Shown in pieces: positions 1-64,000 of a DNA stretch of 64,000 bases. Source of the stretch: Heloderma charlesbogerti (Eukaryota > Chordata > Lepidosauria > Squamata > Helodermatidae). A model generated the notes under the pieces. It had not been told where the DNA came from and made no database searches. It saw only the letters and a program-made list of their open reading frames with translations. Every line of letters starts with the position of its first letter. Position 1 is the first letter of the stretch. Location of the stretch: the NCBI GenBank assembly GCA_026122225.1, contig JANEZZ010002065.1:186001-250000 (forward strand), written 5' to 3'. A program made the position numbers and the translations under genes.

Positions 1-436
1 CCTCCCTCCAAAATCCTCCAAACCTTTGTTTAAAAGGAAGTGGTGGCCATATTCAACATACCTGCAAAATGCTGATAAAAGACATCATATGCAGGAAAAA
101 GCTAAATGATTTTTTTTTCATTTTGTTTTAAAGTGCAGGCTTTTTAAAAAGCTGGTGAGCAGCACAGTCTGATGGTCTCTGCCTCTTGCTTCCAAACTGC
201 AGATTCAAACAATGCAGATGTCAAGCTAGACCAGTTAAAAAGGCCAAACAGGAAAAAAGAATCAGATGTTTCACTGATGTCAAAACACAGTGCATTTTCA
301 GTCACTGCCCAGCAATTGCGAATTGTCCATATTCTATATCCATAGCCAGTTATGCAGTGGTAAATGTTGAAGTGCAGAGCTCATCATAACAGCCCCCATA
401 CTCATGCCCTCAAGGAGGCTCTAAAATGCAGGCAGC

Positions 437-438
<2 letters not shown>
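1..438. other. Unassigned sequence
   Basis: AT-leaning sequence with homopolymer A and T runs. I see no exon, RNA gene or recognisable repeat here. Short open frames in it have no family signature. Confidence 0.5.

Positions 439-440
<2 letters not shown>

Positions 441-495
<55 letters not shown>
441..495. repeat. Compound (TA)n(CA)n microsatellite
   Basis: About 15 TA units pass directly into about 12 CA units. A looser GT-rich stretch follows at 505-555. It is a simple repeat with no gene context. Confidence 0.95.
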
Positions 496-1510
496 TTTCA
501 TGGGTGTGTATGTATGTGAGAGAGTATGTATTATGTGAGTGTGTGTATACAGACACACCTTGAAGAGTAGCAGTACTTAGCATAAAACCCAACTTATTAG
601 GATCATATGACAGTTGTAGAACAGGGAGCTGGCAAAGGGCAGTGTAGTGGTTACCATGTTGAAGACTTTGACTGGAGAGACCTGAGATTGCATGAGAAAG
701 GGAAAGAGAAGGACACATAATGTCCACAAACAGCATAAGACCACCACATCAAGATTTTCCAGGAGTTTCCTTCCCCATCACCAGGGAGAAAGTCCATTTC
801 CCACACCCACCCTTCACACTGCAGTGAGGTATACAGCTAAGCTCAGAGGGAACAGGGAAGTTTGTGGCAGCTGAGCATCATCCCTGCTAATAAGAAAATG
901 GCAGTACTTTGACCCTACAAGCCCTAGCTCTGTTACAGCACTGTCCGTAGATTTTACAAAGTATATAGGAAGGCATGCATTGCAGATGAGCCACTCGTGT
1001 TTCTACAGCCACAGTAACACTATGGGCCTTTTGGGAAGTAACATGAACTACAGCTGGCATGAGCCTTGGATGTATGCATGCCACTTCTGCCTCTCCTCCT
1101 CTGGTGTGGCTGTGAGGATATCAGAAATCTTCACTTCTACTTTTCAACTAACCAGAGTGCTACATCCAGACTCAGGGGGATTCTGTTTAGCTCAAAGCTG
1201 TGGTTAATTCAAACAAGCAACGATCAAACCATGGCTCCTTTCCAGTACATTATTATGATGGAGCTTTGGGGTACTGCAACTTGGCTATGTAACTCTCATG
1301 ATGTGCATAATAATTCCAAGGAAAGTTTGGCTCTCTTGTGTCTATGGCACCATTTGGTAGATACGATATCACCCTTCACAGTGCTTTACTGCCTGCTGAC
1401 CATCTCCGGTTCTGACCATCCAGCAGTTCTACAAGGTACAGAATCACACCTCCTTCCATGACTAGTCAACCAGCTTTCGGGGAGGATTTTTTGTCAGAAA
1501 TGAGTCATGG
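496..1510. other. Unassigned sequence
   Basis: Mixed-composition sequence without a recognisable repeat or exon. The 131-codon open frame at 1066-1461 shows no family motif and is most likely chance. Confidence 0.4.
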
Positions 1511-1600
1511 AAGAATCATAGAATCATACGGTTGGAAGGGGCCTACAAGACCATTGAGTCCAACCCCCTGCTCAGTACAGGAAGCCAGAAGAGCTTAAAT
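1511..1600 (-). mobile_element. CR1 LINE 3' end fragment
   Basis: The sequence opens with AATCATAGAATCATA and continues GGTTGGAAGG...GAGTCCAACCCC. This is the reverse complement of the CR1 LINE 3' terminus, which characteristically ends in copies of ATTCTATG. Only the last 80-90 bases of the element are present, as usual for 5'-truncated CR1 copies. The assignment rests on the terminal octamer repeat and on the GGTTGGAAGG/AGTCCAACCCC pair. Confidence 0.8.
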
Positions 1601-2639
1601 GTACATTCCCCATCCCCCATGGCCCCAGTACTGCTTCAAGCTTCTAGCAGCTGCTATTTACATTGAAAATAAATATACACATTAATTGAATAAATACAAT
1701 TAGCATTACACATCTAATTTGGCCATTAGGCAGCTATTAGGGGACAATGAAGTGCAGACAGAACAAAAGTACAGTGTCTAACTACCAGTGTGATCCAATG
1801 ATCTGATTACTCCTAGATAATGAGGCAAAGTACAGATATCTATTCAACTCTTTTGGGATCCCTCCCCCTCAAAAACAAAATGGAAACCTCTCTGATTTCA
1901 GATTTCTATGAGCAGAGATATCTTCAGTCCTAAATAGGCCAGGCAAAGTTTTTCAGAGCTTTGCAAGACTCAACAGAAAAGACAGGATTGTACTGTGGAT
2001 CCTTTATGGTTTGCGAATACTGAGCGTTAACCTTCACTTAATGGTCTTCTTTATGGTTACGTGGAAGAACTGAATACTAAGTCTCAGTTAAAAATCAGTC
2101 ACTGAAAAAAATCACTTCCTTTCTGCATAAAACTCTCAGCATGTGTTGCCGTTCATTCGTGTCATTAATCCACAGCAGAAGAGTATATTTCAGCTTAATG
2201 AAGTACCTGAGAGCATTCAGTATTTACTTAGAAAAGGCACAATTAACAATAAAAGTAATTATGATGTGCAGATTATTGAAGAAAAGAATGTTCTCCCTAG
2301 ACATCAAAAAGGATTCAGAGCAAGCAAGCTGGAACAGTAAACAGGGAGTGCTATGGTGGAAGAGGTCAAGAGGGATGAATTCATCCTTTTTGCTTGAGGC
2401 TGACTGGTGTTTGAAGCATTTCTTGGGTCCTGCCTGTGTCTGTTTGTTTCCAAGTTGCTGCCATGTGCTCTGGCATATGGTTCTGTTGAGAGGGGCTTCT
2501 GCTGATTGAGTTGAGTCACCTGGGATGGACCTAGTTTTGGTAAGACCAGCTGTTACACAGCTGTGCTGTTATGGAGAATGAGGGGCTCAGAGAAGGACAC
2601 TGTGGAAGATGGAAATGATTCCTTAGAAGAGATCCATTT
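1601..2639. other. Unassigned sequence
   Basis: AT-rich sequence with no repeat or exon that I can identify. The overlapping 122- and 65-codon frames near 2141-2509 lack any family motif. Confidence 0.4.
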
Positions 2640-3010
2640 CTTGGAGGATGAACAGATATCTCCTCACACTGAGTATATGCCTCTGGAGTTTGTTGGGCTT
2701 CTGAAGAGGTGATTTGATCATTAGAGACATAGACAGCTGGGTTAGCGATGGGCGTGTAGACCACATGGAGTTTTGCCTGTCTGGTGCCAAGTTTGTGGAT
2801 GTCATGCCTCATTTAGATAGCCCTGTAGACAGTGTTGGGGTGGAGCTCATAGACGGGATCAACAGATATTCTCTCACACTGAGAATATGCCTCTGGGGGT
2901 TCAGAAGGAAGCTCCTGCTAGTCAGTGATTTGACATTTGAGACACAGACAACAGGGTTTGTAATGGTGACTTGTCTGCCTGGTTGTGGATGTCATGCATC
3001 ATCTAGAGAG
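2640..3010. repeat. Two diverged direct repeats of roughly 215 bp
   Basis: The stretch beginning near 2655 (AACAGATATCTCCTCACACT) recurs in the same order near 2868 (AACAGATATTCTCTCACACT). Shared blocks follow in the same order: ATATGCCTCTGG, GATTTGA, GACA(T/C)AGACA and GGATGTCATGC. The copies are clearly diverged, so this is an old tandem duplication or a remnant of a long-period tandem repeat. I do not recognise the family. Confidence 0.5.
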
Positions 3011-3550
3011 TGCTGGGGTGGAATTAGTGGTCATGGTGCACATAATGACATGGAAGAATGTGGTGCTGTGGTTCAGGAAGCCAAATGTGGATGGCTTGGT
3101 AGGAGGTTGAAAGCCAGGACCTTTCTTTGAAATGCTACCTGTGCGGCGTTTGGAGAGGGCCAGCCAGACTGGTGAAGCTGACCAGTCTCAAATGCAGGAT
3201 GAGATGATCATGTAGGGAGGAGGGGATTCGATTTGTTAGGTACTGAGGAACATTTTGGGATGAACCTGTACAAAAGTGATGGGTTCCACAGAAACCTGTA
3301 TGGAATTAGACTGCTGGTGTTTAACATCAAAAAGATGGCAGATCAGCTTTTGAACAGATCCCTGGGGGAAAACCAACAGGAGCTGGAGAGAGTTGGGTTC
3401 ATAATGAATCAGCCCTACGGCGTGAGTCTGAAAATGTTTCTATGTACTCAATCAGGAGGCAGAAATTACCGCTGTGCCAAAAACCCACCCACCCTTTTGC
3501 AATCTCTTTGTTGCCTTGTGAAAAAGGCAATCGTTTTTCTGCCTCTTTCA

Positions 3551-4025
3551 CAGGGATGTTGAGGATTTTGGAGAAATTTCTCAGAGTGCAGGGCTTCAGG
3601 GCTTGCCTTATGGTGAGGAAGTGGCTGAGGGGTTCATATGTGCTCTTTATTTAATAATTTTTATCCTGTTTGGTCCTTGTACCTTCTTCAGCTGCTTGAG
3701 CTTTCTGAAAAGCCCCCTAGAGTGAGGCATTTTTTCATTTTGGTTTTGTTGTTGTTAAAAGTCCTTTTAACGAGAAGAAGGAGAAAGAGAATTCTTCACG
3801 CAGCTTTCTGGCACGCAGCAGGCAGCAGCATTAGAAAGCCTCAAGGGAGGAAGTCCAAGTTATGTCCTGGGGGGCGGGAGTCAGAAAAATCAAGCAGCTG
3901 GAGAAGCTGCAAGTACAGAACAGGATAAACTTGTAAAATAAAGAGCACGCACACACACACGCCCCTCAGCTACCTCCTTACAGTCAGGTAGGCACTGAAG
4001 CCCTGCACCCTGAGAACTTTCTCCA
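3551..4025. repeat. Foldback element with ~150-bp inverted arms
   Basis: The left arm (about 3551-3720) begins AGGGATGTTGAGGATTTTGG. The right arm (about 3870-4025) is its imperfect inverse and ends CTCCAAAATTCTCATCCCT. Matching inner blocks include GTGCAGGGCTTCAG, GCTGAGGGG, GCTCTTTATTT and TTATCCTGTT with GCAGCTGCTTG. The ends resemble the AGGGATG hAT-like termini found elsewhere in the window, but I could not find a convincing 8-bp target duplication. It may be an old hAT-derived foldback. Confidence 0.6.
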
Positions 4026-4112
4026 AAATTCTCATCCCTTCCCACAGTGTTGGGGTGCAATCCACCAGTGAATGGTTGAATATAAATAGATGGAAAAAAT
4101 CAGACATTTAGA

Positions 4113-6256
4113 TAGGGATGCTGGAGAAATTCAAGATGGTTTAAAATGAGCTCAGATGTCTAAGAATCTGACCTGTGGAATCTACTGCGGAGTGCTCCCC
4201 TCAGGTCGTGTGGAGTCCATGGACTTTCAGATTATTTTTTTACTTTCCCAAAATTTACGCATATAAATCCATAGAAAAATACACAGGTTTCTTCTGAGGA
4301 AACACTGAATGGAATGGGGGACAATGCACTGAATGTTACGTACTGAGGTAAATTATGTAAATACTTACATAAATATTGACGTAAATATTTCCACGTTTTT
4401 CTGCATGATGAAAAAAAAATATTCGTATCTGTCTGTGGGTGGATGATGGAATAAAAGGCACCTGACAATCCATGAAACACAGACGGAGCGGATTTTACAC
4501 AGTCCGTACATCCCTACCTGGCTCCGTGCTGGTCAATCTGCGGTAGGGGGGAGGCGCTCCGTCCCTCCCCTAGGAATCCTCCCCGTCCAGCTCCATGGAG
4601 CCGCTGGCCAGGGCTGGCCGCAGTCGGAGTTCCTGCTGCTCCCAGGCTGCTGCAGCCGCAAATGGCAGCCATCATAGCAGCCGCCATTTGCGTCCTTGCA
4701 GTAAGCCATGACAGGCTACGTAAGTATTTACGTGGCCTATCATGGCAAAAGGCAGCCACGCAAATGGTGGCCGCTACGCCATTTGTGTGGCTGGCTGCCT
4801 TTCGCCATGATAGGCCACGTAAATACTTACATAGCCTATCACGGCTTACTGCAAGGACACAAATGGCGGCCACTATGACAGCCACCATTTGCAGCCGCAG
4901 CAGCCCGGCAGTGGCCAGGAAACCAGCCAGAGCCGCCGCCGGAGCCGCCAGCAGCGCCAGAGCCGCAGGATTCGCCGCCAGGTACATTCCGTCCCAGGGG
5001 CATTCTGTGGGGTGGCGGGGTGGGGGAGGCTGTTCCACCACGGATTCCGGGGGGCGGATTCTAAAGAATTCGGCCTCACTGGAGTCTTTGGTGGAATTCT
5101 CTGACATCCCTACCCTAGGGATGTACGAAATCCCAAGCTGGCTCCGTGCCGGTCAATCCGCAGTGGGGGGGAGGTGCTCCGTCCCTCCCTCCAGAATCCT
5201 CCCCGGCCGCCTCCACGGAGCCGCCGGCCACAGCCAGAGTTCCGGCCGCTGCCGGGCTGCTGCGGCCGCAAATGGTGGCCATCATAGCGGCCGCCATTTG
5301 CGCCCGTGCTCTTTGCTGTGATAGGCTACATAAGTATTTACGTAGCCTATCATGGCTTACTGCAAGGACGCAAATGGAGGCTGCTATGACAGCTGCCATT
5401 TGCAGCTGCAGCAGCCCGGCAGCGGCCGGAAGACCAGCCAGAGCCAGAGCCAGAGCCGGCGCCGGTGCCGCAGGATCTGCCACCAGGTACGTTCCATCCC
5501 AGGGGCATTCTGCGGGGTGGCGGGGTGGGGGAGGCCATTCTGCCACGGATTCCGCGGGGCGGATTATAAAGAATTCGGCCTCACTGGAGTCCGTGGCAGA
5601 ATTGTCTGACATCCCTACCCTAGGGATGTACGAAATCCCTAGCTGGCTCCGTGCTGGTCAATCCGCAGTGGGGGGGAGGCACTCTGTCCCTCCCCCCGGA
5701 ATGCTCCCCGGCTGTCTCCGTGGAGCCGCCAGCCACAGCCGGAGTTCCTGCCTCTGCCAAGCTGCTGCAGCCACAAATAGCGGCCATCGTAGTGGCCGCC
5801 ATTTGCATCCTTGTAGTAAGCCATGATAGGTTATGTAAGTATTTACTTAGCCTATCATGGCAAAAGGCAGCCATGCAAATGGCAGCTGCTATGCCATTTG
5901 CGTGGCTGCCTTTTGCCATGATAGGCTACGTAAATGCTTACGTAGCCTATCACGTCTTACTGGAAGGACACAAATGGTGGCCACTACGACGGCCACCATT
6001 TGCAGCCGCAGCAGCCTGGCAGTGGCCGGGAGACAGGCCGGGAGACCAGCTGGAGCCACTGCCGCATCCGCCACCACATCCACTGCCGCCGCCGGAGCCG
6101 CCAGAGCCGCCACCCGGTACATTCCATCCCGGGGGGATTCTGCAGGGTGGCGGGGTGGGGGAGTCGCCACAGATTCCGGGGGGGGGGGCGGATTCTAAAG
6201 AATCTGGCCTCACTGGAGTCCGTGACGGAATTCTCTGGCATCCCTACCCTACCCTA
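4113..6256. mobile_element. Tandem array of hAT-like palindromic units bounded by one TSD
   Basis: The block starts TAGGGATGCTGGAG and ends CCCTACCCTACCCTA. It is flanked by the identical octamer CATTTAGA at 4105-4112 and 6257-6264, which is an 8-bp target duplication of the hAT type. Inside are a dissimilar leader (4113 to about 4516) and three homologous head-to-tail units: A about 4517-5115, B 5116-5620, C 5621-6246. Units A/B and B/C meet at the same junction, CATCCCTA-CCC-TAGGGATG. Each unit carries CAAATGG(C/T)GGCC hairpins and TGATAGGCTACGT-type hairpins. The long open frames here, with recurring peptides such as DRLRKYLRSLSW, are read across hairpins and are not evidence of a protein. 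No transposase is present. Confidence 0.85.
5116..5620. repeat. Unit B of the tandem hAT array
   Basis: The unit runs from TAGGGATGTACGAAATCCCA to GTCTGACATCCCTA followed by CCC. It is the shortest of the three repeat units (505 bp against about 600 and 626) and holds fewer hairpins. The length difference comes from loss of part of the central TAGGCTACGTAAGT hairpin series seen in units A and C. Confidence 0.8.
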
Positions 6257-6379
6257 CATTTAGAGAGGAACACCATGTCCAGGCTTTTCTGTGCTAATTC
6301 TAGAATCCTTTGAACCAAGATGGGGGAGAGCATACATATAGCAAGGATATCAGAAATCTGGTGAAACAGAGAGAACCGG

Positions 6380-6870
6380 TGAGATATGGTCACCTCTGGA
6401 TACAAACTTTATAGAATGGACTGGGAGGGGCATATTGGGGTTGGTGATACTCTGCATGACAGTGGAGTGATACTGTCAAACAAGCTAGAAATCTCAAAAG
6501 GGGCAGACTCCTTCAAAGCAATCACTGTGGGTAATACTCCAAATGCCAAAAAACAGTTTAGTACTGGGACCATGCTTTCATTCCATTCATGCCCCCCTGA
6601 CCAAAATGCTCAGGATGATCTTGAGATGGAGAATTAAATCAAGGAAACATCCAAAACAGAAAGCATTATAGCACTGGGTGAGTTAAATTACCCTCACCTA
6701 GACTCACTAAAAACCTATTCCAGTCACAACAAAGTGGTGAAATTTATAGATACTCAAAATAACTGTGCCTAGAACAGTTCATCATGAAACCAACCAAAAA
6801 GAGGGGACCCTGGACTTAATTCTAAGTGGTGCTCAGGAGCTACTGCGAGATGTAAGTATAATACTGGAAC
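6380..6870 (+). pseudogene. CR1-like LINE ORF2 endonuclease remnant (5' part)
   Basis: This is decayed coding sequence of a CR1/L3-type retrotransposon. Translation gives a GELNYPHLDS segment, corresponding to the GDFN(Y/L)P motif of apurinic-type endonucleases. After a frameshift or stop near 6770 it gives EGTLDLILSGAQELLRDV, where LDLILS is the typical LDL(I/V)L(S/T) block late in the endonuclease domain. The copy has stops and frame changes and cannot make protein. The palindromic hAT element at 6871-7566 interrupts it, and the remaining LINE 3' end resumes at 7575. Confidence 0.65.
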
Positions 6871-7566
6871 TAGGGGTGGACGAAAGTCCCTTACCTGTCC
6901 TAGAAGGATGTTTGCGGTGGGGGGGAGGCGCTTCACTGCTCCCCCCGCGAAGTTCAGGCCAGGGGGGGGAGGCTTCCCGCCTCGCCCCGGCCGAAATTCA
7001 GGCCGGGGGGGAGGCTTCCCGCCTCGCCTGGCCGCAAACGCGAAAGTTAAAAAAACCAAAACAACGCCCCCTGATAGGCTACGTGATGATTAACGTAGCC
7101 TATCACAGCTAGATCTGCAAAGTCAGCCATGATAGGCTACGTCAATCGTCACGTAGCCTATCACGGGTGACTTTAAAAAAAAAAAAAAGCGCGTACGGTA
7201 ATGGCGGCCCCCATAGGGAGCCGCCATTCGCGTTCCTTATTTGGTCGCTGTAGTCTATGTAAATCTTTACGTAGACTACGGCGAAAATAAGGGCAACGCA
7301 AATAGCGTTGCCCTTATTTTCGCCGTAGTCTACGTAAATCTAGTAGTCTACGTAAATCTGCCGCTCCCGCCCCGCTCGAACACCCGCCGAATCGCCGGCC
7401 GGACCCGCCGCCGGGAGGGACATTTGGCGAAGGTAAGTCCCGTCCCGGGGGGGGGTGCGGGGGGCGGGGGGGTTCGGAGGATTTCTCCCCAAAACGTGTT
7501 CGGGGGGCCAAACACGTTGGCGCTCGGCCCCCCGAAGTTTCGGGGAGAAATTCTCCGCCATCCCTA
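6871..7566. mobile_element. Palindromic hAT MITE, 8-bp TSD ACTGGAAC
   Basis: The termini are TAGGGGTGGACGAAAGTCCC and GAGAAATTCTCCGCCATCCCTA. The octamer ACTGGAAC occurs immediately before (6863-6870) and after (7567-7574), a perfect hAT-size target duplication. The interior runs as hairpins: GATAGGCTACGTGATGATTA with its inverse near 7073-7106, a second near 7131-7162, TAATGGCGGCC...GGCCGCCATT near 7200-7230, and TAGTCTATGTAAA with its inverse. The right end is a GC-rich inverted repeat built on CCGAACACG and CGAAGTTTCGG. No transposase frame exists. The element sits within CR1-like LINE sequence. Confidence 0.9.
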
Positions 7567-7574
7567 ACTGGAAC

Positions 7575-7960
7575 CCAGGTCCATCCAATTAAGCCAAATA
7601 ATGGCAGATTCAGGACAGGCAAAATGATGTACTTCTTCAAACAGTGCATAGTTATACTATGGAATTCACTTCCACAAGACATGTGACTTGGGAGCTTTCT
7701 GTCGTTCTCTACTCCGCAGTTGCTTTTCATGAAGAATAAGCTTATCAGTCATTACTACTCATGATGGCTATATATTATCTCAGTATGCCTCTGAACATCA
7801 GTTTGTAGGGAACACGAGTGGTGGGTGGGGGTGCTATTTCACACATGCCATACTTGTGGGCCTCCCATAGACATCTGGTTGGCCAATGCTGGGACAGAAT
7901 GCTGGACTAGATAGACCTTTGGCCTGATTCAACAGAGCTGTTTTTATGTTCTTACAGTTT
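7575..7960 (+). mobile_element. CR1-like LINE 3' untranslated end
   Basis: The segment contains ATGGAATTCACTTCCACAAG, GATGGCTATATATTATCTC, CATCTGGTTGGCCAATGC and GCTGGACTAGATAGACC, and ends TTTTATGTTCTTA. This order is the 3' end of a CR1-like LINE widespread in squamates (recognised from memory). It continues the LINE fragment at 6380-6870 after the inserted hAT MITE, with an internal deletion of most of the reverse transcriptase region. Confidence 0.7.
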
Positions 7961-9390
7961 AAGTTTGGGGAAAATCAACTCTACAGCATCAGTTCTTCAT
8001 TCTAGTGAGGAAACAGTCAACAGTTTTAAAAACAGTAGGACTAGTCATCACGTTAAACATTGTTGAAGCTTGCTCACTATTTGTCTCTAAATATCTATGT
8101 TCAATTAAGCAGCCCAATATGTACCAAATACGTGAAGATAAATGTATATGTTTGGCTCTCAGTAAAGAGCCAAACATATGCCAAAAATGCAGGACATATT
8201 TTAGGGTGTGGGGGAGGAGGCAGGGAAGCAAACATAAGTGCAAAATATGGAAGTAATTTTGGTTCACATTTGCGTGATATAGTGGGCTGGTTTTTCATAT
8301 GTGATATATTATGAAGAATATAGAGTTAGCTTCCATTTCCTCATTATGCTGCCATCTCTGTTAATGGATCCTGTCTACAGATCCCCAAGTGCTCCAGGTT
8401 TGTGTTCTCAGTTGCAGCAGCCAAACAACACATTAGATTCTAGTTTCTCAGCTATGACTTGATGCTGGAATAATTAAAATAATTAAATTTTATTCCAAAA
8501 AATGTTTGCCTTTAAAACAGAAACAAAAAAAACTACCTCCTTATACTTCATAAACTGGAAGAATTTAAATGTAAATTCTGGTTGTCAGGTGTTTATGTCC
8601 TAAAACAGTTTATGCTTCCTCCTACTCATGTTTTTGCTGCTCTGTCTCCAATTTGTGTATCAGATGGTAAAAGCACATTCATAGGAAAGCAATTTTAAAG
8701 ACTTTTTTTTCTATAAGGCAGTATTATTACCATACTTATGGATTGCTGCATTTTCTCTGCCTCGTTTGCCCTCAGCATGTACGTCTGCGGTTCCTGAAGG
8801 GGAGGGAAATGGGAAGGGAAATTATAATTCTGAATGTGTTTTATAGAGCCTTGCATGGGAGGGCTAAAAAATATTTTTGCTGACTAATTTGGTGTGCTTT
8901 GGTACATTTATAATCCCAGCACACCAGTCTGAATGCTATTATGAGCTGAAAAACTGATTATTTTCTGCTTAGCTGAATGAACCACGAGGAGGAGAACAGC
9001 TCTACAACCTGAAAGGCAAGTGGGCTAAAGAAAGCAAATAGCAGAGAATAGTCATGGAAGAAGGGAAAGCTGATCTGCCATCCTGCTTGAGAGGAAGCAG
9101 GCTGCAATTAACTATCTATTCATTGGTAATGAATGTCACATAACAGTAAATGAGCATTTACTAGAATATTAATCACATACTTAAGGGCTAATTGCTGTAT
9201 ATTACCAATTAATGGGCCTTTAAGAAACTAAATATACTTTGGTACATAATAAGTATTAATTAAGTGCTACTTCAGGAGCTTGGTTTTGCATTGCTTAATT
9301 GGATGGTATCACAATATATAGGCACTAATCCTGTATGTTTCTGTCATTCTGAACTATGCAGTTCCTATTCATTTTCATATAAACCAGCCT
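7961..9390. other. Unassigned AT-rich sequence
   Basis: No exon or known repeat recognised. A clean hairpin with 14-base arms (ATATGTTTGGCTCT and inverse, 6-base loop) lies at 8146-8179. The part at 8880-9340 is rich in TAATT and ATTAA homeodomain-type cores. It lacks repeat signatures, so it could be an old non-coding element rather than transposon debris. Confidence 0.4.
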
Positions 9391-9470
9391 TCCCCAACTG
9401 GCTGGCTGGAGGATGCTGGGAGTTGTAGTCCAACACATCAGGAGGGCACCAGATTGGAGAAGGCTGATAT
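9391..9470. repeat. Dispersed CTTCCCCAAC...GGAGAAGGCTG repeat
   Basis: The short repeat holds GATGCTGGGAGTTGTAGTCC followed by GAGGGCACCAGATTGG. I know this as a very common dispersed repeat in squamate and other reptile genomes, and its two ends are inverted relative to each other. The parent class is not clear from this copy. Confidence 0.6.
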
Positions 9471-9660
9471 AAACATAAGAAGCTGCCTTATACTGAGTCA
9501 AATGACTGGTCCAACTAACCCAGTAGTATGATCTATGCTGACTGGCAGCAGCGGTCCTTTCTTTTAGCAGTCCTGTCCAAGCCTGCTACCTAAGTTCCTT
9601 CTTAACTGGAGACGTCAAGCATTGGACCTTGGACCTTATGCATGAATCAGGAACCTTCTA
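9471..9660 (-). mobile_element. tRNA-derived SINE, minus strand
   Basis: The plus strand reads ACATAAGAAGCTGCCTTATA...GAGTCAAATGACTGGTCC, then a body ending GACCTTATGCATGAATCAGGAACC. This is the inverse of a SINE whose head is tRNA-like (compare 58016-58200, where GCTCAGTGG and GGTTCAATTCC-type A and B boxes are readable). The copy is diverged and its tRNA-related head is degraded. Confidence 0.6.
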
Positions 9661-9767
9661 CATATTTAGCCTTCAAAATACAGGCCTTCCCTTTATAGTC
9701 TTATATATACAGATTATATTATTAAAAAATAATATTATAATATATACAGATTATATATTAAAGGTTT

Positions 9768-10048
9768 TGACCTTTAAAACCCTATATGGTTCCGGCCCAG
9801 CCTATCTTAAGGAGCGCCTCCAGCAGCACCAGACAGGCCGCTTAACAAGATCAGCCTCGGATGGCCTTCTCTCTGTCCCATCAGCCAGGACAGCTAGACT
9901 GGTGGAGACGAGGGAGAGGGCCTTTTCTGTAGTGGCCCCCACTCTGTGGAACTCCCTCCCTAGGGAACTCCATCATGCCCCCTCTTTAATGAGCTTCCAT
10001 CGTGCATTAAAAATGTGGCTGTTCAGGCAGGCATTTGGGGTGGGTTAG
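9768..10048 (+). pseudogene. L2-type LINE, C-terminal end of ORF2
   Basis: The frame reads FKTLYGSGPAYLKERLQ, then RAFSVVAPTLWNSLPRELHH, then FHRALKMWLFRQAF. This is the highly conserved C-terminus of L2/CR1-group LINE ORF2 proteins (GLAPxYL ... RAFSVxAPxLWNxLP ... FKxxLKxxLF). Only the last 95 or so residues are present and they are open to a stop, as expected of a 5'-truncated copy. AT-rich 3' UTR with an AATAAATAAATAAATAAAT tail continues to about 10175. Confidence 0.85.
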
Positions 10049-10175
10049 GGTATTTTAGAAAATGTTTTTATTGTAGAATTTTATTATTTTATTGTATGTT
10101 GTACATCGCCCAGAGTGGCTGGGTGACCAGCCAGATAGGCGATTAATAAATTAAATAATAAATAAATAAATAAAT
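10049..10175 (+). mobile_element. L2-type LINE 3' UTR and A-rich tail
   Basis: TTTTATTGTAGAATTTTATT and TGTTGTACATCGCCCAGAGT lead to a (TAAA)n tail. The ATCGCCCAGAGTGGCTGG block is the usual last motif of squamate L2-type copies. It is continuous with the ORF2 remnant just upstream. Confidence 0.75.
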
Positions 10176-11265
10176 ATACAGTGACCAGAAAAGTGTCTCT
10201 GCAACAACATAGTGTTCTCTAAATCAAGGATGGTCAGAAGGGAGATCTTCTGGTAGGGCTCTGGGTGAACTGAAGTAGATCAGCAAGGATTTCATATGCT
10301 CCAACTTGCCTCCAGGCTTCTGATTGTCAAGATCACAGACTGGGTTCAGTCCTTTTGGAGGAACCATACTTAGGTAACTTAAAGGGCAGGTTTAGGGCTT
10401 CTTCACATGGAGCTTTTATCCTGCTATTGAGATTGCTCATTCACAGAGAGGTTTGTGGGCCCTTTTCATGACATTGTCAACCTCCAGGGCACATCCAGAG
10501 ATATTTGCTGGTTATTCCATAGTAAATAGATCAGGAAATAATGAAGTATTAAAATACATTGAATTGTTGCACTATTAAAACAGCCACTAGATGGCACTGC
10601 TTATTGAGTTCTATGGAGCTTTGAAAATTAACAACTTCTCCTCTCAGCAATCATGTGGTTGCTGTCTGGGAGCCTGGTGTAAATGCAGAAAGGCTCCACA
10701 ACAGGACTGTGGATTTTTTCTTTAATGAAAAGGCAGGCTTAGGCAACTTTTGTTATTTTTTGGCTGAAGTGTTGTTTCCAAAGGTTACTCTGGTTCTTGT
10801 ATGCCCTTTTATTCACTCCCCCATTTCCCTTGTAAATAAACTTAACACCAACCTTGAGAGTTGTGTGTGCTTCCTCCCAAGTAAGCCTTGATACTAAATC
10901 CAGACCCTTCCATTTGCTTATTGCTGCTGTTTAGAGTTTCAGGCCTAGGGCTTTGGAAGTGGAGAGTGCCAGCTTGGTCTCTTATTTCACAAGCCCTGGG
11001 AGTGGCCTGTAAGGTCTGAGAGTTCTCTGGCTCAGCCTGGGGTGGACGTAAGGGGTGGCGCCAGCCTGCTTTGATAATTGTTTGTTCTTGCCTACACTGC
11101 CAGGATCTAGGGCACCCCCCGCTTTGCATAGTAGATATAGAGGGGCGGGGGTCAGTGTAAAATGGCATAACAGCAAAGCAACAAGAAGGCTTTGAATCCA
11201 CTGTGGATGCTGTCAGTCCTAAGGTAAAATGTATAAGAGAGATAGAAAGACTAACAACAGGATAT
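10176..11265. other. Unassigned sequence
   Basis: Mixed-composition sequence without recognisable exon, RNA gene or transposon end. The 119-codon minus-strand frame at 10842-11201 has no family motif. Confidence 0.4.
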
Positions 11266-11380
11266 TAAAAATGTAAGGAAAGGAAAGGTTCCTCTTGTGC
11301 AAGCACCGAGTCATTACTGACCCCTAGAGGGACGCCGTTTTTCCTCGGCGTTTTCCTGGCATATGTAAACCTTAAGCTAA
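11266..11380. mobile_element. Possible Sauria-type SINE fragment
   Basis: AAGGAAAGGTTCCTCTTGTG...GCACCGAGTCATTACTGACC followed by TTTTCCTGGCA resembles the 3' part of tRNA-derived squamate SINEs whose tail is shared with BovB. The match is by eye and partial, so family and strand are uncertain. Confidence 0.4.
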
Positions 11381-13092
11381 ATGTTTTGGCTTCCGCCCTC
11401 ATTGGTAGCTGTGCTGTTGAATGGGAATCAGGACTGGCAGTTTGGAATGCCTGGAGATGAACGCCCCTTCGGAGAAAAACCAGAGGAATGATTGGTATAC
11501 TGCTTACGAATTGTCCTCCAGATTAAGGCCATTTGGACTAAGAGTTCTGAGTCCCGAAATTTAAATTTTCCCTTTTGTCAAGCATGTCAGTGTCTTTTGT
11601 TTGTTTGTTCTGTTGGAAACAACTGTAAATCCAAGAGACTCTGTGCAGGTGAGCTGAAATGTCTTGCGACAGGCTGCTCCAGTTTTTGGTAAGAATCATA
11701 GATCTGTGGTTACGGAATCTTGTTCTTAGGACCATTGTAGTTCTCCCTACATACTGCATACAACATCCATATTTTATATTCAATTAAGTAAACCACATTA
11801 GTAGAACTCCATGTTAATGACTTGTCTAATGCAATATGTTTTGTTAGTAACTGTGCTTTTTAAACTTTTTTTTTCCTCAAGGATTTCCGACTTCCAATTG
11901 TTTAACAACAGCTGCAATAAAATGACTCTTTCCCCCACCCTATATTATACTGCTGAAATGAAAAAAAAGCTTGGGGTAACTAGGCTGTATGAAAGGCTAT
12001 GAACTCATTCAGTTCTGGTACACAAAAGAAATTCCTAGGCTCAAATTCTTTAATTCTAAGTGTATGCCTTTTGCACCTGGCTCCATCTGGTAGGTCCTGC
12101 AAGCCTGAAGTCTTTCCTTCCCTGTTCTAAATTAATCAGATTCAAGAAGATAAGGAACACTAAAAAACATATATACTGGTAAACATTTAAACATATATAA
12201 AGGCTAATTCTCTGGTAATTATGCTGGAGAATTATGATCAGTTATACTGGAATCATGTGGCTATATTATACCCACACTGCTTGGATGTGGCTCACATGAT
12301 AGCTCAGTTGTTTGAAGCTTTCATCAGATGATGACTCCTTAAAACTCTAGGGGGGTGTTTTCATGACAAGGGAAGGAGAAGCAAATGGAGGAGTACTGGA
12401 TTTTTTTAAAAGGAATCAGCTTTGCTGTGCTTTGGTCCATGCAGGGCTCCACAAGCAAGTGCTCCACACCAGTAAAAATCGCTCCACATATCATAATTCC
12501 AAGTGGGGGTGGAGGTTGGAGTGAATGTCATCTGACTGGCAGGGGCTGATCAACCAATAAGAGAGGCTTTCCCCCTCCCCTTTCTTCTTTCCCCTGAAGC
12601 TCCAGATGCACCTGCATTTCAGGAGCAAGCCTCACTGACCACAATGGGAGTTACTTCTGAATAGACACACATATGCTTGTGCTGGGAAAGATGTGGGGAA
12701 CACAGGGATGGGAAACCAGCTCCCTTTCTAACCTGATGCTGTGCAGGATCTCTGTAACAAGGTGTGAAGTAGGTACTTCCTAAGGCAATAAACCAAACAA
12801 CAGAGAATCAGGGCCTCAACATCGCACTTTACTGCATTTAGGGAATTTGTGCTTTAAACTGTGTAATTTCAACTGAGGGGGATCTCTGTAAATTCTGATG
12901 TGGGCATTCCAAGCACAAGCCTCATTGAGCACAATGGGAGTTACTTCTGACTAGACACTAACTGGTTTGTGCAGGGATGGGAAACACACAAGGAAACACC
13001 CCTTGACCAGGGTCAGGGTGCAAGGCACACCCCTGGGCAGGTCTAGCATACACGAGCTAAATGTGGGGGCTGGGGCACACAGCAACTATACT
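11381..13092. other. Unassigned sequence with two copies of a short shared repeat
   Basis: No exon recognised. AAGCCTCACTGACCACAATG...GAGTTACTTCTGAATAGAC near 12627-12668 recurs in similar form near 12919-12958. This belongs to the AGTTACTTCTGAGTAGACAT dispersed repeat also seen at 17780, 36720, 42520 and 45160. Confidence 0.45.
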
Positions 13093-13100
13093 GTGGAGAC

Positions 13101-13729
13101 TAGGTATGTACGAAAGTCACTTACCTGTGATGAAATTTGATTCGCGGTGGGGGGGAGGCACTCCGTCCCTCCCCCCAAAATTCTGGCCAGGGGGGAGGCA
13201 CCCCGTCCCTCTCGCGGCGAATCCTGCCGGCTGGGTCTGCAAATGGGGGCGGCTGTAGCTGTCACCGTTTGCATCCCTGCAGTCAGCTGTGATATTGCGT
13301 TCCCCTTATTGCATTCCCCTTATTTTCGCCATAGTCTACGTAAATGTTTATGTAGACTAGACGTGCCAAAATAAGGAACGCAAATGGCGGCGCTCATGGG
13401 CACCGCCATTTGCGTACGCGCAGTTTTTCTTTTTAGGTCAGCTGTAATAGGCTACGTAAATATTTACGAAGCCTATCACTTTTTTTTTGTTTTGTTTTTA
13501 CTTGGAAATGGCGGCGGCGGCAGCTGGTCGGAAGACTGGCCGCTGCAGCCGCCACCACCGAACCGCCGCCAAACTGCCACCGGAGCTGCCACTGCCAGGG
13601 AGATTCGCCCAAGGTAAGTCCCGTCCCGGGGGGGAGGGGGGGCAGATGGTTTCGCCACCGATTTCGGGGGGCCGAATGCGCTGGCATTCGGCCTCCCCGA
13701 GATTCGCGGCGAAATTCTCTGACATCCCA
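13101..13729. mobile_element. Palindromic hAT MITE with eroded TSD
   Basis: The element opens TAGGTATGTACGAAAGTCAC and closes GAAATTCTCTGACATCCC. The flanks are GGAGAC on the left and GGAGAAC on the right, a probable 8-bp duplication that has decayed. Interior modules are the TAGTCTACGTAAATG hairpin, the CAAATGGCGGCGCTCATGGG hairpin (13380-13412) and a TAGGCTACGTAAATATTTAC hairpin (13450-13478). A splice-donor-like AAGGTAAGTC occurs at 13611. The right arm of the usual large palindrome is shortened. Confidence 0.8.
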
Positions 13730-14939
13730 GGAGAACACAACTTAAGGAAAAGAACGGGACTTTAAACAGTCTCAGGAAATCCGGGTTTTCCCTGATAAGC
13801 TCCGGGGTGGCTGCTGGATGGCCACAAAGTCATCTATCCATAACGACCTCCAAATGCAGCCAGCTAGGTGTAAATTGCTCATGGAGACACCCCCTAGGAT
13901 GCTGGTAGCATTGTCCCCAGGGGCATTTTTTCCCGGGAAAACAGCCAGCTGCTAGGGGTGCCAAGACTCTTTTTTGTTAAAAGAAAGGGGGGAAGTGAAA
14001 ACCCTTGGCACCTATATTTAAAGGTGAGACTGAACATTTCTTAAAATCTGCTTGGCTCCTAAAAGTTGCTGAATATCCCTACCCCACTTTTGTGGGGGAT
14101 GAATGGTCCTACAACAAGTACTTGAGTGTGTGTGTGTGTGGGGGGGAGATATTCAGCCCAGCTTGATTCTTATCATCAAAATATGATTTGTGTGTGTGTA
14201 TGTGGTGCTTTCCTACTTTTAGACAATAGCAACTGGCATATAGTACCAAATGTATGATGGAGACTGGTTGTCATGAGCAGGACATCAAGAGGGGGATTGC
14301 ATGTATAATGTCTCAACTTTTCCCCATAATAATATGCTTTCTATTCTATGATCTACCTAGAGATTTGTACTTCTCAGTTATTCCATGCTTTGTTTCCCTT
14401 TTGCCATTGGGGAATCTGTGCATTTTATGTTTAAGGTATTTTGGATCAATACGTAATTCATTCAGTTAAACTCTCCAGTCCCCAATGGCTTGGAGGGAAT
14501 GTGGTCCTGTGGTTGAAACAGCACTAACTGGCATTGTGTTTGCAGTGTCAGCATGTGCAAAGTGGAGGAATTATGCTGGCAGTTTGGTCTGTACATTCCT
14601 CAAGAGCTTCCTTTACTGTTTAGTCTCTGCTCTGTTGAAGGTATTTGAGATGTGGTTATTATTTAAAAACACACACACAATTCAATTTTGTAAGTTACTG
14701 TTCCTTTATCAAATCTCAAAAGTATATCATATTTACTACTAGCAAACTTGAGTGCTGAGTTATTATAACAGCTATGCAGCAAAACAGGGCAGCTGAGAAT
14801 CAAAAGGGAGGTATCAGTATGCTCACAGGAACCCCAAGATTTGCAGAAGTAGAAAAAAAATCTTTAAGGAGGGGGGAGCCTAAGCACTCCTCCACACACA
14901 CACACCTGAGATGAGCATGATCAGTAGCCATAGAATGTT
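13730..14939. other. Unassigned sequence with GT microsatellites
   Basis: Short GT runs occur near 14127 and 14190. A hairpin with arms AGGGGTGCCAAG and CTTGGCACCT lies near 13955-14012. A TATCCCTA near 14068 may be a lone hAT end. No gene is recognised. Confidence 0.4.
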
Positions 14940-15320
14940 GAGTGTCTAGTGGTAGCAGGAATGGAAAATCATCAGCCATAACTCCACCACAGTTGGGACA
15001 CAGAGTAAGGCCTCTCCTTCTGTTCTTATGGGGTGGGCAGGTTGGCATGGGAGGAGGCGATCCCTTAGGTATCCTGGACCCAAGCAATTTAGGGCTTTAA
15101 TGGCAATCACCAGTTTGATGGGAAGCAAACTGACAATCGGTGCAGCTGTTGCAGGACAGGTGTACCATGATCTCATGAGTGCATGTCCATTAACATCTCC
15201 CAATCCCCAGATCAAACTGGCATACAGAAAGAGTGGGTTGGGAGAACTCAGAAAGGATTCCCCGCAACATAGAAGACCTCCTGAGTGTGGCCCTCATCGT
15301 ATCCTAATCATGTCCTTAAG
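14940..15320 (-). pseudogene. L2-type LINE ORF2 fragment, minus strand
   Basis: Minus-strand translation contains IAIKALNCLGPGYLRDRLL and downstream VVELW. These correspond to the KALNGLGPxYLxDxL and xxLWNxLP blocks of the L2-type ORF2 C-terminus. Plus-strand text such as TAGGGCTTTAATGGCAATCA is the inverse of the same region. The copy is broken by stops and frame changes. Confidence 0.7.
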
Positions 15321-15342
15321 TCCAAAACAGAATGTTTGTGAT

Positions 15343-15852
15343 TAGGGATGGTTCAGGATTCTGACCAGGGGGTGGAGTCTGATGGACTCCCCCCTCCCCG
15401 GCCTCATGGACTCTGCTCACAAGGCTGCAGGGGGCTGGCTTGCCCACTCAGCAATGGGTGAGAAGTGCTGCGAAGCCATCCATCCCCTTATTGAGCTGCA
15501 ATTATGTGCACAATCACGGCTTGGTTACTTCCACATATCTAAAGTTGCATCTATGGCTACATTAAAGGGGCAATGGCTCAAGATTCCAGACATATGCCTG
15601 TAATTGCCTGTAATTTTGAGTCATTGCCCCTTTAATGTAGCCATAGATGCAACTTTGGATCTACGGAAGTAACTGAGCTGCGATTGTGCACACAACTGCA
15701 GCTCGGTAAGGGGAAGGATGGCCACACAGCACTTCTTGGGTGGCCACCAAGCTGTCCTTTAGTTCCTGCAGCATGAGTTGCACGGACAGGCAGCAACAGC
15801 GGCTCGGCAGTCACCCAAAAGGACCAGATGGAGGTGAGGCCGTCCATCCCTA
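15343..15852. mobile_element. Foldback hAT MITE, second family
   Basis: The element starts TAGGGATGGTTCAGGATTCT and ends GGCCGTCCATCCCTA. TTTGTGAT (15335-15342) precedes it and ATTGTGAT (15853-15860) follows: a 7-of-8 target duplication. The inner arms at about 15482-15582 and 15618-15718 are near-perfect inverses roughly 100 bp long (ATCTATGGCTACATTAAAGG and its inverse). The interior differs from the TACGTAAA family, so only the termini are shared. Confidence 0.8.
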
Positions 15853-16353
15853 ATTGTGATGCTAAATATTTGAGGCAGATAACATGAGTTGCTGTCCTTC
15901 ACCTCTGCACACAAAGCAACAGCCCCTGTCATCAGTCTTATAACAAGGAAGCAGGCCTACAATTCATTTCCACTGACCATATAGCCAGTTTCATAATAAT
16001 AATAGTGATAATAATAAAAAGGAGAGAAATTATAAATAATGATAACAAATCACTAATAAGTTTTATAATGTTATATGATAATAAAGGTTAAAAGCAACCT
16101 TACAACAATGAATAATATATTTTATACTAGATATATAATGAGTGTGCACATTTCTACGCACCCTCAAACAGTATATTTAGGTCTAGTATGTCATATCCAT
16201 TTTAACAAAGAAGGGTTTTTCAACTTTTTAAAAAGCTGTTTGAGATAGCCTCCTGCGGAGACTCCGCAGGGTGCTGCAAGCGTGACATTGGCTCCAACCG
16301 GAAGTCAAATATGATGTTTTTTCTGATAGTTTTGGTACTATTGGCCCCGCATA
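15853..16353. other. Unassigned AT-rich sequence
   Basis: ATAATAATAGTGATAATAAT-type low-complexity sequence is followed by unremarkable sequence. A small hairpin CCTGCGGAGACTCCGCAGG lies at 16252-16270. Confidence 0.4.
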
Positions 16354-17385
16354 CTAACAGGATCCCAGGCCTCTTCTCCAGCCTGGCAGTTCTTGCTGAA
16401 CTCCCCTGTGACCTCACCCTCTCCAACAGGCATTCAAGAAGAACTCCAACAGGCATTCAAGAAGAACTCTATAGTTCCACATACCTTTTTTTAAGTATGG
16501 GCAATTCTTAAGGGGTCTTCTGTCTATTTTTTACTTTTTCACTTTTTCACCCTGCACTTCCAGGAGCTGAGGCTAGGGATGGCGGAGAATTTCTCCCCGA
16601 AACTTCGGGGGGCCGAGCGCCAACGTGTTCGGCCCCCTGAACAAGTTTCGGGGAGAAATCCTCCGAACCCCCCCCGCACCCCCCCCGGGATGGGACTTAC
16701 CTTCACCGAATGTCCCTCCCGGTGGCTGGTCCGGCCGGCGGTTCGGCGGGTGTTCAGGCGGGGCGGGAGCGGCAGCCGGTCTTTTGACCGGCTGCCGCCG
16801 CCGCCATTGCAATCAAAGAAAAAAAAAATGCCCCCTGATAGGCTACGTGACGATTCACGTAGCCTATCACAGCTAGATCTGCAAAGTCAGCCGTGATAGG
16901 CTACGTCAATCGTCACGTAGCATATCACGAGTGACTTTAAAAAAAAAAGCGCGTACAGATAATGGCGGCCCCCATAGGGAGCCGCCATTCCCGTTCCTTA
17001 TTTAGTCACTGTAGTCTACGTAAATGTTTACGTAGACTATGGCGAAAATAAGGGCAACGCTATCAGGGGGTGTTATTTTGTTTTTTTAAAAACTTTCGTG
17101 TTCGCGGCCGGGGCGAGGCGGGAAGCCTCCCCCCCGGCCTGAATTTCGGCCGGGGCGAGGCAGGAAGCCTCCCCCCCCCAGCCTGAACTTCGCAGGGGGA
17201 CCAGCGAAGCGCCTCCCCCCCACCGCAAACATCCTTCGACGACAGGTAAGGGACTTTCGTCCACCCCTAGCTGAGGCCTCTTCACTAGCCGGGAGTTCTT
17301 CTTGAATGCCTGTTGGAGAGGGTGAGGTCACAGGGGAGTTCAGCAAGAACTGCCAGGCTGGAGAAGAGGCCTGGGATCCTGTTAG
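16354..17385. repeat. Inverted repeat with 94-bp essentially identical arms
   Basis: The left arm 16354-16447 (CTAACAGGATCCCAGGCC ... GAAGAACTCC) and the right arm 17292-17385 (GGAGTTCTTCTTGAATGCC ... GGATCCTGTTAG) are inverse copies with no mismatch that I can find. The spacer is mostly the MITE at 16574-17269. A 24-bp tandem duplication (CAACAGGCATTCAAGAAGAA) ends the left arm. The arms join sequence related to the foldback element family at 42007-45727. Confidence 0.75.
16574..17269. mobile_element. Palindromic hAT MITE, 8-bp TSD GCTGAGGC
   Basis: It opens TAGGGATGGCGGAGAATTTC and closes GGACTTTCGTCCACCCCTA. GCTGAGGC is perfectly duplicated at 16566-16573 and 17270-17277. The first 100 bp form a GC-rich inverted repeat around the CGAAACTTCGG and CCGAACAAGTTTCGG blocks. 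Hairpins of the GATAGGCTACGTGACGATTC type follow at 16835-16870 and 16896-16928, then TAATGGCGGCC...GCCGCCATT, then GTAGTCTACGTAAATG with its inverse. The inner palindrome is cut near its centre (AAGGGCAACGCTATCAGGGG), so the right half of the hairpin chain is missing. Confidence 0.9.
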
Positions 17386-17450
17386 TTATGTCAGAAGACC
17401 CTTCGGTGAAGGGGGGGGTTCCAGGGAACAGCTGGATTGAGGGAGATTTC

Positions 17451-17454
<4 letters not shown>

Positions 17455-17482
<28 letters not shown>
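17455..17482. repeat. (CA)n microsatellite
   Basis: About 13 CA units lie inside the foldback element. The same position in the related element carries a CA run at about 44793-44811, so the microsatellite travels with the family. Confidence 0.9.
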
Positions 17483-17484
<2 letters not shown>

Positions 17485-17957
17485 ATGGAAGAATATAGTT
17501 CTTCATATTCCCTGGTATGTTTATTCCTCATTTTGTCCATTCCCTGAGCATGTGTAGAGTGTGCTTTTTATTCAAACAAAGAGCAAGTGAGGTGTGACTG
17601 CTTCAGCAAGAACTTTCCATTATACTATCTCTTTTTCTTCATGAGTTTCTATGATGTAGTGGTGAGAGTCCAGCCCAAAGTCACCCAGTGAGATAACTAA
17701 CAGGAGCTTTGCTAATGAGCTGGATGTGGAAATACAAAGCTGAGCTGGGGGCAAGTGGGGTGCTGACATGTGTAGGAGTAAGTTGCATTGAACTCAGTAA
17801 GACTTACTTCTGAGTAGACATGCACAGAGTTGGTTCTCCTCTCCATTTTAGCCTCACCATGTCACCAACAAGGCTGGATGTGGAAATAGGAAGCCTAGCA
17901 GGGGGAGTAATACTCATGCAGGGCTCCAGACCGGCATGGTCATTTTAAAAGGTTTGT

Positions 17958-18009
<52 letters not shown>

Positions 18010-18011
18010 TC
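17958..18011. repeat. (CTTT)n microsatellite
   Basis: About 13 TTCT units. The homologous position of the inverted copy at 42335-42384 is an AAAG run, so this tetranucleotide is an expansion of the element's own TTTCTTTC sequence. Confidence 0.95.
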
Positions 18012-18342
18012 AAACAGCGTTGCTTTAAACAAAGAGTGCATCGCTCAGGCACACCCAGGGCAGCCTTGTTTTGGGAAGCCCCGAGGAGGAGGAAGTGTTT
18101 TGGCTGAAAGTAATTACTGCATGTCTCAGGACAGGGGAAAAAATACGTAAATATCTACAAAAAATAGCCTTTCTTACGGACGTTATGCAGAATTACAGCT
18201 GTCGGTACGGATTTATCTTCATAATTTTTGGAGCGGAAAAAAAAGAGGAAAATTCCGGGGGCTTGCCAACGACGGTACAGAGAACTGGCCGCAAACTGCG
18301 GAAGTCAAGTGGCACAGAAGGTACACAATTCATACATCCCTA

Positions 18343-19254
18343 GTGGAAACCCTGTTCCTCTCCCCAAGAGAGAATTCTCTGAAATTTTCACCTCTCCCAG
18401 CCTCTTTCTCCAAAGTTTTTGCTTCCCTTCCACCCCCACATGAAATGCCAAAGATGGAAGAGTAATTTTTTTTTTTGCCACAGCACTAGTAGAAATGCAA
18501 TTTAATGTTCTTTGTACTATATAAAAAAAATACTTTGGCTGGATAATGTGCTTGACCACATGCTGATCTGTTATCCTTTTCAGACCCATACGACAGCTGA
18601 GAAGACCATAAACTAACTTATGACCAACAGAAAAACAAATGTTAAAGGTTGCTAGTTTCCCAATGATTTAAACAATCATAATTTGTTGAAGCTTTCAAAA
18701 GTTCACAGAACCCAATAGGAATATATAACAGGAAGTTTGGTGAATATCCTGAGTTCCAAGACATTAAACCCAAACTTCTTGACAACTCTGCCTTCATTGG
18801 TTCCTCTCCTGCCCTTTTTAAAAGAGAGGAAAAATGATTTTAAAAAAAGAGCAGAATACTCCATGCAGGAACCCGTACATATGGGGAAGCAGCACATGAA
18901 GAAGTATGTACACTTTTTATTGAACAACGTATAAATTAAAGTGCACACATGGATATTTTAACTTAATAGAAGTGAATATTTGGGAGACACTAACTAATTT
19001 TAATGGAGTGCCAAGTAGTTTATCAGAAAATTGTGGAATCTTGTTTTGCTTGCACATTGATTATCTCTGAAGTGATATTGACTAAGCTGGCTGGAGCAGA
19101 AAGCTCACATTACAAAATTTAGTAAGTACACAATCCTATGCATGTTTATACAGAAAGAGTTCTACAACATCCAGCATTCCCCAGCCAGCATAGGATTGTA
19201 CCCTAAGAAAAGAAGATAGTTATAAATTAATAGATGTGCTGGTGCTTCCACAGT
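18343..19254. other. Unassigned sequence
   Basis: AT-rich. ACACAATCCTATGCATGTTT near 19129 with CATAGGATTGTACCCT near 19190 form the two ends of a common dispersed repeat (related to 22121-22248). No gene is seen. Confidence 0.45.
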
Positions 19255-19421
19255 AAGGGGACAGTATTTTTCCAGTTGCACTGGCTGCCAGTCCCTTTCT
19301 GGGCCTGATTCAAAGTGCTGGTATTAACATTCAAAGCCCTAAATGTCTTGGGGCCAGGTTATCTGAAGGATTGTCTCCTCCCATATCTATCTGCCCAGAC
19401 CCTAAGATCATCTTCAGGGGC

Positions 19422-19944
19422 TGTACTGCCCCAGGCTTGTAAGCAAGTTAGTGGCAGTTTAGAGAGGCTTAGAGATCCCTAATGCTCTCTGCTTTGGTTC
19501 ATTACTCTAAGTGCAATTTCCTTGCAAGTGGGCTCCTTGGCTTGTAAGATGAGTCAAAGGTCGATATGGCCACCTCAGCACATTCCATGCTAATGAGCTC
19601 TGGTATCTTATCAGAGTCTCGGATGTCCCTGGGAAGTGGAGTTCTGTTTGTCTTAAAGCTACAGGTGTCTGGGCTGGGAACCAAGCACTGTTAGGCTAAG
19701 CTGGGAAAGTTGCAGATGAACTCTAATGAACTCTTGCTGCTGTCATGCTGCCTCACTGCTAACATGTATGGTATAAAGCCATTTTACCCCATGGCTCTGG
19801 GTTCAGAGAAGCTGTCTGATCCAACCATTGGGTATGCCTGTGTGCTGTAGGTACTCAATAAAGTCTCCTTGTAAGTAAACCTGGATCTGGCTTATCACTT
19901 TCTCAGCACCGTCAAACCTTAGCAGCCCATGGCTGGGGCATACA
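19422..19944 (+). mobile_element. Solo LTR of an endogenous retrovirus-like element
   Basis: The 523-bp segment begins TGTACTGCCCCAG and ends CTGGGGCATACA, so the ends form a TG...CA short inverted repeat. GGGGC precedes and GGGGT follows, a likely 5-bp target duplication with one change. A TATAAA box lies at about 19772-19777 and an AATAAAG signal at 19857, in the order expected of an LTR on the plus strand. There is no internal gene region, so recombination has left a single LTR. The L2 LINE continues on both sides. Confidence 0.8.
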
Positions 19945-20857
19945 GGGGTCCTTCTCCAGGAGCTCCTGCCAAAAGAGGAATGGCACATATCTCCCAGGAA
20001 AAGGGCAGTTTCTGCTGTGGCACTTTGGTTGTGGAAAGAACTCTCTAGAGAGGTTCGACTGGCATCTACATTATACTCTTTCAGGTGCCAGGTGAAGACT
20101 AGGGCTATGTACGGACCGCCCCTCCGCTTTGCTTCAGATGCTGATTTGGACTTTCTGAAGCAGCCCCACTTTGCTTTGGACTGATATGGACCCCATCCAT
20201 TTCACTTTGGATTCAGATCTGGAGTGAGATTCAGATATCCAAATCATTCAGATTTGATGTTTTCCTATTGACTTGCACTGGAAAACAGAAATGGCCATAA
20301 CTTTTCAGTTTTCAAGATAAATACATTAAATTTGGGAACCTGTCAGCTCCCATGGAGGTGATCGCACCTGCCAAATGTCAGACAGTTTGGCCCAGTACGT
20401 TTCGTACTAGGTACAGATAAAATTTGATTTTTTCAACAAAAACTTTCAAAGCAAAGAGCTATATATTTTCACTGTTTCTACAGAAGTGCATGAAATCTGG
20501 GGAACTGTCGGCTCCCATTGAGGGAATTCCACCTGCAAAATTTCAGACAGTTTGGTCCAGTATTTTTTGTGCTAGGTGCAGGAAAAATGTGCTGCTCTCA
20601 GAAACTCAAACCAAAAGGTCAAAAGGGATAATCAGAGAAGTTAGGTCTTGAAATGGTGATTAGGAGGAGGTCGCTATCCCCAATCTCTGCTGTAGGTTTC
20701 TCTGAAGTGCAAAATAACTCCTTTCACCTAGTACTACTTTCCTGTTCACTGAGCTGATGACCTCAGTCTTTCTTTGGCTGAATGGAATACATGTTTGCGG
20801 GGGCGGGGGGGGGGACACTGGCTGGTAGGCAGGCTGGCAGAGTTGTTTCATGACTAT

Positions 20858-21668
20858 TAGGGATGTCAGAGAATTCCACCACGGATCTCGGGGAGGCCGA
20901 ATGCCAGAGCATTCAGCCCCCCGAAATCGGTGGCAGAACAGTCTTCCACACACCCCCGCCACCCCCAGGATGAGACTTACCTGGGGCAGATCTTCCTGGC
21001 GGTGGTGGCTCCGGTGGTGGCTCCAGCGGCGGCTCCGGCGGCAGTTTGGCAGTGGCGGCTGCAGCTGCCGGTCTTCCGACCGGCTGCCGCCACCGCCATT
21101 TCCAGTTTAAAAAAAAAAAAAGTGATAGGTTACGTAAAGATTTACATAGCCTATCACGGCTAAGTTTAAAAAAAAAACTGTGATAGGCTATGTAAATGTT
21201 TACGTAGCCTATCACGGCTGACTTAAAAAACAAACAAACAACAACCCATGTACGCAAATGGCGGCGGCCACGGCCACCATCATTTGCGTTCCTTATTTTG
21301 GCACGTCTTAGACTACGTCAAGATTTACGTAGACTAAGACGGCGAAAATAAGGGGAACGTAAATAGCATAGCATAAATAGCATTTACATAGCCTATCACA
21401 GCTGACTGCAGGGACGCAAATGGCGGTGGCTACGGCCGCTGCCATTTGCGTCCCTGCTAGCCAGCAGCCGGATGTCCGGCTGCTGGCAGAGCCGGCTGGT
21501 GGCTCCGCAGAATCCCTGCGGAGCACAGCCGGCCGGCCAGGATTCCAGGGGGGGAGGAACAGAGCGCCTCCCCCCCCCCACATCCAGGATTCTGGGGGGA
21601 GGGATGGAGCGCCTCCCCCCCACCATCAACATAATCCGCGAAAGGTAAGTGCCTTTCATACATCCCTA
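20858..21668. mobile_element. Palindromic hAT MITE, 8-bp TSD ATGACTAT
   Basis: It opens TAGGGATGTCAGAGAATTCC and closes TAAGTGCCTTTCATACATCCCTA. ATGACTAT is exact on both sides (20850-20857, 21669-21676). The hairpins are GATAGGTTACGTAAAGA (21123-21158), GATAGGCTATGTAAATG (21181-21216), CAAATGGCGGCGGCC (21246-21276) and TTAGACTACGTCAAGA (21308-21340). The CAAATGGCGGTGGC hairpin follows near 21416-21450. The centre of the big palindrome is deleted near 21360-21385. It sits inside the hAT element at 20100-22692. Confidence 0.9.
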
Positions 21669-22120
21669 ATGACTATGTGCTTTTTTCAACACAAACTCTC
21701 AAAGCAAAGACCTATAACTGTTCTCTGGTTGCACAGAGGTGCATGAAATCTGGGCAGCAGGCTTATCTAGCTGGAAGACTACAAAGAAAGGGGGGCGGGG
21801 GAGCAAGCCAAAGAATAAGGCAAGGAAAGTAAACTACTTTTTAAATATTACTTCTTTTTTAATAAAGAATCTAGAAAGAAAGAGAAAACTAATAAGATGG
21901 TTGAATAATTCAGAAGGGTGGCAGGGGTGGGGAGAGAACAAGCCAAGGAAAGAAGGAAACTAAACTACTAAAGTACTTTTTTCTTTTTAAATAAATAATC
22001 TAGAAAAGAAAGCAAGGGAATAGTTGAATTCAGAAGGACTGGGTGGCAAAGAAGAAGAATAAGCTGCAGTACAACACACACACGCACGCACACACACATC
22101 ACAGATCTAGCCAACTAACT

Positions 22121-22248
22121 TAGGGCGCAATCCTATGCATGTTTAGACAGAGAAAAGGCCTACAACTCCCAGCATTCCCCAGCCAGCTAAGCTGGGAGTT
22201 GTAGGCCTTTTCTCTGTCTAAACGTGCATAGGATTGCACCCTTAACAG
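22121..22248. repeat. Palindromic dispersed repeat with ~50-bp arms
   Basis: GGGCGCAATCCTATGCATG ... CCTACAACTCCCAGC is mirrored by GCTGGGAGTTGTAGGCC ... CGTGCATAGGATTGCACCC. The arms are nearly perfect and separated by about 15 bases. It belongs to the CAATCCTATGCATGTTTA repeat that recurs in squamate genomes. Confidence 0.8.
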
Positions 22249-22945
22249 CTCTCTCCAGTAACTACCACCTCTACCATCTCTCTCACACACACAATGAACA
22301 AGCACAGGCTTTTTTCTCCAATAAATACAGTATTTCACACACACACACCCCGCCCCGTCCTCCACCGCTATCACTGATCAGAGACTGATGGGATAAGTTC
22401 AGCCCCAATTTGGCAACTAGAGTTGCCATTCGCCAATGCTCCCTCCCTCCTCCTCTTCCTCCAAGATCTTTCACAAGTTCATACATTTTGGAGAGAGGCT
22501 TTCTGGGCTTCAGAATGGATCAGAAGAGCTCCGAATCTCTGAGGCAGACCGAGGTGCTTTGGCAATGACCCATTTCGCTTCAGAGGACCTTGGTGCTGTT
22601 CTGATCTGCTTCAGATCTCACCAAGGCACCCCCAAAAGTGGCCCAATTCATTTTGGTATTCAGATTCAGCACTGAAACAATGCACAGCCTTAATGAAGAC
22701 CTTTTTATTTTCCCAGGCATTTTTAGTATTTTAGCATTCCAGTTTAGCTCTGCTGTCTTAAATCTGCTATCGCGTTTTAAGTATCTGCACTGCTGCTAGG
22801 TTTTACTCTGGTTGTATTTTTATTCTATAATTTTAATCCATTATATTTTATATTGTATTTTCTGTTGTATTTTTGTGGTTTTAATTTTGTAACTGCCCAG
22901 AGAATTTCAGCTATTAGGCAATATAAAAATGAAATAAATAAATAA

Positions 22946-25378
22946 ATAATTCCACAGAGATGTTTTGTGTGTGCATAAGCCTGAGGCTGTGAATTCAGTT
23001 CCTGTTGTACTCAGTGGAATTTACTTTTAAGTAAACATGGGTAAAATCAGGCTGATAGTCTCTAATGAAAGTAACAAACAGACAGCAGGAAACAAGAGCT
23101 ACCAGGGACCCAGAATGGTGGCAGGGAAACCAGAATTCTTGAACCTGTTTGGGGAATTTGGATGCAAGACCAAAACCAGTGTAATTCAGGCCAAATCATG
23201 TAATATCTGAAAGTGCATGGTCCTCAATATACAGATACAGAAAAAGGATGTTGCATTGCAAGCAGAGATGGGGAAATAAAGAGACTGACACAGGTTCTTG
23301 GGTTCAAATTGGGCTGCATTTATTGAAAATCTGCAAAAGGGAAAAACAGGATGGGCAACTAAACTGGAGCAGCCCCTAGCTGTCCCTGAAATGGGAGGAA
23401 ACATTCAAAGCCTGTGTGGTAGCGTGTCATCTCACCACCCCACAGGGCTACCCCTTTTGGGGGAGGTAGGCCTTCCCCTGTCACCCCCTCCTGGGCCACA
23501 CAACACCGGGTGGGTGAGGTGAGCTGGCCTCCCAGGTAACCCTTATCCCCCTGATGGGCCGCAAAACCCTGAGCAGGAGGCCTCAGGTGTCACCTGTCAC
23601 AATAACCATGCCTCTGAATGCTCACCATCCCTATTCTCATCCCCAATGCCCATCCTAACAGAACCAAAATGTGACCATAAATTAAACCGGAAACGAACAG
23701 ATTTGCCTAAGGATATACCAACCCCATTTACAGTGTGAAGTAGGCGAAAAGACACACAGCCCAGGTCAATAAGACTGTGAGCCAAAAATTCCTACTTGGC
23801 CCCACAAAGGATGACCAGAACAATCCCACACTGCATAAGGGGGGGGGAGCTGCGCGTCGGAGAGGCATTGGGGAGTGGCACAGAGAGCTGAAGATGGCTC
23901 TCTGCACACGCCCTGCCTCTGGTGGCACCACCTCAGGCCGCCAATCATGGCCAAGCACATCGTCTCACCCCACCCGCCTGCAACGGCCCACCTCGAGGCC
24001 AAGCAAGCTGGACTCGGGGTGTGGCATTTCTGTGACATGGGATTGCCTTTAGAGTTGTGGTCCCCACATTCTTGTGTTTAATATTTGAAGAATGTGCAGT
24101 TCATTTCCTCAGGGGATTGATTGACTATTTAAAGGTACAGCTATGCTTCTTGCATATGCTCTTTGGGGCACTGCTACTCTAGGTACAACTGACAGTTTGA
24201 ACACACCGTCCTCTCTAAAGCTAGTTGCCTTTTCCTGCAGCTGTTCAATCCCAGTGAGTTTAAAATAATAGGCACAGACTCCAATTAAGGAATCAGAAAA
24301 GTTTGTCCACAGAGAATTCAATTCTAATAGAAGAAACCATCTGAACAAGTCAATTGGTTGTTACAGAAAATGAGAGAGAAAGATATTCCTTTCCAAACTG
24401 AATTATGCTGGACTGGTTCTGTGAGCCACACTGGGTGGGTGCAGCATCTCCTGCCAAAACCTGAAATTCATGTCCTGCTGCTGAAGCAACTAAAATCCAT
24501 TCCCTAAGGAAATAGGAATCATATTGACGGAGTATGATGCTATCATGATATTTTTATAACGTGGAAGTCTCTAGATATGACTTTGCTTCTGAGCCCCATC
24601 ATCTGATCACAGAGGTCAAATATTTCTGAATAATGCTTTCCTTATCTTAAAGGTTGTTTACTGGAAAGTTCTTTATGGATTATCTCTCTCTCATAATTCA
24701 AACGGCCATGTTAAACTCTTATACAAGAATTATTGCTTTACCAGACCCTGCAGTTTCATTCAAATCAAATGTTAGCTATAGTCTAAATATATTTTTGTTC
24801 ACTTGAGGTATGGAATAACTGCAAAAACCAATGAAATTCTATTTGTTTATAATTTTAGAATAGGATCATGGAAAACAAACATGATCTCCAAAACCCTGTG
24901 TTTGGGGAAAGGTGATGCATATGCAAGTTATCATCTATAGAAATTGAATACTGGATAATGGCAACCGAAAGACGATGAAAGGTCATTTGACTTCTCTTTC
25001 TTCTTTTATGCTTTCAGTAACTTAACATGTATATACTAAGCTGTCTCTGCAGGGTCCAAACATCTGTGATATTTAATATTACAGTTCACTTAGCATGACA
25101 TTGGAAGTTTACATTCCAAAATGTTAGGAGGAGTGGGGTACTCATCGTAACAAGTCAACAATCTCTGGTTAATTAAACACCAGTGTAATTAAACACCACC
25201 TTCAACTATGAGGGAGTGCTCTTTTTTTAAAAAAAAAATAAAACCTGACATTTCTAAGTAACTTTTGGGTGTACGGTGTTCTGGCTATGTTGAAAGACAA
25301 TTTCTGTGTTTGTTTTTTGCACTGTGACAACAGACATGCATTTAAAAAATGGTCTCCCTGCAGGACAGTAAACTGTCT
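22946..25378. other. Unassigned sequence, comparatively repeat-poor
   Basis: The part at 23277-24060 is GC-richer. AATAAAGAGACTGACACAGG...GCATTTATTGAAAATCTGC there resembles 31627-31700, so it is probably an unrecognised retroelement end. 24240-25080 is AT-rich and unique-looking. I recognise no exon. Confidence 0.4.
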
Positions 25379-25808
25379 AGGGATGGAACAGGCACCTGGC
25401 TCAGTCCAGGAGTCCGACAGACTCCCCTCGCCCCCAGTTCGTGACTCTGGGTCAATCCCACCAAGCCGTGCCCCCACTCTCACACACACACACACCCATG
25501 CTTGCCAAGACGTGTTCGCCAAGATGCCCTCACCTAGCCTGAGCCATCCACGAGCACCCATCGTTCCTACAGTCTCCATTTTGTGAAAAGAAATGGCTGA
25601 GAAACTTCTGTAAATTTAATATTGCGTACATGGCAACTGTAAAGTCCCCATCTATGCAATATAACAGGCATAAATATGGCTTGGGGTAGGTGGCTTGGCG
25701 AGCACGGGGGGGGGGTATGCAAGCTGGGGCAGTGACATGCAAATGGGGGCAGCAGCTGGCGGGCACCTGCAGGACCCGGTCAGGGGAGGGGCATCTGTTC
25801 ATACCTAT
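25379..25808. mobile_element. Possible hAT MITE related to 15343-15852
   Basis: TAGGGATGGAACAGGCACCT ... GAGTCCGACAGACTCCCC parallels the start of the element at 15343. A likely right end, CATACCTA, lies at about 25801-25808. No matching target duplication was found, so the right boundary is a guess. Confidence 0.4.
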
Positions 25809-28179
25809 TTAGACCAGGTGACCTCTGGCCTGTGGGCCTAATCCAACCCACAGAGGGTTCAGCACACTCTGCAGACCCTGTCCCTTGTCCTCCCAAAGCC
25901 CCTCTCCCTCCCAAACCCTCACCCCCTGAGGGTGAATGGCACAAAGGTGATAAGAATCCCTTTCTTATCTCTAATCAGAGATTGGAAATAAGCTGGGGAT
26001 TCCTCTGCACCAATTCGCATGCTGCTCGTGCCCTGATTGGGATGTGCACAGTGTGGGAAGAAGATGCTTGACTTGGCCAGGGCATGGAGTCAGTTACGGC
26101 AAGTCCCAGCTAAGTCCCTTCCCTGCCACACATGCCCCTATTGGGACACATGCACTGTGGGAAGGAGCAGCCCAGCTCGGCTCCTGCAAGCCCTGGCTGA
26201 GTCCATTTCTCCATGTAGAGAAAGGTATGGATCTCCACGCCTCTCTCTGCACAGAGAATTATTTAGGTGGGTGTGGCAGGGGCATATGACATCATGGGAG
26301 GGGCTTCAGGGGTGAACTTTAGACTCCCAAAGGAAGTAAGTCTTCTGTTGAGGCATGACCTAGAAAGCACTGTGATCTTCCCCCCAAAGAAGGGTTGTGC
26401 AAATTCAGAAAATTATGTGCACAGTTTTACATGCAAATATATTCACATATAACATCATTATCTCTTTCTTGTCATTCATACAGGCTGTCCAGGGACTTAG
26501 AAACAGACCTATCTAATGAGTAAATATATGGGGAGATGCAACTAGAAGGAGCCTGTATTTCTCTTTGTAGTCTGCTTTTTCATGACTCTACATAACTAGT
26601 TAAAGGAAAGCTATAAGACAGCAAGTAAAATCTGTTTGAAACTGTAAATTCAGTGGCCTAATAATATGTCATGTGATATTTCAGTTTCATGCAAATTATC
26701 TCTTTTATGATTAAGGAATAGTCCAGTCACTATGCAGCTTTTGTTATGAATCCACTCAGTAAACTGAGGTGAACAGCCAACTTTCATAGGCAATATTCCT
26801 ATTTGCCATAGTATTGTAATACTCAAAGATTTTGGCCCAAATATGTTTAAGGTCTACCATGTGCATTTAAAACGCAATAAACAGGCAACATTCACTTGAG
26901 CAATGGGTGATGATCTATAATCAAGGAACTATTATAACCTTTCGTTTTTCATTGAGACCAACATATATCACTATGTACCCGAAGTGCTTTATATGGGAAA
27001 TCAATAAATGCAGTGCTTAGATGATAAATGTTCACAATTTACTCCTTCGTTGCTACCATGCTATAATGAGAAACAGCAACTTAAAATGAATAGTATGGTT
27101 ACACTTAAGGAACTGAAAGCTTACCCCTGTTCATATCGGCAGGAGAAGTCCCACATAAATATATTTCTGTGTTTTAAAACCTTAGGACACCTTCAAAATT
27201 TGAAAGGAATCCACCTCTCTCTCTGCAAATAAATTAGATCTTCCCTATAAACTTGAGCTACTTTGCTCACAGCTGGAAAGATGCTAATATGTGCATAAGG
27301 CTCAGGAAAAAAAGTTGGCATTGCTCTCTTGGATGCCTGATTTATGTATCCAACGGAGCCAAGTAAAATAACTGTGAATGAATGCAGTTGGGTTGCTATC
27401 TGTTCTCCTGTCGCAAATCCCAGCCTCCCTGCACCCGCCTTCCCCAGCTTTCTAACTGGTGAAATATTTCAAGAACTAAATTACCTGGTGTCACCAATAT
27501 TTTATGTGAAACAGCAATGGGGACTTTCACATCTCCTTTGAAAGGTAGGACAACACCATGTGCATTTACAACGTGACAAGGAATTCTCTTGACTTATGAG
27601 TTGGGCATATTTTAACCTCCCCAGTCATTTCATGCAGACTAGCATATGGATGGTAACATGCTGCACTAAAAAGGAAGGAAGGAAAGTAATGAAAAGTAAC
27701 TTCAGGCTCTGCCTGATACAATCACAAGCACAGCTTCAAATGGTATTTCATCTTTTCTGCCATCATTGCGTGCTATTTTATTTTTAAAACATGAATGTTT
27801 AAACGTGTTTTTTTTTTGCATATTGAATAAAAGGGACCCCAAAGGACCAAACCTCATATCAGTGAGGGCCATGGCAAACTCTGTGAATTTTAAGTGATAA
27901 TTCAGATCGCAACCTGACAAAGCATGAATAACAGCGTGGCCTAATAGACTAATCCACTTCAAAGGAAGTTCTAGTTCTATAAGTGGGGCTCCCTATCTTG
28001 ATATTGGCTGTGCTCAGACAATCTTATCATGGTTTAATTAGCAAGGATACGTTTGAGCTTCATACACCAACACGCAACTCCTTTGCTCCCACTTTGCTCT
28101 GCCCCATTTGTGTGAGCAAGCAAACAAGCCAAGAAGTTGCAGTTAACTGAACCTTCCTGTTATTTCAGAAATTAATAGC
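25809..28179. other. Unassigned sequence, repeat-poor
   Basis: AT-rich, with no transposon ends, microsatellites or gene motifs that I can identify over more than 2 kb. Such a gap in a repeat-dense window could hold conserved non-coding or intronic sequence. Confidence 0.4.
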
Positions 28180-28272
28180 TTGGTTAATAGCTTCCAAACA
28201 AGCCAGGGCTTGGAAGCCAACTTTAAACCATGGCTTCACAGCCTGGCTTGTTTGGAAGCCATTAACCATAGT
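28180..28272. repeat. Short inverted repeat
   Basis: GGTTAATAGCTTCCAAACAA...GCCAGGGC and CCTGGCTTGTTTGGAAGCC...ATTAACC are inverse copies around a centre with AAACCATGG. I recognise the ACCATGG/GCTTCCAAACAAGCC combination as a dispersed reptile repeat, class unknown. Confidence 0.6.
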
Positions 28273-28312
28273 TTCCTGTTTGGATGAAGTGGGAAGCTGT
28301 GGCTAATTAAGA

Positions 28313-28366
28313 CTGGTTGGTTGGTTGGTTGGTTGGTTTGCTTGCTTGCTTGCTTGCTTGCTTGCA
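28313..28366. repeat. (GGTT)n(GCTT)n compound microsatellite
   Basis: About six GGTT units are followed by about seven GCTT units. Confidence 0.9.
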
Positions 28367-28389
28367 CAGAGGGAGGAGTGATGAGAGGG

Positions 28390-29386
28390 TAGGGTGGCCA
28401 TGTGTCTGCTGTTAAAAAAGACAGTCCTCTATTTGAAGTGCTGCCAGAGGACTGTCCTCTTTTTGAAGGCATTCTCTATTTGAAAGGCTGCCTTGTCCAA
28501 ATCCAGTTTAAAGATAAAGAGCCATAAGAACTGTTGCCCAGCAACAGTGAGCACCTGGACAGCAGACTGAATGGGCAGGCACATAGGTCACCTGGTCACA
28601 GTCTTCTGCACTATGGTGAGATGCATTGTGTTTATATCAGAGGTAAGCAATGTGCTGCTGGTGGGCACCAATGTGTTCCTGGACACCTTTCTTGGCATCC
28701 ACTGAGGTGCCCTACCCCACTCACTTAAAAAACAAACTTTTTTTTCTTACCAGCAGATAGGAAAAGGCAAAGTGAGGGCCTGCAGCTGCTGCCCTCTTCC
28801 TTTCCCTTGAATCCCTCTGGAGCACACAAGGGGCTCAGAGACATGCTTAGGAAATGAAGATGGTGGGCAGCTGCAGACCAATGCTTTCCCCCATAGTGCA
28901 CTCAGCCTCTAAGAAAAAGAAGGGGAAGAAGAAGGGGCTCCTGTAAGAATGTGAGAGAAAAAGAAATATGGGGAATTGGTTGATAGAGAGGTGTGGGGAA
29001 GGAAAGAGTTGGCCTTCAGGTTTCTGTTGGCATTGAAAAGTATGGGTTCAAATGAGTTGTTTAGTGTTTGGGGGCTCAGCCCCCTACCTCTGTCTTGTAT
29101 TGAGTCTTGTGAGGAGGTTAATTTTCCCTTGTAATTAGCTGCATCTCCCATGTTGGCCATTTTGTGGTGATGCCCACAACAGTTTCTCAAATTGCCATAT
29201 GTGCCCATGGACCCAAAAAGGTTGACTACCTCTGATTTAAAGTATAATGCTTACTGCTAACTTTGCATCTATACATATGCATTAGCATATGTAAATATTA
29301 TGCAGATCAGTGCTGTCCTTTGTCCTCCATTTTTTTTTTTTTTTTGGTGATGCATTTCTCTTTTTTGTCCATAAGCAGCCACCCTA
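28390..29386. mobile_element. hAT-like element, TAGGGTGGCC family, with nested insertion
   Basis: The termini are TAGGGTGGCCATGTGTC and AAGCAGCCACCCTA. TGAGAGGG (28382-28389) and TGAGATAG (29387-29394) agree at 6 of 8, consistent with an old hAT target duplication. Most of the interior is a second element (28638-29237). The remaining own sequence is the GTCCTCTATTTGAAG-type repeat. Confidence 0.6.
28638..29237. mobile_element. hAT-like element, CAGAGGTAAGCAA family
   Basis: It begins CAGAGGTAAGCAATGTGC and ends AAAAAGGTTGACTACCTCTG, inverse ends typical of a hAT MITE family. The flanks GTTTATAT and ATTTAAAG match only at 5 of 8, so the duplication is not secure. A relative lies at 62052-62170 (AGGGGTAGGCAATGTTTTTG). 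Confidence 0.55.
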
Positions 29387-29586
29387 TGAGATAGTGAAGG
29401 GGCTGTGTGCAGGTGCACAAAGCCTATGCATATCTTGGCTTATTAAGCCAAACCAAACTATTGGGTCCCTTTACTTTGACTGAGGCAGTGGGAACCTGTC
29501 CAATATGCTCATGCTTGAGACTTCATCTGATGGTAATCCACAATGGGATAGACAGCTAGACTGCAGATGTTGATCTTAGAAGTCAG

Positions 29587-30470
29587 GGAGGTTAATATAG
29601 GAGGAGGAAGATTAAGGTAACCTGGTCCAGACCTTTTAATGCTTTAAAGATCAGAATCACACTTTGAATTAAGTAGGGATGGCAGAGAATTCTGCCACAG
29701 ATCACAGTGAGGCCGAACGCCAGTGCATTCGGCCCCCCGAAATCTGTGGCGGAACGGCCTGCCACCCCCCCGCCCCCCCAGATCCTCCCCCGGGACAAGA
29801 CTTACCTGGGGTGGATCTTCCGGGCAGTGGCGGCTTCGGCGGCAGCGGCTGGTCTTCTGACCAGCTGCCGCCGCTGCTATTTGCAGTTTTTTGTTTTTTT
29901 TTACAGAGATGTGATAGGCTACGTAAGTTTTTACGTAGCCTAAAATGTCTGGGTAAAAAAAAAGGCATACGCAAATGGCGGCTACAGCCGCTGCCATTTG
30001 CGTTCCTTAGTTTGGGCCATCTTAGTCTACGTAAATATTTACGTAGACTAAGATGGCGAAAATAAGGGGAACGCAAATAGTGTCAGCTACGCTATTTGCA
30101 TTCCCCTTATTTTCGCTGTCTTAGTCTACGTAAATATTTACGTAGACTAAGATGGCCCAAACTAAGGAACGCAAATGGTGGAGGCCATAGCCGCTGCCAT
30201 TGCGTACACGGCTTTTTGGTTTTTTTTCCCCCAGAGCCCTCCGCGGCCGGAAATCTGGCTGCAGACGGCTCTGGCCTAGCTGGGCCTGGACGGCTGCTCC
30301 GCGGATCTGCCATGGAGCACAGCCGGTCATGGAGGATTCCAGGGGGAGGGACAGAATGCCTCCCCCCCCACCATAAACATAATCTGCGAAAGGTAAGTGA
30401 CTTTCGTACACCCCTAGAATTAAGCCTGGAAAACAAATTGGTAGCCATTTGATTTGACTATAGAAGGTTA
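29587..30470 (-). mobile_element. L2-type LINE fragment, minus strand, interrupted
   Basis: GGTCCAGACCTTTTAATGC ... TCACACTTTGAATTAAG resumes after an inserted MITE as GAATTAAGCCTGGAAAACAA...GGTAGCCATTTGATTTG. Read on the minus strand this is the LINE region coding ILIFKALKGLDQ, the same block as at 15070 and 19310. Confidence 0.65.
29674..30416. mobile_element. Palindromic hAT MITE, 8-bp TSD GAATTAAG
   Basis: It opens TAGGGATGGCAGAGAATTCT and closes GTGACTTTCGTACACCCCTA. GAATTAAG is exact at 29666-29673 and 30417-30424. The two-level structure is clear. The TAGTCTACGTAAATATTTAC hairpin (30026-30052) and its twin (30121-30152) flank a centre of GCAAATAGTGTCAGCTACGC (30071-30098). CAAATGGCGGCTACAGCC hairpins lie outside them. 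Only the left half keeps a GATAGGCTACGTAAGTT hairpin (29912-29942). The insertion is in L2 LINE sequence. Confidence 0.92.
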
Positions 30471-30688
30471 AAAAAGCTGGTACCATCACTGTCAGGGAAT
30501 GGGGATCACTAAATACCATGGGCCAAAACAGACATTTCTTTAAATATGTGTCTAGCAGCTTTGTCTTTTTTTTCATTTCATTTGCTCTCTTCTTTATCCA
30601 TGCAATCAATATCACTCTTTCATTGCTAAGCAGCATTTTATGGAATTCTTTTAATTCCTTATATTACCAAAATGCATTTTCCTAAAGT

Positions 30689-30719
<31 letters not shown>

Positions 30720-32760
30720 CTCTGTTCATGAAGTTTCCCCTTTATGGAGTGAAAGTCTTGAAACAACCATATAATCAGAAAACAGCCCATTATTTGCAAC
30801 TTAAACTGTCGTAATTTTGCTTCCTCTTTGAAAAGATATGGGGAGTATATCAGAAGACAAATGTTCAAAGGAGGAAGAAATTTGGTAGGGTGCAATGGAT
30901 AAGGCCAAATAATGAGAATGCGAAAAGGGGGTGGGGTGTCGCATCTCTGTGTGTGTGTATGTATATTCATACATACAGAGAGTGGGGGAAGGGTGGCTTT
31001 CACTGGATATCCAAAGCATGTTCTGACTATGCTAATTGCATCCTTTTGTATATCTTTAGTAGAATTAGCAATTCATATGTGATGGTTCTGCCCCCAGAAA
31101 ATTTTGCTGGCTCATTTCCTTCCTATTATATTCAATCACCCCCTGAATGCATTTTTCCCCTGTATGATTAACAATATGTAAAAGACTCCAAAATTGTTTC
31201 AGTCTAGACTTGTGAAATCCTGGGCTTATCTTTGGATAAATGCTTTCACAGCAGAAAATACTGTCAAATGTCAGTTAAGCTTCAAATTGCTTGGTTTAAA
31301 TTTTGCCAGAGGGAAGAAGGAGGGAAAACAAGGTTTCCTTTATCGCCTTTTTAATCATTGGTAAATCCTCCTAAGCATCAGAGCTTTGCAGACAATCCCT
31401 GCTCTGAAACTGAAAGGAAGAAAATGTTTTGGGGAAAAATATGTACAGTACAGGGGACATGCAGTTTAACCTTGGTAATGGTATTCAATTCAACTCTTTT
31501 CTTCTTCTCTATCTGACCTCATCCAAAAAAAGAGGCAGAAATCATACAAACAGAACCCATATGTGATCAGTAGTTATATGGAGACTCTCAACTCATCTGT
31601 TCCGTTGCACCCCATACCTCCAGAATAAAGAGACAGGACACATTTTTCTGGGGTTTTAAAGAGCAACAGCTTTATTTAAATATAAGGAATCTGCAACAGG
31701 CAAATACCCTAACATAAGTATCTTCTACCCTTCAGTGAGGATGCTTTATCAAACGGAGGAAGGAGAGCTTTCCATGTTATACCTCAATCATTTCTATACA
31801 TTACTTGTACAAGTCCCCAAGTAACATGAGCCAGAGCGATGTCTATGGCCCTGATAACCTTTGTAGATGACACATAAGGGTGGTCCTATTAATTCCTTTC
31901 TCCATTACATTTTCTCTCCACCACTCAGAGGGAAATTCTTGAAAAAGAAAATAATTATTTGATCCTTTTAGGAAAGATTCATGGGTGAATATGGATTGAT
32001 ACTTGCTGGTCTTGCTGCTTCTGCAGGCCTGCTCTGCATTAGGAGAAGTACTAACATTGGCTTGACAAATGGCAGCAAGATTTATGATGAGTTCCAGTGG
32101 CACATGGTCAGGGTAGATACCAATTCACATCATCACATACCTCTCTGCCTTAATCAAATACAAGATGAGATTCCAATTTCTAAAAAAAAGAAGTGCTTTT
32201 ACAATTCAGTGCATATGCTACCGAACCTGAGAACATCTGAAAACACAAACTTAGGATATATCCGAGAGTACACACACACACACACACACACACACGCCCT
32301 AGAATTTGATTTGCTGAAGTTTAAACTCAGTTGAATATTATGCTGGATAGCAATCAGTTGCTACTTGCCACTTCACATACTTTGACATCTGAAATTGTAT
32401 TCATTCATACTGCAAACAGGAAAAATACACATTCCTGCTATGACTGGTTTGCTGATTGCTACGATATCTAAGCAGAGAAGCAGTATCTCAAGGTATTATT
32501 CATATTTAAACCTTTAGGGTAGACAGACTGAAGCTGAAAGCACAATCCTGCATAGGTTTGTTTTTTTCTCTTCAAGTAAAAATCATGTGATATTCTTCAT
32601 AAATATAACTTGCTCCATTTAAAAGTTAATTTTCTCCACTTGGGGGAGCCATGTTTGTTTCTGTTCATTAGAAAAAGGCCTGAAGTGAATAACAGACATT
32701 TTAAGGCCCCCTGATGTATACCCCAAGCCTCCTTAAAACAAATGTTATTTTCTTATAAAA
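30471..32760. other. Unassigned sequence with simple repeats
   Basis: A GA run lies at 30692-30719 and a CA run at 32270-32295. 31627-31700 (GAATAAAGAGACAGGACACA...AGCAACAGCTTTATTTAAAT) resembles 23277-23340 and may be part of an unrecognised retroelement. No exon is identified. Confidence 0.4.
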
Positions 32761-33101
32761 GGGTAATCAGCTTACGGAATTCACTGTCACGAGATGTAAT
32801 GGCCTTCAGAAAATTAGACAAAAGCAGCGAGGATAGGTCCATCGAAAGCAGTTAGCCATAATGAATATATGGTACCTCCATGTCCAGAGACAGTATGGTC
32901 CTGAATACCACGTGCTGGCAAGCAACAGCAGGAAATGGGCCACCTTGGGCTTCTTGGAGGCATCTGTTTGGCCACTGTAGGAAGAAGGATGGATCGGAAT
33001 AGACTCTTGGTCTCTGGGCCGGCTCCAGGTTTGAGTGGTCCTTAGGCAACGTGTCCTCTCTGGTGGGCCATATCCTACATCAACCCATCCTCCCTGATGG
33101 G
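32761..33101 (+). mobile_element. CR1-like LINE 3' end, interrupted
   Basis: TTACGGAATTCACTGTCACG, CTGTTTGGCCACTGTAGGA and GACTCTTGGTCTCTGGGCC are decayed versions of the blocks seen at 7640-7920. The LINE context continues for a short distance after the foldback element at 33102-33873. Confidence 0.5.
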
Positions 33102-33873
33102 TAGGGATGTACAAATTGTGTTCTTTCAGTGCCGCTTGACTTCCACAGTTTGCGGCCAGTGCTCCGTTCTGCTGTTCACAAGCCCCTGGAATTCTCCTCT
33201 TTTTTTCCACTCTGAAAATTACGAAGATAAATCTGTACCAAAAACCGTAATTCCAGTGCCCAGCCATCTCCGTGACTCCGCATAACTTCCCTAAGAATCG
33301 CTATTTTTTCAAAAATATTTAAGTATTTTTTTAAAAAATTGAAATCCTCCGTCTCTGTTTCCTTTCAGCCAAAACACTTCCTCTTCCTAGGGGCTTCCCA
33401 AAGGAAGGCTGTCTTAGGTGTGCCTGAGCGATAAACTCTTTGTTTGAAGCAACGCTGTTTTAAAGAAAGAAAAAACCTTTTAAAATGACCATGCTGGTCC
33501 TGGAGTGGCATGGTCATTTTAAAAGGTTTTTTCTTTCTTTCAAACAGTGTTGCTTTAAACAAAGAGTGCATTGCTCAGGCACACCTAGGACAGCCTTCTT
33601 TTGGGAAGCCCCTAGAAAGAGGAAGTGTTTTGGCTGAAAGGAAACAGAGACAGAGGATTTCAATTTAAAAAGAACACCCACAAACAAGGCGGTGAGCACA
33701 ATTCATTTTTTAAAAAAACTTAGGTATTTATTATTGGAATATTCTACACTGCATTTTTATTTACGAAAATTTTGTGACTCCTTGCGGATGACGAAAGGAT
33801 GACGATTCCGTGGCACGGACTGAAGGGAATTTGATCCCATTTCAGTCTGTGGCAGAATTCTCTGACATCCCTA
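33102..33873. mobile_element. Foldback hAT element, 8-bp TSD CTGATGGG
   Basis: It starts TAGGGATGTACAAATTGTG and ends GGCAGAATTCTCTGACATCCCTA. CTGATGGG is exact on both sides (33094-33101, 33874-33881). The arms 33341-33500 and 33507-33665 are near-perfect inverses (TTTCAGCCAAAACACTTCCT and inverse, AAACTCTTTGTTTGAAGCAA and inverse), meeting at GACCATGCTGG. The outer ends equal those of the larger element at 42007-45727, so this is a shorter deletion derivative of that family. Confidence 0.92.
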
Positions 33874-34194
33874 CTGATGGGTGTATCAAGAGATGGTAGG
33901 TGATAGCCATGACAGGGGTGGGGAACAGGAGCAGCAGAAGCCATTCAATGAGATGATTGCCAAGCTGGGCCGGAGGTAACATCACTCCTGGGCACTGTGG
34001 GTATCAACACTGCAGCTCCACCCAGACCCAGCCAGACATGCATTGCATTGTAGCATGGGACAGGACCCATTTTGTAAACCCCCCGCCCGAAAACAAATAA
34101 AGGTGGGGCAGGAAAGGCAGCAATTAGCCATGTGCCCTAGTGTAGTGCTGGAGTCCCAGGAGCTGCTTGGCCTATTCTAGCAGAGTTCTTCTTA

Positions 34195-34940
34195 TTTATT
34201 ATTGTTACATTTACGTATTTGTTACATTTATATCCCATCTTTCTTCCAAGTCAGGTTACAGTATCCTCCTCCTCCTCCTCTCTATTTTATCCTCACTAGG
34301 GATGTGTGGATACCCTACCTGTTGGTCTGCGGGGGAATCCGCTCGCGTGGGGAGGCGATCTGTCCCTCCCCCCAGAATCCGTCCAGGCCGGCTCCACTAC
34401 ACATTGATCCTGTGGAGCTGGCCGCCAGCTTCGCATAGCTGCTGAATGTCGATATGGCCGGCATCCATTGCCGTGCCATATCGCTGTAAGTCTCCGGATG
34501 CAAATGGCGTAGTGAGCACCATTTGCTGCCGTAAAGCTGGTAGATTAGCCTAAATGCAGCCATAAATGGCTGTATTTAGGCTAATATACCAGCTTTATGG
34601 CTGCAAATGGTGCCCACTACGCCATTTGTGTCCGGAGACTTACTTACAACAATACAGCATGGCAATGGCTGCCGGCCGTATCGACATTCGGCAGTGATGC
34701 GGAGCAAGCGGCTGGCTCCGCAGGATCGACACCAAGACGGATCTGACCCGGACGGATTCCAGGGGGAGGCAGAGGCTAGTGTTCCGTTCCACCACGGACT
34801 CCGGGGGGGGGTGCATTCTTTAGAATCCGGCCTCATTGGAGTCCGTGGCGGAATTCTCTGCCATCCCTAATCCTCACAGCAACCCTGTGAGGTAGGTTAA
34901 ACAGTGAGGCAGAGACTGGCCCAAAGTCACCCAGGGAGCT
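34195..34940. repeat. MIR-like or LINE-3'-end dispersed repeat, interrupted
   Basis: CATTTATATCCCATCTTTCT ... TTTTATCCTCAC continues after the inserted element as AGCAACCCTGTGAGGTAGGT ... TGGCCCAAAGTCACCCAGG. I recognise this order as a dispersed tetrapod repeat (MIR-like core and LINE-type 3' end). A MITE at 34297-34869 splits it. Confidence 0.5.
34297..34869. mobile_element. Palindromic hAT MITE, 8-bp TSD ATCCTCAC
   Basis: It opens TAGGGATGTGTGGATACCC and closes GGCGGAATTCTCTGCCATCCCTA. ATCCTCAC is exact at 34289-34296 and 34870-34877. The core is one large palindrome, about 34485-34650: GTCTCCGGATGCAAATGGCG ... TTAGCCTAAATGCAGCC and inverse, centred on CCATAAATGGC. The stem words differ from the TACGTAAA type, so this is a distinct subfamily with the same architecture and the same ends. 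Confidence 0.9.
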
Positions 34941-35021
34941 TCATGATCAAGTGGGGACTAGAACCTGGCCCTCTTAAGTCTCAGTCCAAAACTCTAACCA
35001 CAACATTCTCCTTATATACTT

Positions 35022-35413
35022 AGGAGTGCACGAAAGCCACTTACCTGGTCTCGCAGCTTGCTTCGCGGTGGGGGGGAGGCGCTTCGCTGCTCCCCCCAAA
35101 GTTCAGGCCGGGGGGGAGGCGCCTCGCCTCGCCCAGCCACGAAATAAAAAGTTTAAAAAAAAAACGCCCCCGTGATAGGCTACGTGACGATTAACGTAGC
35201 CTATCACGGCTAGATTTGCAAAGTCAGCCGTGATAGGCTACGTAAATCGTCACATAGCCTATCAAGGGTGACTTAAAAAAAAAAAAAAGCGCGTACGCAA
35301 ATGGCGGCCCCCATAGGGAGCCACCATTCGCGTTCCTTATTTGGTCGCTGTAGTCTACGTAAATATTTACGTAGACTACTGCGAAAATAAGGGCAACGCA
35401 AATAGCGTTGGGA
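35022..35413. mobile_element. Truncated palindromic hAT MITE (left half)
   Basis: It begins TAGGAGTGCACGAAAGCCAC and carries the GATAGGCTACGTGACGATTA hairpin (35177-35208), a second at 35231-35264, the CAAATGGCGGCCCCC hairpin and the TAGTCTACGTAAATATTTAC hairpin. It stops at GGGCAACGCAAATAGCGTTG, the centre of the large palindrome in complete copies such as 39404-40355. The second half is missing. Breakage at the centre of symmetry is notable. Confidence 0.85.
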
Positions 35414-37080
35414 TAGAAATCATGGGATAGGCTTTTTAGGAAATCCCATTAGTTTCTTTTCTTTCTTGCATGTAGAGTAAAGAGGTCAGCCTTTGTAGTC
35501 TGAACAGGGAATATTTGTCAGAGAAGAACTTTTCAAGTATAAAAGCTGCTGTACTTTTCTAGGTTACATGATCAATACAGCCTAAGTAAAGAATGTCTCT
35601 GATAATTTGTACTGTCTGAGTAATGGCCAAATTGATCTATCTTGGAACCACACCCCTGTTTTCTTGTACTTAGTTTTTTGTATTAATCTGACTTGATCCA
35701 CAGATTATACCCTTCACCTACTAGCCTCTTAATGAGAGGTTGCATGGAGCTCAACCATACCGTTTTTGTAGTAACTTGGAAAAAAGTCATAGAAGGTAGC
35801 AGTCAGCTGCTATGTTCTGCTTTTGGCAAAGCTCAGGGGGCTACAAATGATCTGGAATATAATACCTACACTTAATCGTAATGAAATAATTGTGGAATTT
35901 GGCCCTTTAAAACTGCTGCACTAACACCGAAGGTAGAGAAATAACCTGTGGGTTACCCCACCTATGTCCCAAAATGAGGGAGGGGGAACCACACCGGTTT
36001 TCTGACACTGATCCCTTGTTAACACTATAGAATGTGGGTCTATGGAACTCTCTGACACAAGACTGTCTTAAATAATAATGATAAAAAATCTTAACCATAA
36101 AACCACTGCAACCAAAATAAATGCTCTGTATCTTACATACCCCAGTAGCCTGGTTTCTAAGAGCCAAACTACATTATGCTAATCATATAGCACGTAGCTG
36201 AGGATGGTCTTTTTCTTTTCCATTGCGGATTTCTCTGACATCCCAATTCACAACCAGGAACGGATGCTGTACGGCAGTCTTCCTTGGCCTTTGGTCCCTC
36301 CTGTTTCCTCTGGCTCTTGGGATGATGAAGCTGCATGAAGGATCACTTGCTGAAGTGACCTCTGACTGAATTTCCCTGGTGCTGAGCTCTGCTTCCTGCC
36401 TAAAGTATCACAACCTCAAAGCCAGGCCTCCTACTCTATACAACCACCAGCATCAGACTGCAGATCTCCCTCCAGAAGAGTTATCTCAGACTAGCTTTCT
36501 CTTTTCTGAGCTCTCAGCTCTGATCACTGCTCCTTTCAGCCAACAATATTAACTCTAACTACAAAGGACCAATTTCCAGAAGGCTGTGGGAACTAGGCCT
36601 GTGATGAATTACAGATTTTCTAGGAATCCAAATTGCATTTCAGATACTAACCTTGGCTGAGGAATAAAGTTATTTCCCCCACCATCCCTATTCCTGCCCC
36701 TAGACTTGAACGTCTGTCTCTAAGGCTGCAATCTTATACCTGCTTACCTGGGAGTAAGCCCCATTGAATTCAATAGGACTTACTTCTGAATAGAAGCTTG
36801 CTTTGTAGATGGATTCAAGGAGGACCAATCAACTGTTGGTGAGATGGTTTCTCTAAAGCAGCCAGGTTCCAGTTCACCACCAAAAGGACTCTATGTCCCA
36901 ACTAAGTTTTACTTCTTCCTTGGATTATTCCTAGTTGATTTTTTTAGAAGTGTCTGGTTGTTGTTTTACTATGTAATTTTATTAAATGAACTACTGTTTT
37001 ATTGTTGTTGTTGCTTCATATTTTATTGGCTATAGATTAACTGTAAGATGCATTGAGGATCACTGTATGGCAGAAAAGTA
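35414..37080. other. Unassigned sequence with small repeat remnants
   Basis: GCGGATTTCTCTGACATCCC at 36226-36245 is a lone right end of a palindromic hAT element. GCAATCTTATACCTGCTTAC...GGACTTACTTCTGAATAGAA at 36728-36795 is a copy of the AGTAAGTCC dispersed repeat. No exon is seen. Confidence 0.45.
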
Positions 37081-37084
37081 GCAT

Positions 37085-37307
37085 ATGGAATATACAGTGG
37101 AGGTGAGGAATAGATTTCAGGGATTAGACCTGATAGACAGAGTGCCTGAGGAACTATGGACGGAGGTCCGTAACATTGTTCAGGAGGCAGCAACGAAATC
37201 CGTCCCAAAGAAAAAGAAATGCAAGAAAGCCAAGTGTCTGTCTAATGAGGCTTTACAAGTAGCTCACGAAAGAAGGGAAGCGAAAAGGAGAAAGGGGAAG
37301 ATATACC
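37085..37307 (+). pseudogene. BovB ORF2 linker, frame-shifted from the RT
   Basis: Translation gives EVRNRFQGLDLIDRVPEELW, then a lysine-rich stretch (KKKKCKKAKCLS). This is the region between endonuclease and reverse transcriptase in BovB. It is one base out of frame with the RT frame beginning at 37308. Confidence 0.8.
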
Positions 37308-39113
37308 CAACTGAATGCAGAGTTCCAGAGAATAGCAAGGAGAGACAAGAAGGCCTTCTTAAATGAACAATGCAAAGAAATCGAGGAAAACAACAGAATG
37401 GGAAAGACTAGAGATCTCTTCAAGAAAATTGGAGATCTCCAGGGAACGTTTTGTGCAAAGACGGGCATGATAAAGGACAAAGAAGGCAGGGACCTAACAG
37501 AAGCAGAGGAGATTAAGAAGAGGTGGAAAGAATACACAGAAGAACTATACAGGAAAGATCTGAATGTCCCTGATAGCCATGACAGTGCGCTCACTGAACT
37601 TGAGCCGGACATCCTCGAGAGTGAAGTCAAGTGGGCCTTAGGAAGCATTAGTAACAACAAAGCTAGCGGAGATGACAGTATTCCAGCCGAGCTATTTAAA
37701 ATCCTAAAAGATGATGCTGTTAAAGTGCTGCATTCAATATGCCAACAAATCTGGAACACTCAACAGTGGCCACAAGACTGGAAAAGGTCAGTTTACATTC
37801 CAATTCCAAAGAAGGGCAACGCCAAAGAGTGTTCAAACTACCGCACCATTGCGCTCATTTCACATGCCAGCAAGGTGATGCTCAAAATCCTACAAGCTAG
37901 GCTTCAGCAGTATGCGAACCGAGAACTACTGGAAGTACAAGCTGGGTTTAGAAGAGGCAGAGGAACTAGAGATCAAATCGCCAACATTCGCTGCATCATG
38001 GAGAAAGCAAGAGAATTCCAGAAAAACGTCTATTTCTGCTTCATTGACTACGCTAAAGCCTTTGATTGTGTGGATCACAACAAACTGTGGCAAATTCTTA
38101 AAGTGATGGGAGTACCAGACCACCTTACCTGTCTCCTGAGAAACCTGTACGAGGGTCAAGAAGCAACAGTAAGAACCAGACATGGAACAACCGATTGGTT
38201 CAAAATTGGGAAAGGAGTACGACAAGGCTGCATATTGTCACCCTGCTTATTTAACTTATATGCAGAGTACATCATGAGAAATGCCGGGTTGGATGAATCA
38301 GAGGTCGGAATTAAGATTGCCAGGAGAATTATCAACAACCTCCGATATGCAGACGATACCACCCTAATGGCAGAAAGCGAAGAGGATCTAAAGAGCCTCT
38401 TGTTGAGGGTGAAAGAGGAGAGTGCAAAAGCTGGTTTGAAACTCAACATTAAAAAAACGAAGATAACGGCATCTGGCCCCATCACTTCCTGGCATATAGA
38501 AGGGGAAGAAATGGAAGCAGTGACAGATTTTACTTTCTTGGGCTCCAAGATCACCGCAGACGGTGACTGTAGCCATGAAATTCAAAGTCGCTTGCTCCTT
38601 GGGAGGAAAGCTATGGCACACCTAGACAGCATAGTAAGAAGCAGAGACATCACCTTGCCGACAAAGGTCCGTCTAATCAAAGCTATGGTTTTCCCAGTAG
38701 TAACGTATGGCTGTGAGAGCTGGACTATAAGGAAGGCTGAGCGCCGAAGAATTGATGCTTTCGAACTGTGGTGCTGGAGAAGACTCTTACGAGTCCCCTG
38801 GACTGCAAGGAGGTCAAATCAGTCCATCCTAAAGGAAATCCCTGAGTGCTCATTGGAAGGACAGATAATGAAGCTGAAGCTGAAATATTTTGGCCACCTA
38901 ATGCGAAGAGAAAACTCCCTGGAAAAGACCCTGATGCTGGGAAAGACTGAAGGCAAAAGGAGAAGGGGACGGCAGAGGATGAGATGGCTAGATAGCATCA
39001 CGGATGCAATGAATATGAAGTTGAGCACGCTCCGGGAGAGAACGCAGGACAGGAAGGCCTGGCGTGCTATGGTCCATGGGGTCACGAAGAGTCGGACACG
39101 ACTGAACGACTGA
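37308..39113 (+). CDS. BovB/RTE reverse transcriptase (partial ORF2)
   Basis: The frame encodes an RNA-directed DNA polymerase that copies LINE RNA into DNA at the insertion site. From the first in-frame ATG (37398) there are 571 residues without a stop. The same frame is open upstream to about 37308, where a single +1 frame change joins it to a linker frame beginning at 37085. The visible motifs are palm motif A FIDYAKAFD at residues 215-223, motif B RQGCILSP at 275-282 and the catalytic YADD at 317-320. The C-terminal part contains the RTE-typical RRIDAFELWCWRRLLRVPW and KLKYFGHLMRR blocks. The protein ends TKSRTRLND just before the 3' tail. The catalytic aspartates are intact. The upstream AP endonuclease is absent, so the copy cannot mobilise itself. 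Confidence 0.9.
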   Translation, partial: QLNAEFQRIARRDKKAFLNEQCKEIEENNRMGKTRDLFKKIGDLQGTFCAKTGMIKDKEGRDLTEAEEIKKRWKEYTEELYRKDLNVPDSHDSALTELEPDILESEVKWALGSISNNKASGDDSIPAELFKILKDDAVKVLHSICQQIWNTQQWPQDWKRSVYIPIPKKGNAKECSNYRTIALISHASKVMLKILQARLQQYANRELLEVQAGFRRGRGTRDQIANIRCIMEKAREFQKNVYFCFIDYAKAFDCVDHNKLWQILKVMGVPDHLTCLLRNLYEGQEATVRTRHGTTDWFKIGKGVRQGCILSPCLFNLYAEYIMRNAGLDESEVGIKIARRIINNLRYADDTTLMAESEEDLKSLLLRVKEESAKAGLKLNIKKTKITASGPITSWHIEGEEMEAVTDFTFLGSKITADGDCSHEIQSRLLLGRKAMAHLDSIVRSRDITLPTKVRLIKAMVFPVVTYGCESWTIRKAERRRIDAFELWCWRRLLRVPWTARRSNQSILKEIPECSLEGQIMKLKLKYFGHLMRRENSLEKTLMLGKTEGKRRRGRQRMRWLDSITDAMNMKLSTLRERTQDRKAWRAMVHGVTKSRTRLND

Positions 39114-39128
39114 ACAACAACAACAACA

Positions 39129-39403
39129 AATCATCATCACCATAGACAACCCAGGCAGCACTCATTGGGGATTTTCCCACCACACCAGGGAAAATGGGTG
39201 TGAACAGAGTTGCCGTGGTTACAAAGCTACCTACTGAAAGAAAACAACCTGCTGCTCTGACCCAGTGATCAAGACATGACAACAGCAGTCAGAGAAAACA
39301 TCACAAGCAGCAAAAGACTGCTTCCATGTATTCCTTCGTTAATAGTGTGACTCGACCATTAGAAATAAAATGGAAAATGTATGGAAATGTCAGGTCATCT
39401 ATC
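39129..39403. other. Unassigned spacer
   Basis: Short spacer between the BovB tail and the next MITE. No feature recognised. Confidence 0.5.
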
Positions 39404-40355
39404 TAGGGATGGCGGAGAATTTCTCCCCGAAACTTCGGGGGGCCGAGCGCCAACATGTTCGGCCCCCCGAAGAAGTTTCGGGGAGAAATTCTCCGCCCCC
39501 CCGCCCCCCCCAGGACAGGACTTACCTTTCCCGAATGTCCCTCCCGGCGGCGGGTCCCGGCGGCGGTTCGTCGGGTCTTCGTCAGGGGCGGGGGCGGCAA
39601 CTGGTCTTTTGACCAGCTGCTGCCGACGCCATTCCAATAAAAGTAAAAAAAAACAACAACGCCCCCATGATAGGCTACGTGACGATTAACGTAGCCTATC
39701 ACGGCTAGATTTGCAAAGTCAGCCGTGATAGGCTATGTAAATCGTCACGTAGCCTATCACGGGTGACTTTTTTAAAAAAAGCGCGTACGGCTAATGGCAG
39801 CCCCCATAGGGAGCCGCCATTCACATTCCTTATTTGGTCGCTGTAGTCTACGTAAAGATTACGTAGACTACAGCGAAAATAAGGGCAACGCTATTTGTGT
39901 TGCCCTTATTTTTGCCGTAGTCTATGTAAAGATTTACGTAGACTACAGCGACCAAATAAGGAATGCGAATGGCAGCTCCCTATGGGGGCCGCCATTTGCG
40001 TACGCACTTTTTTTTTATTTTATTAAGTCACCCGTGATAGGCTACGTGACGATTTACGTAGCCTATCACGGCTGACTTTGCAGATCTAGCCGTGATAGGC
40101 TACGTTAATCGTCACGTAGCCTATCACGGGGGCGTTTTTTTTAAAAAACTTTTTATTTCGTGGCCGGCGAGGCGACTCCTCCCCGGCCTGAATTTCAGCC
40201 GGGCGAGGTGGGAAGCCTCCCCCCCAGCCTGAATTTCGGCCGGGCGAGGCAGGAAGCCTCCCCCCCTGGCCTGAACCTCGGGGAGAGAGCAGCGAAGCGC
40301 CTCCCCCCCACCGCGAAAAGCTGTGAGACTAGGTAAGTGGCTTTCGTGCACTCCT
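39404..40355. mobile_element. Full-length palindromic hAT MITE
   Basis: It opens TAGGGATGGCGGAGAATTTC and closes GTGGCTTTCGTGCACTCCT. The left GC-rich inverted repeat is followed by the complete symmetrical series: GATAGGCTACGTGACGATTA hairpin, second GATAGGCTATGTAAATC hairpin, TAATGGCAGCC hairpin and TAGTCTACGTAAAG hairpin. Then come the centre CAACGCTATTTGTGTTGC (39886-39905) and the same four in mirror order to about 40130. The flanks (CATCTATC / GTCACATG) show no clear duplication, so the right boundary could be off by a base or two or altered. Confidence 0.85.
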
Positions 40356-40740
40356 GTCACATGCCATCAACTGGGAGTGCTCAAGGATTTCCTTTGGTCT
40401 GCATTTTGAAGCAAACCAGCCCGATCCTCATTTCCCAGACTTAGGTACAGATTGGAACAAAGTTATCCTTTTGATTTTGCACCTCTCCAAATTTTGCAAT
40501 TAGTTTTGGCTCAAATAATGTACCAAAATGCATATAAAAAGTGTCTTTTTGGATAAAATACATATATAAATGCATACTTTGAGGGAAAAAATCATTTAGA
40601 AATGTATATTGTTTGAGAAAATATATGCAAAAATATGTATTTAAGAATTTTCATGATAATTTTTTTGAAGTGGAGAATTCGCACAAAAATAAACAAAAGG
40701 AATTGTATGAAACTTTAATTATGTAATATATTCACTACAA
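40356..40740. other. Unassigned AT-rich sequence
   Basis: AT-rich sequence with many ATATAAA and AAAATATG words. No recognised repeat or gene. Confidence 0.45.
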
Positions 40741-40856
40741 GATATACTCGACCTTGGGTGAGCTGGGGGTGGCGATGGCTGACAGGAAGCTCTGGCGTGG
40801 GCTGGTCCATTAAGTCACGAAGAGTCGGAAGCGACTGAACGAATAAACAACAACAG
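40741..40856 (+). mobile_element. RTE/BovB-type 3' end or BovB-tailed SINE
   Basis: GGTGGCGATGGCTGACAGGA ... GTCACGAAGAGTCGGAAGCG followed by ACTGAACGAATAAACAACAA is a variant of the BovB 3' terminus, also used as the tail of Sauria-type SINEs. Only the tail is present, so LINE and SINE cannot be separated. Confidence 0.7.
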
Positions 40857-41282
40857 ACGTAAACCTTTTAGTTAAAGTAGCATGCAAATGGCCTCTTGAA
40901 ATTGTCCGCCCTATTTGCAAGCAGAGAAGTGGCCGGGGGGGGGGGCAATTTCACCTAATTTCTCCAGGAGGAGGAGAAATTCTCCAACGGATTCTCATAG
41001 GTAGGGCTCACCATTGGCAGAAGTTGTAGCACAGCTTCTTTATTTCTTAAGGGGTTTTTTGTGCCACCACTGCAAGTGGCAACAGCATCAACTGTGTTGG
41101 CAGGCTGGCCTCCATTTTGCATCCACCACAATGCAGGTGTGAGGGAGCAGTGTTCTGTCCAGGTCTGGGGAAGAGATGGAGCTAGTGCTGTGCCAAAATC
41201 TGTCCTCCAATTTCCTGAAAGTTTTGTCCCCCCTGCTCCCCATGAAAGAGGCTTGCATTGTTCTGCCTGAACTCAGGGTGTT

Positions 41283-41664
41283 TTATAATTCATTTTTGTG
41301 GTGTTTTGAGCTTACCGAATCACTGTAATCCCCAATGATGAAGAGGACATCTTTTTTTGGTGTTAGTTCTAGAAGGTGTTGTAGGTCTTCATAGAACCGA
41401 TCAACCTCAGCTTCTTCGGCATCAGTGGTTGGGGCATAGACTTGAATTACTGTGATGTTGAATGGTTTGCCTTGGATTCGTACTGAGATCATTCTATCAT
41501 TTTTAAGATTGTACCCCAGTACTGCTTTTCCCACCCTTTTGTTGACTATGAGTGCTACTCCATTTCTTCTAAGGGATTCTTGCCCACAATAGTAGATATG
41601 ATTGTCACCTGAATTAAATTCGCCCATGCCTGTCCATTTTAGTTCGCTGATTCCCAAGATGTCG
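41283..41664 (-). pseudogene. BovB AP-endonuclease segment, inverted
   Basis: Minus-strand translation reads ILGISELKWTGMGEFNSG, then ESLRRNGVALIVNKRV, ITVIQVYAPTTDAEEAEVD and KKDVLFIIGDY. These are successive blocks of the BovB apurinic-type endonuclease: the ISE(L)KW block carries a metal-binding glutamate, QVYAPT is a conserved strand, and IIGD would be followed by FN or WN in an active enzyme. The last motif is degraded here (IIGDYSDS). It abuts, head to head, a sense BovB 3' end at 41665. Confidence 0.85.
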
Positions 41665-41923
41665 ATGAAGCTCAAATATTTTGGCCACCTAATGCGAAGA
41701 GAAAACTCTCTGGAAAAGACCCTGATGCTGGGAAAGACTGAAGGCAAAAGGAGAAGGGGACGGCAGAGGATGAGAGTGCTAGATAGCATCACTGATGCAA
41801 TGGATATGAACTTGAGCACACTCCGGGAGAGAACGCAGGACAGGAAGGCCTGGCATGCTATGGTCCAGGGGGTCACGAAGAGTTGGACACGACTGAATGA
41901 CTGAACAACAACAAATCACTGCA
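41665..41923 (+). pseudogene. BovB ORF2 C-terminus and 3' tail
   Basis: Translation KLKYFGHLMRRENSLEKTL ... VTKSWTRLND matches the last about 80 residues of the RT-bearing copy at 38880-39113. It ends ACTGAATGACTGAACAACAA. It is joined to the inverted endonuclease segment, and the whole RT core between the two parts is missing. Confidence 0.9.
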
Positions 41924-42334
41924 ATACAGTGGAGGGTGCTGCGTGTGTCTTTTCTTTCTATTACACATCTCTCCATTCCTCTACAACCTCCCAGACTGCC
42001 TGCGCTTAGGGATGTACAAATTGTGTACCTTCTGTGCCACTTGACTTCCGCAGTTTGCGGCCAGTGCTCCGTACCGTCGTTCGCAAGCCCCTGGAATTCT
42101 CCTCTTTTTTTTCCACTCCGAAAATTACAAAGATAAATCCGTACCGACAGCTGTAATTCTGTATAACTTCCTTAAGAAAGGCTATTTTTCTTAGATATTT
42201 ATGTATTTTTTCCCCTGCCCTGAGACGCGCAGTAATTACTTTCAGCCAAAACACTTCCTCCTCCTCAGGGCTTCCCAAAAAAAGGCTGCCCCAGGTGTGC
42301 CTGATGCACTCTTTGTTTAAAGCAATGCTGTTTG

Positions 42335-42335
42335 A

Positions 42336-42383
<48 letters not shown>

Positions 42384-42384
42384 A
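42335..42384. repeat. (AAAG)n microsatellite
   Basis: About 12 GAAA units in the left arm of the giant foldback element. The mirror position in the right arm (about 45335) has only two TTTC units, so the expansion is arm-specific. Confidence 0.95.
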
Positions 42385-42775
42385 AACCTTTTAAAATGAC
42401 CATGCCAGTCTGGAGCCCTGCATGAGTATTATTCCCCCTGCTAGGCTTCCTATTTCCACATCCAGCCTTGTTGGTGACATGGTGAGGCTAAAATGGAGAG
42501 GAGAACCAACTCTGTGCATGTCTACTCAGAAGTAAGTCTTACTGAGTTCAATGCAACTTACTCCTACACATGTCAGCACCCCATTTGCCCCCAGCTCAGC
42601 TTTGTATTTCCACATCCAGCTCATTAGCAAACCTCCTGTTAGTTATCTCACTGGGTGACTTTGGGCTGGACTCTCACCACTACACCATACTTCTGTTATG
42701 AAACTCATGAAGAAAAAGAGACAGTGTAATGGAAAGTTCTTTCTGAAGCAGTCACACTTCACTTGAACAAATGCA

Positions 42776-44302
42776 TAGGGATGTACGAAAGATCCGCCAC
42801 GGATCTCGGGGAGGCCGAATGCCAGTGCATTCGGCCCCCCGAAATTGGTGGTGGAACAGCCCGCCACCCCCCTGCCACCCCCCAGGGATGGGACGTAGCT
42901 TGGGCGGATCTTCCTGGCGGAGGTGGCTCTGGCGGCAGCTCTGGCGGCAGCTTCGGCGGCGGTTTGGCGGCAGCCGGTCTTCCGACCGGCTGCCACCACT
43001 GCCATTTCCAGTTAAAAAAACCAAAAATAACCAAAAAAAACAAAAAAAAGTGATAGGCTACATAAAGATTTACGTAGCCTATCACGGCTAGATTTAAAAA
43101 AAACACCGTGATAGGCTAAGTATATGTTTACGTAGCCTATCATGGCTGACTTAAAAAATACACACGCGCATATGCAAATGGCGGCGGCCGTGGCCGCCGC
43201 CATTTGCGTTCCTTATTTTGGCACGTCTTAGTCTACGTAAACATTTAAGTAGACTAAGATGGCAAAAATAAGGGGAACACAAATAGCGTAGACGCTACGC
43301 TATTTGCGTTCCCCTTATTTTCGCCGTCTTAGTCTACGTAAATGTTTACGTAGACTAAGACGTGCCAAAATAAGGAACGCAAATGGCGGCGGCCATGGCT
43401 GCCGCCATTTGCGTACGCACGTTTTTGTTTTAAATCAGCCGTAATAAGCTATGTAAACATTTACGTAGCCTATCACAGCTGACTGCAGGGACGCAAATGG
43501 TGGCGGCTACGGCTGCCGCCATTTGCATCCCTGCTAGCCAGAGGCCAGATGTTAGGGATGGCGGAGAATTTATCCCCGAAACTTCGGGGGGCCGAGCACC
43601 AACGTGTTCGGCCCCCCGAACAAGTTTCGGGGAGAAATCCTCCGCACCCCCCCGCCATCCTCCTATAATAATAGCGTTGCCCTTATTTTCGCCATAGTCT
43701 ACGTAAATCTTTACGTAGACTACAGGGACCAAATAAGGAACACGAATGGCGGCTCCCTATGGGGGCTGCCATTAGCGTACGCGCTTTTTTTTTTTTTTTT
43801 AACGTCAGCCGTGATAGGCTACGTGACGATTAACGTAGCCTATCATGGCTGACTTTGCAGATCTAGCCGTGATAGGCTACGTTAATTGTCACGTAGCCTA
43901 TCACGGGGGCGTTTGTTTTTTTTAAAAAAAAATTCGAATTCGCGGCCGGGCGAGGAGGGAAGCCTCCTCCCCGGCCTGAATTTCGGCCGGGGTGAGGCGG
44001 GAAGCCTCCCCCCCCGGCCTGAACTTCGCGGGGGGAGCAGCGAAGCGCCTCCCCCCCACCGCGAACAAGCTTCGGCGAAAGGTAAGGGACTTTCGTCCAC
44101 CCCTACCAGATGTCTGGATGCTGGAGGAGCCGGCCAGCGGCTCCGCAGAATCCCTGCAGAGCGGAGCCGGCCGGCCAGGATTCCGGGGGGGAGGAACGGA
44201 GCGCAACCCCCCCCAGCAAGGATTCCGGGGGGAGGGACAGAACGCCTCACCCCCAGCATCAACGTAATCCACGGAAAGGTAAGTCACTTTCGTACATCCC
44301 TA
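42776..44302. mobile_element. Palindromic hAT element, 8-bp TSD CAAATGCA, with nested copy
   Basis: It opens TAGGGATGTACGAAAGATCC and closes AAGTCACTTTCGTACATCCCTA. CAAATGCA is exact at 42768-42775 and 44303-44310. The palindrome series is centred at GCGTAGACGCTACGC (43287-43301) with TAGTCTACGTAAA hairpins at about 43230-43260 and 43331-43362 and CAAATGGCGGCGGCC hairpins outside them. The right flank of the series is interrupted by a second copy (43553-44105). The host is the giant foldback element 42007-45727. Confidence 0.92.
43553..44105. mobile_element. Nested palindromic hAT MITE, 8-bp TSD CCAGATGT
   Basis: It opens TAGGGATGGCGGAGAATTTA and closes GGGACTTTCGTCCACCCCTA. CCAGATGT is exact at 43545-43552 and 44106-44113. 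The left GC-rich terminal inverted repeat is present, but the left hairpin series is deleted; it resumes at TAGCGTTGCCCTTATTTTCG and continues through the right half. This is the third level of nesting in the locus. Confidence 0.92.
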
Positions 44303-45843
44303 CAAATGCAGCATGAAGGGAAAGATCAGCAACCTTCTCTTTGTTTGAATAAAAAGCACACTCTGCACATGCTCAGGGAACGGACAAAATGAGGAATAAA
44401 CATACCAGAGAATATGAAGAACTATATTCTTCCATTATGAGGGTGTGTGTGGAATCTCCCTCCATCCAGCTGTTCCCTGGGGAAAAAAAAAACCCATTCA
44501 CCCAAGGGTCTTCTGAGATAACTAACAGGAGGTCCAATAATGAACTGGATGTGGAAATACAAAGCTGAGTAGAGAGGAGAACCAACTCTGTGCATGTCTA
44601 CTCAGATGTAAGTCTTACTGAGTTCAATGCAACTTACTCCTACACATGTCAGCACCCCACTTGCCCCCGGCACAGCTTTGTATTTCCACATCCACCTCAT
44701 TATCAGACTTCCTGTTAGTTATCTCAGAAGACCCTTGGGTGAAGGGGGGGGGGTTTCCAGGGAACAGCTGGATGGAGGGAGATTCCCCCCCCACACACAC
44801 ACACACACACATAATGGAAGAATACAGTTCTTCATATTCCCTGGTATGTTTATTCCTCATTTTGTCCATTCCCTGAGCATGTGCAGAGTGTGCTTTTTAT
44901 TCAAACAAAGAGAAGGTTGCTGATCTTTCCCTTCATGCTGCATTTGTACAAGTGAAGTGTGACTGCTTCAGAAAGAACTTTCCATTATACTGTCTCTTTT
45001 TCTTCATGAGTTTCATAACAGAAGTATGATGTAGTGGTGAGAGTCCAGCCCAAAGTTACCCAGTGAGATAACTAACAGAAGCTTTGCTAATGAGCTGGAT
45101 TGGATGTGGAAATACAAAGCTAAGCTGGGGGCAAGTGGGGTGCTGACATGTGTAGGAGTAAGTTGCATTGAACTCAGTAAGTCTTACTTCTGAGTAGACA
45201 TGCACAGAGTTGATTCTCCTCTCCATTTTAGCCTCACCATGTCACCAACAAGGCTGGATGTGGAAATAGGAAGCCTAGCAGGGGGAGTAATACTCATGCA
45301 GGGCTCCAGACTGGCATGGTCATTTTAAAAGGTTTTTTCTTTCTTTCAAACAGCGTTGCTTTAAACAAAGAGTGCATCACTCAGGCACACCTGGCGCAGC
45401 CTTGTTTTGGAAAGTCCCAAGGAGGAGGAAGTGTTTTGGCTGAAAGTTTTGGAGAGGGAGGATTTCAATTGAAAAAGAACACCCACAAACAAGGCAGTGA
45501 TCACAATTCATTTAAAAAAAAAAACTGATGCATTTATTATCGAAATATACTACCTTGCATTTTTATTTACGAAAATTTCACGGCTCTGTGCGGATGACAA
45601 AAAAAAAAGCCGCATGACTGCTGGCTCCGCAGGACCTTGTGGTGCCGTTCCGCAGAGGATTCCGTGGCACAGACTGAAGGGAATTCGATCCCATTTCAGT
45701 CCATGGCGGAATTCTCTGACATCCCTACCTGAGCTTCCTCATCTGAAAAGGCCCTATGGGAGGAATTACATTATGATTCCTTTACCTGGGCTTTAACTGA
45801 AGAGCAGAAAGCCAAGGATGCTACAAGCTGCCAGAGAAATAAC

Positions 45844-46781
45844 TAGGGATGGCGGAGAATTTCTCCCCAAAACTTCGGGGGGCCGAGCACCAACGTGTTC
45901 GGCCCCCCGAACAAGTTTCGGGGAGAAATCCTCCGCACCCCCCCCGCACCCCCCCCACCCCACCCCCGGGACAGGACTTACCTTCCTTGAATGTCCCTCC
46001 CAGCGGCGGGTCCGGCTGGCGGTTCGTCGGGTGTTCGAGCGGGGCGGGAGCGGCAGCCGGTCTTTCGACCGGCTGCCGCCCCCGCCATTGCAATCAAAGA
46101 AAAAAAAAAAAAGTCCCCTGATAGGCTACGTGACGATTCACGTAGCCTATCACGGCTAGATTTGCAAAGTCAGCCGTGATAGGCTACATGAATCGTCACG
46201 TAGCCTATCACGGGTGACTTAAAAAAAAAAAAAAAAGCGCGTACGGATAATGGCGGCCCCCATAGGGAGCCGCCATTCCCGTTCTTTATTTGGTTGCTGT
46301 AGTCTATGTAAAGATTTACGTAGACTACGGCGAAAATAAGGGTAACGCTATTTGCGTTGCCCTTATTTTCGCTGTAGTCTACGTAAACATTTACGTAGAC
46401 TACAGCAACTAAATAAGGAACACGAATGGCGGCTCCCTATGGGGGCCGCCATTCGCGTACGCGCCTTTTTTTTTTTTTTTTAAGTCACCCGTGATAGGCT
46501 ACGTGATGATTCACGTAGCCTATCATGGCTGACTTTGCAAATCTAGCCGTGATAGGCTACGTGAATTGTCACGTAGCCTATCAGGGGGCGTTTTTGTTTT
46601 TTTTTTAACTTTCGCGTTCGCGGCCGGGCGAGGCGGCAAGCCTCCTCCCCGGCCTGAATTTCGGCCGGGTGAGGCGGGAAGCCTCCCCCCCCGGCCTGAA
46701 CTTCATGGGGGGAGCAGCGAAGCGCTCCCCCCCACCGCAAACAAGCTGCGAGAAAAGGTAAGTGACTTTCGTCCACCCCTA
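45844..46781. mobile_element. Full-length palindromic hAT MITE, 8-bp TSD GAAATAAC
   Basis: It opens TAGGGATGGCGGAGAATTTC and closes GTGACTTTCGTCCACCCCTA. GAAATAAC is exact at 45836-45843 and 46782-46789. The hairpin order is GATAGGCTACGTGACGATTC (46122-46153), a second at 46178-46210, TAATGGCGGCC (46248-46278), GTAGTCTATGTAAAG, the centre GGTAACGCTATTTGCGTTGCC (46341-46361), then the mirror series to 46582. The right end holds the GGCCGGGCGAGGCGG block repeated twice. It is a good reference copy for the family. Confidence 0.95.
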
Positions 46782-46789
46782 GAAATAAC

Positions 46790-48270
46790 TGCACAATGAA
46801 AGACAGGACAATTTTCTGAAATTATCCACAATTCTCTTCTACTCTGAATTTCTTTTCAAAACTCATTTCTTCTCTATCAAACTGAATGAGAATGATCGAA
46901 AAAATGTGGGAGAAATTTTCAGCACAGCACTAATTTTTACAGTTATTCCCGCTCCACCAAAGAACCCTGAGAATTGCAGAGGGGGAGGGGATTTCTCATG
47001 GAGAGTCCTCAGCACTTCACCAAACTACAATTTTCAGATAGCTTTGGGGGGAAAGCCATGAGATTTATAGTGGCATAAAAGTGATATGTTTGCAGAATGC
47101 TTAAGAATGGGTGGTGGCCAGAAAGGAAATACACAGACATATCCTTAAGGCAGCATGCAAAATTATGAGATCAATGTAGCATTAAATTTGCTTTCCACCA
47201 AAGCTTCAATTATTTTTTGCTAATGATCTGCACACTTTCTGACACTCATCTGGATTTAGAATTCAATCCACTGTAAAATATCAGTAACCTACCTTTAAAA
47301 AAAAAATCTTCATGAAAAGTAGCTGTTCACGCTGCTTCCTTCCCTCTTGAGTGAAGACTTTTCCATTTTCCTCCTTCAAGGATAAGCAGGGGATTTCTTA
47401 AAGGTCTGTATTAGCAATTAAATACATTCTCCAGATAGACAACTGGAATTTTGAGCTTTTCCAGTTTTGATAAAATGGTTGCCATAGTGATATGAGCTCA
47501 TTGCATTCTGAAAGGGGTGATTCAACCTGATGGATAGGATGACAAGAAATTTGGGTGCTATCATGTTGACCTTTAAGGAGAAAATGCTACCATCCCACTA
47601 GTGTTCAAATTTAATTTTATAATTAAGGCACTGAATATATTGGCTGAGAAGATCTCCTTTGCTTGCTACACTCCACCAGTGCCGTAAAACAAAAGATAAT
47701 GTATTCTGTCAACAGAATGAAATAATGCCTCTAGGTAATAGAGTTTGAAATGTTTACAAACCTATAAATGAAAACTGCTCCATTAATATGAATGAATATA
47801 ATCAAATGCCTACATGATAATTGCTACATGCGTAATATTACACAACATATCTGTTTTTAGTACATTTTGCTGTGGGCTTTATGGGATACAAAAAGCACCC
47901 ATTGTTCATAGGCATTAATTTCTGCAATGTGAAAGGATGTTCATTCACATCCTTTCATTAAGAGTTCAGAACCCCATTTTGTAAGCACTTACGGGTGGGA
48001 TGAGTCTCATTTTTAACAAGTTGCCACTGAACAAGGAGTAGGAAACAATATAGTTCTGTGTGGCGTAATTCTATACCAGATACCAAACTTCTCAATTAAG
48101 GGGAAGACTGCTGTTCATTCAGTGGTTGTTAAGGTGATAGAAAGATGGAAGGCACCTATGTGCTCATTTACGAAAAATATGTTGAGTTTAGGCAAGGAGG
48201 ATGTACAGGGAAGTTTGCTTGCACAAGCTCCACTGAAATGAACAGGAGCTACTAAGAACAATGTATGAGG
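46790..48270. other. Unique-looking AT-rich sequence
   Basis: No transposon end, microsatellite or coding motif is visible over 1.4 kb. The stretch 47150-47960 is AT-rich with TAATTA-like and AATTAAG words and has the texture of conserved non-coding sequence, but nothing in the sequence alone proves conservation. Confidence 0.4.
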
Positions 48271-48589
48271 TAGGGATGTATGGACTTTGTTGAATCCCTT
48301 CTGTCTGTGTTTCATGGAATGTTAGGGATCTTTCATTGCATCGTCTGCTCATTAGAGTTTACATAGGAGAATTTCACTCCTGTTTGCAAATGCACACTTG
48401 CACAAATGTGCATTAGTGCTAATGCACATTTGCATGAGTGCACATTTGTGCAAACCCCCCCCCCAAAGTAAAAAAAAATGGTCACAGAATCTGCATGACT
48501 TGGAAAAAGCTGGTCTGCTGCAAAGTCTGCAGGTGGGATTCATAGCAATCTGAACTTGTTTGAATCTGCAGATAGCTCTGAAATCCCTA
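48271..48589. mobile_element. Small hAT MITE with TSD GTATGAGG/GTATGGGG
   Basis: The 319-bp element opens TAGGGATGTATGGACTTTG and closes GCTCTGAAATCCCTA. GTATGAGG (48263-48270) and GTATGGGG (48590-48597) agree at 7 of 8. The centre holds a palindromic run of alternating GCACATTTG and CAAATGTGC words (about 48388-48452). Confidence 0.8.
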
Positions 48590-49158
48590 GTATGGGGTAA
48601 ATAGTTTTGCTGAAGAGAGCTGCATGTACCTATAAGGATACAGATGGAGCCTTGCACATGACCCCATTTCCTTAGCCATCATAGTCAAGCCATGGAAAGT
48701 AAACAGCATCACTGTGAATTTAGGGACTGATAATGTAATGTATATGAATACAATCCATACAAACTGCACTAAGGAAAATTCCTAGACAATTGTACTGCTG
48801 GTAATTTAAGTCCTTGAGATAATGAATTTTCATAAACTGTTACAGATAATGACAAATTATTAGCCTGCTTATTAAGATTTTATATGGAGGCTTTGTTTAA
48901 AGTGTCCCACTTTCCAGGAGGTGACTGGTAAAAAGAAAAAAAGACAGGGCCTTCTTGACTGTGGCACCTCAATTGTGGGAAATGGGGTCTGTTCATTTCA
49001 GTGTGTGTTTTAGGCATCAGTTGTATCTAAAACTGTGTACGTACATGAGGGAAATATATGTATGAAAATAAATGTGAATTTTCAGGCAGGTGGTTTTTGT
49101 TTTGTTTGTTAATTACAGAATGATGTAGAATTTGGACAGAATGCCCTTATGATTAATA
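48590..49158. other. Unassigned sequence with short L2-like remnant
   Basis: GACAGGGCCTTCTTGACTGT...GGCACCTCAATTGTGGGAA at 48944-48980 resembles the RAFSVVAP-LWN coding block of L2-type LINEs. The rest is unassigned. Confidence 0.45.
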
Positions 49159-49981
49159 TAGGGCCGTGCACCGCTTTGGTCTGAAGCCTGAATAATGAGG
49201 TGAAGCAGGCTGATTCAGAGGTGCCTCATCATGATACGAAGCAGATCTGACCAGCACCGAGGTGCCCTGAAGCAAAACAGCTCCTACATGAGGTGCCTCC
49301 TCTACCTCAGAGATTCATAGCTCTTCTTATCACTTCTGAGCAGCCAGACAGGCTATCTCCAAAACGTTTCAACTTCTGAAAGATCACACAGAGGGGCAAG
49401 AGGAGGGAGGGGGAAGGAGAGCAGATGAAGGAGGAGGAGGGAGTGGGAAGAGGGAGGAGGGGGGAGTATGCTTCAGCAAATGAGAACTCTAGGGATGAAC
49501 CTAAGCCAGCAGTCTCAAATCAGAGACAGTGGTGGAGGAGGGGGGTATATAATAGTTTGGCAAAAGGCTGTGCTTGTCCATTGTGTGAGGTGGTTGGTAG
49601 GGGTGTATGGATTGTACTCACCCTTGTCCGCCTGTGGGTCTGTGGTGGGGGGAGGTGATCTGGTCCTCCCCCCAGAATCCTCCCCACCCAGCTCTGCTCT
49701 ACGGCAAGTCCACAGAGCCGCTGGCCGGCTCTGGCCGTTGCCAGACTTCTGGCCATGGCCTGTCTATGGAAGCAAATGGCATCCAGCGTAGCGGACGCCA
49801 TTTGTGTCCCTGCCTTTTGCCATGATAGGCTACTTAAATCTTTACGTAGCCTATCACGGCAGAAAGCAGGAATGCAAATGGCATCTGCTATGCTGGACGC
49901 CATTTGCGTCCGAAGACAGGCAGCAGCAGATGGCAGCAGATGGCAGCGGACGTACGGCGGCAGGTAGGATCCAGCCAGCAT

Positions 49982-50814
49982 TAGGGATGGCGGAGAATTT
50001 CTCCACGAATCTCAGGGAGGCCAAATGCCAACGCATTCGGCCCCCCGAAATTGTTTGTGAAATTCCCGCCACCCCCCTGCCACCCCCCGGGATGTGACTT
50101 ACCTCCCTCGAATGTCCCTCTTGGCGGCGGGTCCCGGCGGGAGTTCGGCGGCGGTTCGTCGGGGTCGGGGGTGGCGGCCAGTCTTCCGACCGGCTGCCGC
50201 CGCCGCCATTACAAAATAAAGTAAAAAAAAACACACCCTTGATAGGCTACGTAACGATTTACGTAGCCTATCACGGCTAGATTTCCAAAGTCAACCGTGA
50301 TAGGCTACGTAAATCGTTACGTAGCCTATCACGGGTGACTTTGGGGGAAAAAAAAAGCGCGTACGCAAATGGCGGCGCCCATGGGCAAATAGCGTTGCCC
50401 TTATTTTCACCGTAGTCTACATGAATCTTTACGTAGACTACCGGGACCAAATAAGGAATGCAAATGGCGGCGCCCATGGGTGCCGCCATTTGCGTACGCG
50501 CTTTTTTTTTTTCAAAGTCACCCGTGATAGGCTACGTAACAATTTATGTAGCCTATCATGGCTGACTTTGGAAATCTAGCCGTGATAGGCTATGTAAATC
50601 ATTACGTAGCCTATCACAGGTGTTTTGTATTTTTTTTCCACTTTTTTATTTCGCGGCCGGGGAGACGGGGCGCCTCCCCCCCTGGCCTGAATTTCAGCCG
50701 GACGAGGCGGGGCGCCTCCCTCTCCGGCCTGAACTTCGGGGGGAGAACCGAAGCGCCTCCCCCCCACCGCGAAGCAAGCTGCGGGACCAGGTAAGTGCCT
50801 TTCGTACATCCCTA
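49982..50814. mobile_element. Nested palindromic hAT MITE, TSD GCCAGCAT/GCCAGCGT
   Basis: It opens TAGGGATGGCGGAGAATTTC and closes GTGCCTTTCGTACATCCCTA. The flanking octamers agree at 7 of 8. Its left terminal region (CTCCACGAATCTCAGGG) is intermediate between the two major subfamilies. The hairpins GATAGGCTACGTAACGA lie at 50242-50275 and 50297-50330; mirror copies lie at 50527-50560 and 50583-50616. Part of the left CAAATGGCGGCGCC / TAGTCTAC series is deleted near 50385. Confidence 0.88.
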
Positions 50815-50898
50815 GCCAGCGTGGATTCCCCCGGGTGGCAGAGGTGAGTCTTTCGTTCCCTCGCAGACTCCGGGGGGGGGCGGATTCTTTGAATCCAG

Positions 50899-51898
50899 TA
50901 GGGATGTACAAAAGTCACTTACTTTTTGCGGATTATTTTGATGGTGGGGGGGAGGCATTCCGTTCCTCCCCCCTGGAATCCTCCGCGGCCGGCTATGCTC
51001 CGTGGCAGCTCCGCGGAGCAGCCAGCCAGGCCCAGCTGGGCCACTGCCATCCGCAGCCGGATTTCCAGCCACGGAGGGCTCTGGGGGAAAACAAACAAAC
51101 AAACACGTACACAAACACGTTCCTTATTTTTGCCGTCTTAATCTACGTAAATATTTACGTAGACTATGACAGCGAAAATAAAGGGGAACGGAAATAGCGT
51201 AGCGGGCGCTATTTGCGTCCCTTTTTGATTCACCATTTTAGCCTACATAAATATTTATGTAGGCTAAAACAGTGAATCAGAAAGGATGCAAATAGCGCCC
51301 GCTACGCTATTTGTGTTCCCCTTTATTTTCGCCGTCATAGTCTACGTAAATATTTATGTAGATTAAGACAGCAAAAATAAGGCTGTAGCCGCCGCCATTT
51401 GCGTACACGATTTTGTTTTTTTTGTTTTTTAACCCAGCCATGATAGGCTACATAAATCTTTATGTAGCCTATCACGTCGTTGTTGTTTTTTTTAACCCAG
51501 CCATGATAGGCTACGTAAATCTTTACATAGCCTATCACGTCGTTGTTGTTGTTTTTAACCCAGCCATGATAGGCTACGTAAATCTTTACATAGCCTATCA
51601 CGTCGTTTTTGTTGTTTTTTAACCCAGCCATGATAGGCTGTGTAAATCTTTATGTAGCCTATCACGCCGTTTTTTGTTTGTTTGTCTTTTACAAGACAAA
51701 CGGTGGCGGCGGCAGCCGGTCGGAAGACCAGCCGCCGCAGCCACTGCCGCCCGGAAGATCTGCCCCAGGTAAGTCTCATCCCAGGGGGGATACGGGGGGG
51801 CAGGGGGGGGCAGGCCGTTCTGCTACAGATTTCGGGGGGCTGAATGCACTGGCATCCGGCCTCACCGAGATCCGTGGCGGAATTCTCTGCCATCCCTA
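50899..51898. mobile_element. Nested palindromic hAT MITE, TSD GAATCCAG/GAATCCGG
   Basis: The 1000-bp element opens TAGGGATGTACAAAAGTCAC and closes GGCGGAATTCTCTGCCATCCCTA. The flanks agree at 7 of 8. The central palindrome is long: TTAGCCTACATAAATATTTA (about 51238-51270) lies between GCAAATAGCGTAGCGGGCGC and its inverse. The right half has four tandem GATAGGCTACGTAAATC hairpins instead of the usual one or two. A consensus splice donor CAGGTAAGTC occurs at about 51766. Confidence 0.9.
51431..51684. repeat. Four tandem 63-64-bp hairpin modules
   Basis: AACCCAGCCATGATAGGC recurs at 51431, 51494, 51557 and 51621. Each unit is one TGATAGGCTACGTAAATC hairpin plus a T/G-rich linker (CGTTGTTGTTTT). 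The regular spacing points to recent tandem duplication of a single module. Confidence 0.92.
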
Positions 51899-51953
51899 GA
51901 ATCCGGACTCATTGGAGTCCGTGGCAGAATTCTCCGCCATCCCTAGTGGTTGG

Positions 51954-52330
51954 TTGGGAGAGGGCTGTGTTTGTATGGTCTGATCTGGGGTGTGTGCATG
52001 TACTCATTGCAGCTTCTTTTCATATTCCTTCCTTCTCCATTCAAATCTCTCTTTTTTAGATTATTAAAAAAAGAAAACATTTACTAGCAGTTAGCTTCTT
52101 CTTGGCTCATTCCTTCACTCCCCCCCCCCGCTCTGCCGTTCCATTATTCATTGAGTGAGGTGGTCAGTTGGGACTCAAGAGAGGGCTGTGTTTGTGTTTG
52201 TCACTCACTGCAGCTTCTTATTCCTTCCTCCTAGTCATTCTCCATTCAACTCTGTCTTTTCTAGATTTTTTTTAAAAAAAACATTTACTTCTTGGCTTGT
52301 TCCTTCACTCACCCACCTCCCCCTGCCATT
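51954..52330. repeat. Two diverged ~190-bp direct repeats
   Basis: GGGAGAGGGCTGTGTTTGT, CTGCAGCTTCTT, CTCCATTCAA, CTAGATT, AAAACATTTACT and CTTGGCT occur in the same order at 51958-52130 and 52177-52310. Inverse relatives (AAGTAAACTACTTTTTAAAT, AATCTAGAAA) lie at 21825-22020 in the smaller hAT copy, so the tandem repeat is part of that family. Confidence 0.65.
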
Positions 52331-53151
52331 TTTAGTTATTATTCAACCATGTAGGTTTTTTTCTTTCTTTCTAAAATACACAATAAAGAAATATTACTTT
52401 AACAGCCTACCTGTGCCTTGCCTTATTTGGCACCCCCTGCCCCGCCTCCTTCTGAAGTGAACTGTTTGTTTCTTTTCTGGCCTGATGCTCAAAAAACATA
52501 AATTAAAGAAACATTTTTTCCTATTCTTTGCTTGCTCTTGGCTCTTATCCCCTCCCCCACCACCCTCCTGTATTTCTTGAACTTTATATGTTTCCTTAAA
52601 AAATAAATAAAACCCTTTTCTTTGCTTGTAAGTAGTTCTGTATTTGCTTTTCTTTTGCTCATGTGTGTGTGCATGTATGTGTGTGTGTGTGTGCTTGTGT
52701 TGTGATTAAGCAAAGCAATAGGTCCACATTGCAATACAGTGGGCAAAGCACTGTCCTGTTTCAAGAATACTTTGCCCTGGTGGGCTAGGCACTGTCCTGT
52801 TTCAAAAATAATTTGTCCCAATCGGTAGGCACTGTCCTGTTTCAAGAATCATATACCCAGTGGTGGGCAAATATATTTATAAAGAAATGAGAATTCCATT
52901 ATCAAAGTATGATCCTTTTAAGTGCACCAGCTATAATATATGCTATAGGAGCAGATCCTTATATAAAAACAAGATCAACCAGATTGCCAGCCCACCCTCC
53001 CATGTCTGGGTGGAATAGCTGGGCTTGGAGGCATTGATAACTGTTTCCCATGATCCAGCAGCATGGCCACTTGCACCAGGCTTGCCCTCCGATGTAGTCA
53101 TTCATTCCCCATTACCAGGAGTAGGGTCCGGGATTGCTTTCCCTCAGTACC

Positions 53152-53252
53152 TCCCTGGCACCAGACTTGCCCTCATGGCAAGTCCTCGTTAAAGGATCTA
53201 CAGTATACTCAGTCCTACAGGGCCTTATGAGCACTGTATTGTTTTAATCTCC
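53152..53252 (-). pseudogene. 18S rRNA-derived fragment (variable-3-adjacent region)
   Basis: CTGGCACCAGACTTGCCCTC, CTCGTTAAAGGAT, ACTCAGTCCTACAGGGCC and CACTGTATTGTTTT follow the order of the reverse complement of eukaryotic 18S rRNA around nucleotides 490-620 (numbering from memory). Divergence is obvious, so it is not functional. A weaker CACCAGGCTTGCCCTCC at 53074-53091 may be another partial copy. Confidence 0.75.
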
Positions 53253-53320
53253 TCTATTCCCCTCCCATGTAGTCATTGCCAGGTGTAGAGTGAGGGATTG
53301 TTTCCCTCACTAACTCCCTA

Positions 53321-53452
53321 GTACCAGACTTGCCCTCCCATGGATGTTCATTTAAGGGAAGTGTACTCATTCATCCCAGTTACTGTGCCTCAAAGGAGTC
53401 TTGTATTGTTTTGTAGTCACTACCTCCCTGAGTCAGGAGTGGGTATTCCATT
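53321..53452 (-). pseudogene. 18S rRNA-derived fragment, second copy of the same region
   Basis: GTACCAGACTTGCCCTCCCA, TTTAAGGGAAGTGTACTCAT, TTACTGTGCCTCAAAGGAGT, CTTGTATTGTTTTGTAGTCA and CTACCTCCCTGAGTCAGGAG, then GTGGGTA, follow the 18S minus strand for about 130 bases without large gaps. It overlaps the rRNA region of the fragment at 53152 but differs in sequence, so both are old copies or a duplication. Confidence 0.85.
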
Positions 53453-53691
53453 CAGCCACAGAGATTCTGACTTAATGGAGAAGCTGGTCTTCCCCAAAGC
53501 TAGCCTGCCCCTGCTAGGCTACCCCACCCTCAAGCCCTCGGGCAACTGAGCAGGACTCTCACCCTGCTGTTTCTTTTTATTTCTCCTGGCTAGTTTTTGT
53601 CCTTATTTAAGTCAGCCAGGGCATTACCTTTTTATTACTACTACTGTTGTTACTTAATTTAAGCCTCCACCCACCTGCCTGCCTGCCTGCC

Positions 53692-53804
53692 ATACACAAA
53701 GGAACCATAACTGATTTAATGAGCCTTTCCCAGATTCACTGCAATGCCCATGTGTACACATGGCTTAATCTTTGAGACAAGCCTTGCAGGATCAACCTGG
53801 TCAC
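53692..53804 (-). pseudogene. 18S rRNA-derived fragment (5' end)
   Basis: CAAAGGAACCATAACTGATT, TAATGAGCC, ATGGCTTAATCTTTGAGAC, AAGC and GCAGGATCAACCTGG are the reverse complement of the first about 125 nucleotides of 18S rRNA, including its very start (CCTGGTTGATCCTGC). The middle is diverged and has small deletions. Confidence 0.88.
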
Positions 53805-54440
53805 CCTCCCACCCCATGCCCCATATTCTGTGTCTGGGTGGAATAGCTGGGCTTGGGGGCTTTGACGCCATGGGCAAATTGCTTATGTGCACCCCGCTGC
53901 ACTCACAGGTCTCTCTCTCTCCCTGCCAGCCATGTGCTTGCACCGTTACCTTGGTCCATCAAGACAACTGTTGTTGTTCTTGTCCAGTCAATGTGACCTC
54001 CTGGCATGGGTGAATTTCTGTTTCCTGGAAGATGGACGTTACATCAGAAGTGTCTGATGTCCTCAGCACGAGAATAGTGCATATTCTCCAGTTTCGAGTC
54101 CCAATGAGTAATGCGCTGTTACTCCCTTCCCCCTACCCTTTGGCACGTATGGAGTTTTCTTTCTGTATCTGCTTTTCATTTGCTCTTGCTGTTTGCCCCA
54201 GGGCAGTGAAGGCCCAGTCACCCCTCACTGTCTTCCCCTATCACAGAATATGACCTCTGGGCAGGCTTGGCATTGGTTTGTCTCCACCACCACTGTTCCA
54301 TGTGCCCTGGTAGGCAAGGCAATGTTGATGTGTTATTACTTTCCCCTTCTTAATATGAAAAGAAATATATAAATATAAGTAACTAGCATTTTTTGAAGCA
54401 ACTTCAACATGCACTGTTGGAGCTGGCTTTACCATGGCTG

Positions 54441-54500
54441 CATGCACCACACTTGCCCTTCAAGAGCTCCTCGTTGAAGGACTTAAGGTGTACTTATTCA
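54441..54500 (-). pseudogene. 18S rRNA-derived fragment, third copy of the 490-620 region
   Basis: GCACCACACTTGCCCTTCAA, CTCCTCGTTGAAGGACTTAA and GGTGTACTTATTCAAT match the same 18S stretch as 53152 and 53321, on the same strand. Confidence 0.65.
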
Positions 54501-54677
54501 ATCGAGAGTGACAGAAGCATGACAATAATTATACTATGCCCTGGAAGACAAGGCACTGTTGATCCATTTCTGGCCTCGGGCCTCTCTTCCCTAATATTCC
54601 CTGGTGGGCAAGGCATTGTTGATTTGTTTGTGGCCCCAGGCCACTCTTCTGTATAGAATATGAGGTCAGTGCATCTT

Positions 54678-54712
54678 GCGATGTATTAGCTCTAGAACTA
54701 CCACAGGTCCCA
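54678..54712 (-). pseudogene. 18S rRNA-derived fragment (about nt 155-190)
   Basis: GATGTATTAGCTCTAGAACT followed by ACCACAGG is the inverse of the CTGTGGTAATTCTAGAGC block of 18S rRNA. In a collinear copy this would lie before the fragment at 53692; here it lies 900 bases after it, so the order is scrambled. Confidence 0.75.
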
Positions 54713-54861
54713 CATGGCAGAGTGGCTGTGTCTTCCTGTCTCTGTCAGAAGACCACTGAGAGTCTGAGGTCATCGGAGATCACCAAAAGCAAAGTTTAAA
54801 CTGGATAATGATATGCGCTTGCTACACTCTCAGTTCCTTCAGTTCCCTTGCTTCATTTTTT

Positions 54862-55522
54862 TAGGGATGTTAGAGAATTCCACCACAGATTCCAGTGAAT
54901 TCAGCCCCCCGGAATCCGTGGCAGAACAGAGCAACCCGCCCCACCACCCCGCGAAAGCCCCGAAAAATGGAGACTACCTGGCTGTGGCTCCGGCGGTGGC
55001 TCTGGCAGCGTCTCCGGTGGCAGATGAAGTGGCAGCGACAGAGGCGGCTCTGTCCACTGCCAGGCTGCTGCGGCTGCAAATGGTGGCCATTGTAGCGGCT
55101 GCCATTTGCGTCCCTATGCCAACCCATGATAGACTATGTATATATTTACGTAGCCTATCACAGCTAAAGCGGGAACGCAAATGGCATAGGGGACGCCATT
55201 TGCATCCTTGCTTTAGCCGTGATAGGCTATGTAAATATATACGTAGCCTATCACGGGCTGGCATAGGGACGCAAATGGCATCCCCTACGCAGGACGCCAT
55301 TTGCGTCCGCAGCAGCCCAGCAGCAGCTGGAGGCCCCGCTGCGGGTTGGCCCAGACGGCGGCTCCGCGGACTGGCCACGGAGCGGAGACGGGCGGGCAGG
55401 ATTCCGGGGGGGAGGAACAGATCACCTCCCCCCCGTCGAGGATTCTGGGGGGAGGAACGGAACACCTCCCCCCACCTGTGGACCCCAGTGGAGCCAGGTA
55501 AGCGGGGTTTCGTACAACCCTA
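54862..55522. mobile_element. Palindromic hAT MITE, 8-bp TSD CATTTTTT
   Basis: It opens TAGGGATGTTAGAGAATTCC and closes CGGGGTTTCGTACAACCCTA. CATTTTTT is exact at 54854-54861 and 55523-55530. The core palindrome is centred near 55190 (CAAATGGCATAGGGGACGCC) between two hairpins of the GATAGACTATGTATATAT / GATAGGCTATGTAAATAT type at 55128-55160 and 55221-55253. CAAATGGTGGCC and CAAATGGCATCCCC hairpins lie outside. Confidence 0.9.
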
Positions 55523-55530
55523 CATTTTTT

Positions 55531-56092
55531 AAATTAAAAACTGTTTGAAATTGGGCAGGCGTGGTGTGGCTAACCCCCCCCCAACATTAAAATATAAAAT
55601 AAATATAAAATATTAATTTTGTGTGTGCTAGGGAAAAAAATCACATCACTAAAAAAAAAAGAAAGAACTCTGCCAGCCTGCCTGCCAGGTAATGTGTGTA
55701 TTCAGCCAAGGAGAGGCTGAGCCAGTGATGTTTCTGAGGGTGTTTCTACATGACGAGCCTAATATCCTGCATTTAAAATGGGGCTTTCTGCTTCCATTTT
55801 AACTGCAGGATTACAACAGACTCCCTTTACATGCGCTTCCTCCCCCACTCGCCTTCTCCCCATATCTGAGTCTTCCATTATCTTTCATTGATCTCTCTCT
55901 CTTCTTCTTGCTGCTTTAACTCTTTTCACAGAGGAAACTGAAGTTGAATACAATGGGGTAATTTGATAGCTCATTATCTACGATCTATTTAAAAATGGAG
56001 CAAAGGGCATTTAGTGCAGGAGGGTCATGGCAGGGTCACTGCATCATGTAAAGAGCCCGCAAACTTCTGTGAAGGAGCAATCTCAATTGCAG
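55531..56092. other. Interior of the large hAT element
   Basis: AT-rich sequence. TTCAGCCAAGGAGAGGCTGA near 55706 matches, inverted, CTCAGTCTTTCTTTGGCTGA at 20763 in the smaller hAT copy. Confidence 0.5.
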
Positions 56093-56100
56093 GATAAAAC

Positions 56101-56674
56101 TAGGGATGGGGGAGAATTTCTCCCCGAAACTTCAGGGGGCCGAGTGCCAACGCATTCGGTCCTCCGAAGGTTCAGGGAGAAATTCTCCGCCCCCCCGCCC
56201 CGGCCCCCCCGCCCCCCCGGGATGGGACTTACCTTTTACGAATGTCGCTCCTGGCGGCGGGTCCCGGCGGCGGTTCGGCAGGTCTTCGTCAGGGGCGGAG
56301 GCAGCAGCCGGTCTTTTGACCGGCTGCCGCCGCCACCATTACATGAAAAGTAAAAAAAACAAAAACAAAACGCCCCTGTGATAGGCTACGTAATGATTAA
56401 CATAGCCTATCACGGCTAGATTTGCAAAGTCAGCCGTGATAGGCTACGTTAATCGTCATGTAGCCTATCACGGGGCTTTTTTTTTTTTTTGCTTTTTTTT
56501 CTTTTGAAGTTCGCGGCCGGGGAGATGGGGCGCTTCTCCCCGGCCTGAATTTCGGCTGGGCGAGGCGGGAAGCCTCCCCCCCCCCGGCCTGAACTTCGGG
56601 GGGAGAAGCGAAGCGCCTCTCCCCCACCACGAAGCAAGCTGCGAGACCAGGTAAGTGACTTTCGTACATCCCTA
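56101..56674. mobile_element. Palindromic hAT MITE, 8-bp TSD GATAAAAC
   Basis: It opens TAGGGATGGGGGAGAATTTC and closes GTGACTTTCGTACATCCCTA. GATAAAAC is exact at 56093-56100 and 56675-56682. It is a short copy: both terminal GC-rich regions and two hairpins, GATAGGCTACGTAATGATTA (56380-56413) and GATAGGCTACGTTAATCG (56436-56468). All inner modules are deleted between them and the right end. Confidence 0.92.
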
Positions 56675-57322
56675 GATAAAACTCCATGTGATGAAGCCCT
56701 GAATAAGGGTTTCTTTGCATTTCAAGGAAACCTTCAGCAGATACTGGGGATAGTGACCTCTGCTTCAACACACTATTCCATCTTAGTTTGGTCTTAGTTT
56801 CTGGGAACAGCATATTGCACCTGTTCCTAGCACAAAACCTAGTGAGCAAAACATCCTGAACTTTGGCAGGTGGGATGCCCTCCAGAGGGGCTGGGAGGGG
56901 CCGAGATTTCAAGCACTTCTGTGAAAACAGTGAAAAGTTATAACTCTTTGCTTTGAGAGTTTTTGCAGAAAAAATAGAACTTTAACTCCATCTAGCACAA
57001 TAACCACTGGCCCAAACTGTCTGAAATTTGGCAGGTGGAGGTGAACTCTCAGCCTCCAGGGGGGCTGAGAGTTCCCCAAACGTCATGTATGTATCATAAA
57101 TACTGAAAAAGTTGTGGCCTTTTGTGTTTTCCCATGCAAGTCAATGGGAAGAAGTCAAAAACGAGTGATCCGGACGTCCAAATCTCACTTCAGATTTGGA
57201 TCTGAGTAGAAGCAGATGGGGTCCGAATCAGTCCAAAGTGGAGTGGGACCGCTTAAGAAGATCTGAAGAGGCATCTGAAGCAGGGGGGGGTGGAGGGGTC
57301 CATGCACAGCCTTAATTGAATA

Positions 57323-58015
57323 CATGTGAAACTGATATGGACTGGATATAGACTGGGTCATACATCCTTACCTGTAACACTGTTTACTTGGCAACAATTA
57401 TTATGGCAATTATTTTCAGACAGTCTTACACTATGGTGAGTGAATGCAGAATGGAAAAAGCTGATTGCTAAATCTATTTTCAGGATGCTAAGGTAACCAT
57501 TAGAATTTGAGATAGAACCTAGCTGGATACAGGGCTGCTTGTGGCATCATTAATAAGAAATCATCATGCAAGTTTATTTTACAACTTTAACTGAAGTTTC
57601 TTTTATAAAGGAACTGTAAATGATTTTTTAAAAATGTTTATCTTCAGTTCCATAAATCCAGACTTCTGGAACTAATTTGCTAAAAGAAAATATGTTATTT
57701 TCCATTTAAAATGTTAAAAGAGACAAACAGATTTTATTGCATTTAAATCAATTTGGATAAATTGCATATACCATATTACAAAACTTAACTCACATCTATT
57801 TTGGGAAGTGCCAGATTGTCCAATACATGATGCACTTCCAAAAGTTACATGTGAATGTATTTAATGACTGTTCGGTTGTTCTTTTCTTCCTAACTTAGGA
57901 GGACAAGACAGCAGATCAGGTAAAATGTAGTAACTAGTAGACACTTTAAAAATTATTATTATTGTTGAAACCCTTAATCATAATTTTATGTCTGATACCC
58001 TTTCAAGGCCTATGA
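57323..58015. other. Unassigned AT-rich sequence
   Basis: No repeat, exon or element end recognised. Confidence 0.45.
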
Positions 58016-58200
58016 TGGGAAAGGCCTTAGCTCAGTGGCAAAACACACACTATGCATGCAAAGGGTCCCAGTTCAATTCCCAGTATTTCCAGATAGGATT
58101 GGGAAATACTCTAGCCTAAAACCCTGGAAGTGAGCCATTGCCACTCAAAGTAGACACTACTGAGCTACACGAACAAATGGTCTGACATGGTAGGAGGCCA
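58016..58200 (+). mobile_element. tRNA-derived SINE, plus strand
   Basis: GGCCTTAGCTCAGTGGCAAA is an A-box-like start, and GGTCCCAGTTCAATTCCC is a B box (GGTTCAANNCC type). The body AGATAGGATTGGGAAATACT...CCTGGAAGTGAGCCATTGCC and the end AATGGTCTGACATGGTAGG follow. It is the same family as 9471-9660 in the other orientation. It is a SINE head, not a tRNA gene, because no cloverleaf can be closed. Confidence 0.75.
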
Positions 58201-58961
58201 ATTCCTATGATGTAAAGTGTTTCTTGCAAGTGCTTTATGGATTGTACCATTCCTCCTCCCTACAAAAGATTTAAGGTACTATATAACAAAGTCTTCTGGG
58301 AATCCATGCTTAAAGAGCATTTCACCTGTTTAGGTTGACTAATTCATGTACACTTAATTATTGCCTTGTCTGGACTGTTTGAATCAATTTATACTATCAT
58401 TGACAGAGGTGGAAAGTCTGCTTGAGTGAATGTTGATCACCAATAAAGGATCGTCTGTTATATATATTGCAGTGGAAGCCATTTGGAAGAAGGAATATCA
58501 TCAAAGTCTCCCCTTTCAGAACCAAGCTAGGGTGCTGCACTTCTCTAAGGCTATATACTAGTAATGTACAGAAATTCAGAAATGGAAACCACTATGGAAA
58601 CTGGCTCAAGTGTTCTTCAGCTATAGACTCCTTTCTGGGACCAGATCAGGGTCTGGGAAAATTCCCTGTGTGAGGAGAGCCCAGATTTGCACAGGCCTGA
58701 TTGGCTGGCCCTTGAATATGTAAGGCCATATCCAAGCAAGCCTTATCCAAGCAAGGCTGTGCACAGCACTGATTGGCTGGACTTTGTGTCAGTCAGGATG
58801 CCAAGTTCCCAAACCCCTCTCTGTGCCAATCTTGAAGTGCAAAAAAATTGATTGAAAGGAAACCAGTACAGATAAACAATGTAGCACGGGGTGAAATTGG
58901 TACAAATAAACAGGATCTGATTGAGCGTTCAATTCTTTGAACTTTACTCTAGCTAAGGTGT
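58201..58961. other. Unassigned sequence
   Basis: Contains CCTGATTGGCTGG (58698) and CACTGATTGGCTGG (58769), a short internal direct repeat. No gene is recognised. Confidence 0.45.
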
Positions 58962-58969
58962 AGACTACC

Positions 58970-60545
58970 TAGGGATGTCAGAGAAATCCACTGTGGATTC
59001 AAATGAGGCCGGATTCTTTGGAATCCGGCCTCAGGAATCTGCAGTGGATTGGGACCACTTACCTCTGCTCCAGGAGGACTGGAGGCAGAATGGCATTCGG
59101 CTGCTGTTTCCAACCAGAGCAGTTCTCCCTCCTCCCTGTCCCTGCCGATTGCCTTTAAAAAAAAATGGTGATTGGGGGGAGGATGTGCCCATAGACTTAT
59201 ATGCAAGATTCACTGCTCTATTTTGAGTATACGTCTATGGGCACATGAGATTAGGGATGTACAAAAGTCACTTACCTTTTCGATGGGGTGATTCACGGTG
59301 GGGGGGAGGCGCTCCGCACCTCCCCTCAAAATCCTAAACCATCTGGCTCCACTCCGCGGAGACTCCACGGAGCCACCGGCCACGGCCGTCTGCAGCCGGA
59401 GTTCCAGCCGCCGACGGGCTGCTGTGGACGCAAATGGCAGCTGCCGTAGCGGCCACCATTTGCATCCTGCGAAGCTGCCGTGATAGGCTACGTAACTATT
59501 TACGTAGTCTATCACGGCAAGCCAAAAAAAACAACAACCAGCGTACGCAAATGGTGGCGGCTGTGGCAGCCGGCATTTGCGTTCCCTATTTTGTGCCATT
59601 TTAGCCTACCTAAATATTTACATAGGCTATTACGGCAAAAAAAGGGGAATGCAAATAGCGTACTGGGCGCCATTTGCGTTCCTTTCCCCCCCTACATTTT
59701 AGCCTATGTAAATATTTACGTAGGCTATTACGGTGAAAATAAAAGGAACACAAATAGCGCCCACTACACTATTTGCGTTCCCTTTTTTTTTTTTGCCGTA
59801 ATAGCCTATGTAAATATTTACGTAGGCTAAAACGGCTCAAAATAGGGAACAGAAATGGCCGCCACCGCAACCGCCACCATTTGCGTATGCTGTTTTTTTT
59901 TTTTTTTTGGCTTGCCGTGATAGGCTACGTAAATACTTACGTAGCCTATCACGGCCTCCGCAGGGACGCAAAAGGCTTAGCTATGATCAGGAAGCAAATG
60001 GCAGCCGCAGGGTGGCCGCCATTCACAAATCAGCGCGGACGGCAGCAGGTAAGTGCTCCATTTCACGCGCCTTTCATGGGTTGGGGGGGCGGGGGCTTCG
60101 TTCCGCCACGGATTTCGGGGGGCCAAATGCACTGGCATTCGGCCTCACCAAGATCCATGGTGGAATTCTCTGACCTCCCTACATGCAATCAGCAGGATGT
60201 GCCCATAGACTTATACGCAAAATAGAGCAGTGAATCTTGCATTCACATAGACTTATATACAAGATTCATGACTCTATTTGCGTATAAATCTATGGGCACA
60301 TCCCCCCCCCCGATTGCCATTTTTTTAAAAAAAGACTTTTTTTTAAAGGCAATTGGCAGGGACAGGAGGGAGACGAACGGGTCTGGCTGGCAAGAGGGAA
60401 GGTAAGCGCCCCCGAGCCAGTCCGCCCCCCCCCCGGAATTCGAGCAAAGCGGAACCACTCTGGAGGATTCCAGGGGGGAGGAACGGATCACCTCCCCACA
60501 TGGATTCCCCACTGGAACAGACGGTGGGGAATCCGTACACCCCTA
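58970..60545. mobile_element. Foldback hAT element, TSD AGACTACC/AGACTGCC, with nested copy
   Basis: It opens TAGGGATGTCAGAGAAATCC and closes GGGGAATCCGTACACCCCTA. AGACTACC (58962-58969) and AGACTGCC (60546-60553) agree at 7 of 8. Its own sequence outside the insertion has inverted words (GTGCCCATAGACTTATATGC with its inverse near 60190-60300, and AAAAAATGGTGATTGGGGG with CCCCCGATTGCCATTTTTTT). The nested element occupies 59252-60181. Confidence 0.85.
59252..60181. mobile_element. Nested palindromic hAT MITE, TSD CATGAGAT/CATGCAAT
   Basis: It opens TAGGGATGTACAAAAGTCAC and closes GTGGAATTCTCTGACCTCCCTA. The flanking octamers agree at 6 of 8. The stem words TAGCCTACCTAAATATTTAC, TAGCCTATGTAAATATTTAC and GATAGGCTACGTAACTA form a symmetrical series centred near 59675 (GCGTACTGGGCGCCATTTGC). 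The TAGCC... stem replaces the TAGTC... stem of other subfamilies. Confidence 0.85.
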
Positions 60546-60739
60546 AGACTGCCTGAAAGTGAGCAATACTACATATTCATACAGCAGAGGTGATATGTTA
60601 AGATGAGAAAATGTGTTTGTGTCACTGCTCATATCTTTTCTAAATGAGATGATACTTTAAACAATACATTTGCCATGTTTATTGTATGTGCAATTAAGTG
60701 CACTAATTCTGATTTGTTACCTAGTTTAAAACATCAACA

Positions 60740-61088
60740 TAGGGATGGGTGAACTCACCATGGTCTGGGTCGCACATCGCTCACTGGACCCCCACCCCTG
60801 CTTGCCATGCCTGGCAAGTCACTGGGCATCTGTGAGTGCCCAGTGGGTGGCAAGCGGCTGCCTGATCCCTCATCAAACCACCATTTTGTGTAAAAATGGC
60901 AGCTTGGCCTTTTCCATATCGGCTGATTTTACACAAATGGCATCTGTAAAGCAGCCATTTACACAAGAGTACAGGTGTCAATGCACCAAGTTGGATAAGT
61001 ATGGAGATCTGTAGACTCAGGGGTTGAGCTGGCAATTTATCATGGGGCCTAAAGCCCCAGCTGGAGCCTCAAGCCCATGACATCCCTA
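60740..61088. mobile_element. Small hAT MITE, TSD CATCAACA/AAACAACA
   Basis: The 349-bp element opens TAGGGATGGGTGAACTCACC and closes AAGCCCATGACATCCCTA. The flanks agree at 6 of 8. An inner inverted pair uses CCATTTTTACACAAA-type words (about 60880-60965). Confidence 0.7.
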
Positions 61089-61118
61089 AAACAACAGAAA
61101 TAACAACTGTATATACGA

Positions 61119-62048
61119 TAGGGATGGCGGAGAATTTCTCCCCAAAACTTCGGGGGGCCGAGCGCCAACGCGTTCGGCCCCCCGAACAAGTTTCGGTGAG
61201 AAATCCTCCACACCCCCCGCACCCCGCCCGCCCCCGGGACGGGACTTACCTTCCCTGAATGTCCCTCCCGGCGGCGGGTCCGGCTGGCGGTTCGTCCGAT
61301 GTTCGAGCGGGGCGGGAGCGGCAGCCGGTCTTTCGACCGGCTGCCGCCCCCGCCATTGCAATGAAAGAAAAAAAAAACGTCCCCTGATAGGCTACGTGAC
61401 GATTCACGTAGCCTATCATGGCTAGATTTGCCAAGTCAGCTGTGATAGGCTACGTGAATCGTCACGTAGCCTATCCCGGGTGACTTAAAAAAAAAAAAAA
61501 AAAGTGTGTACGGATAATGGCGGCCCCCATAGGGAGCCGCCATTCCCATTCCTTATTTGGTGGCTGTAGTCTACGTAAATGTTTACGTAGACTATGGCGA
61601 AAATAAGGGCAACGCTATTTGCGTTGCCCTTATTTTCACCGTAGTCTACGTAAACATTTATGTAGACGACAGCCACTAAATAAGGAACGCGAATGGTGGC
61701 TCCCTATGGGGGCCGCCATTCGCGTACGTGCTTTTTTTTTTTTTTTAAGTCACCCGTGATAGGCTACGTGACGATTCACGTAGCCTATCACGGCTGACTT
61801 TGCAGATCTAGCCGTGATAGGCTACGTGAATCGTCACGTAGCCTATCAGGGGGCGTTGTGTTTTTTTTTTTTTACTTTCGCGTTCGCGGCCGGGCGAGGC
61901 GACGCACCTCCTCCCCGGCCTGAATTTCGGCCGGGCGAGGCGGGAAGCCTCCTCCCCCCGGCCTGAACTTCGCAGGGGGAGCAGCGAAGCGCTCCCCCCC
62001 ACCGCGAACGGCCTTCGACGACAGGTAAGCGACTTTCGTCCACCCCTA
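61119..62048. mobile_element. Full-length palindromic hAT MITE, 8-bp TSD ATATACGA
   Basis: It opens TAGGGATGGCGGAGAATTTC and closes GCGACTTTCGTCCACCCCTA. ATATACGA is exact at 61111-61118 and 62049-62056. The hairpin chain is symmetrical about CAACGCTATTTGCGTTGC (61610-61627). On each side lie a TAGTCTACGTAAATG hairpin, an AATGGCGGCCCCC or AATGGTGGCTCCC hairpin, and two GATAGGCTACGTGACGATTC-type hairpins (61385-61418 and 61443-61475 on the left; 61759-61790 and 61815-61848 on the right). With 45844-46781 it is the cleanest complete copy. Confidence 0.95.
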
Positions 62049-62056
62049 ATATACGA

Positions 62057-62506
62057 GGGGTAGGCAATGTTTTTGGACCCACAGGCACATTATTTGAAAA
62101 AGTATCCTGAGCACTGTGGGAGGGATGGCCAATGACAAATGGGGGGGTGGCCAATCACAAAATGTTGGGAGTGCCCACTTTGAATTCTGACTTCTTTCCC
62201 CCTCCCCTTTCAGGATTCTGACTTTTCCTCCCCTCTCCTCCGGATTCTCTCTCTCTCCTTTTGGCTTCTCTCTTGGCATTTCCCCAGACCTACCTCAGGA
62301 TTCCCTTCAGCCTGCACCCATCTTTCCTGATCCCTGTTCACCTTCCTCACCACAATCCCCATGCACCTTCCCCAGCCCTTGTCCAGGCTTCCTTCTGCCC
62401 CCTGCTTCTGCTGCCTACCTCCGTGCTCACTTCAGCAGCACCAAAGTCCTAATGAGGAAGCAGGAAGTTGGCAGATCTGGAGATGAAGGGGCAAATGACT
62501 TCCTGC
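62057..62506. other. Spacer with hAT-like fragment
   Basis: AGGGGTAGGCAATGTTTTTG...GACCCACAGGCACATT (from about 62055) matches the inverse of the right end of the element at 28638-29237. The rest, pyrimidine-rich to 62450, is unassigned. Confidence 0.5.
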
Positions 62507-64000
62507 TAGGGATGGCGGAGAATTCCGCCATGGATTCCAGTGAGGCCAGATTCTTTAGACTCCGCCCCCCCGGAATCCGTGGCGGAATGGCCTCCTGCCC
62601 CCCCGCCCCCTGCAGAATCCCCCCGGGACAGCACTTACCTGGGGCGGATGTGGTGGATTCGGCGGCAGCGGCAGCTCTGGCGGCGGTAGCTCCGGTGGCT
62701 GGTCTCCTGGCCAGCCGCAGCTAGGGATGTCAGAGAATTCCACCACGGATCGCGGTGAGGCCGAATGCCAGTGCATTCAGCCCCCCGAACTCCATGGCGG
62801 AACGGCCTGCCACCCCCCCGCCACCTCGCGGATCCCCCCCGGGATGAGACTCAGCTGGGGTGGATCTTCCAGGCAGCGGCAGCAGGTCTTCTGACCGGCC
62901 GCCGCCATTTCCAGGCTTGTGTAAAAAAAAAAAAGATGTGATAGGCTACGTAAAGATTTACGTAGCCTATCATGCCTAGGTTTAAAAAAAAAGAAAAAAA
63001 GACATGATAGGCTACGTAAATCTTTACGTAGTCTATCATGGTTGGGTGGGTTTAAAAAAAAAAACCCACGTACGCAAATGGCGGCAGCTACGGCCGCCGC
63101 CATTTGCGTACCATCTTTTTACTGTCTTAATATACGTAAATATTTACGTAGACTATGATGGTGAAAATAAAGGGGAACGCAAATAGCATAGCGGTCGCTA
63201 TTTCAGTCCCCTTTTGATTTGCCGTTTTAGCCTATGTAAAGATTTACGTAGGCTAAAACAGTGAATGAAAAAGAGATGCAAATAGCACCCGCTATGCTAT
63301 TTGCATTCCCCTTTATTTTCGCCGTCACAGTCTACGTAAATATTTACGTAGATTAAGACAGCCAAAAAGAAGGAACACAAATGGGGGCGACCGTAGCCAC
63401 CGCCATTTGCGTACGCAGTTTTTGTGTGTGTGTGTGTTTTTACCCAGAGCCCTCAGCGGAAATCTGGCTGCGGACAGCTCTGGCCGGGCCGGGCCGGGCC
63501 TGGCCTGGCCGGCTGCTCCGCGGAGCTGCCACGGAGCACAGCCGGCTGTTCAAGGATTCCAGGGGGAGGAACGGAGCGCCTCCCCCCCCCGGCCAGGATT
63601 TCAGGGGGAGGGACGGAACACCTCCCCCCCATCATCAACATAATCCGCGAAAGGTAAGTCACTTTCATACATCCCTAGCCGCAGCAGGGCGGCTGCCACT
63701 GCCATTGCTGTCCTTGGAGCGTGATAGGCTACGTAAGAATTTACGTAGCGTATCACGGCTAACCTAAACAAAAAACAGTGCAGCGTACGGAAATGGCAGT
63801 GGCTATGGCGGCCACCATTTGCATCCCCCTTTTTTTTTGCCGATTTTTCTTACATAAATATTTACGTAAGATAAAACGGCGGGAAAAAAAGGGGGAAGCA
63901 AATAGCGTAGTGGATGCTATTTGCGTTCCTTTATTTTTCACTCTTCTAGCCTATGTAAATATTTACATAAGATAAATTGGTGAAAAATAGAGAACGCAAA
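62507..64000. mobile_element. Palindromic hAT element running off the window, with nested copy
   Basis: It opens TAGGGATGGCGGAGAATTCC after CTTCCTGC. No matching right end occurs before the window stops. After the nested copy, its own hairpins continue at 63719-63752 (GATAGGCTACGTAAGAA) and 63780-63820 (AAATGGCAGTGGC). TTACATAAATATTTACG follows at 63850, and TAGCCTATGTAAATATTTAC at 63949. Confidence 0.8.
62722..63677. mobile_element. Nested palindromic hAT MITE, 8-bp TSD GCCGCAGC
   Basis: It opens TAGGGATGTCAGAGAATTCC and closes AAGTCACTTTCATACATCCCTA. GCCGCAGC is exact at 62714-62721 and 63678-63685. Hairpins GATAGGCTACGTAAAGA lie at 62940-62971 and 63005-63038. The centre at about 63235-63262 is a TTAGCCTATGTAAAG hairpin between mirror-image GCAAATAGC words. 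The element carries both common terminal subtypes, one at each end. Confidence 0.93.

Follow-up and report, generated by a model that had tools for sequence, protein, structure and literature searches.

How does a transposable element come to have an interior in which every module is a hairpin and the modules together form one larger hairpin? Positions 45844-46781 of the 64,000-nucleotide stretch of Heloderma charlesbogerti DNA analysed here (the window) raise this question. The original prediction took them for one copy of a hAT MITE family whose whole interior is a second-order palindrome, that is, self-complementary hairpins set in mirror order about a single centre. Here we describe this reference copy, its relatives in the window and in the genome (the family and its related subfamilies being referred to as the clan), and a longer hAT element from whose 3' end the palindrome was probably derived.

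Architecture and classification of the reference copy

The reference copy begins with TAGGGATGGCGGAGAA and ends with CTTTCGTCCACCCCTA, and its interior runs from a GATAGGCTACGT doublet through a AATGGCGGC and a TAGTCTACGTAAA hairpin to a central AAATAAGGGYAACGC hairpin and then through the same modules in reversed order (Table 1). Self-complementary modules in mirror order, as predicted, make up central palindromes of about 500 bp (89-91%) in 45844-46781, 39404-40356 and 61119-62048. These are three of the four intervals that had been called second-order palindromes; the fourth, 29674-30416, has a 239-bp palindrome and belongs to another subfamily. In two respects the proposed design had to be revised. 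It has a third level in addition to the two described, with doublets of about 100 bp lying between hairpins of about 34 bp and the palindrome of about 510 bp, and the spacer between the paired GATAGGCTACGT hairpins of the reference copy is itself near-palindromic. Moreover, the mirrored part is consensus 248-757 of 973 rather than the whole interior, the ends of about 250 bp on the left and about 215 bp on the right carrying other, non-mirrored hairpins; the left end of the reference copy (45844-46095) has no mirror counterpart on the right side. When 46096-46606 was folded as single-stranded DNA, the check proposed with the prediction, it reached -277.7 kcal/mol and was far more stable than 100 shuffles (-63.5 +/- 4.9 kcal/mol). 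With a minimum length of 60 codons, the interval 45844-46781 is overlapped by six reading frames, which have 62-113 codons.

Table 1. Clan elements in the window and modules of the reference copy
Feature	Positions	Strand	Remarks
Copy without most of the left arm	6871-7566	-	duplication ACTGGAAC
Copy without the right arm: left end, palindrome centre, right end	16574-17269	+	duplication GCTGAGGC
Shorter element of a different subfamily, 239-bp palindrome (88.4%) at 29968-30206	29674-30416	+	duplication GAATTAAG
Clan element, 331-bp palindrome (91.8%), unrelated sequence	33102-33873	-	duplication CTGATGGG
Clan element, 405-bp palindrome (79.5%), other hairpin modules	34297-34869	-	duplication ATCCTCAC
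Copy, 491-bp palindrome (88.6%) at 39652-40142	39404-40356	+	right terminus CTCCTG
Clan element hosting a nested copy; both termini of the right-type pattern	42776-44302	.	duplication CAAATGCA
Copy without the left arm, nested in 42776-44302	43553-44105	+	own perfect duplication CCAGATGT
Reference copy, full-length non-autonomous hAT element	45844-46781	+	8-bp duplication GAAATAAC on both flanks
Target-site duplication GAAATAAC, 8 bp, left flank	45836-45843	.	
Left end: TIR TAGGGATGGCGGAGAA, 85-bp terminal hairpin, GGACTTACC motif, CAGCCGGTC hairpin	45844-46095	+	
Level-3 palindrome, 511 bp, 91.2% self-complementary	46096-46606	.	centre about 46351
Left level-2 doublet a-g-a	46120-46209	.	GATAGGCTACGT hairpins 46120-46151 and 46178-46209 flank GATTTGCAAAGTC spacer
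Left hairpin c (AATGGCGGC)	46249-46277	.	
Left hairpin b (TAGTCTACGTAAA type)	46299-46328	.	
Central hairpin d (AAAATAAGGGYAACGC-TATTT-GCGTTGCCCTTATTTT; AAATAAGGGYAACGC hairpin)	46330-46372	.	apparent breakage hotspot in other copies
Right hairpin b	46374-46403	.	
Right hairpin c	46425-46453	.	
Right level-2 doublet a-g'-a	46493-46582	.	hairpins 46493-46524 and 46551-46582
Right end: GGCCGGGCGAGGC...GCCTC hairpin units, AGGTAAGTGACTTTCGTCCACCCCTA terminus	46607-46781	+	same end type closes the presumed autonomous element
Target-site duplication GAAATAAC, 8 bp, right flank	46782-46789	.	
Copy, 506-bp palindrome (89.6%) at 61364-61869	61119-62048	+	duplication ATATACGA
Further subfamily, 363-bp palindrome, different mirror order	62722-63677	+	duplication GCCGCAGC

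Several features support the assignment of the family to non-autonomous hAT elements, as a large MITE. The 8-bp target-site duplications, the TAGGGATG/CAYCCCTA ends and the nested palindromes of many copies are in keeping with the predicted class. With regard to the hAT target preference nTnnnnAn, which is not counted among these features, T stands at position 2 in 31 of 64 duplications and A at position 7 in 23 of them (a few insertions are listed twice). The termini, TAGGGATG/CAYCCCTA with at most one mismatch, are short inverted repeats of the Ac/hobo type (this pattern was the selection rule for the 27 clan elements described below), and the left terminus TAGGGATG equals the first 8 bases of the maize Ac/Ds end C/TAGGGATGAAA as given in the accessible text of PMC3260210. 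Inverted terminal repeats and 35,024 left ends in the genome are what one expects of a MITE, about 0.9 kb being long for such an element, and the presumed partner element encodes a transposase with a BED finger and a hAT dimerisation domain. The family does not have the form of a Foldback element: the palindrome takes up consensus positions 248-757 only, the two ends differ, and the termini lie outside the inverted repeat.

Within the window, GATAGGCTACGT arms with at most two mismatches number 109 compared with 2.7 expected, a total that none of 100 shuffles reached. Allowing two mismatches per arm, we counted 49 GATAGGCTACGT hairpins, in agreement with the predicted "about fifty". The TAGTCTACGTAAA type, of which about twenty hairpins had been predicted, does recur, but the count of 46 (two mismatches per arm) is an upper figure because the GATAGGCTACGT and TAGTCTACGTAAA types are related and cross-match. 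We looked for a target-site duplication around 39404-40356 and found none. Outside the verified elements, a palindrome of at least 60 bp is present in 16 of 61 window stretches; 12 of the 16 overlap clan sequence and four (21701, 28101, 44201 and 58301) are free of it. Clan elements are inserted in other clan elements inside 42776-44302 and inside 49598-51945, where the nested element at 49982-50814 has its own duplication with one mismatch. A 648-bp foldback of unrelated sequence (81.9%) lies at 44301-44948, with the clan element at 42776-44302 inserted at its edge (duplication CAAATGCA), and palindromes outside the clan assignment are found at 15461-15736 (276 bp, 82.6%) and 22122-22242 (121 bp, 88.5%). 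(Note that Rfam gave no match in the window at the gathering score, on which ground a known RNA family was rejected as the identity of these sequences.)

Copies across the genome and the related subfamilies

In the 2.30-Gb genome the exact GATAGGCTACGT 12-mer occurs 253,965 and 254,010 times on the two strands, compared with 106 and 126 times for a reversed control. Left ends amount to 17,495 + 17,529 = 35,024 (at most one mismatch in 25; control 0) and centre arms to 38,013 + 37,928 = 75,941 (at most three mismatches in 26; control 0). Note that the equal strand counts are uninformative about artefacts because every palindrome supplies both strands. We sampled 70 copies by their exact left end; a right end with a duplication (at most one mismatch) was found for 46 of them, 40 of these duplications being perfect, and 24 copies were without one. 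When the 46 are taken together with nine elements from the window, a centred palindrome of at least 400 bp is present in 40 of the 55 elements and one of at least 200 bp in 46, which bears out the prediction of a multi-copy family with nested symmetry and extends the mirror order beyond one or two copies. The recurrent module order among the 70 sampled copies is L k k' [a a' g a a'] c c' b b' d d' b b' c c' [a a' g' a a'] p R', with variation by losses and gains of modules. A tandem satellite origin was rejected, the module order being mirrored rather than head-to-tail.

A consensus of 973 bp was built from 27 long copies (870-985 bp; six of that size, L015, L016, L017, L018, L023 and L072, were omitted by choice, and two outliers, L028 and L071, are still included). 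Its positions 248-757 align to their own reverse complement with 488 of 513 identities (95%). Copies diverge from the consensus by 5.8% on average, and by 4.5% outside CpG, a divergence that suggests amplification in a fairly recent burst. Among the samples, L010/L091 and L011/L093 are the same insertions present twice, and L031 and L032, which share a duplication, look like one insertion. Duplications or left flanks consisting of hairpin pieces (GTAGCCTA, CGTAGACT, AGCCTATC and GATAGGCT) are seen in L059, L065, L069 and L026, which are probably insertions into hairpins of other copies. L012 and L066 have a left-type end on both sides, joined via the palindrome. The minus strand of L055 carries at positions 1-963, next to a truncated copy, a receptor exon of the seven-transmembrane family C (Pfam 7tm_3, E 4.7e-86), which we take to be of the vomeronasal type and which makes a squamate origin of the DNA plausible. 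An exact search of viral contigs, which does not reach diverged relatives, gave no match to the 32-bp hairpin pattern.

The nested-palindrome design recurs in related subfamilies. We assembled a set of 27 clan elements that terminate in TAGGGATG/CAYCCCTA and are flanked by perfect duplications. The window supplied 13 of them, and 13 of 20 additional regions yielded the other 14 (W_5116 was left out as redundant with W_5621); their GATAGGCTACGT arm counts are not independent since the 20 regions were picked around GATAGGCTACGT. The longest palindrome is at least 150 bp in 22 of them, at least 200 bp in 20 and at least 400 bp in eight, compared with a longest centred palindrome of 34 bp among 135 dinucleotide shuffles (five for each element). 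Three of the elements have no GATAGGCTACGT or TAGTCTACGT arm at up to two mismatches and are palindromic in other sequence, namely 33102-33873, 34297-34869 and L090:216-738, the last with a 273-bp palindrome (73.6%). When hairpins were clustered, a type D that includes both TAGGCTACGT and TAGTCTACGT was found to alternate with other types in mirror order in several subfamilies: the consensus reads A B C D D E D F D E D D G G G H, 29674-30416 reads Q U C D M D F D M S V, and L087 reads V S M D F D m D M D C U Q. Other clan elements are incomplete or not symmetric. The D core TAGNCTACGTRA is present in 24 or 25 of the 27 elements, in 207 arms, by a search anchored on that core (the figure of 25 includes two doubtful arms in 34297-34869).

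Breakpoints in the copies fall preferentially at the centre of the palindrome. Of 60 breakpoints, 13 lie at consensus 497-510, in 13 different copies, compared with 0.86 expected; the best 14-bp window starting outside consensus 481-519 holds three. (The 14-bp window was defined after the breakpoints had been viewed; the centre itself was a prior prediction.) The 60 derive from 23 junctions with an insert of at most 25 bp, drawn from 46 jumps, and from 14 chain ends before position 800 among 33 listed, including that of L058, which is a deletion to the right terminus and not a truncation. In four of the 13 (L030, L033, L034 and L067) the copy stops and runs into other DNA, and the rest are deletions with one end at the centre. 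This pattern fits a breakage hotspot such as hairpin or cruciform breakage would give, with the reservation that the loci come from one assembly and that centre breakpoints could include assembly faults. Of 13 copies examined, eight have a 72-nt centre from which one b and d are gone, so that a symmetric c-b-c remains; the crossover points within b differ among the eight. Being a palindrome, each module repeats its mirror partner in direct as well as in inverted orientation, and slippage deletions (c b d b c to c b c) therefore preserve the symmetry.

A candidate autonomous partner and the probable origin of the palindrome

A search for an autonomous partner with the same termini, proposed together with the prediction, led to a candidate hAT element of about 9.4 kb that shares the right end of the MITE. 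Of 871 candidates for the hAT dimerisation domain in the genome, 150 were scored matches, many in long open frames, and the first ten were judged by eye to be one family. These ten gave no end just downstream of the frame because the element extends about 3.7 kb 3' of it. zf-BED (E 6.8e-5) and Dimer_Tnp_hAT (E 1.3e-16) domains were recognised in the transposase frame of 879 codons, whose match in the PDB is Hermes (E 3.6e-15). The left end of the element is TAGGGATGTCAGAGAAATTCTC, the homology of two copies beginning exactly there. Copy C235 extends from 52195 to about 61582, starts with TAGGGATGTCAGAGAA, ends in ...AGGTAAGTGACTTTCATCCACCCCAA (last bases CCAA rather than CCTA) and is flanked on both sides by CACAACAC. 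C1330, the second copy examined at both ends, is without a duplication; two bases separate it from another clan end. In L100, L102, L106 and L107, CGTACATCCCTA stands 3' of the hAT frame and equals the last 12 bases of one clan terminus; the sequence around it continues unchanged past this terminus-like 12-mer.

Sequence of the right half of the MITE closes the 3' end in all nine hAT copies read there. Seven of them match consensus 436-973 (83-92%), C235 matches from about 508, and C1725 is without about 680-853. The last 540 bp or so of the hAT element are a hairpin chain, [d b]n c [a g a] p R, in which the [d b] unit occurs once in C235, twice in seven copies and at least three times in C1725. 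Genome-wide we found 144 left ends of this element and 55 pre-chain sequences (at most three mismatches), and at least 40 of the 55 pair with a correctly oriented left end no more than 20 kb away (among the 100 left ends listed of the 144), most pairs being 8.6-11 kb apart. The 35,024 MITE left ends outnumber those of the presumed parent by about 240 to 1. As judged from these sequences, the MITE is most likely mobilised in trans by the 9.4-kb element of the same genome. When the MITE left end (1-247) was compared with that of two hAT copies, the match did not go beyond the first 25 bp or so, and neither the window nor sampled loci L009-L098 contained the hAT left end. The MITE thus has its left end from another source, and the two hAT copies are not its full direct parent.

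We consider it probable that the MITE is a non-autonomous hAT element whose palindrome arose by fold-back duplication of the hairpin-rich hAT 3' end. The b-d-b unit is shared by the MITE and seven of the nine hAT 3' ends; modules c and a-g-a stand on both sides of it in the MITE and on the right only in the hAT element. In the MITE, a second, inverted occurrence of the segment from c to the T-tract lies beyond b-d-b, which makes the interior a palindrome composed of palindromes; the mirrored stretch is bounded by an A-tract at its left edge and by a T-tract at its right. In all 13 alignment columns in which the two MITE arms differ, the hAT copies agree with the right arm, and in none with the left; with three columns at the window edge and three in the T-tract set aside, they match the right arm in seven of seven. 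The left arm therefore appears to be the derived inverted copy.

The proposed route would begin with the b-d-b palindrome, potentially a hairpin of about 100 nt, folding during replication or gap repair. The nascent strand would prime on its own b arm, copy c and a-g-a backwards and leave at the A/T tract; the copied strand would be joined to a left end, and the symmetric molecule would then be amplified to tens of thousands of copies. The arms and boundaries observed fit a nascent strand that folded at b-d-b and exited at a homopolymer. Two models in the accessible literature likewise invoke template switching in replication or repair: FoSTeST or gap filling for TIR elements, followed by amplification by transposase (PMC8277862), and fold-back at breaks, by which short inverted insertions of 5-34 bp are documented in yeast (PMC11724301). 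As far as the available texts go, the former concerns captured non-TE DNA and the latter 5-34-bp inverted insertions, and neither concerns recursive palindromes.

The direction of transfer might also have been the reverse, the autonomous element having taken its 3' end from the MITE clan. The left ends of the MITE and the hAT element differ, and the clan is diverse, with most members unlike the hAT element, both of which speak for such a capture; we nevertheless regard it as unlikely, given that the hAT 3' end is without the inverted c/a-g-a arm and agrees with the right arm at all informative sites, and that the chain is present from consensus 436 onward in seven of the nine hAT copies read. 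Note, however, that other subfamilies have modules and palindromes of their own, and that one fold-back event is insufficient for all of them.

Possible roles of the hairpins and comparison with known systems

The most economical reading of the hairpin chain would be a candidate transposase-binding array made symmetric by fold-back. In particular, we tentatively suggest that the BED-finger transposase binds the hairpins as palindromic subterminal sites, fold-back having given both sides the same array. AAGTSACTT occurs once each in 11 of the 27 clan elements, always starting at base 14 from the terminus. TGACTT occurs 53 times compared with 5.4 in shuffles, and the CTACGT core 148 times, in 24 of the 27, compared with 5.2; these counts are not independent because the elements are related and were partly chosen by a motif containing CTACGT. 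In the accessible account of Hermes (PMC10368747), BED domains bind a quasi-palindromic pair of AAGT-motif subterminal repeats at left-end 11-27, these repeats need exact positions, and BED domains do not bind the right end. Such end rules would argue against a long, variably spaced array on both sides. An AGGTAAG-like motif points outward at both ends in 17 of the 27 clan elements and inward within 220 bp in none. As the main role of this motif, an outward splice donor seems less likely than a transposase site, because AAGTSACTT always starts at base 14, where Hermes, in the portion of its description that is available, has its subterminal repeats.

A larger scheme would make the clan a self-renewing recursive palindrome, in which hairpins would serve both as transposase sites and as fold-back primers, rearrangements would yield new symmetric ladders, ladder carriers would outcompete their autonomous parent, and independent subfamilies would repeat the process. 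We think this improbable, and its standing is lowered by the binding of no BED domain at the Hermes right end (PMC10368747, as far as its available text goes). The palindromes might instead be functionless by-products of fold-back and slippage mutation, with abundance owed to good termini only, a reading that is possible if somewhat doubtful. It is in line with the palindromic form of unrelated interiors (33102-33873, 34297-34869 and L090:216-738), with the module expansions and contractions in L011, L053 and L075, and with the short fold-back insertions of yeast, as described in the accessible text of PMC11724301; it sits less well with the presence of the chain in all nine hAT 3' ends read and with the retention of the D core in 24 or 25 of 27 clan elements, subject to the anchored search and the two doubtful arms.

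Rather less likely, in our view, is that the hairpins were selected as DNA or RNA structure, as an end-pairing cruciform or a small-RNA stem, and that selection for folding rather than copying keeps the symmetry. The consensus interior folds very stably at three levels (-314.8 kcal/mol as one long hairpin, -217.0 with a span of at most 110 and -172.9 with a span of at most 45), the breakage at the centre fits a structure that forms in cells, and a- and b-type hairpins differ by paired changes; among b hairpins, 42 cells are changed on both sides to a standard pair, compared with 15 changed without pairing and 142 changed on one side. The a-hairpin arms, on the other hand, show 243 one-sided changes and 11 paired ones among copies, 10 of the 11 at CpG (arms with at most two mismatches only). 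These arms vary independently, so no correction or selection is apparent in place, and the retention of CTACGT across subfamilies goes beyond the need of a purely structural role. Finally, palindromes are prone to misassembly, and collapsed or reflected reads could in principle mimic them; we regard such an artefact as extremely improbable, because 40 of the 70 sampled copies have perfect duplications, nearly all of different sequence, and the palindrome is found at separate places in 40 of the 55 elements.

Fold-back duplication of the hAT 3' end, the origin that we prefer, traces at sequence resolution one concrete way in which an autonomous hAT element can give rise to a high-copy MITE, by inverted copying of a hairpin-rich 3' end. 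The origin of MITEs, and the reasons why some of them are amplified, have yet to be explained; for the present family a likely parent can be named, as can the derived arm, the turning point and the stopping point. Moreover, with tens of thousands of dispersed natural copies, this genome could serve as a test bed for palindrome instability.

The following comparisons are limited to the accessible text of the sources cited. With Foldback and Galileo elements (PMC3688188, PMC4168063) the family shares unusually long inverted repeats, which in Galileo hold multiple binding sites for the transposase domain. Galileo, however, is a P-superfamily element in which the long inverted repeats lie at the termini, whereas here the ends are asymmetric and the interior alone is mirrored; Foldback elements are set apart because their inverted repeats reach the ends. 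Maize Ac/Ds (PMC3260210) is closer, as a hAT system with 8-bp duplications, TAGGGATG ends, forms that depend on an autonomous element, and subterminal repeats. Its Ds classes are internal deletions or have little Ac homology, a nested palindrome is not described in that text, and chromosome-breaking double Ds was not detected there in B73. Hermes (PMC10368747) has in common with the present system a BED-domain hAT transposase and an AAGT motif near the end, here AAGTSACTT at 14-22 from the right terminus; it has few short repeats, at exact positions and at one end, in place of a hairpin chain of several hundred bp.

The suggestion that no family of this hierarchical design had been described holds in part. 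In the open-access literature, a scope that excludes Repbase and Dfam, we found no family with the same chain of hairpin modules, but gadMor-hAT-1784 of Atlantic cod comes close and is the nearest precedent found (PMC12368964). This hAT MITE has two inverted repeats of about 600 bp built of 167-169-bp tandem units; they are called TIRs, and self-complementary hairpin units or derivation from an autonomous 3' end are not described in the available text. Like the family studied here, gadMor-hAT-1784 is hAT-derived and palindromic, with long inverted repeats that are themselves internally repeated; the lack of an open frame and the near-complete loss of the coding middle are probably shared as well.
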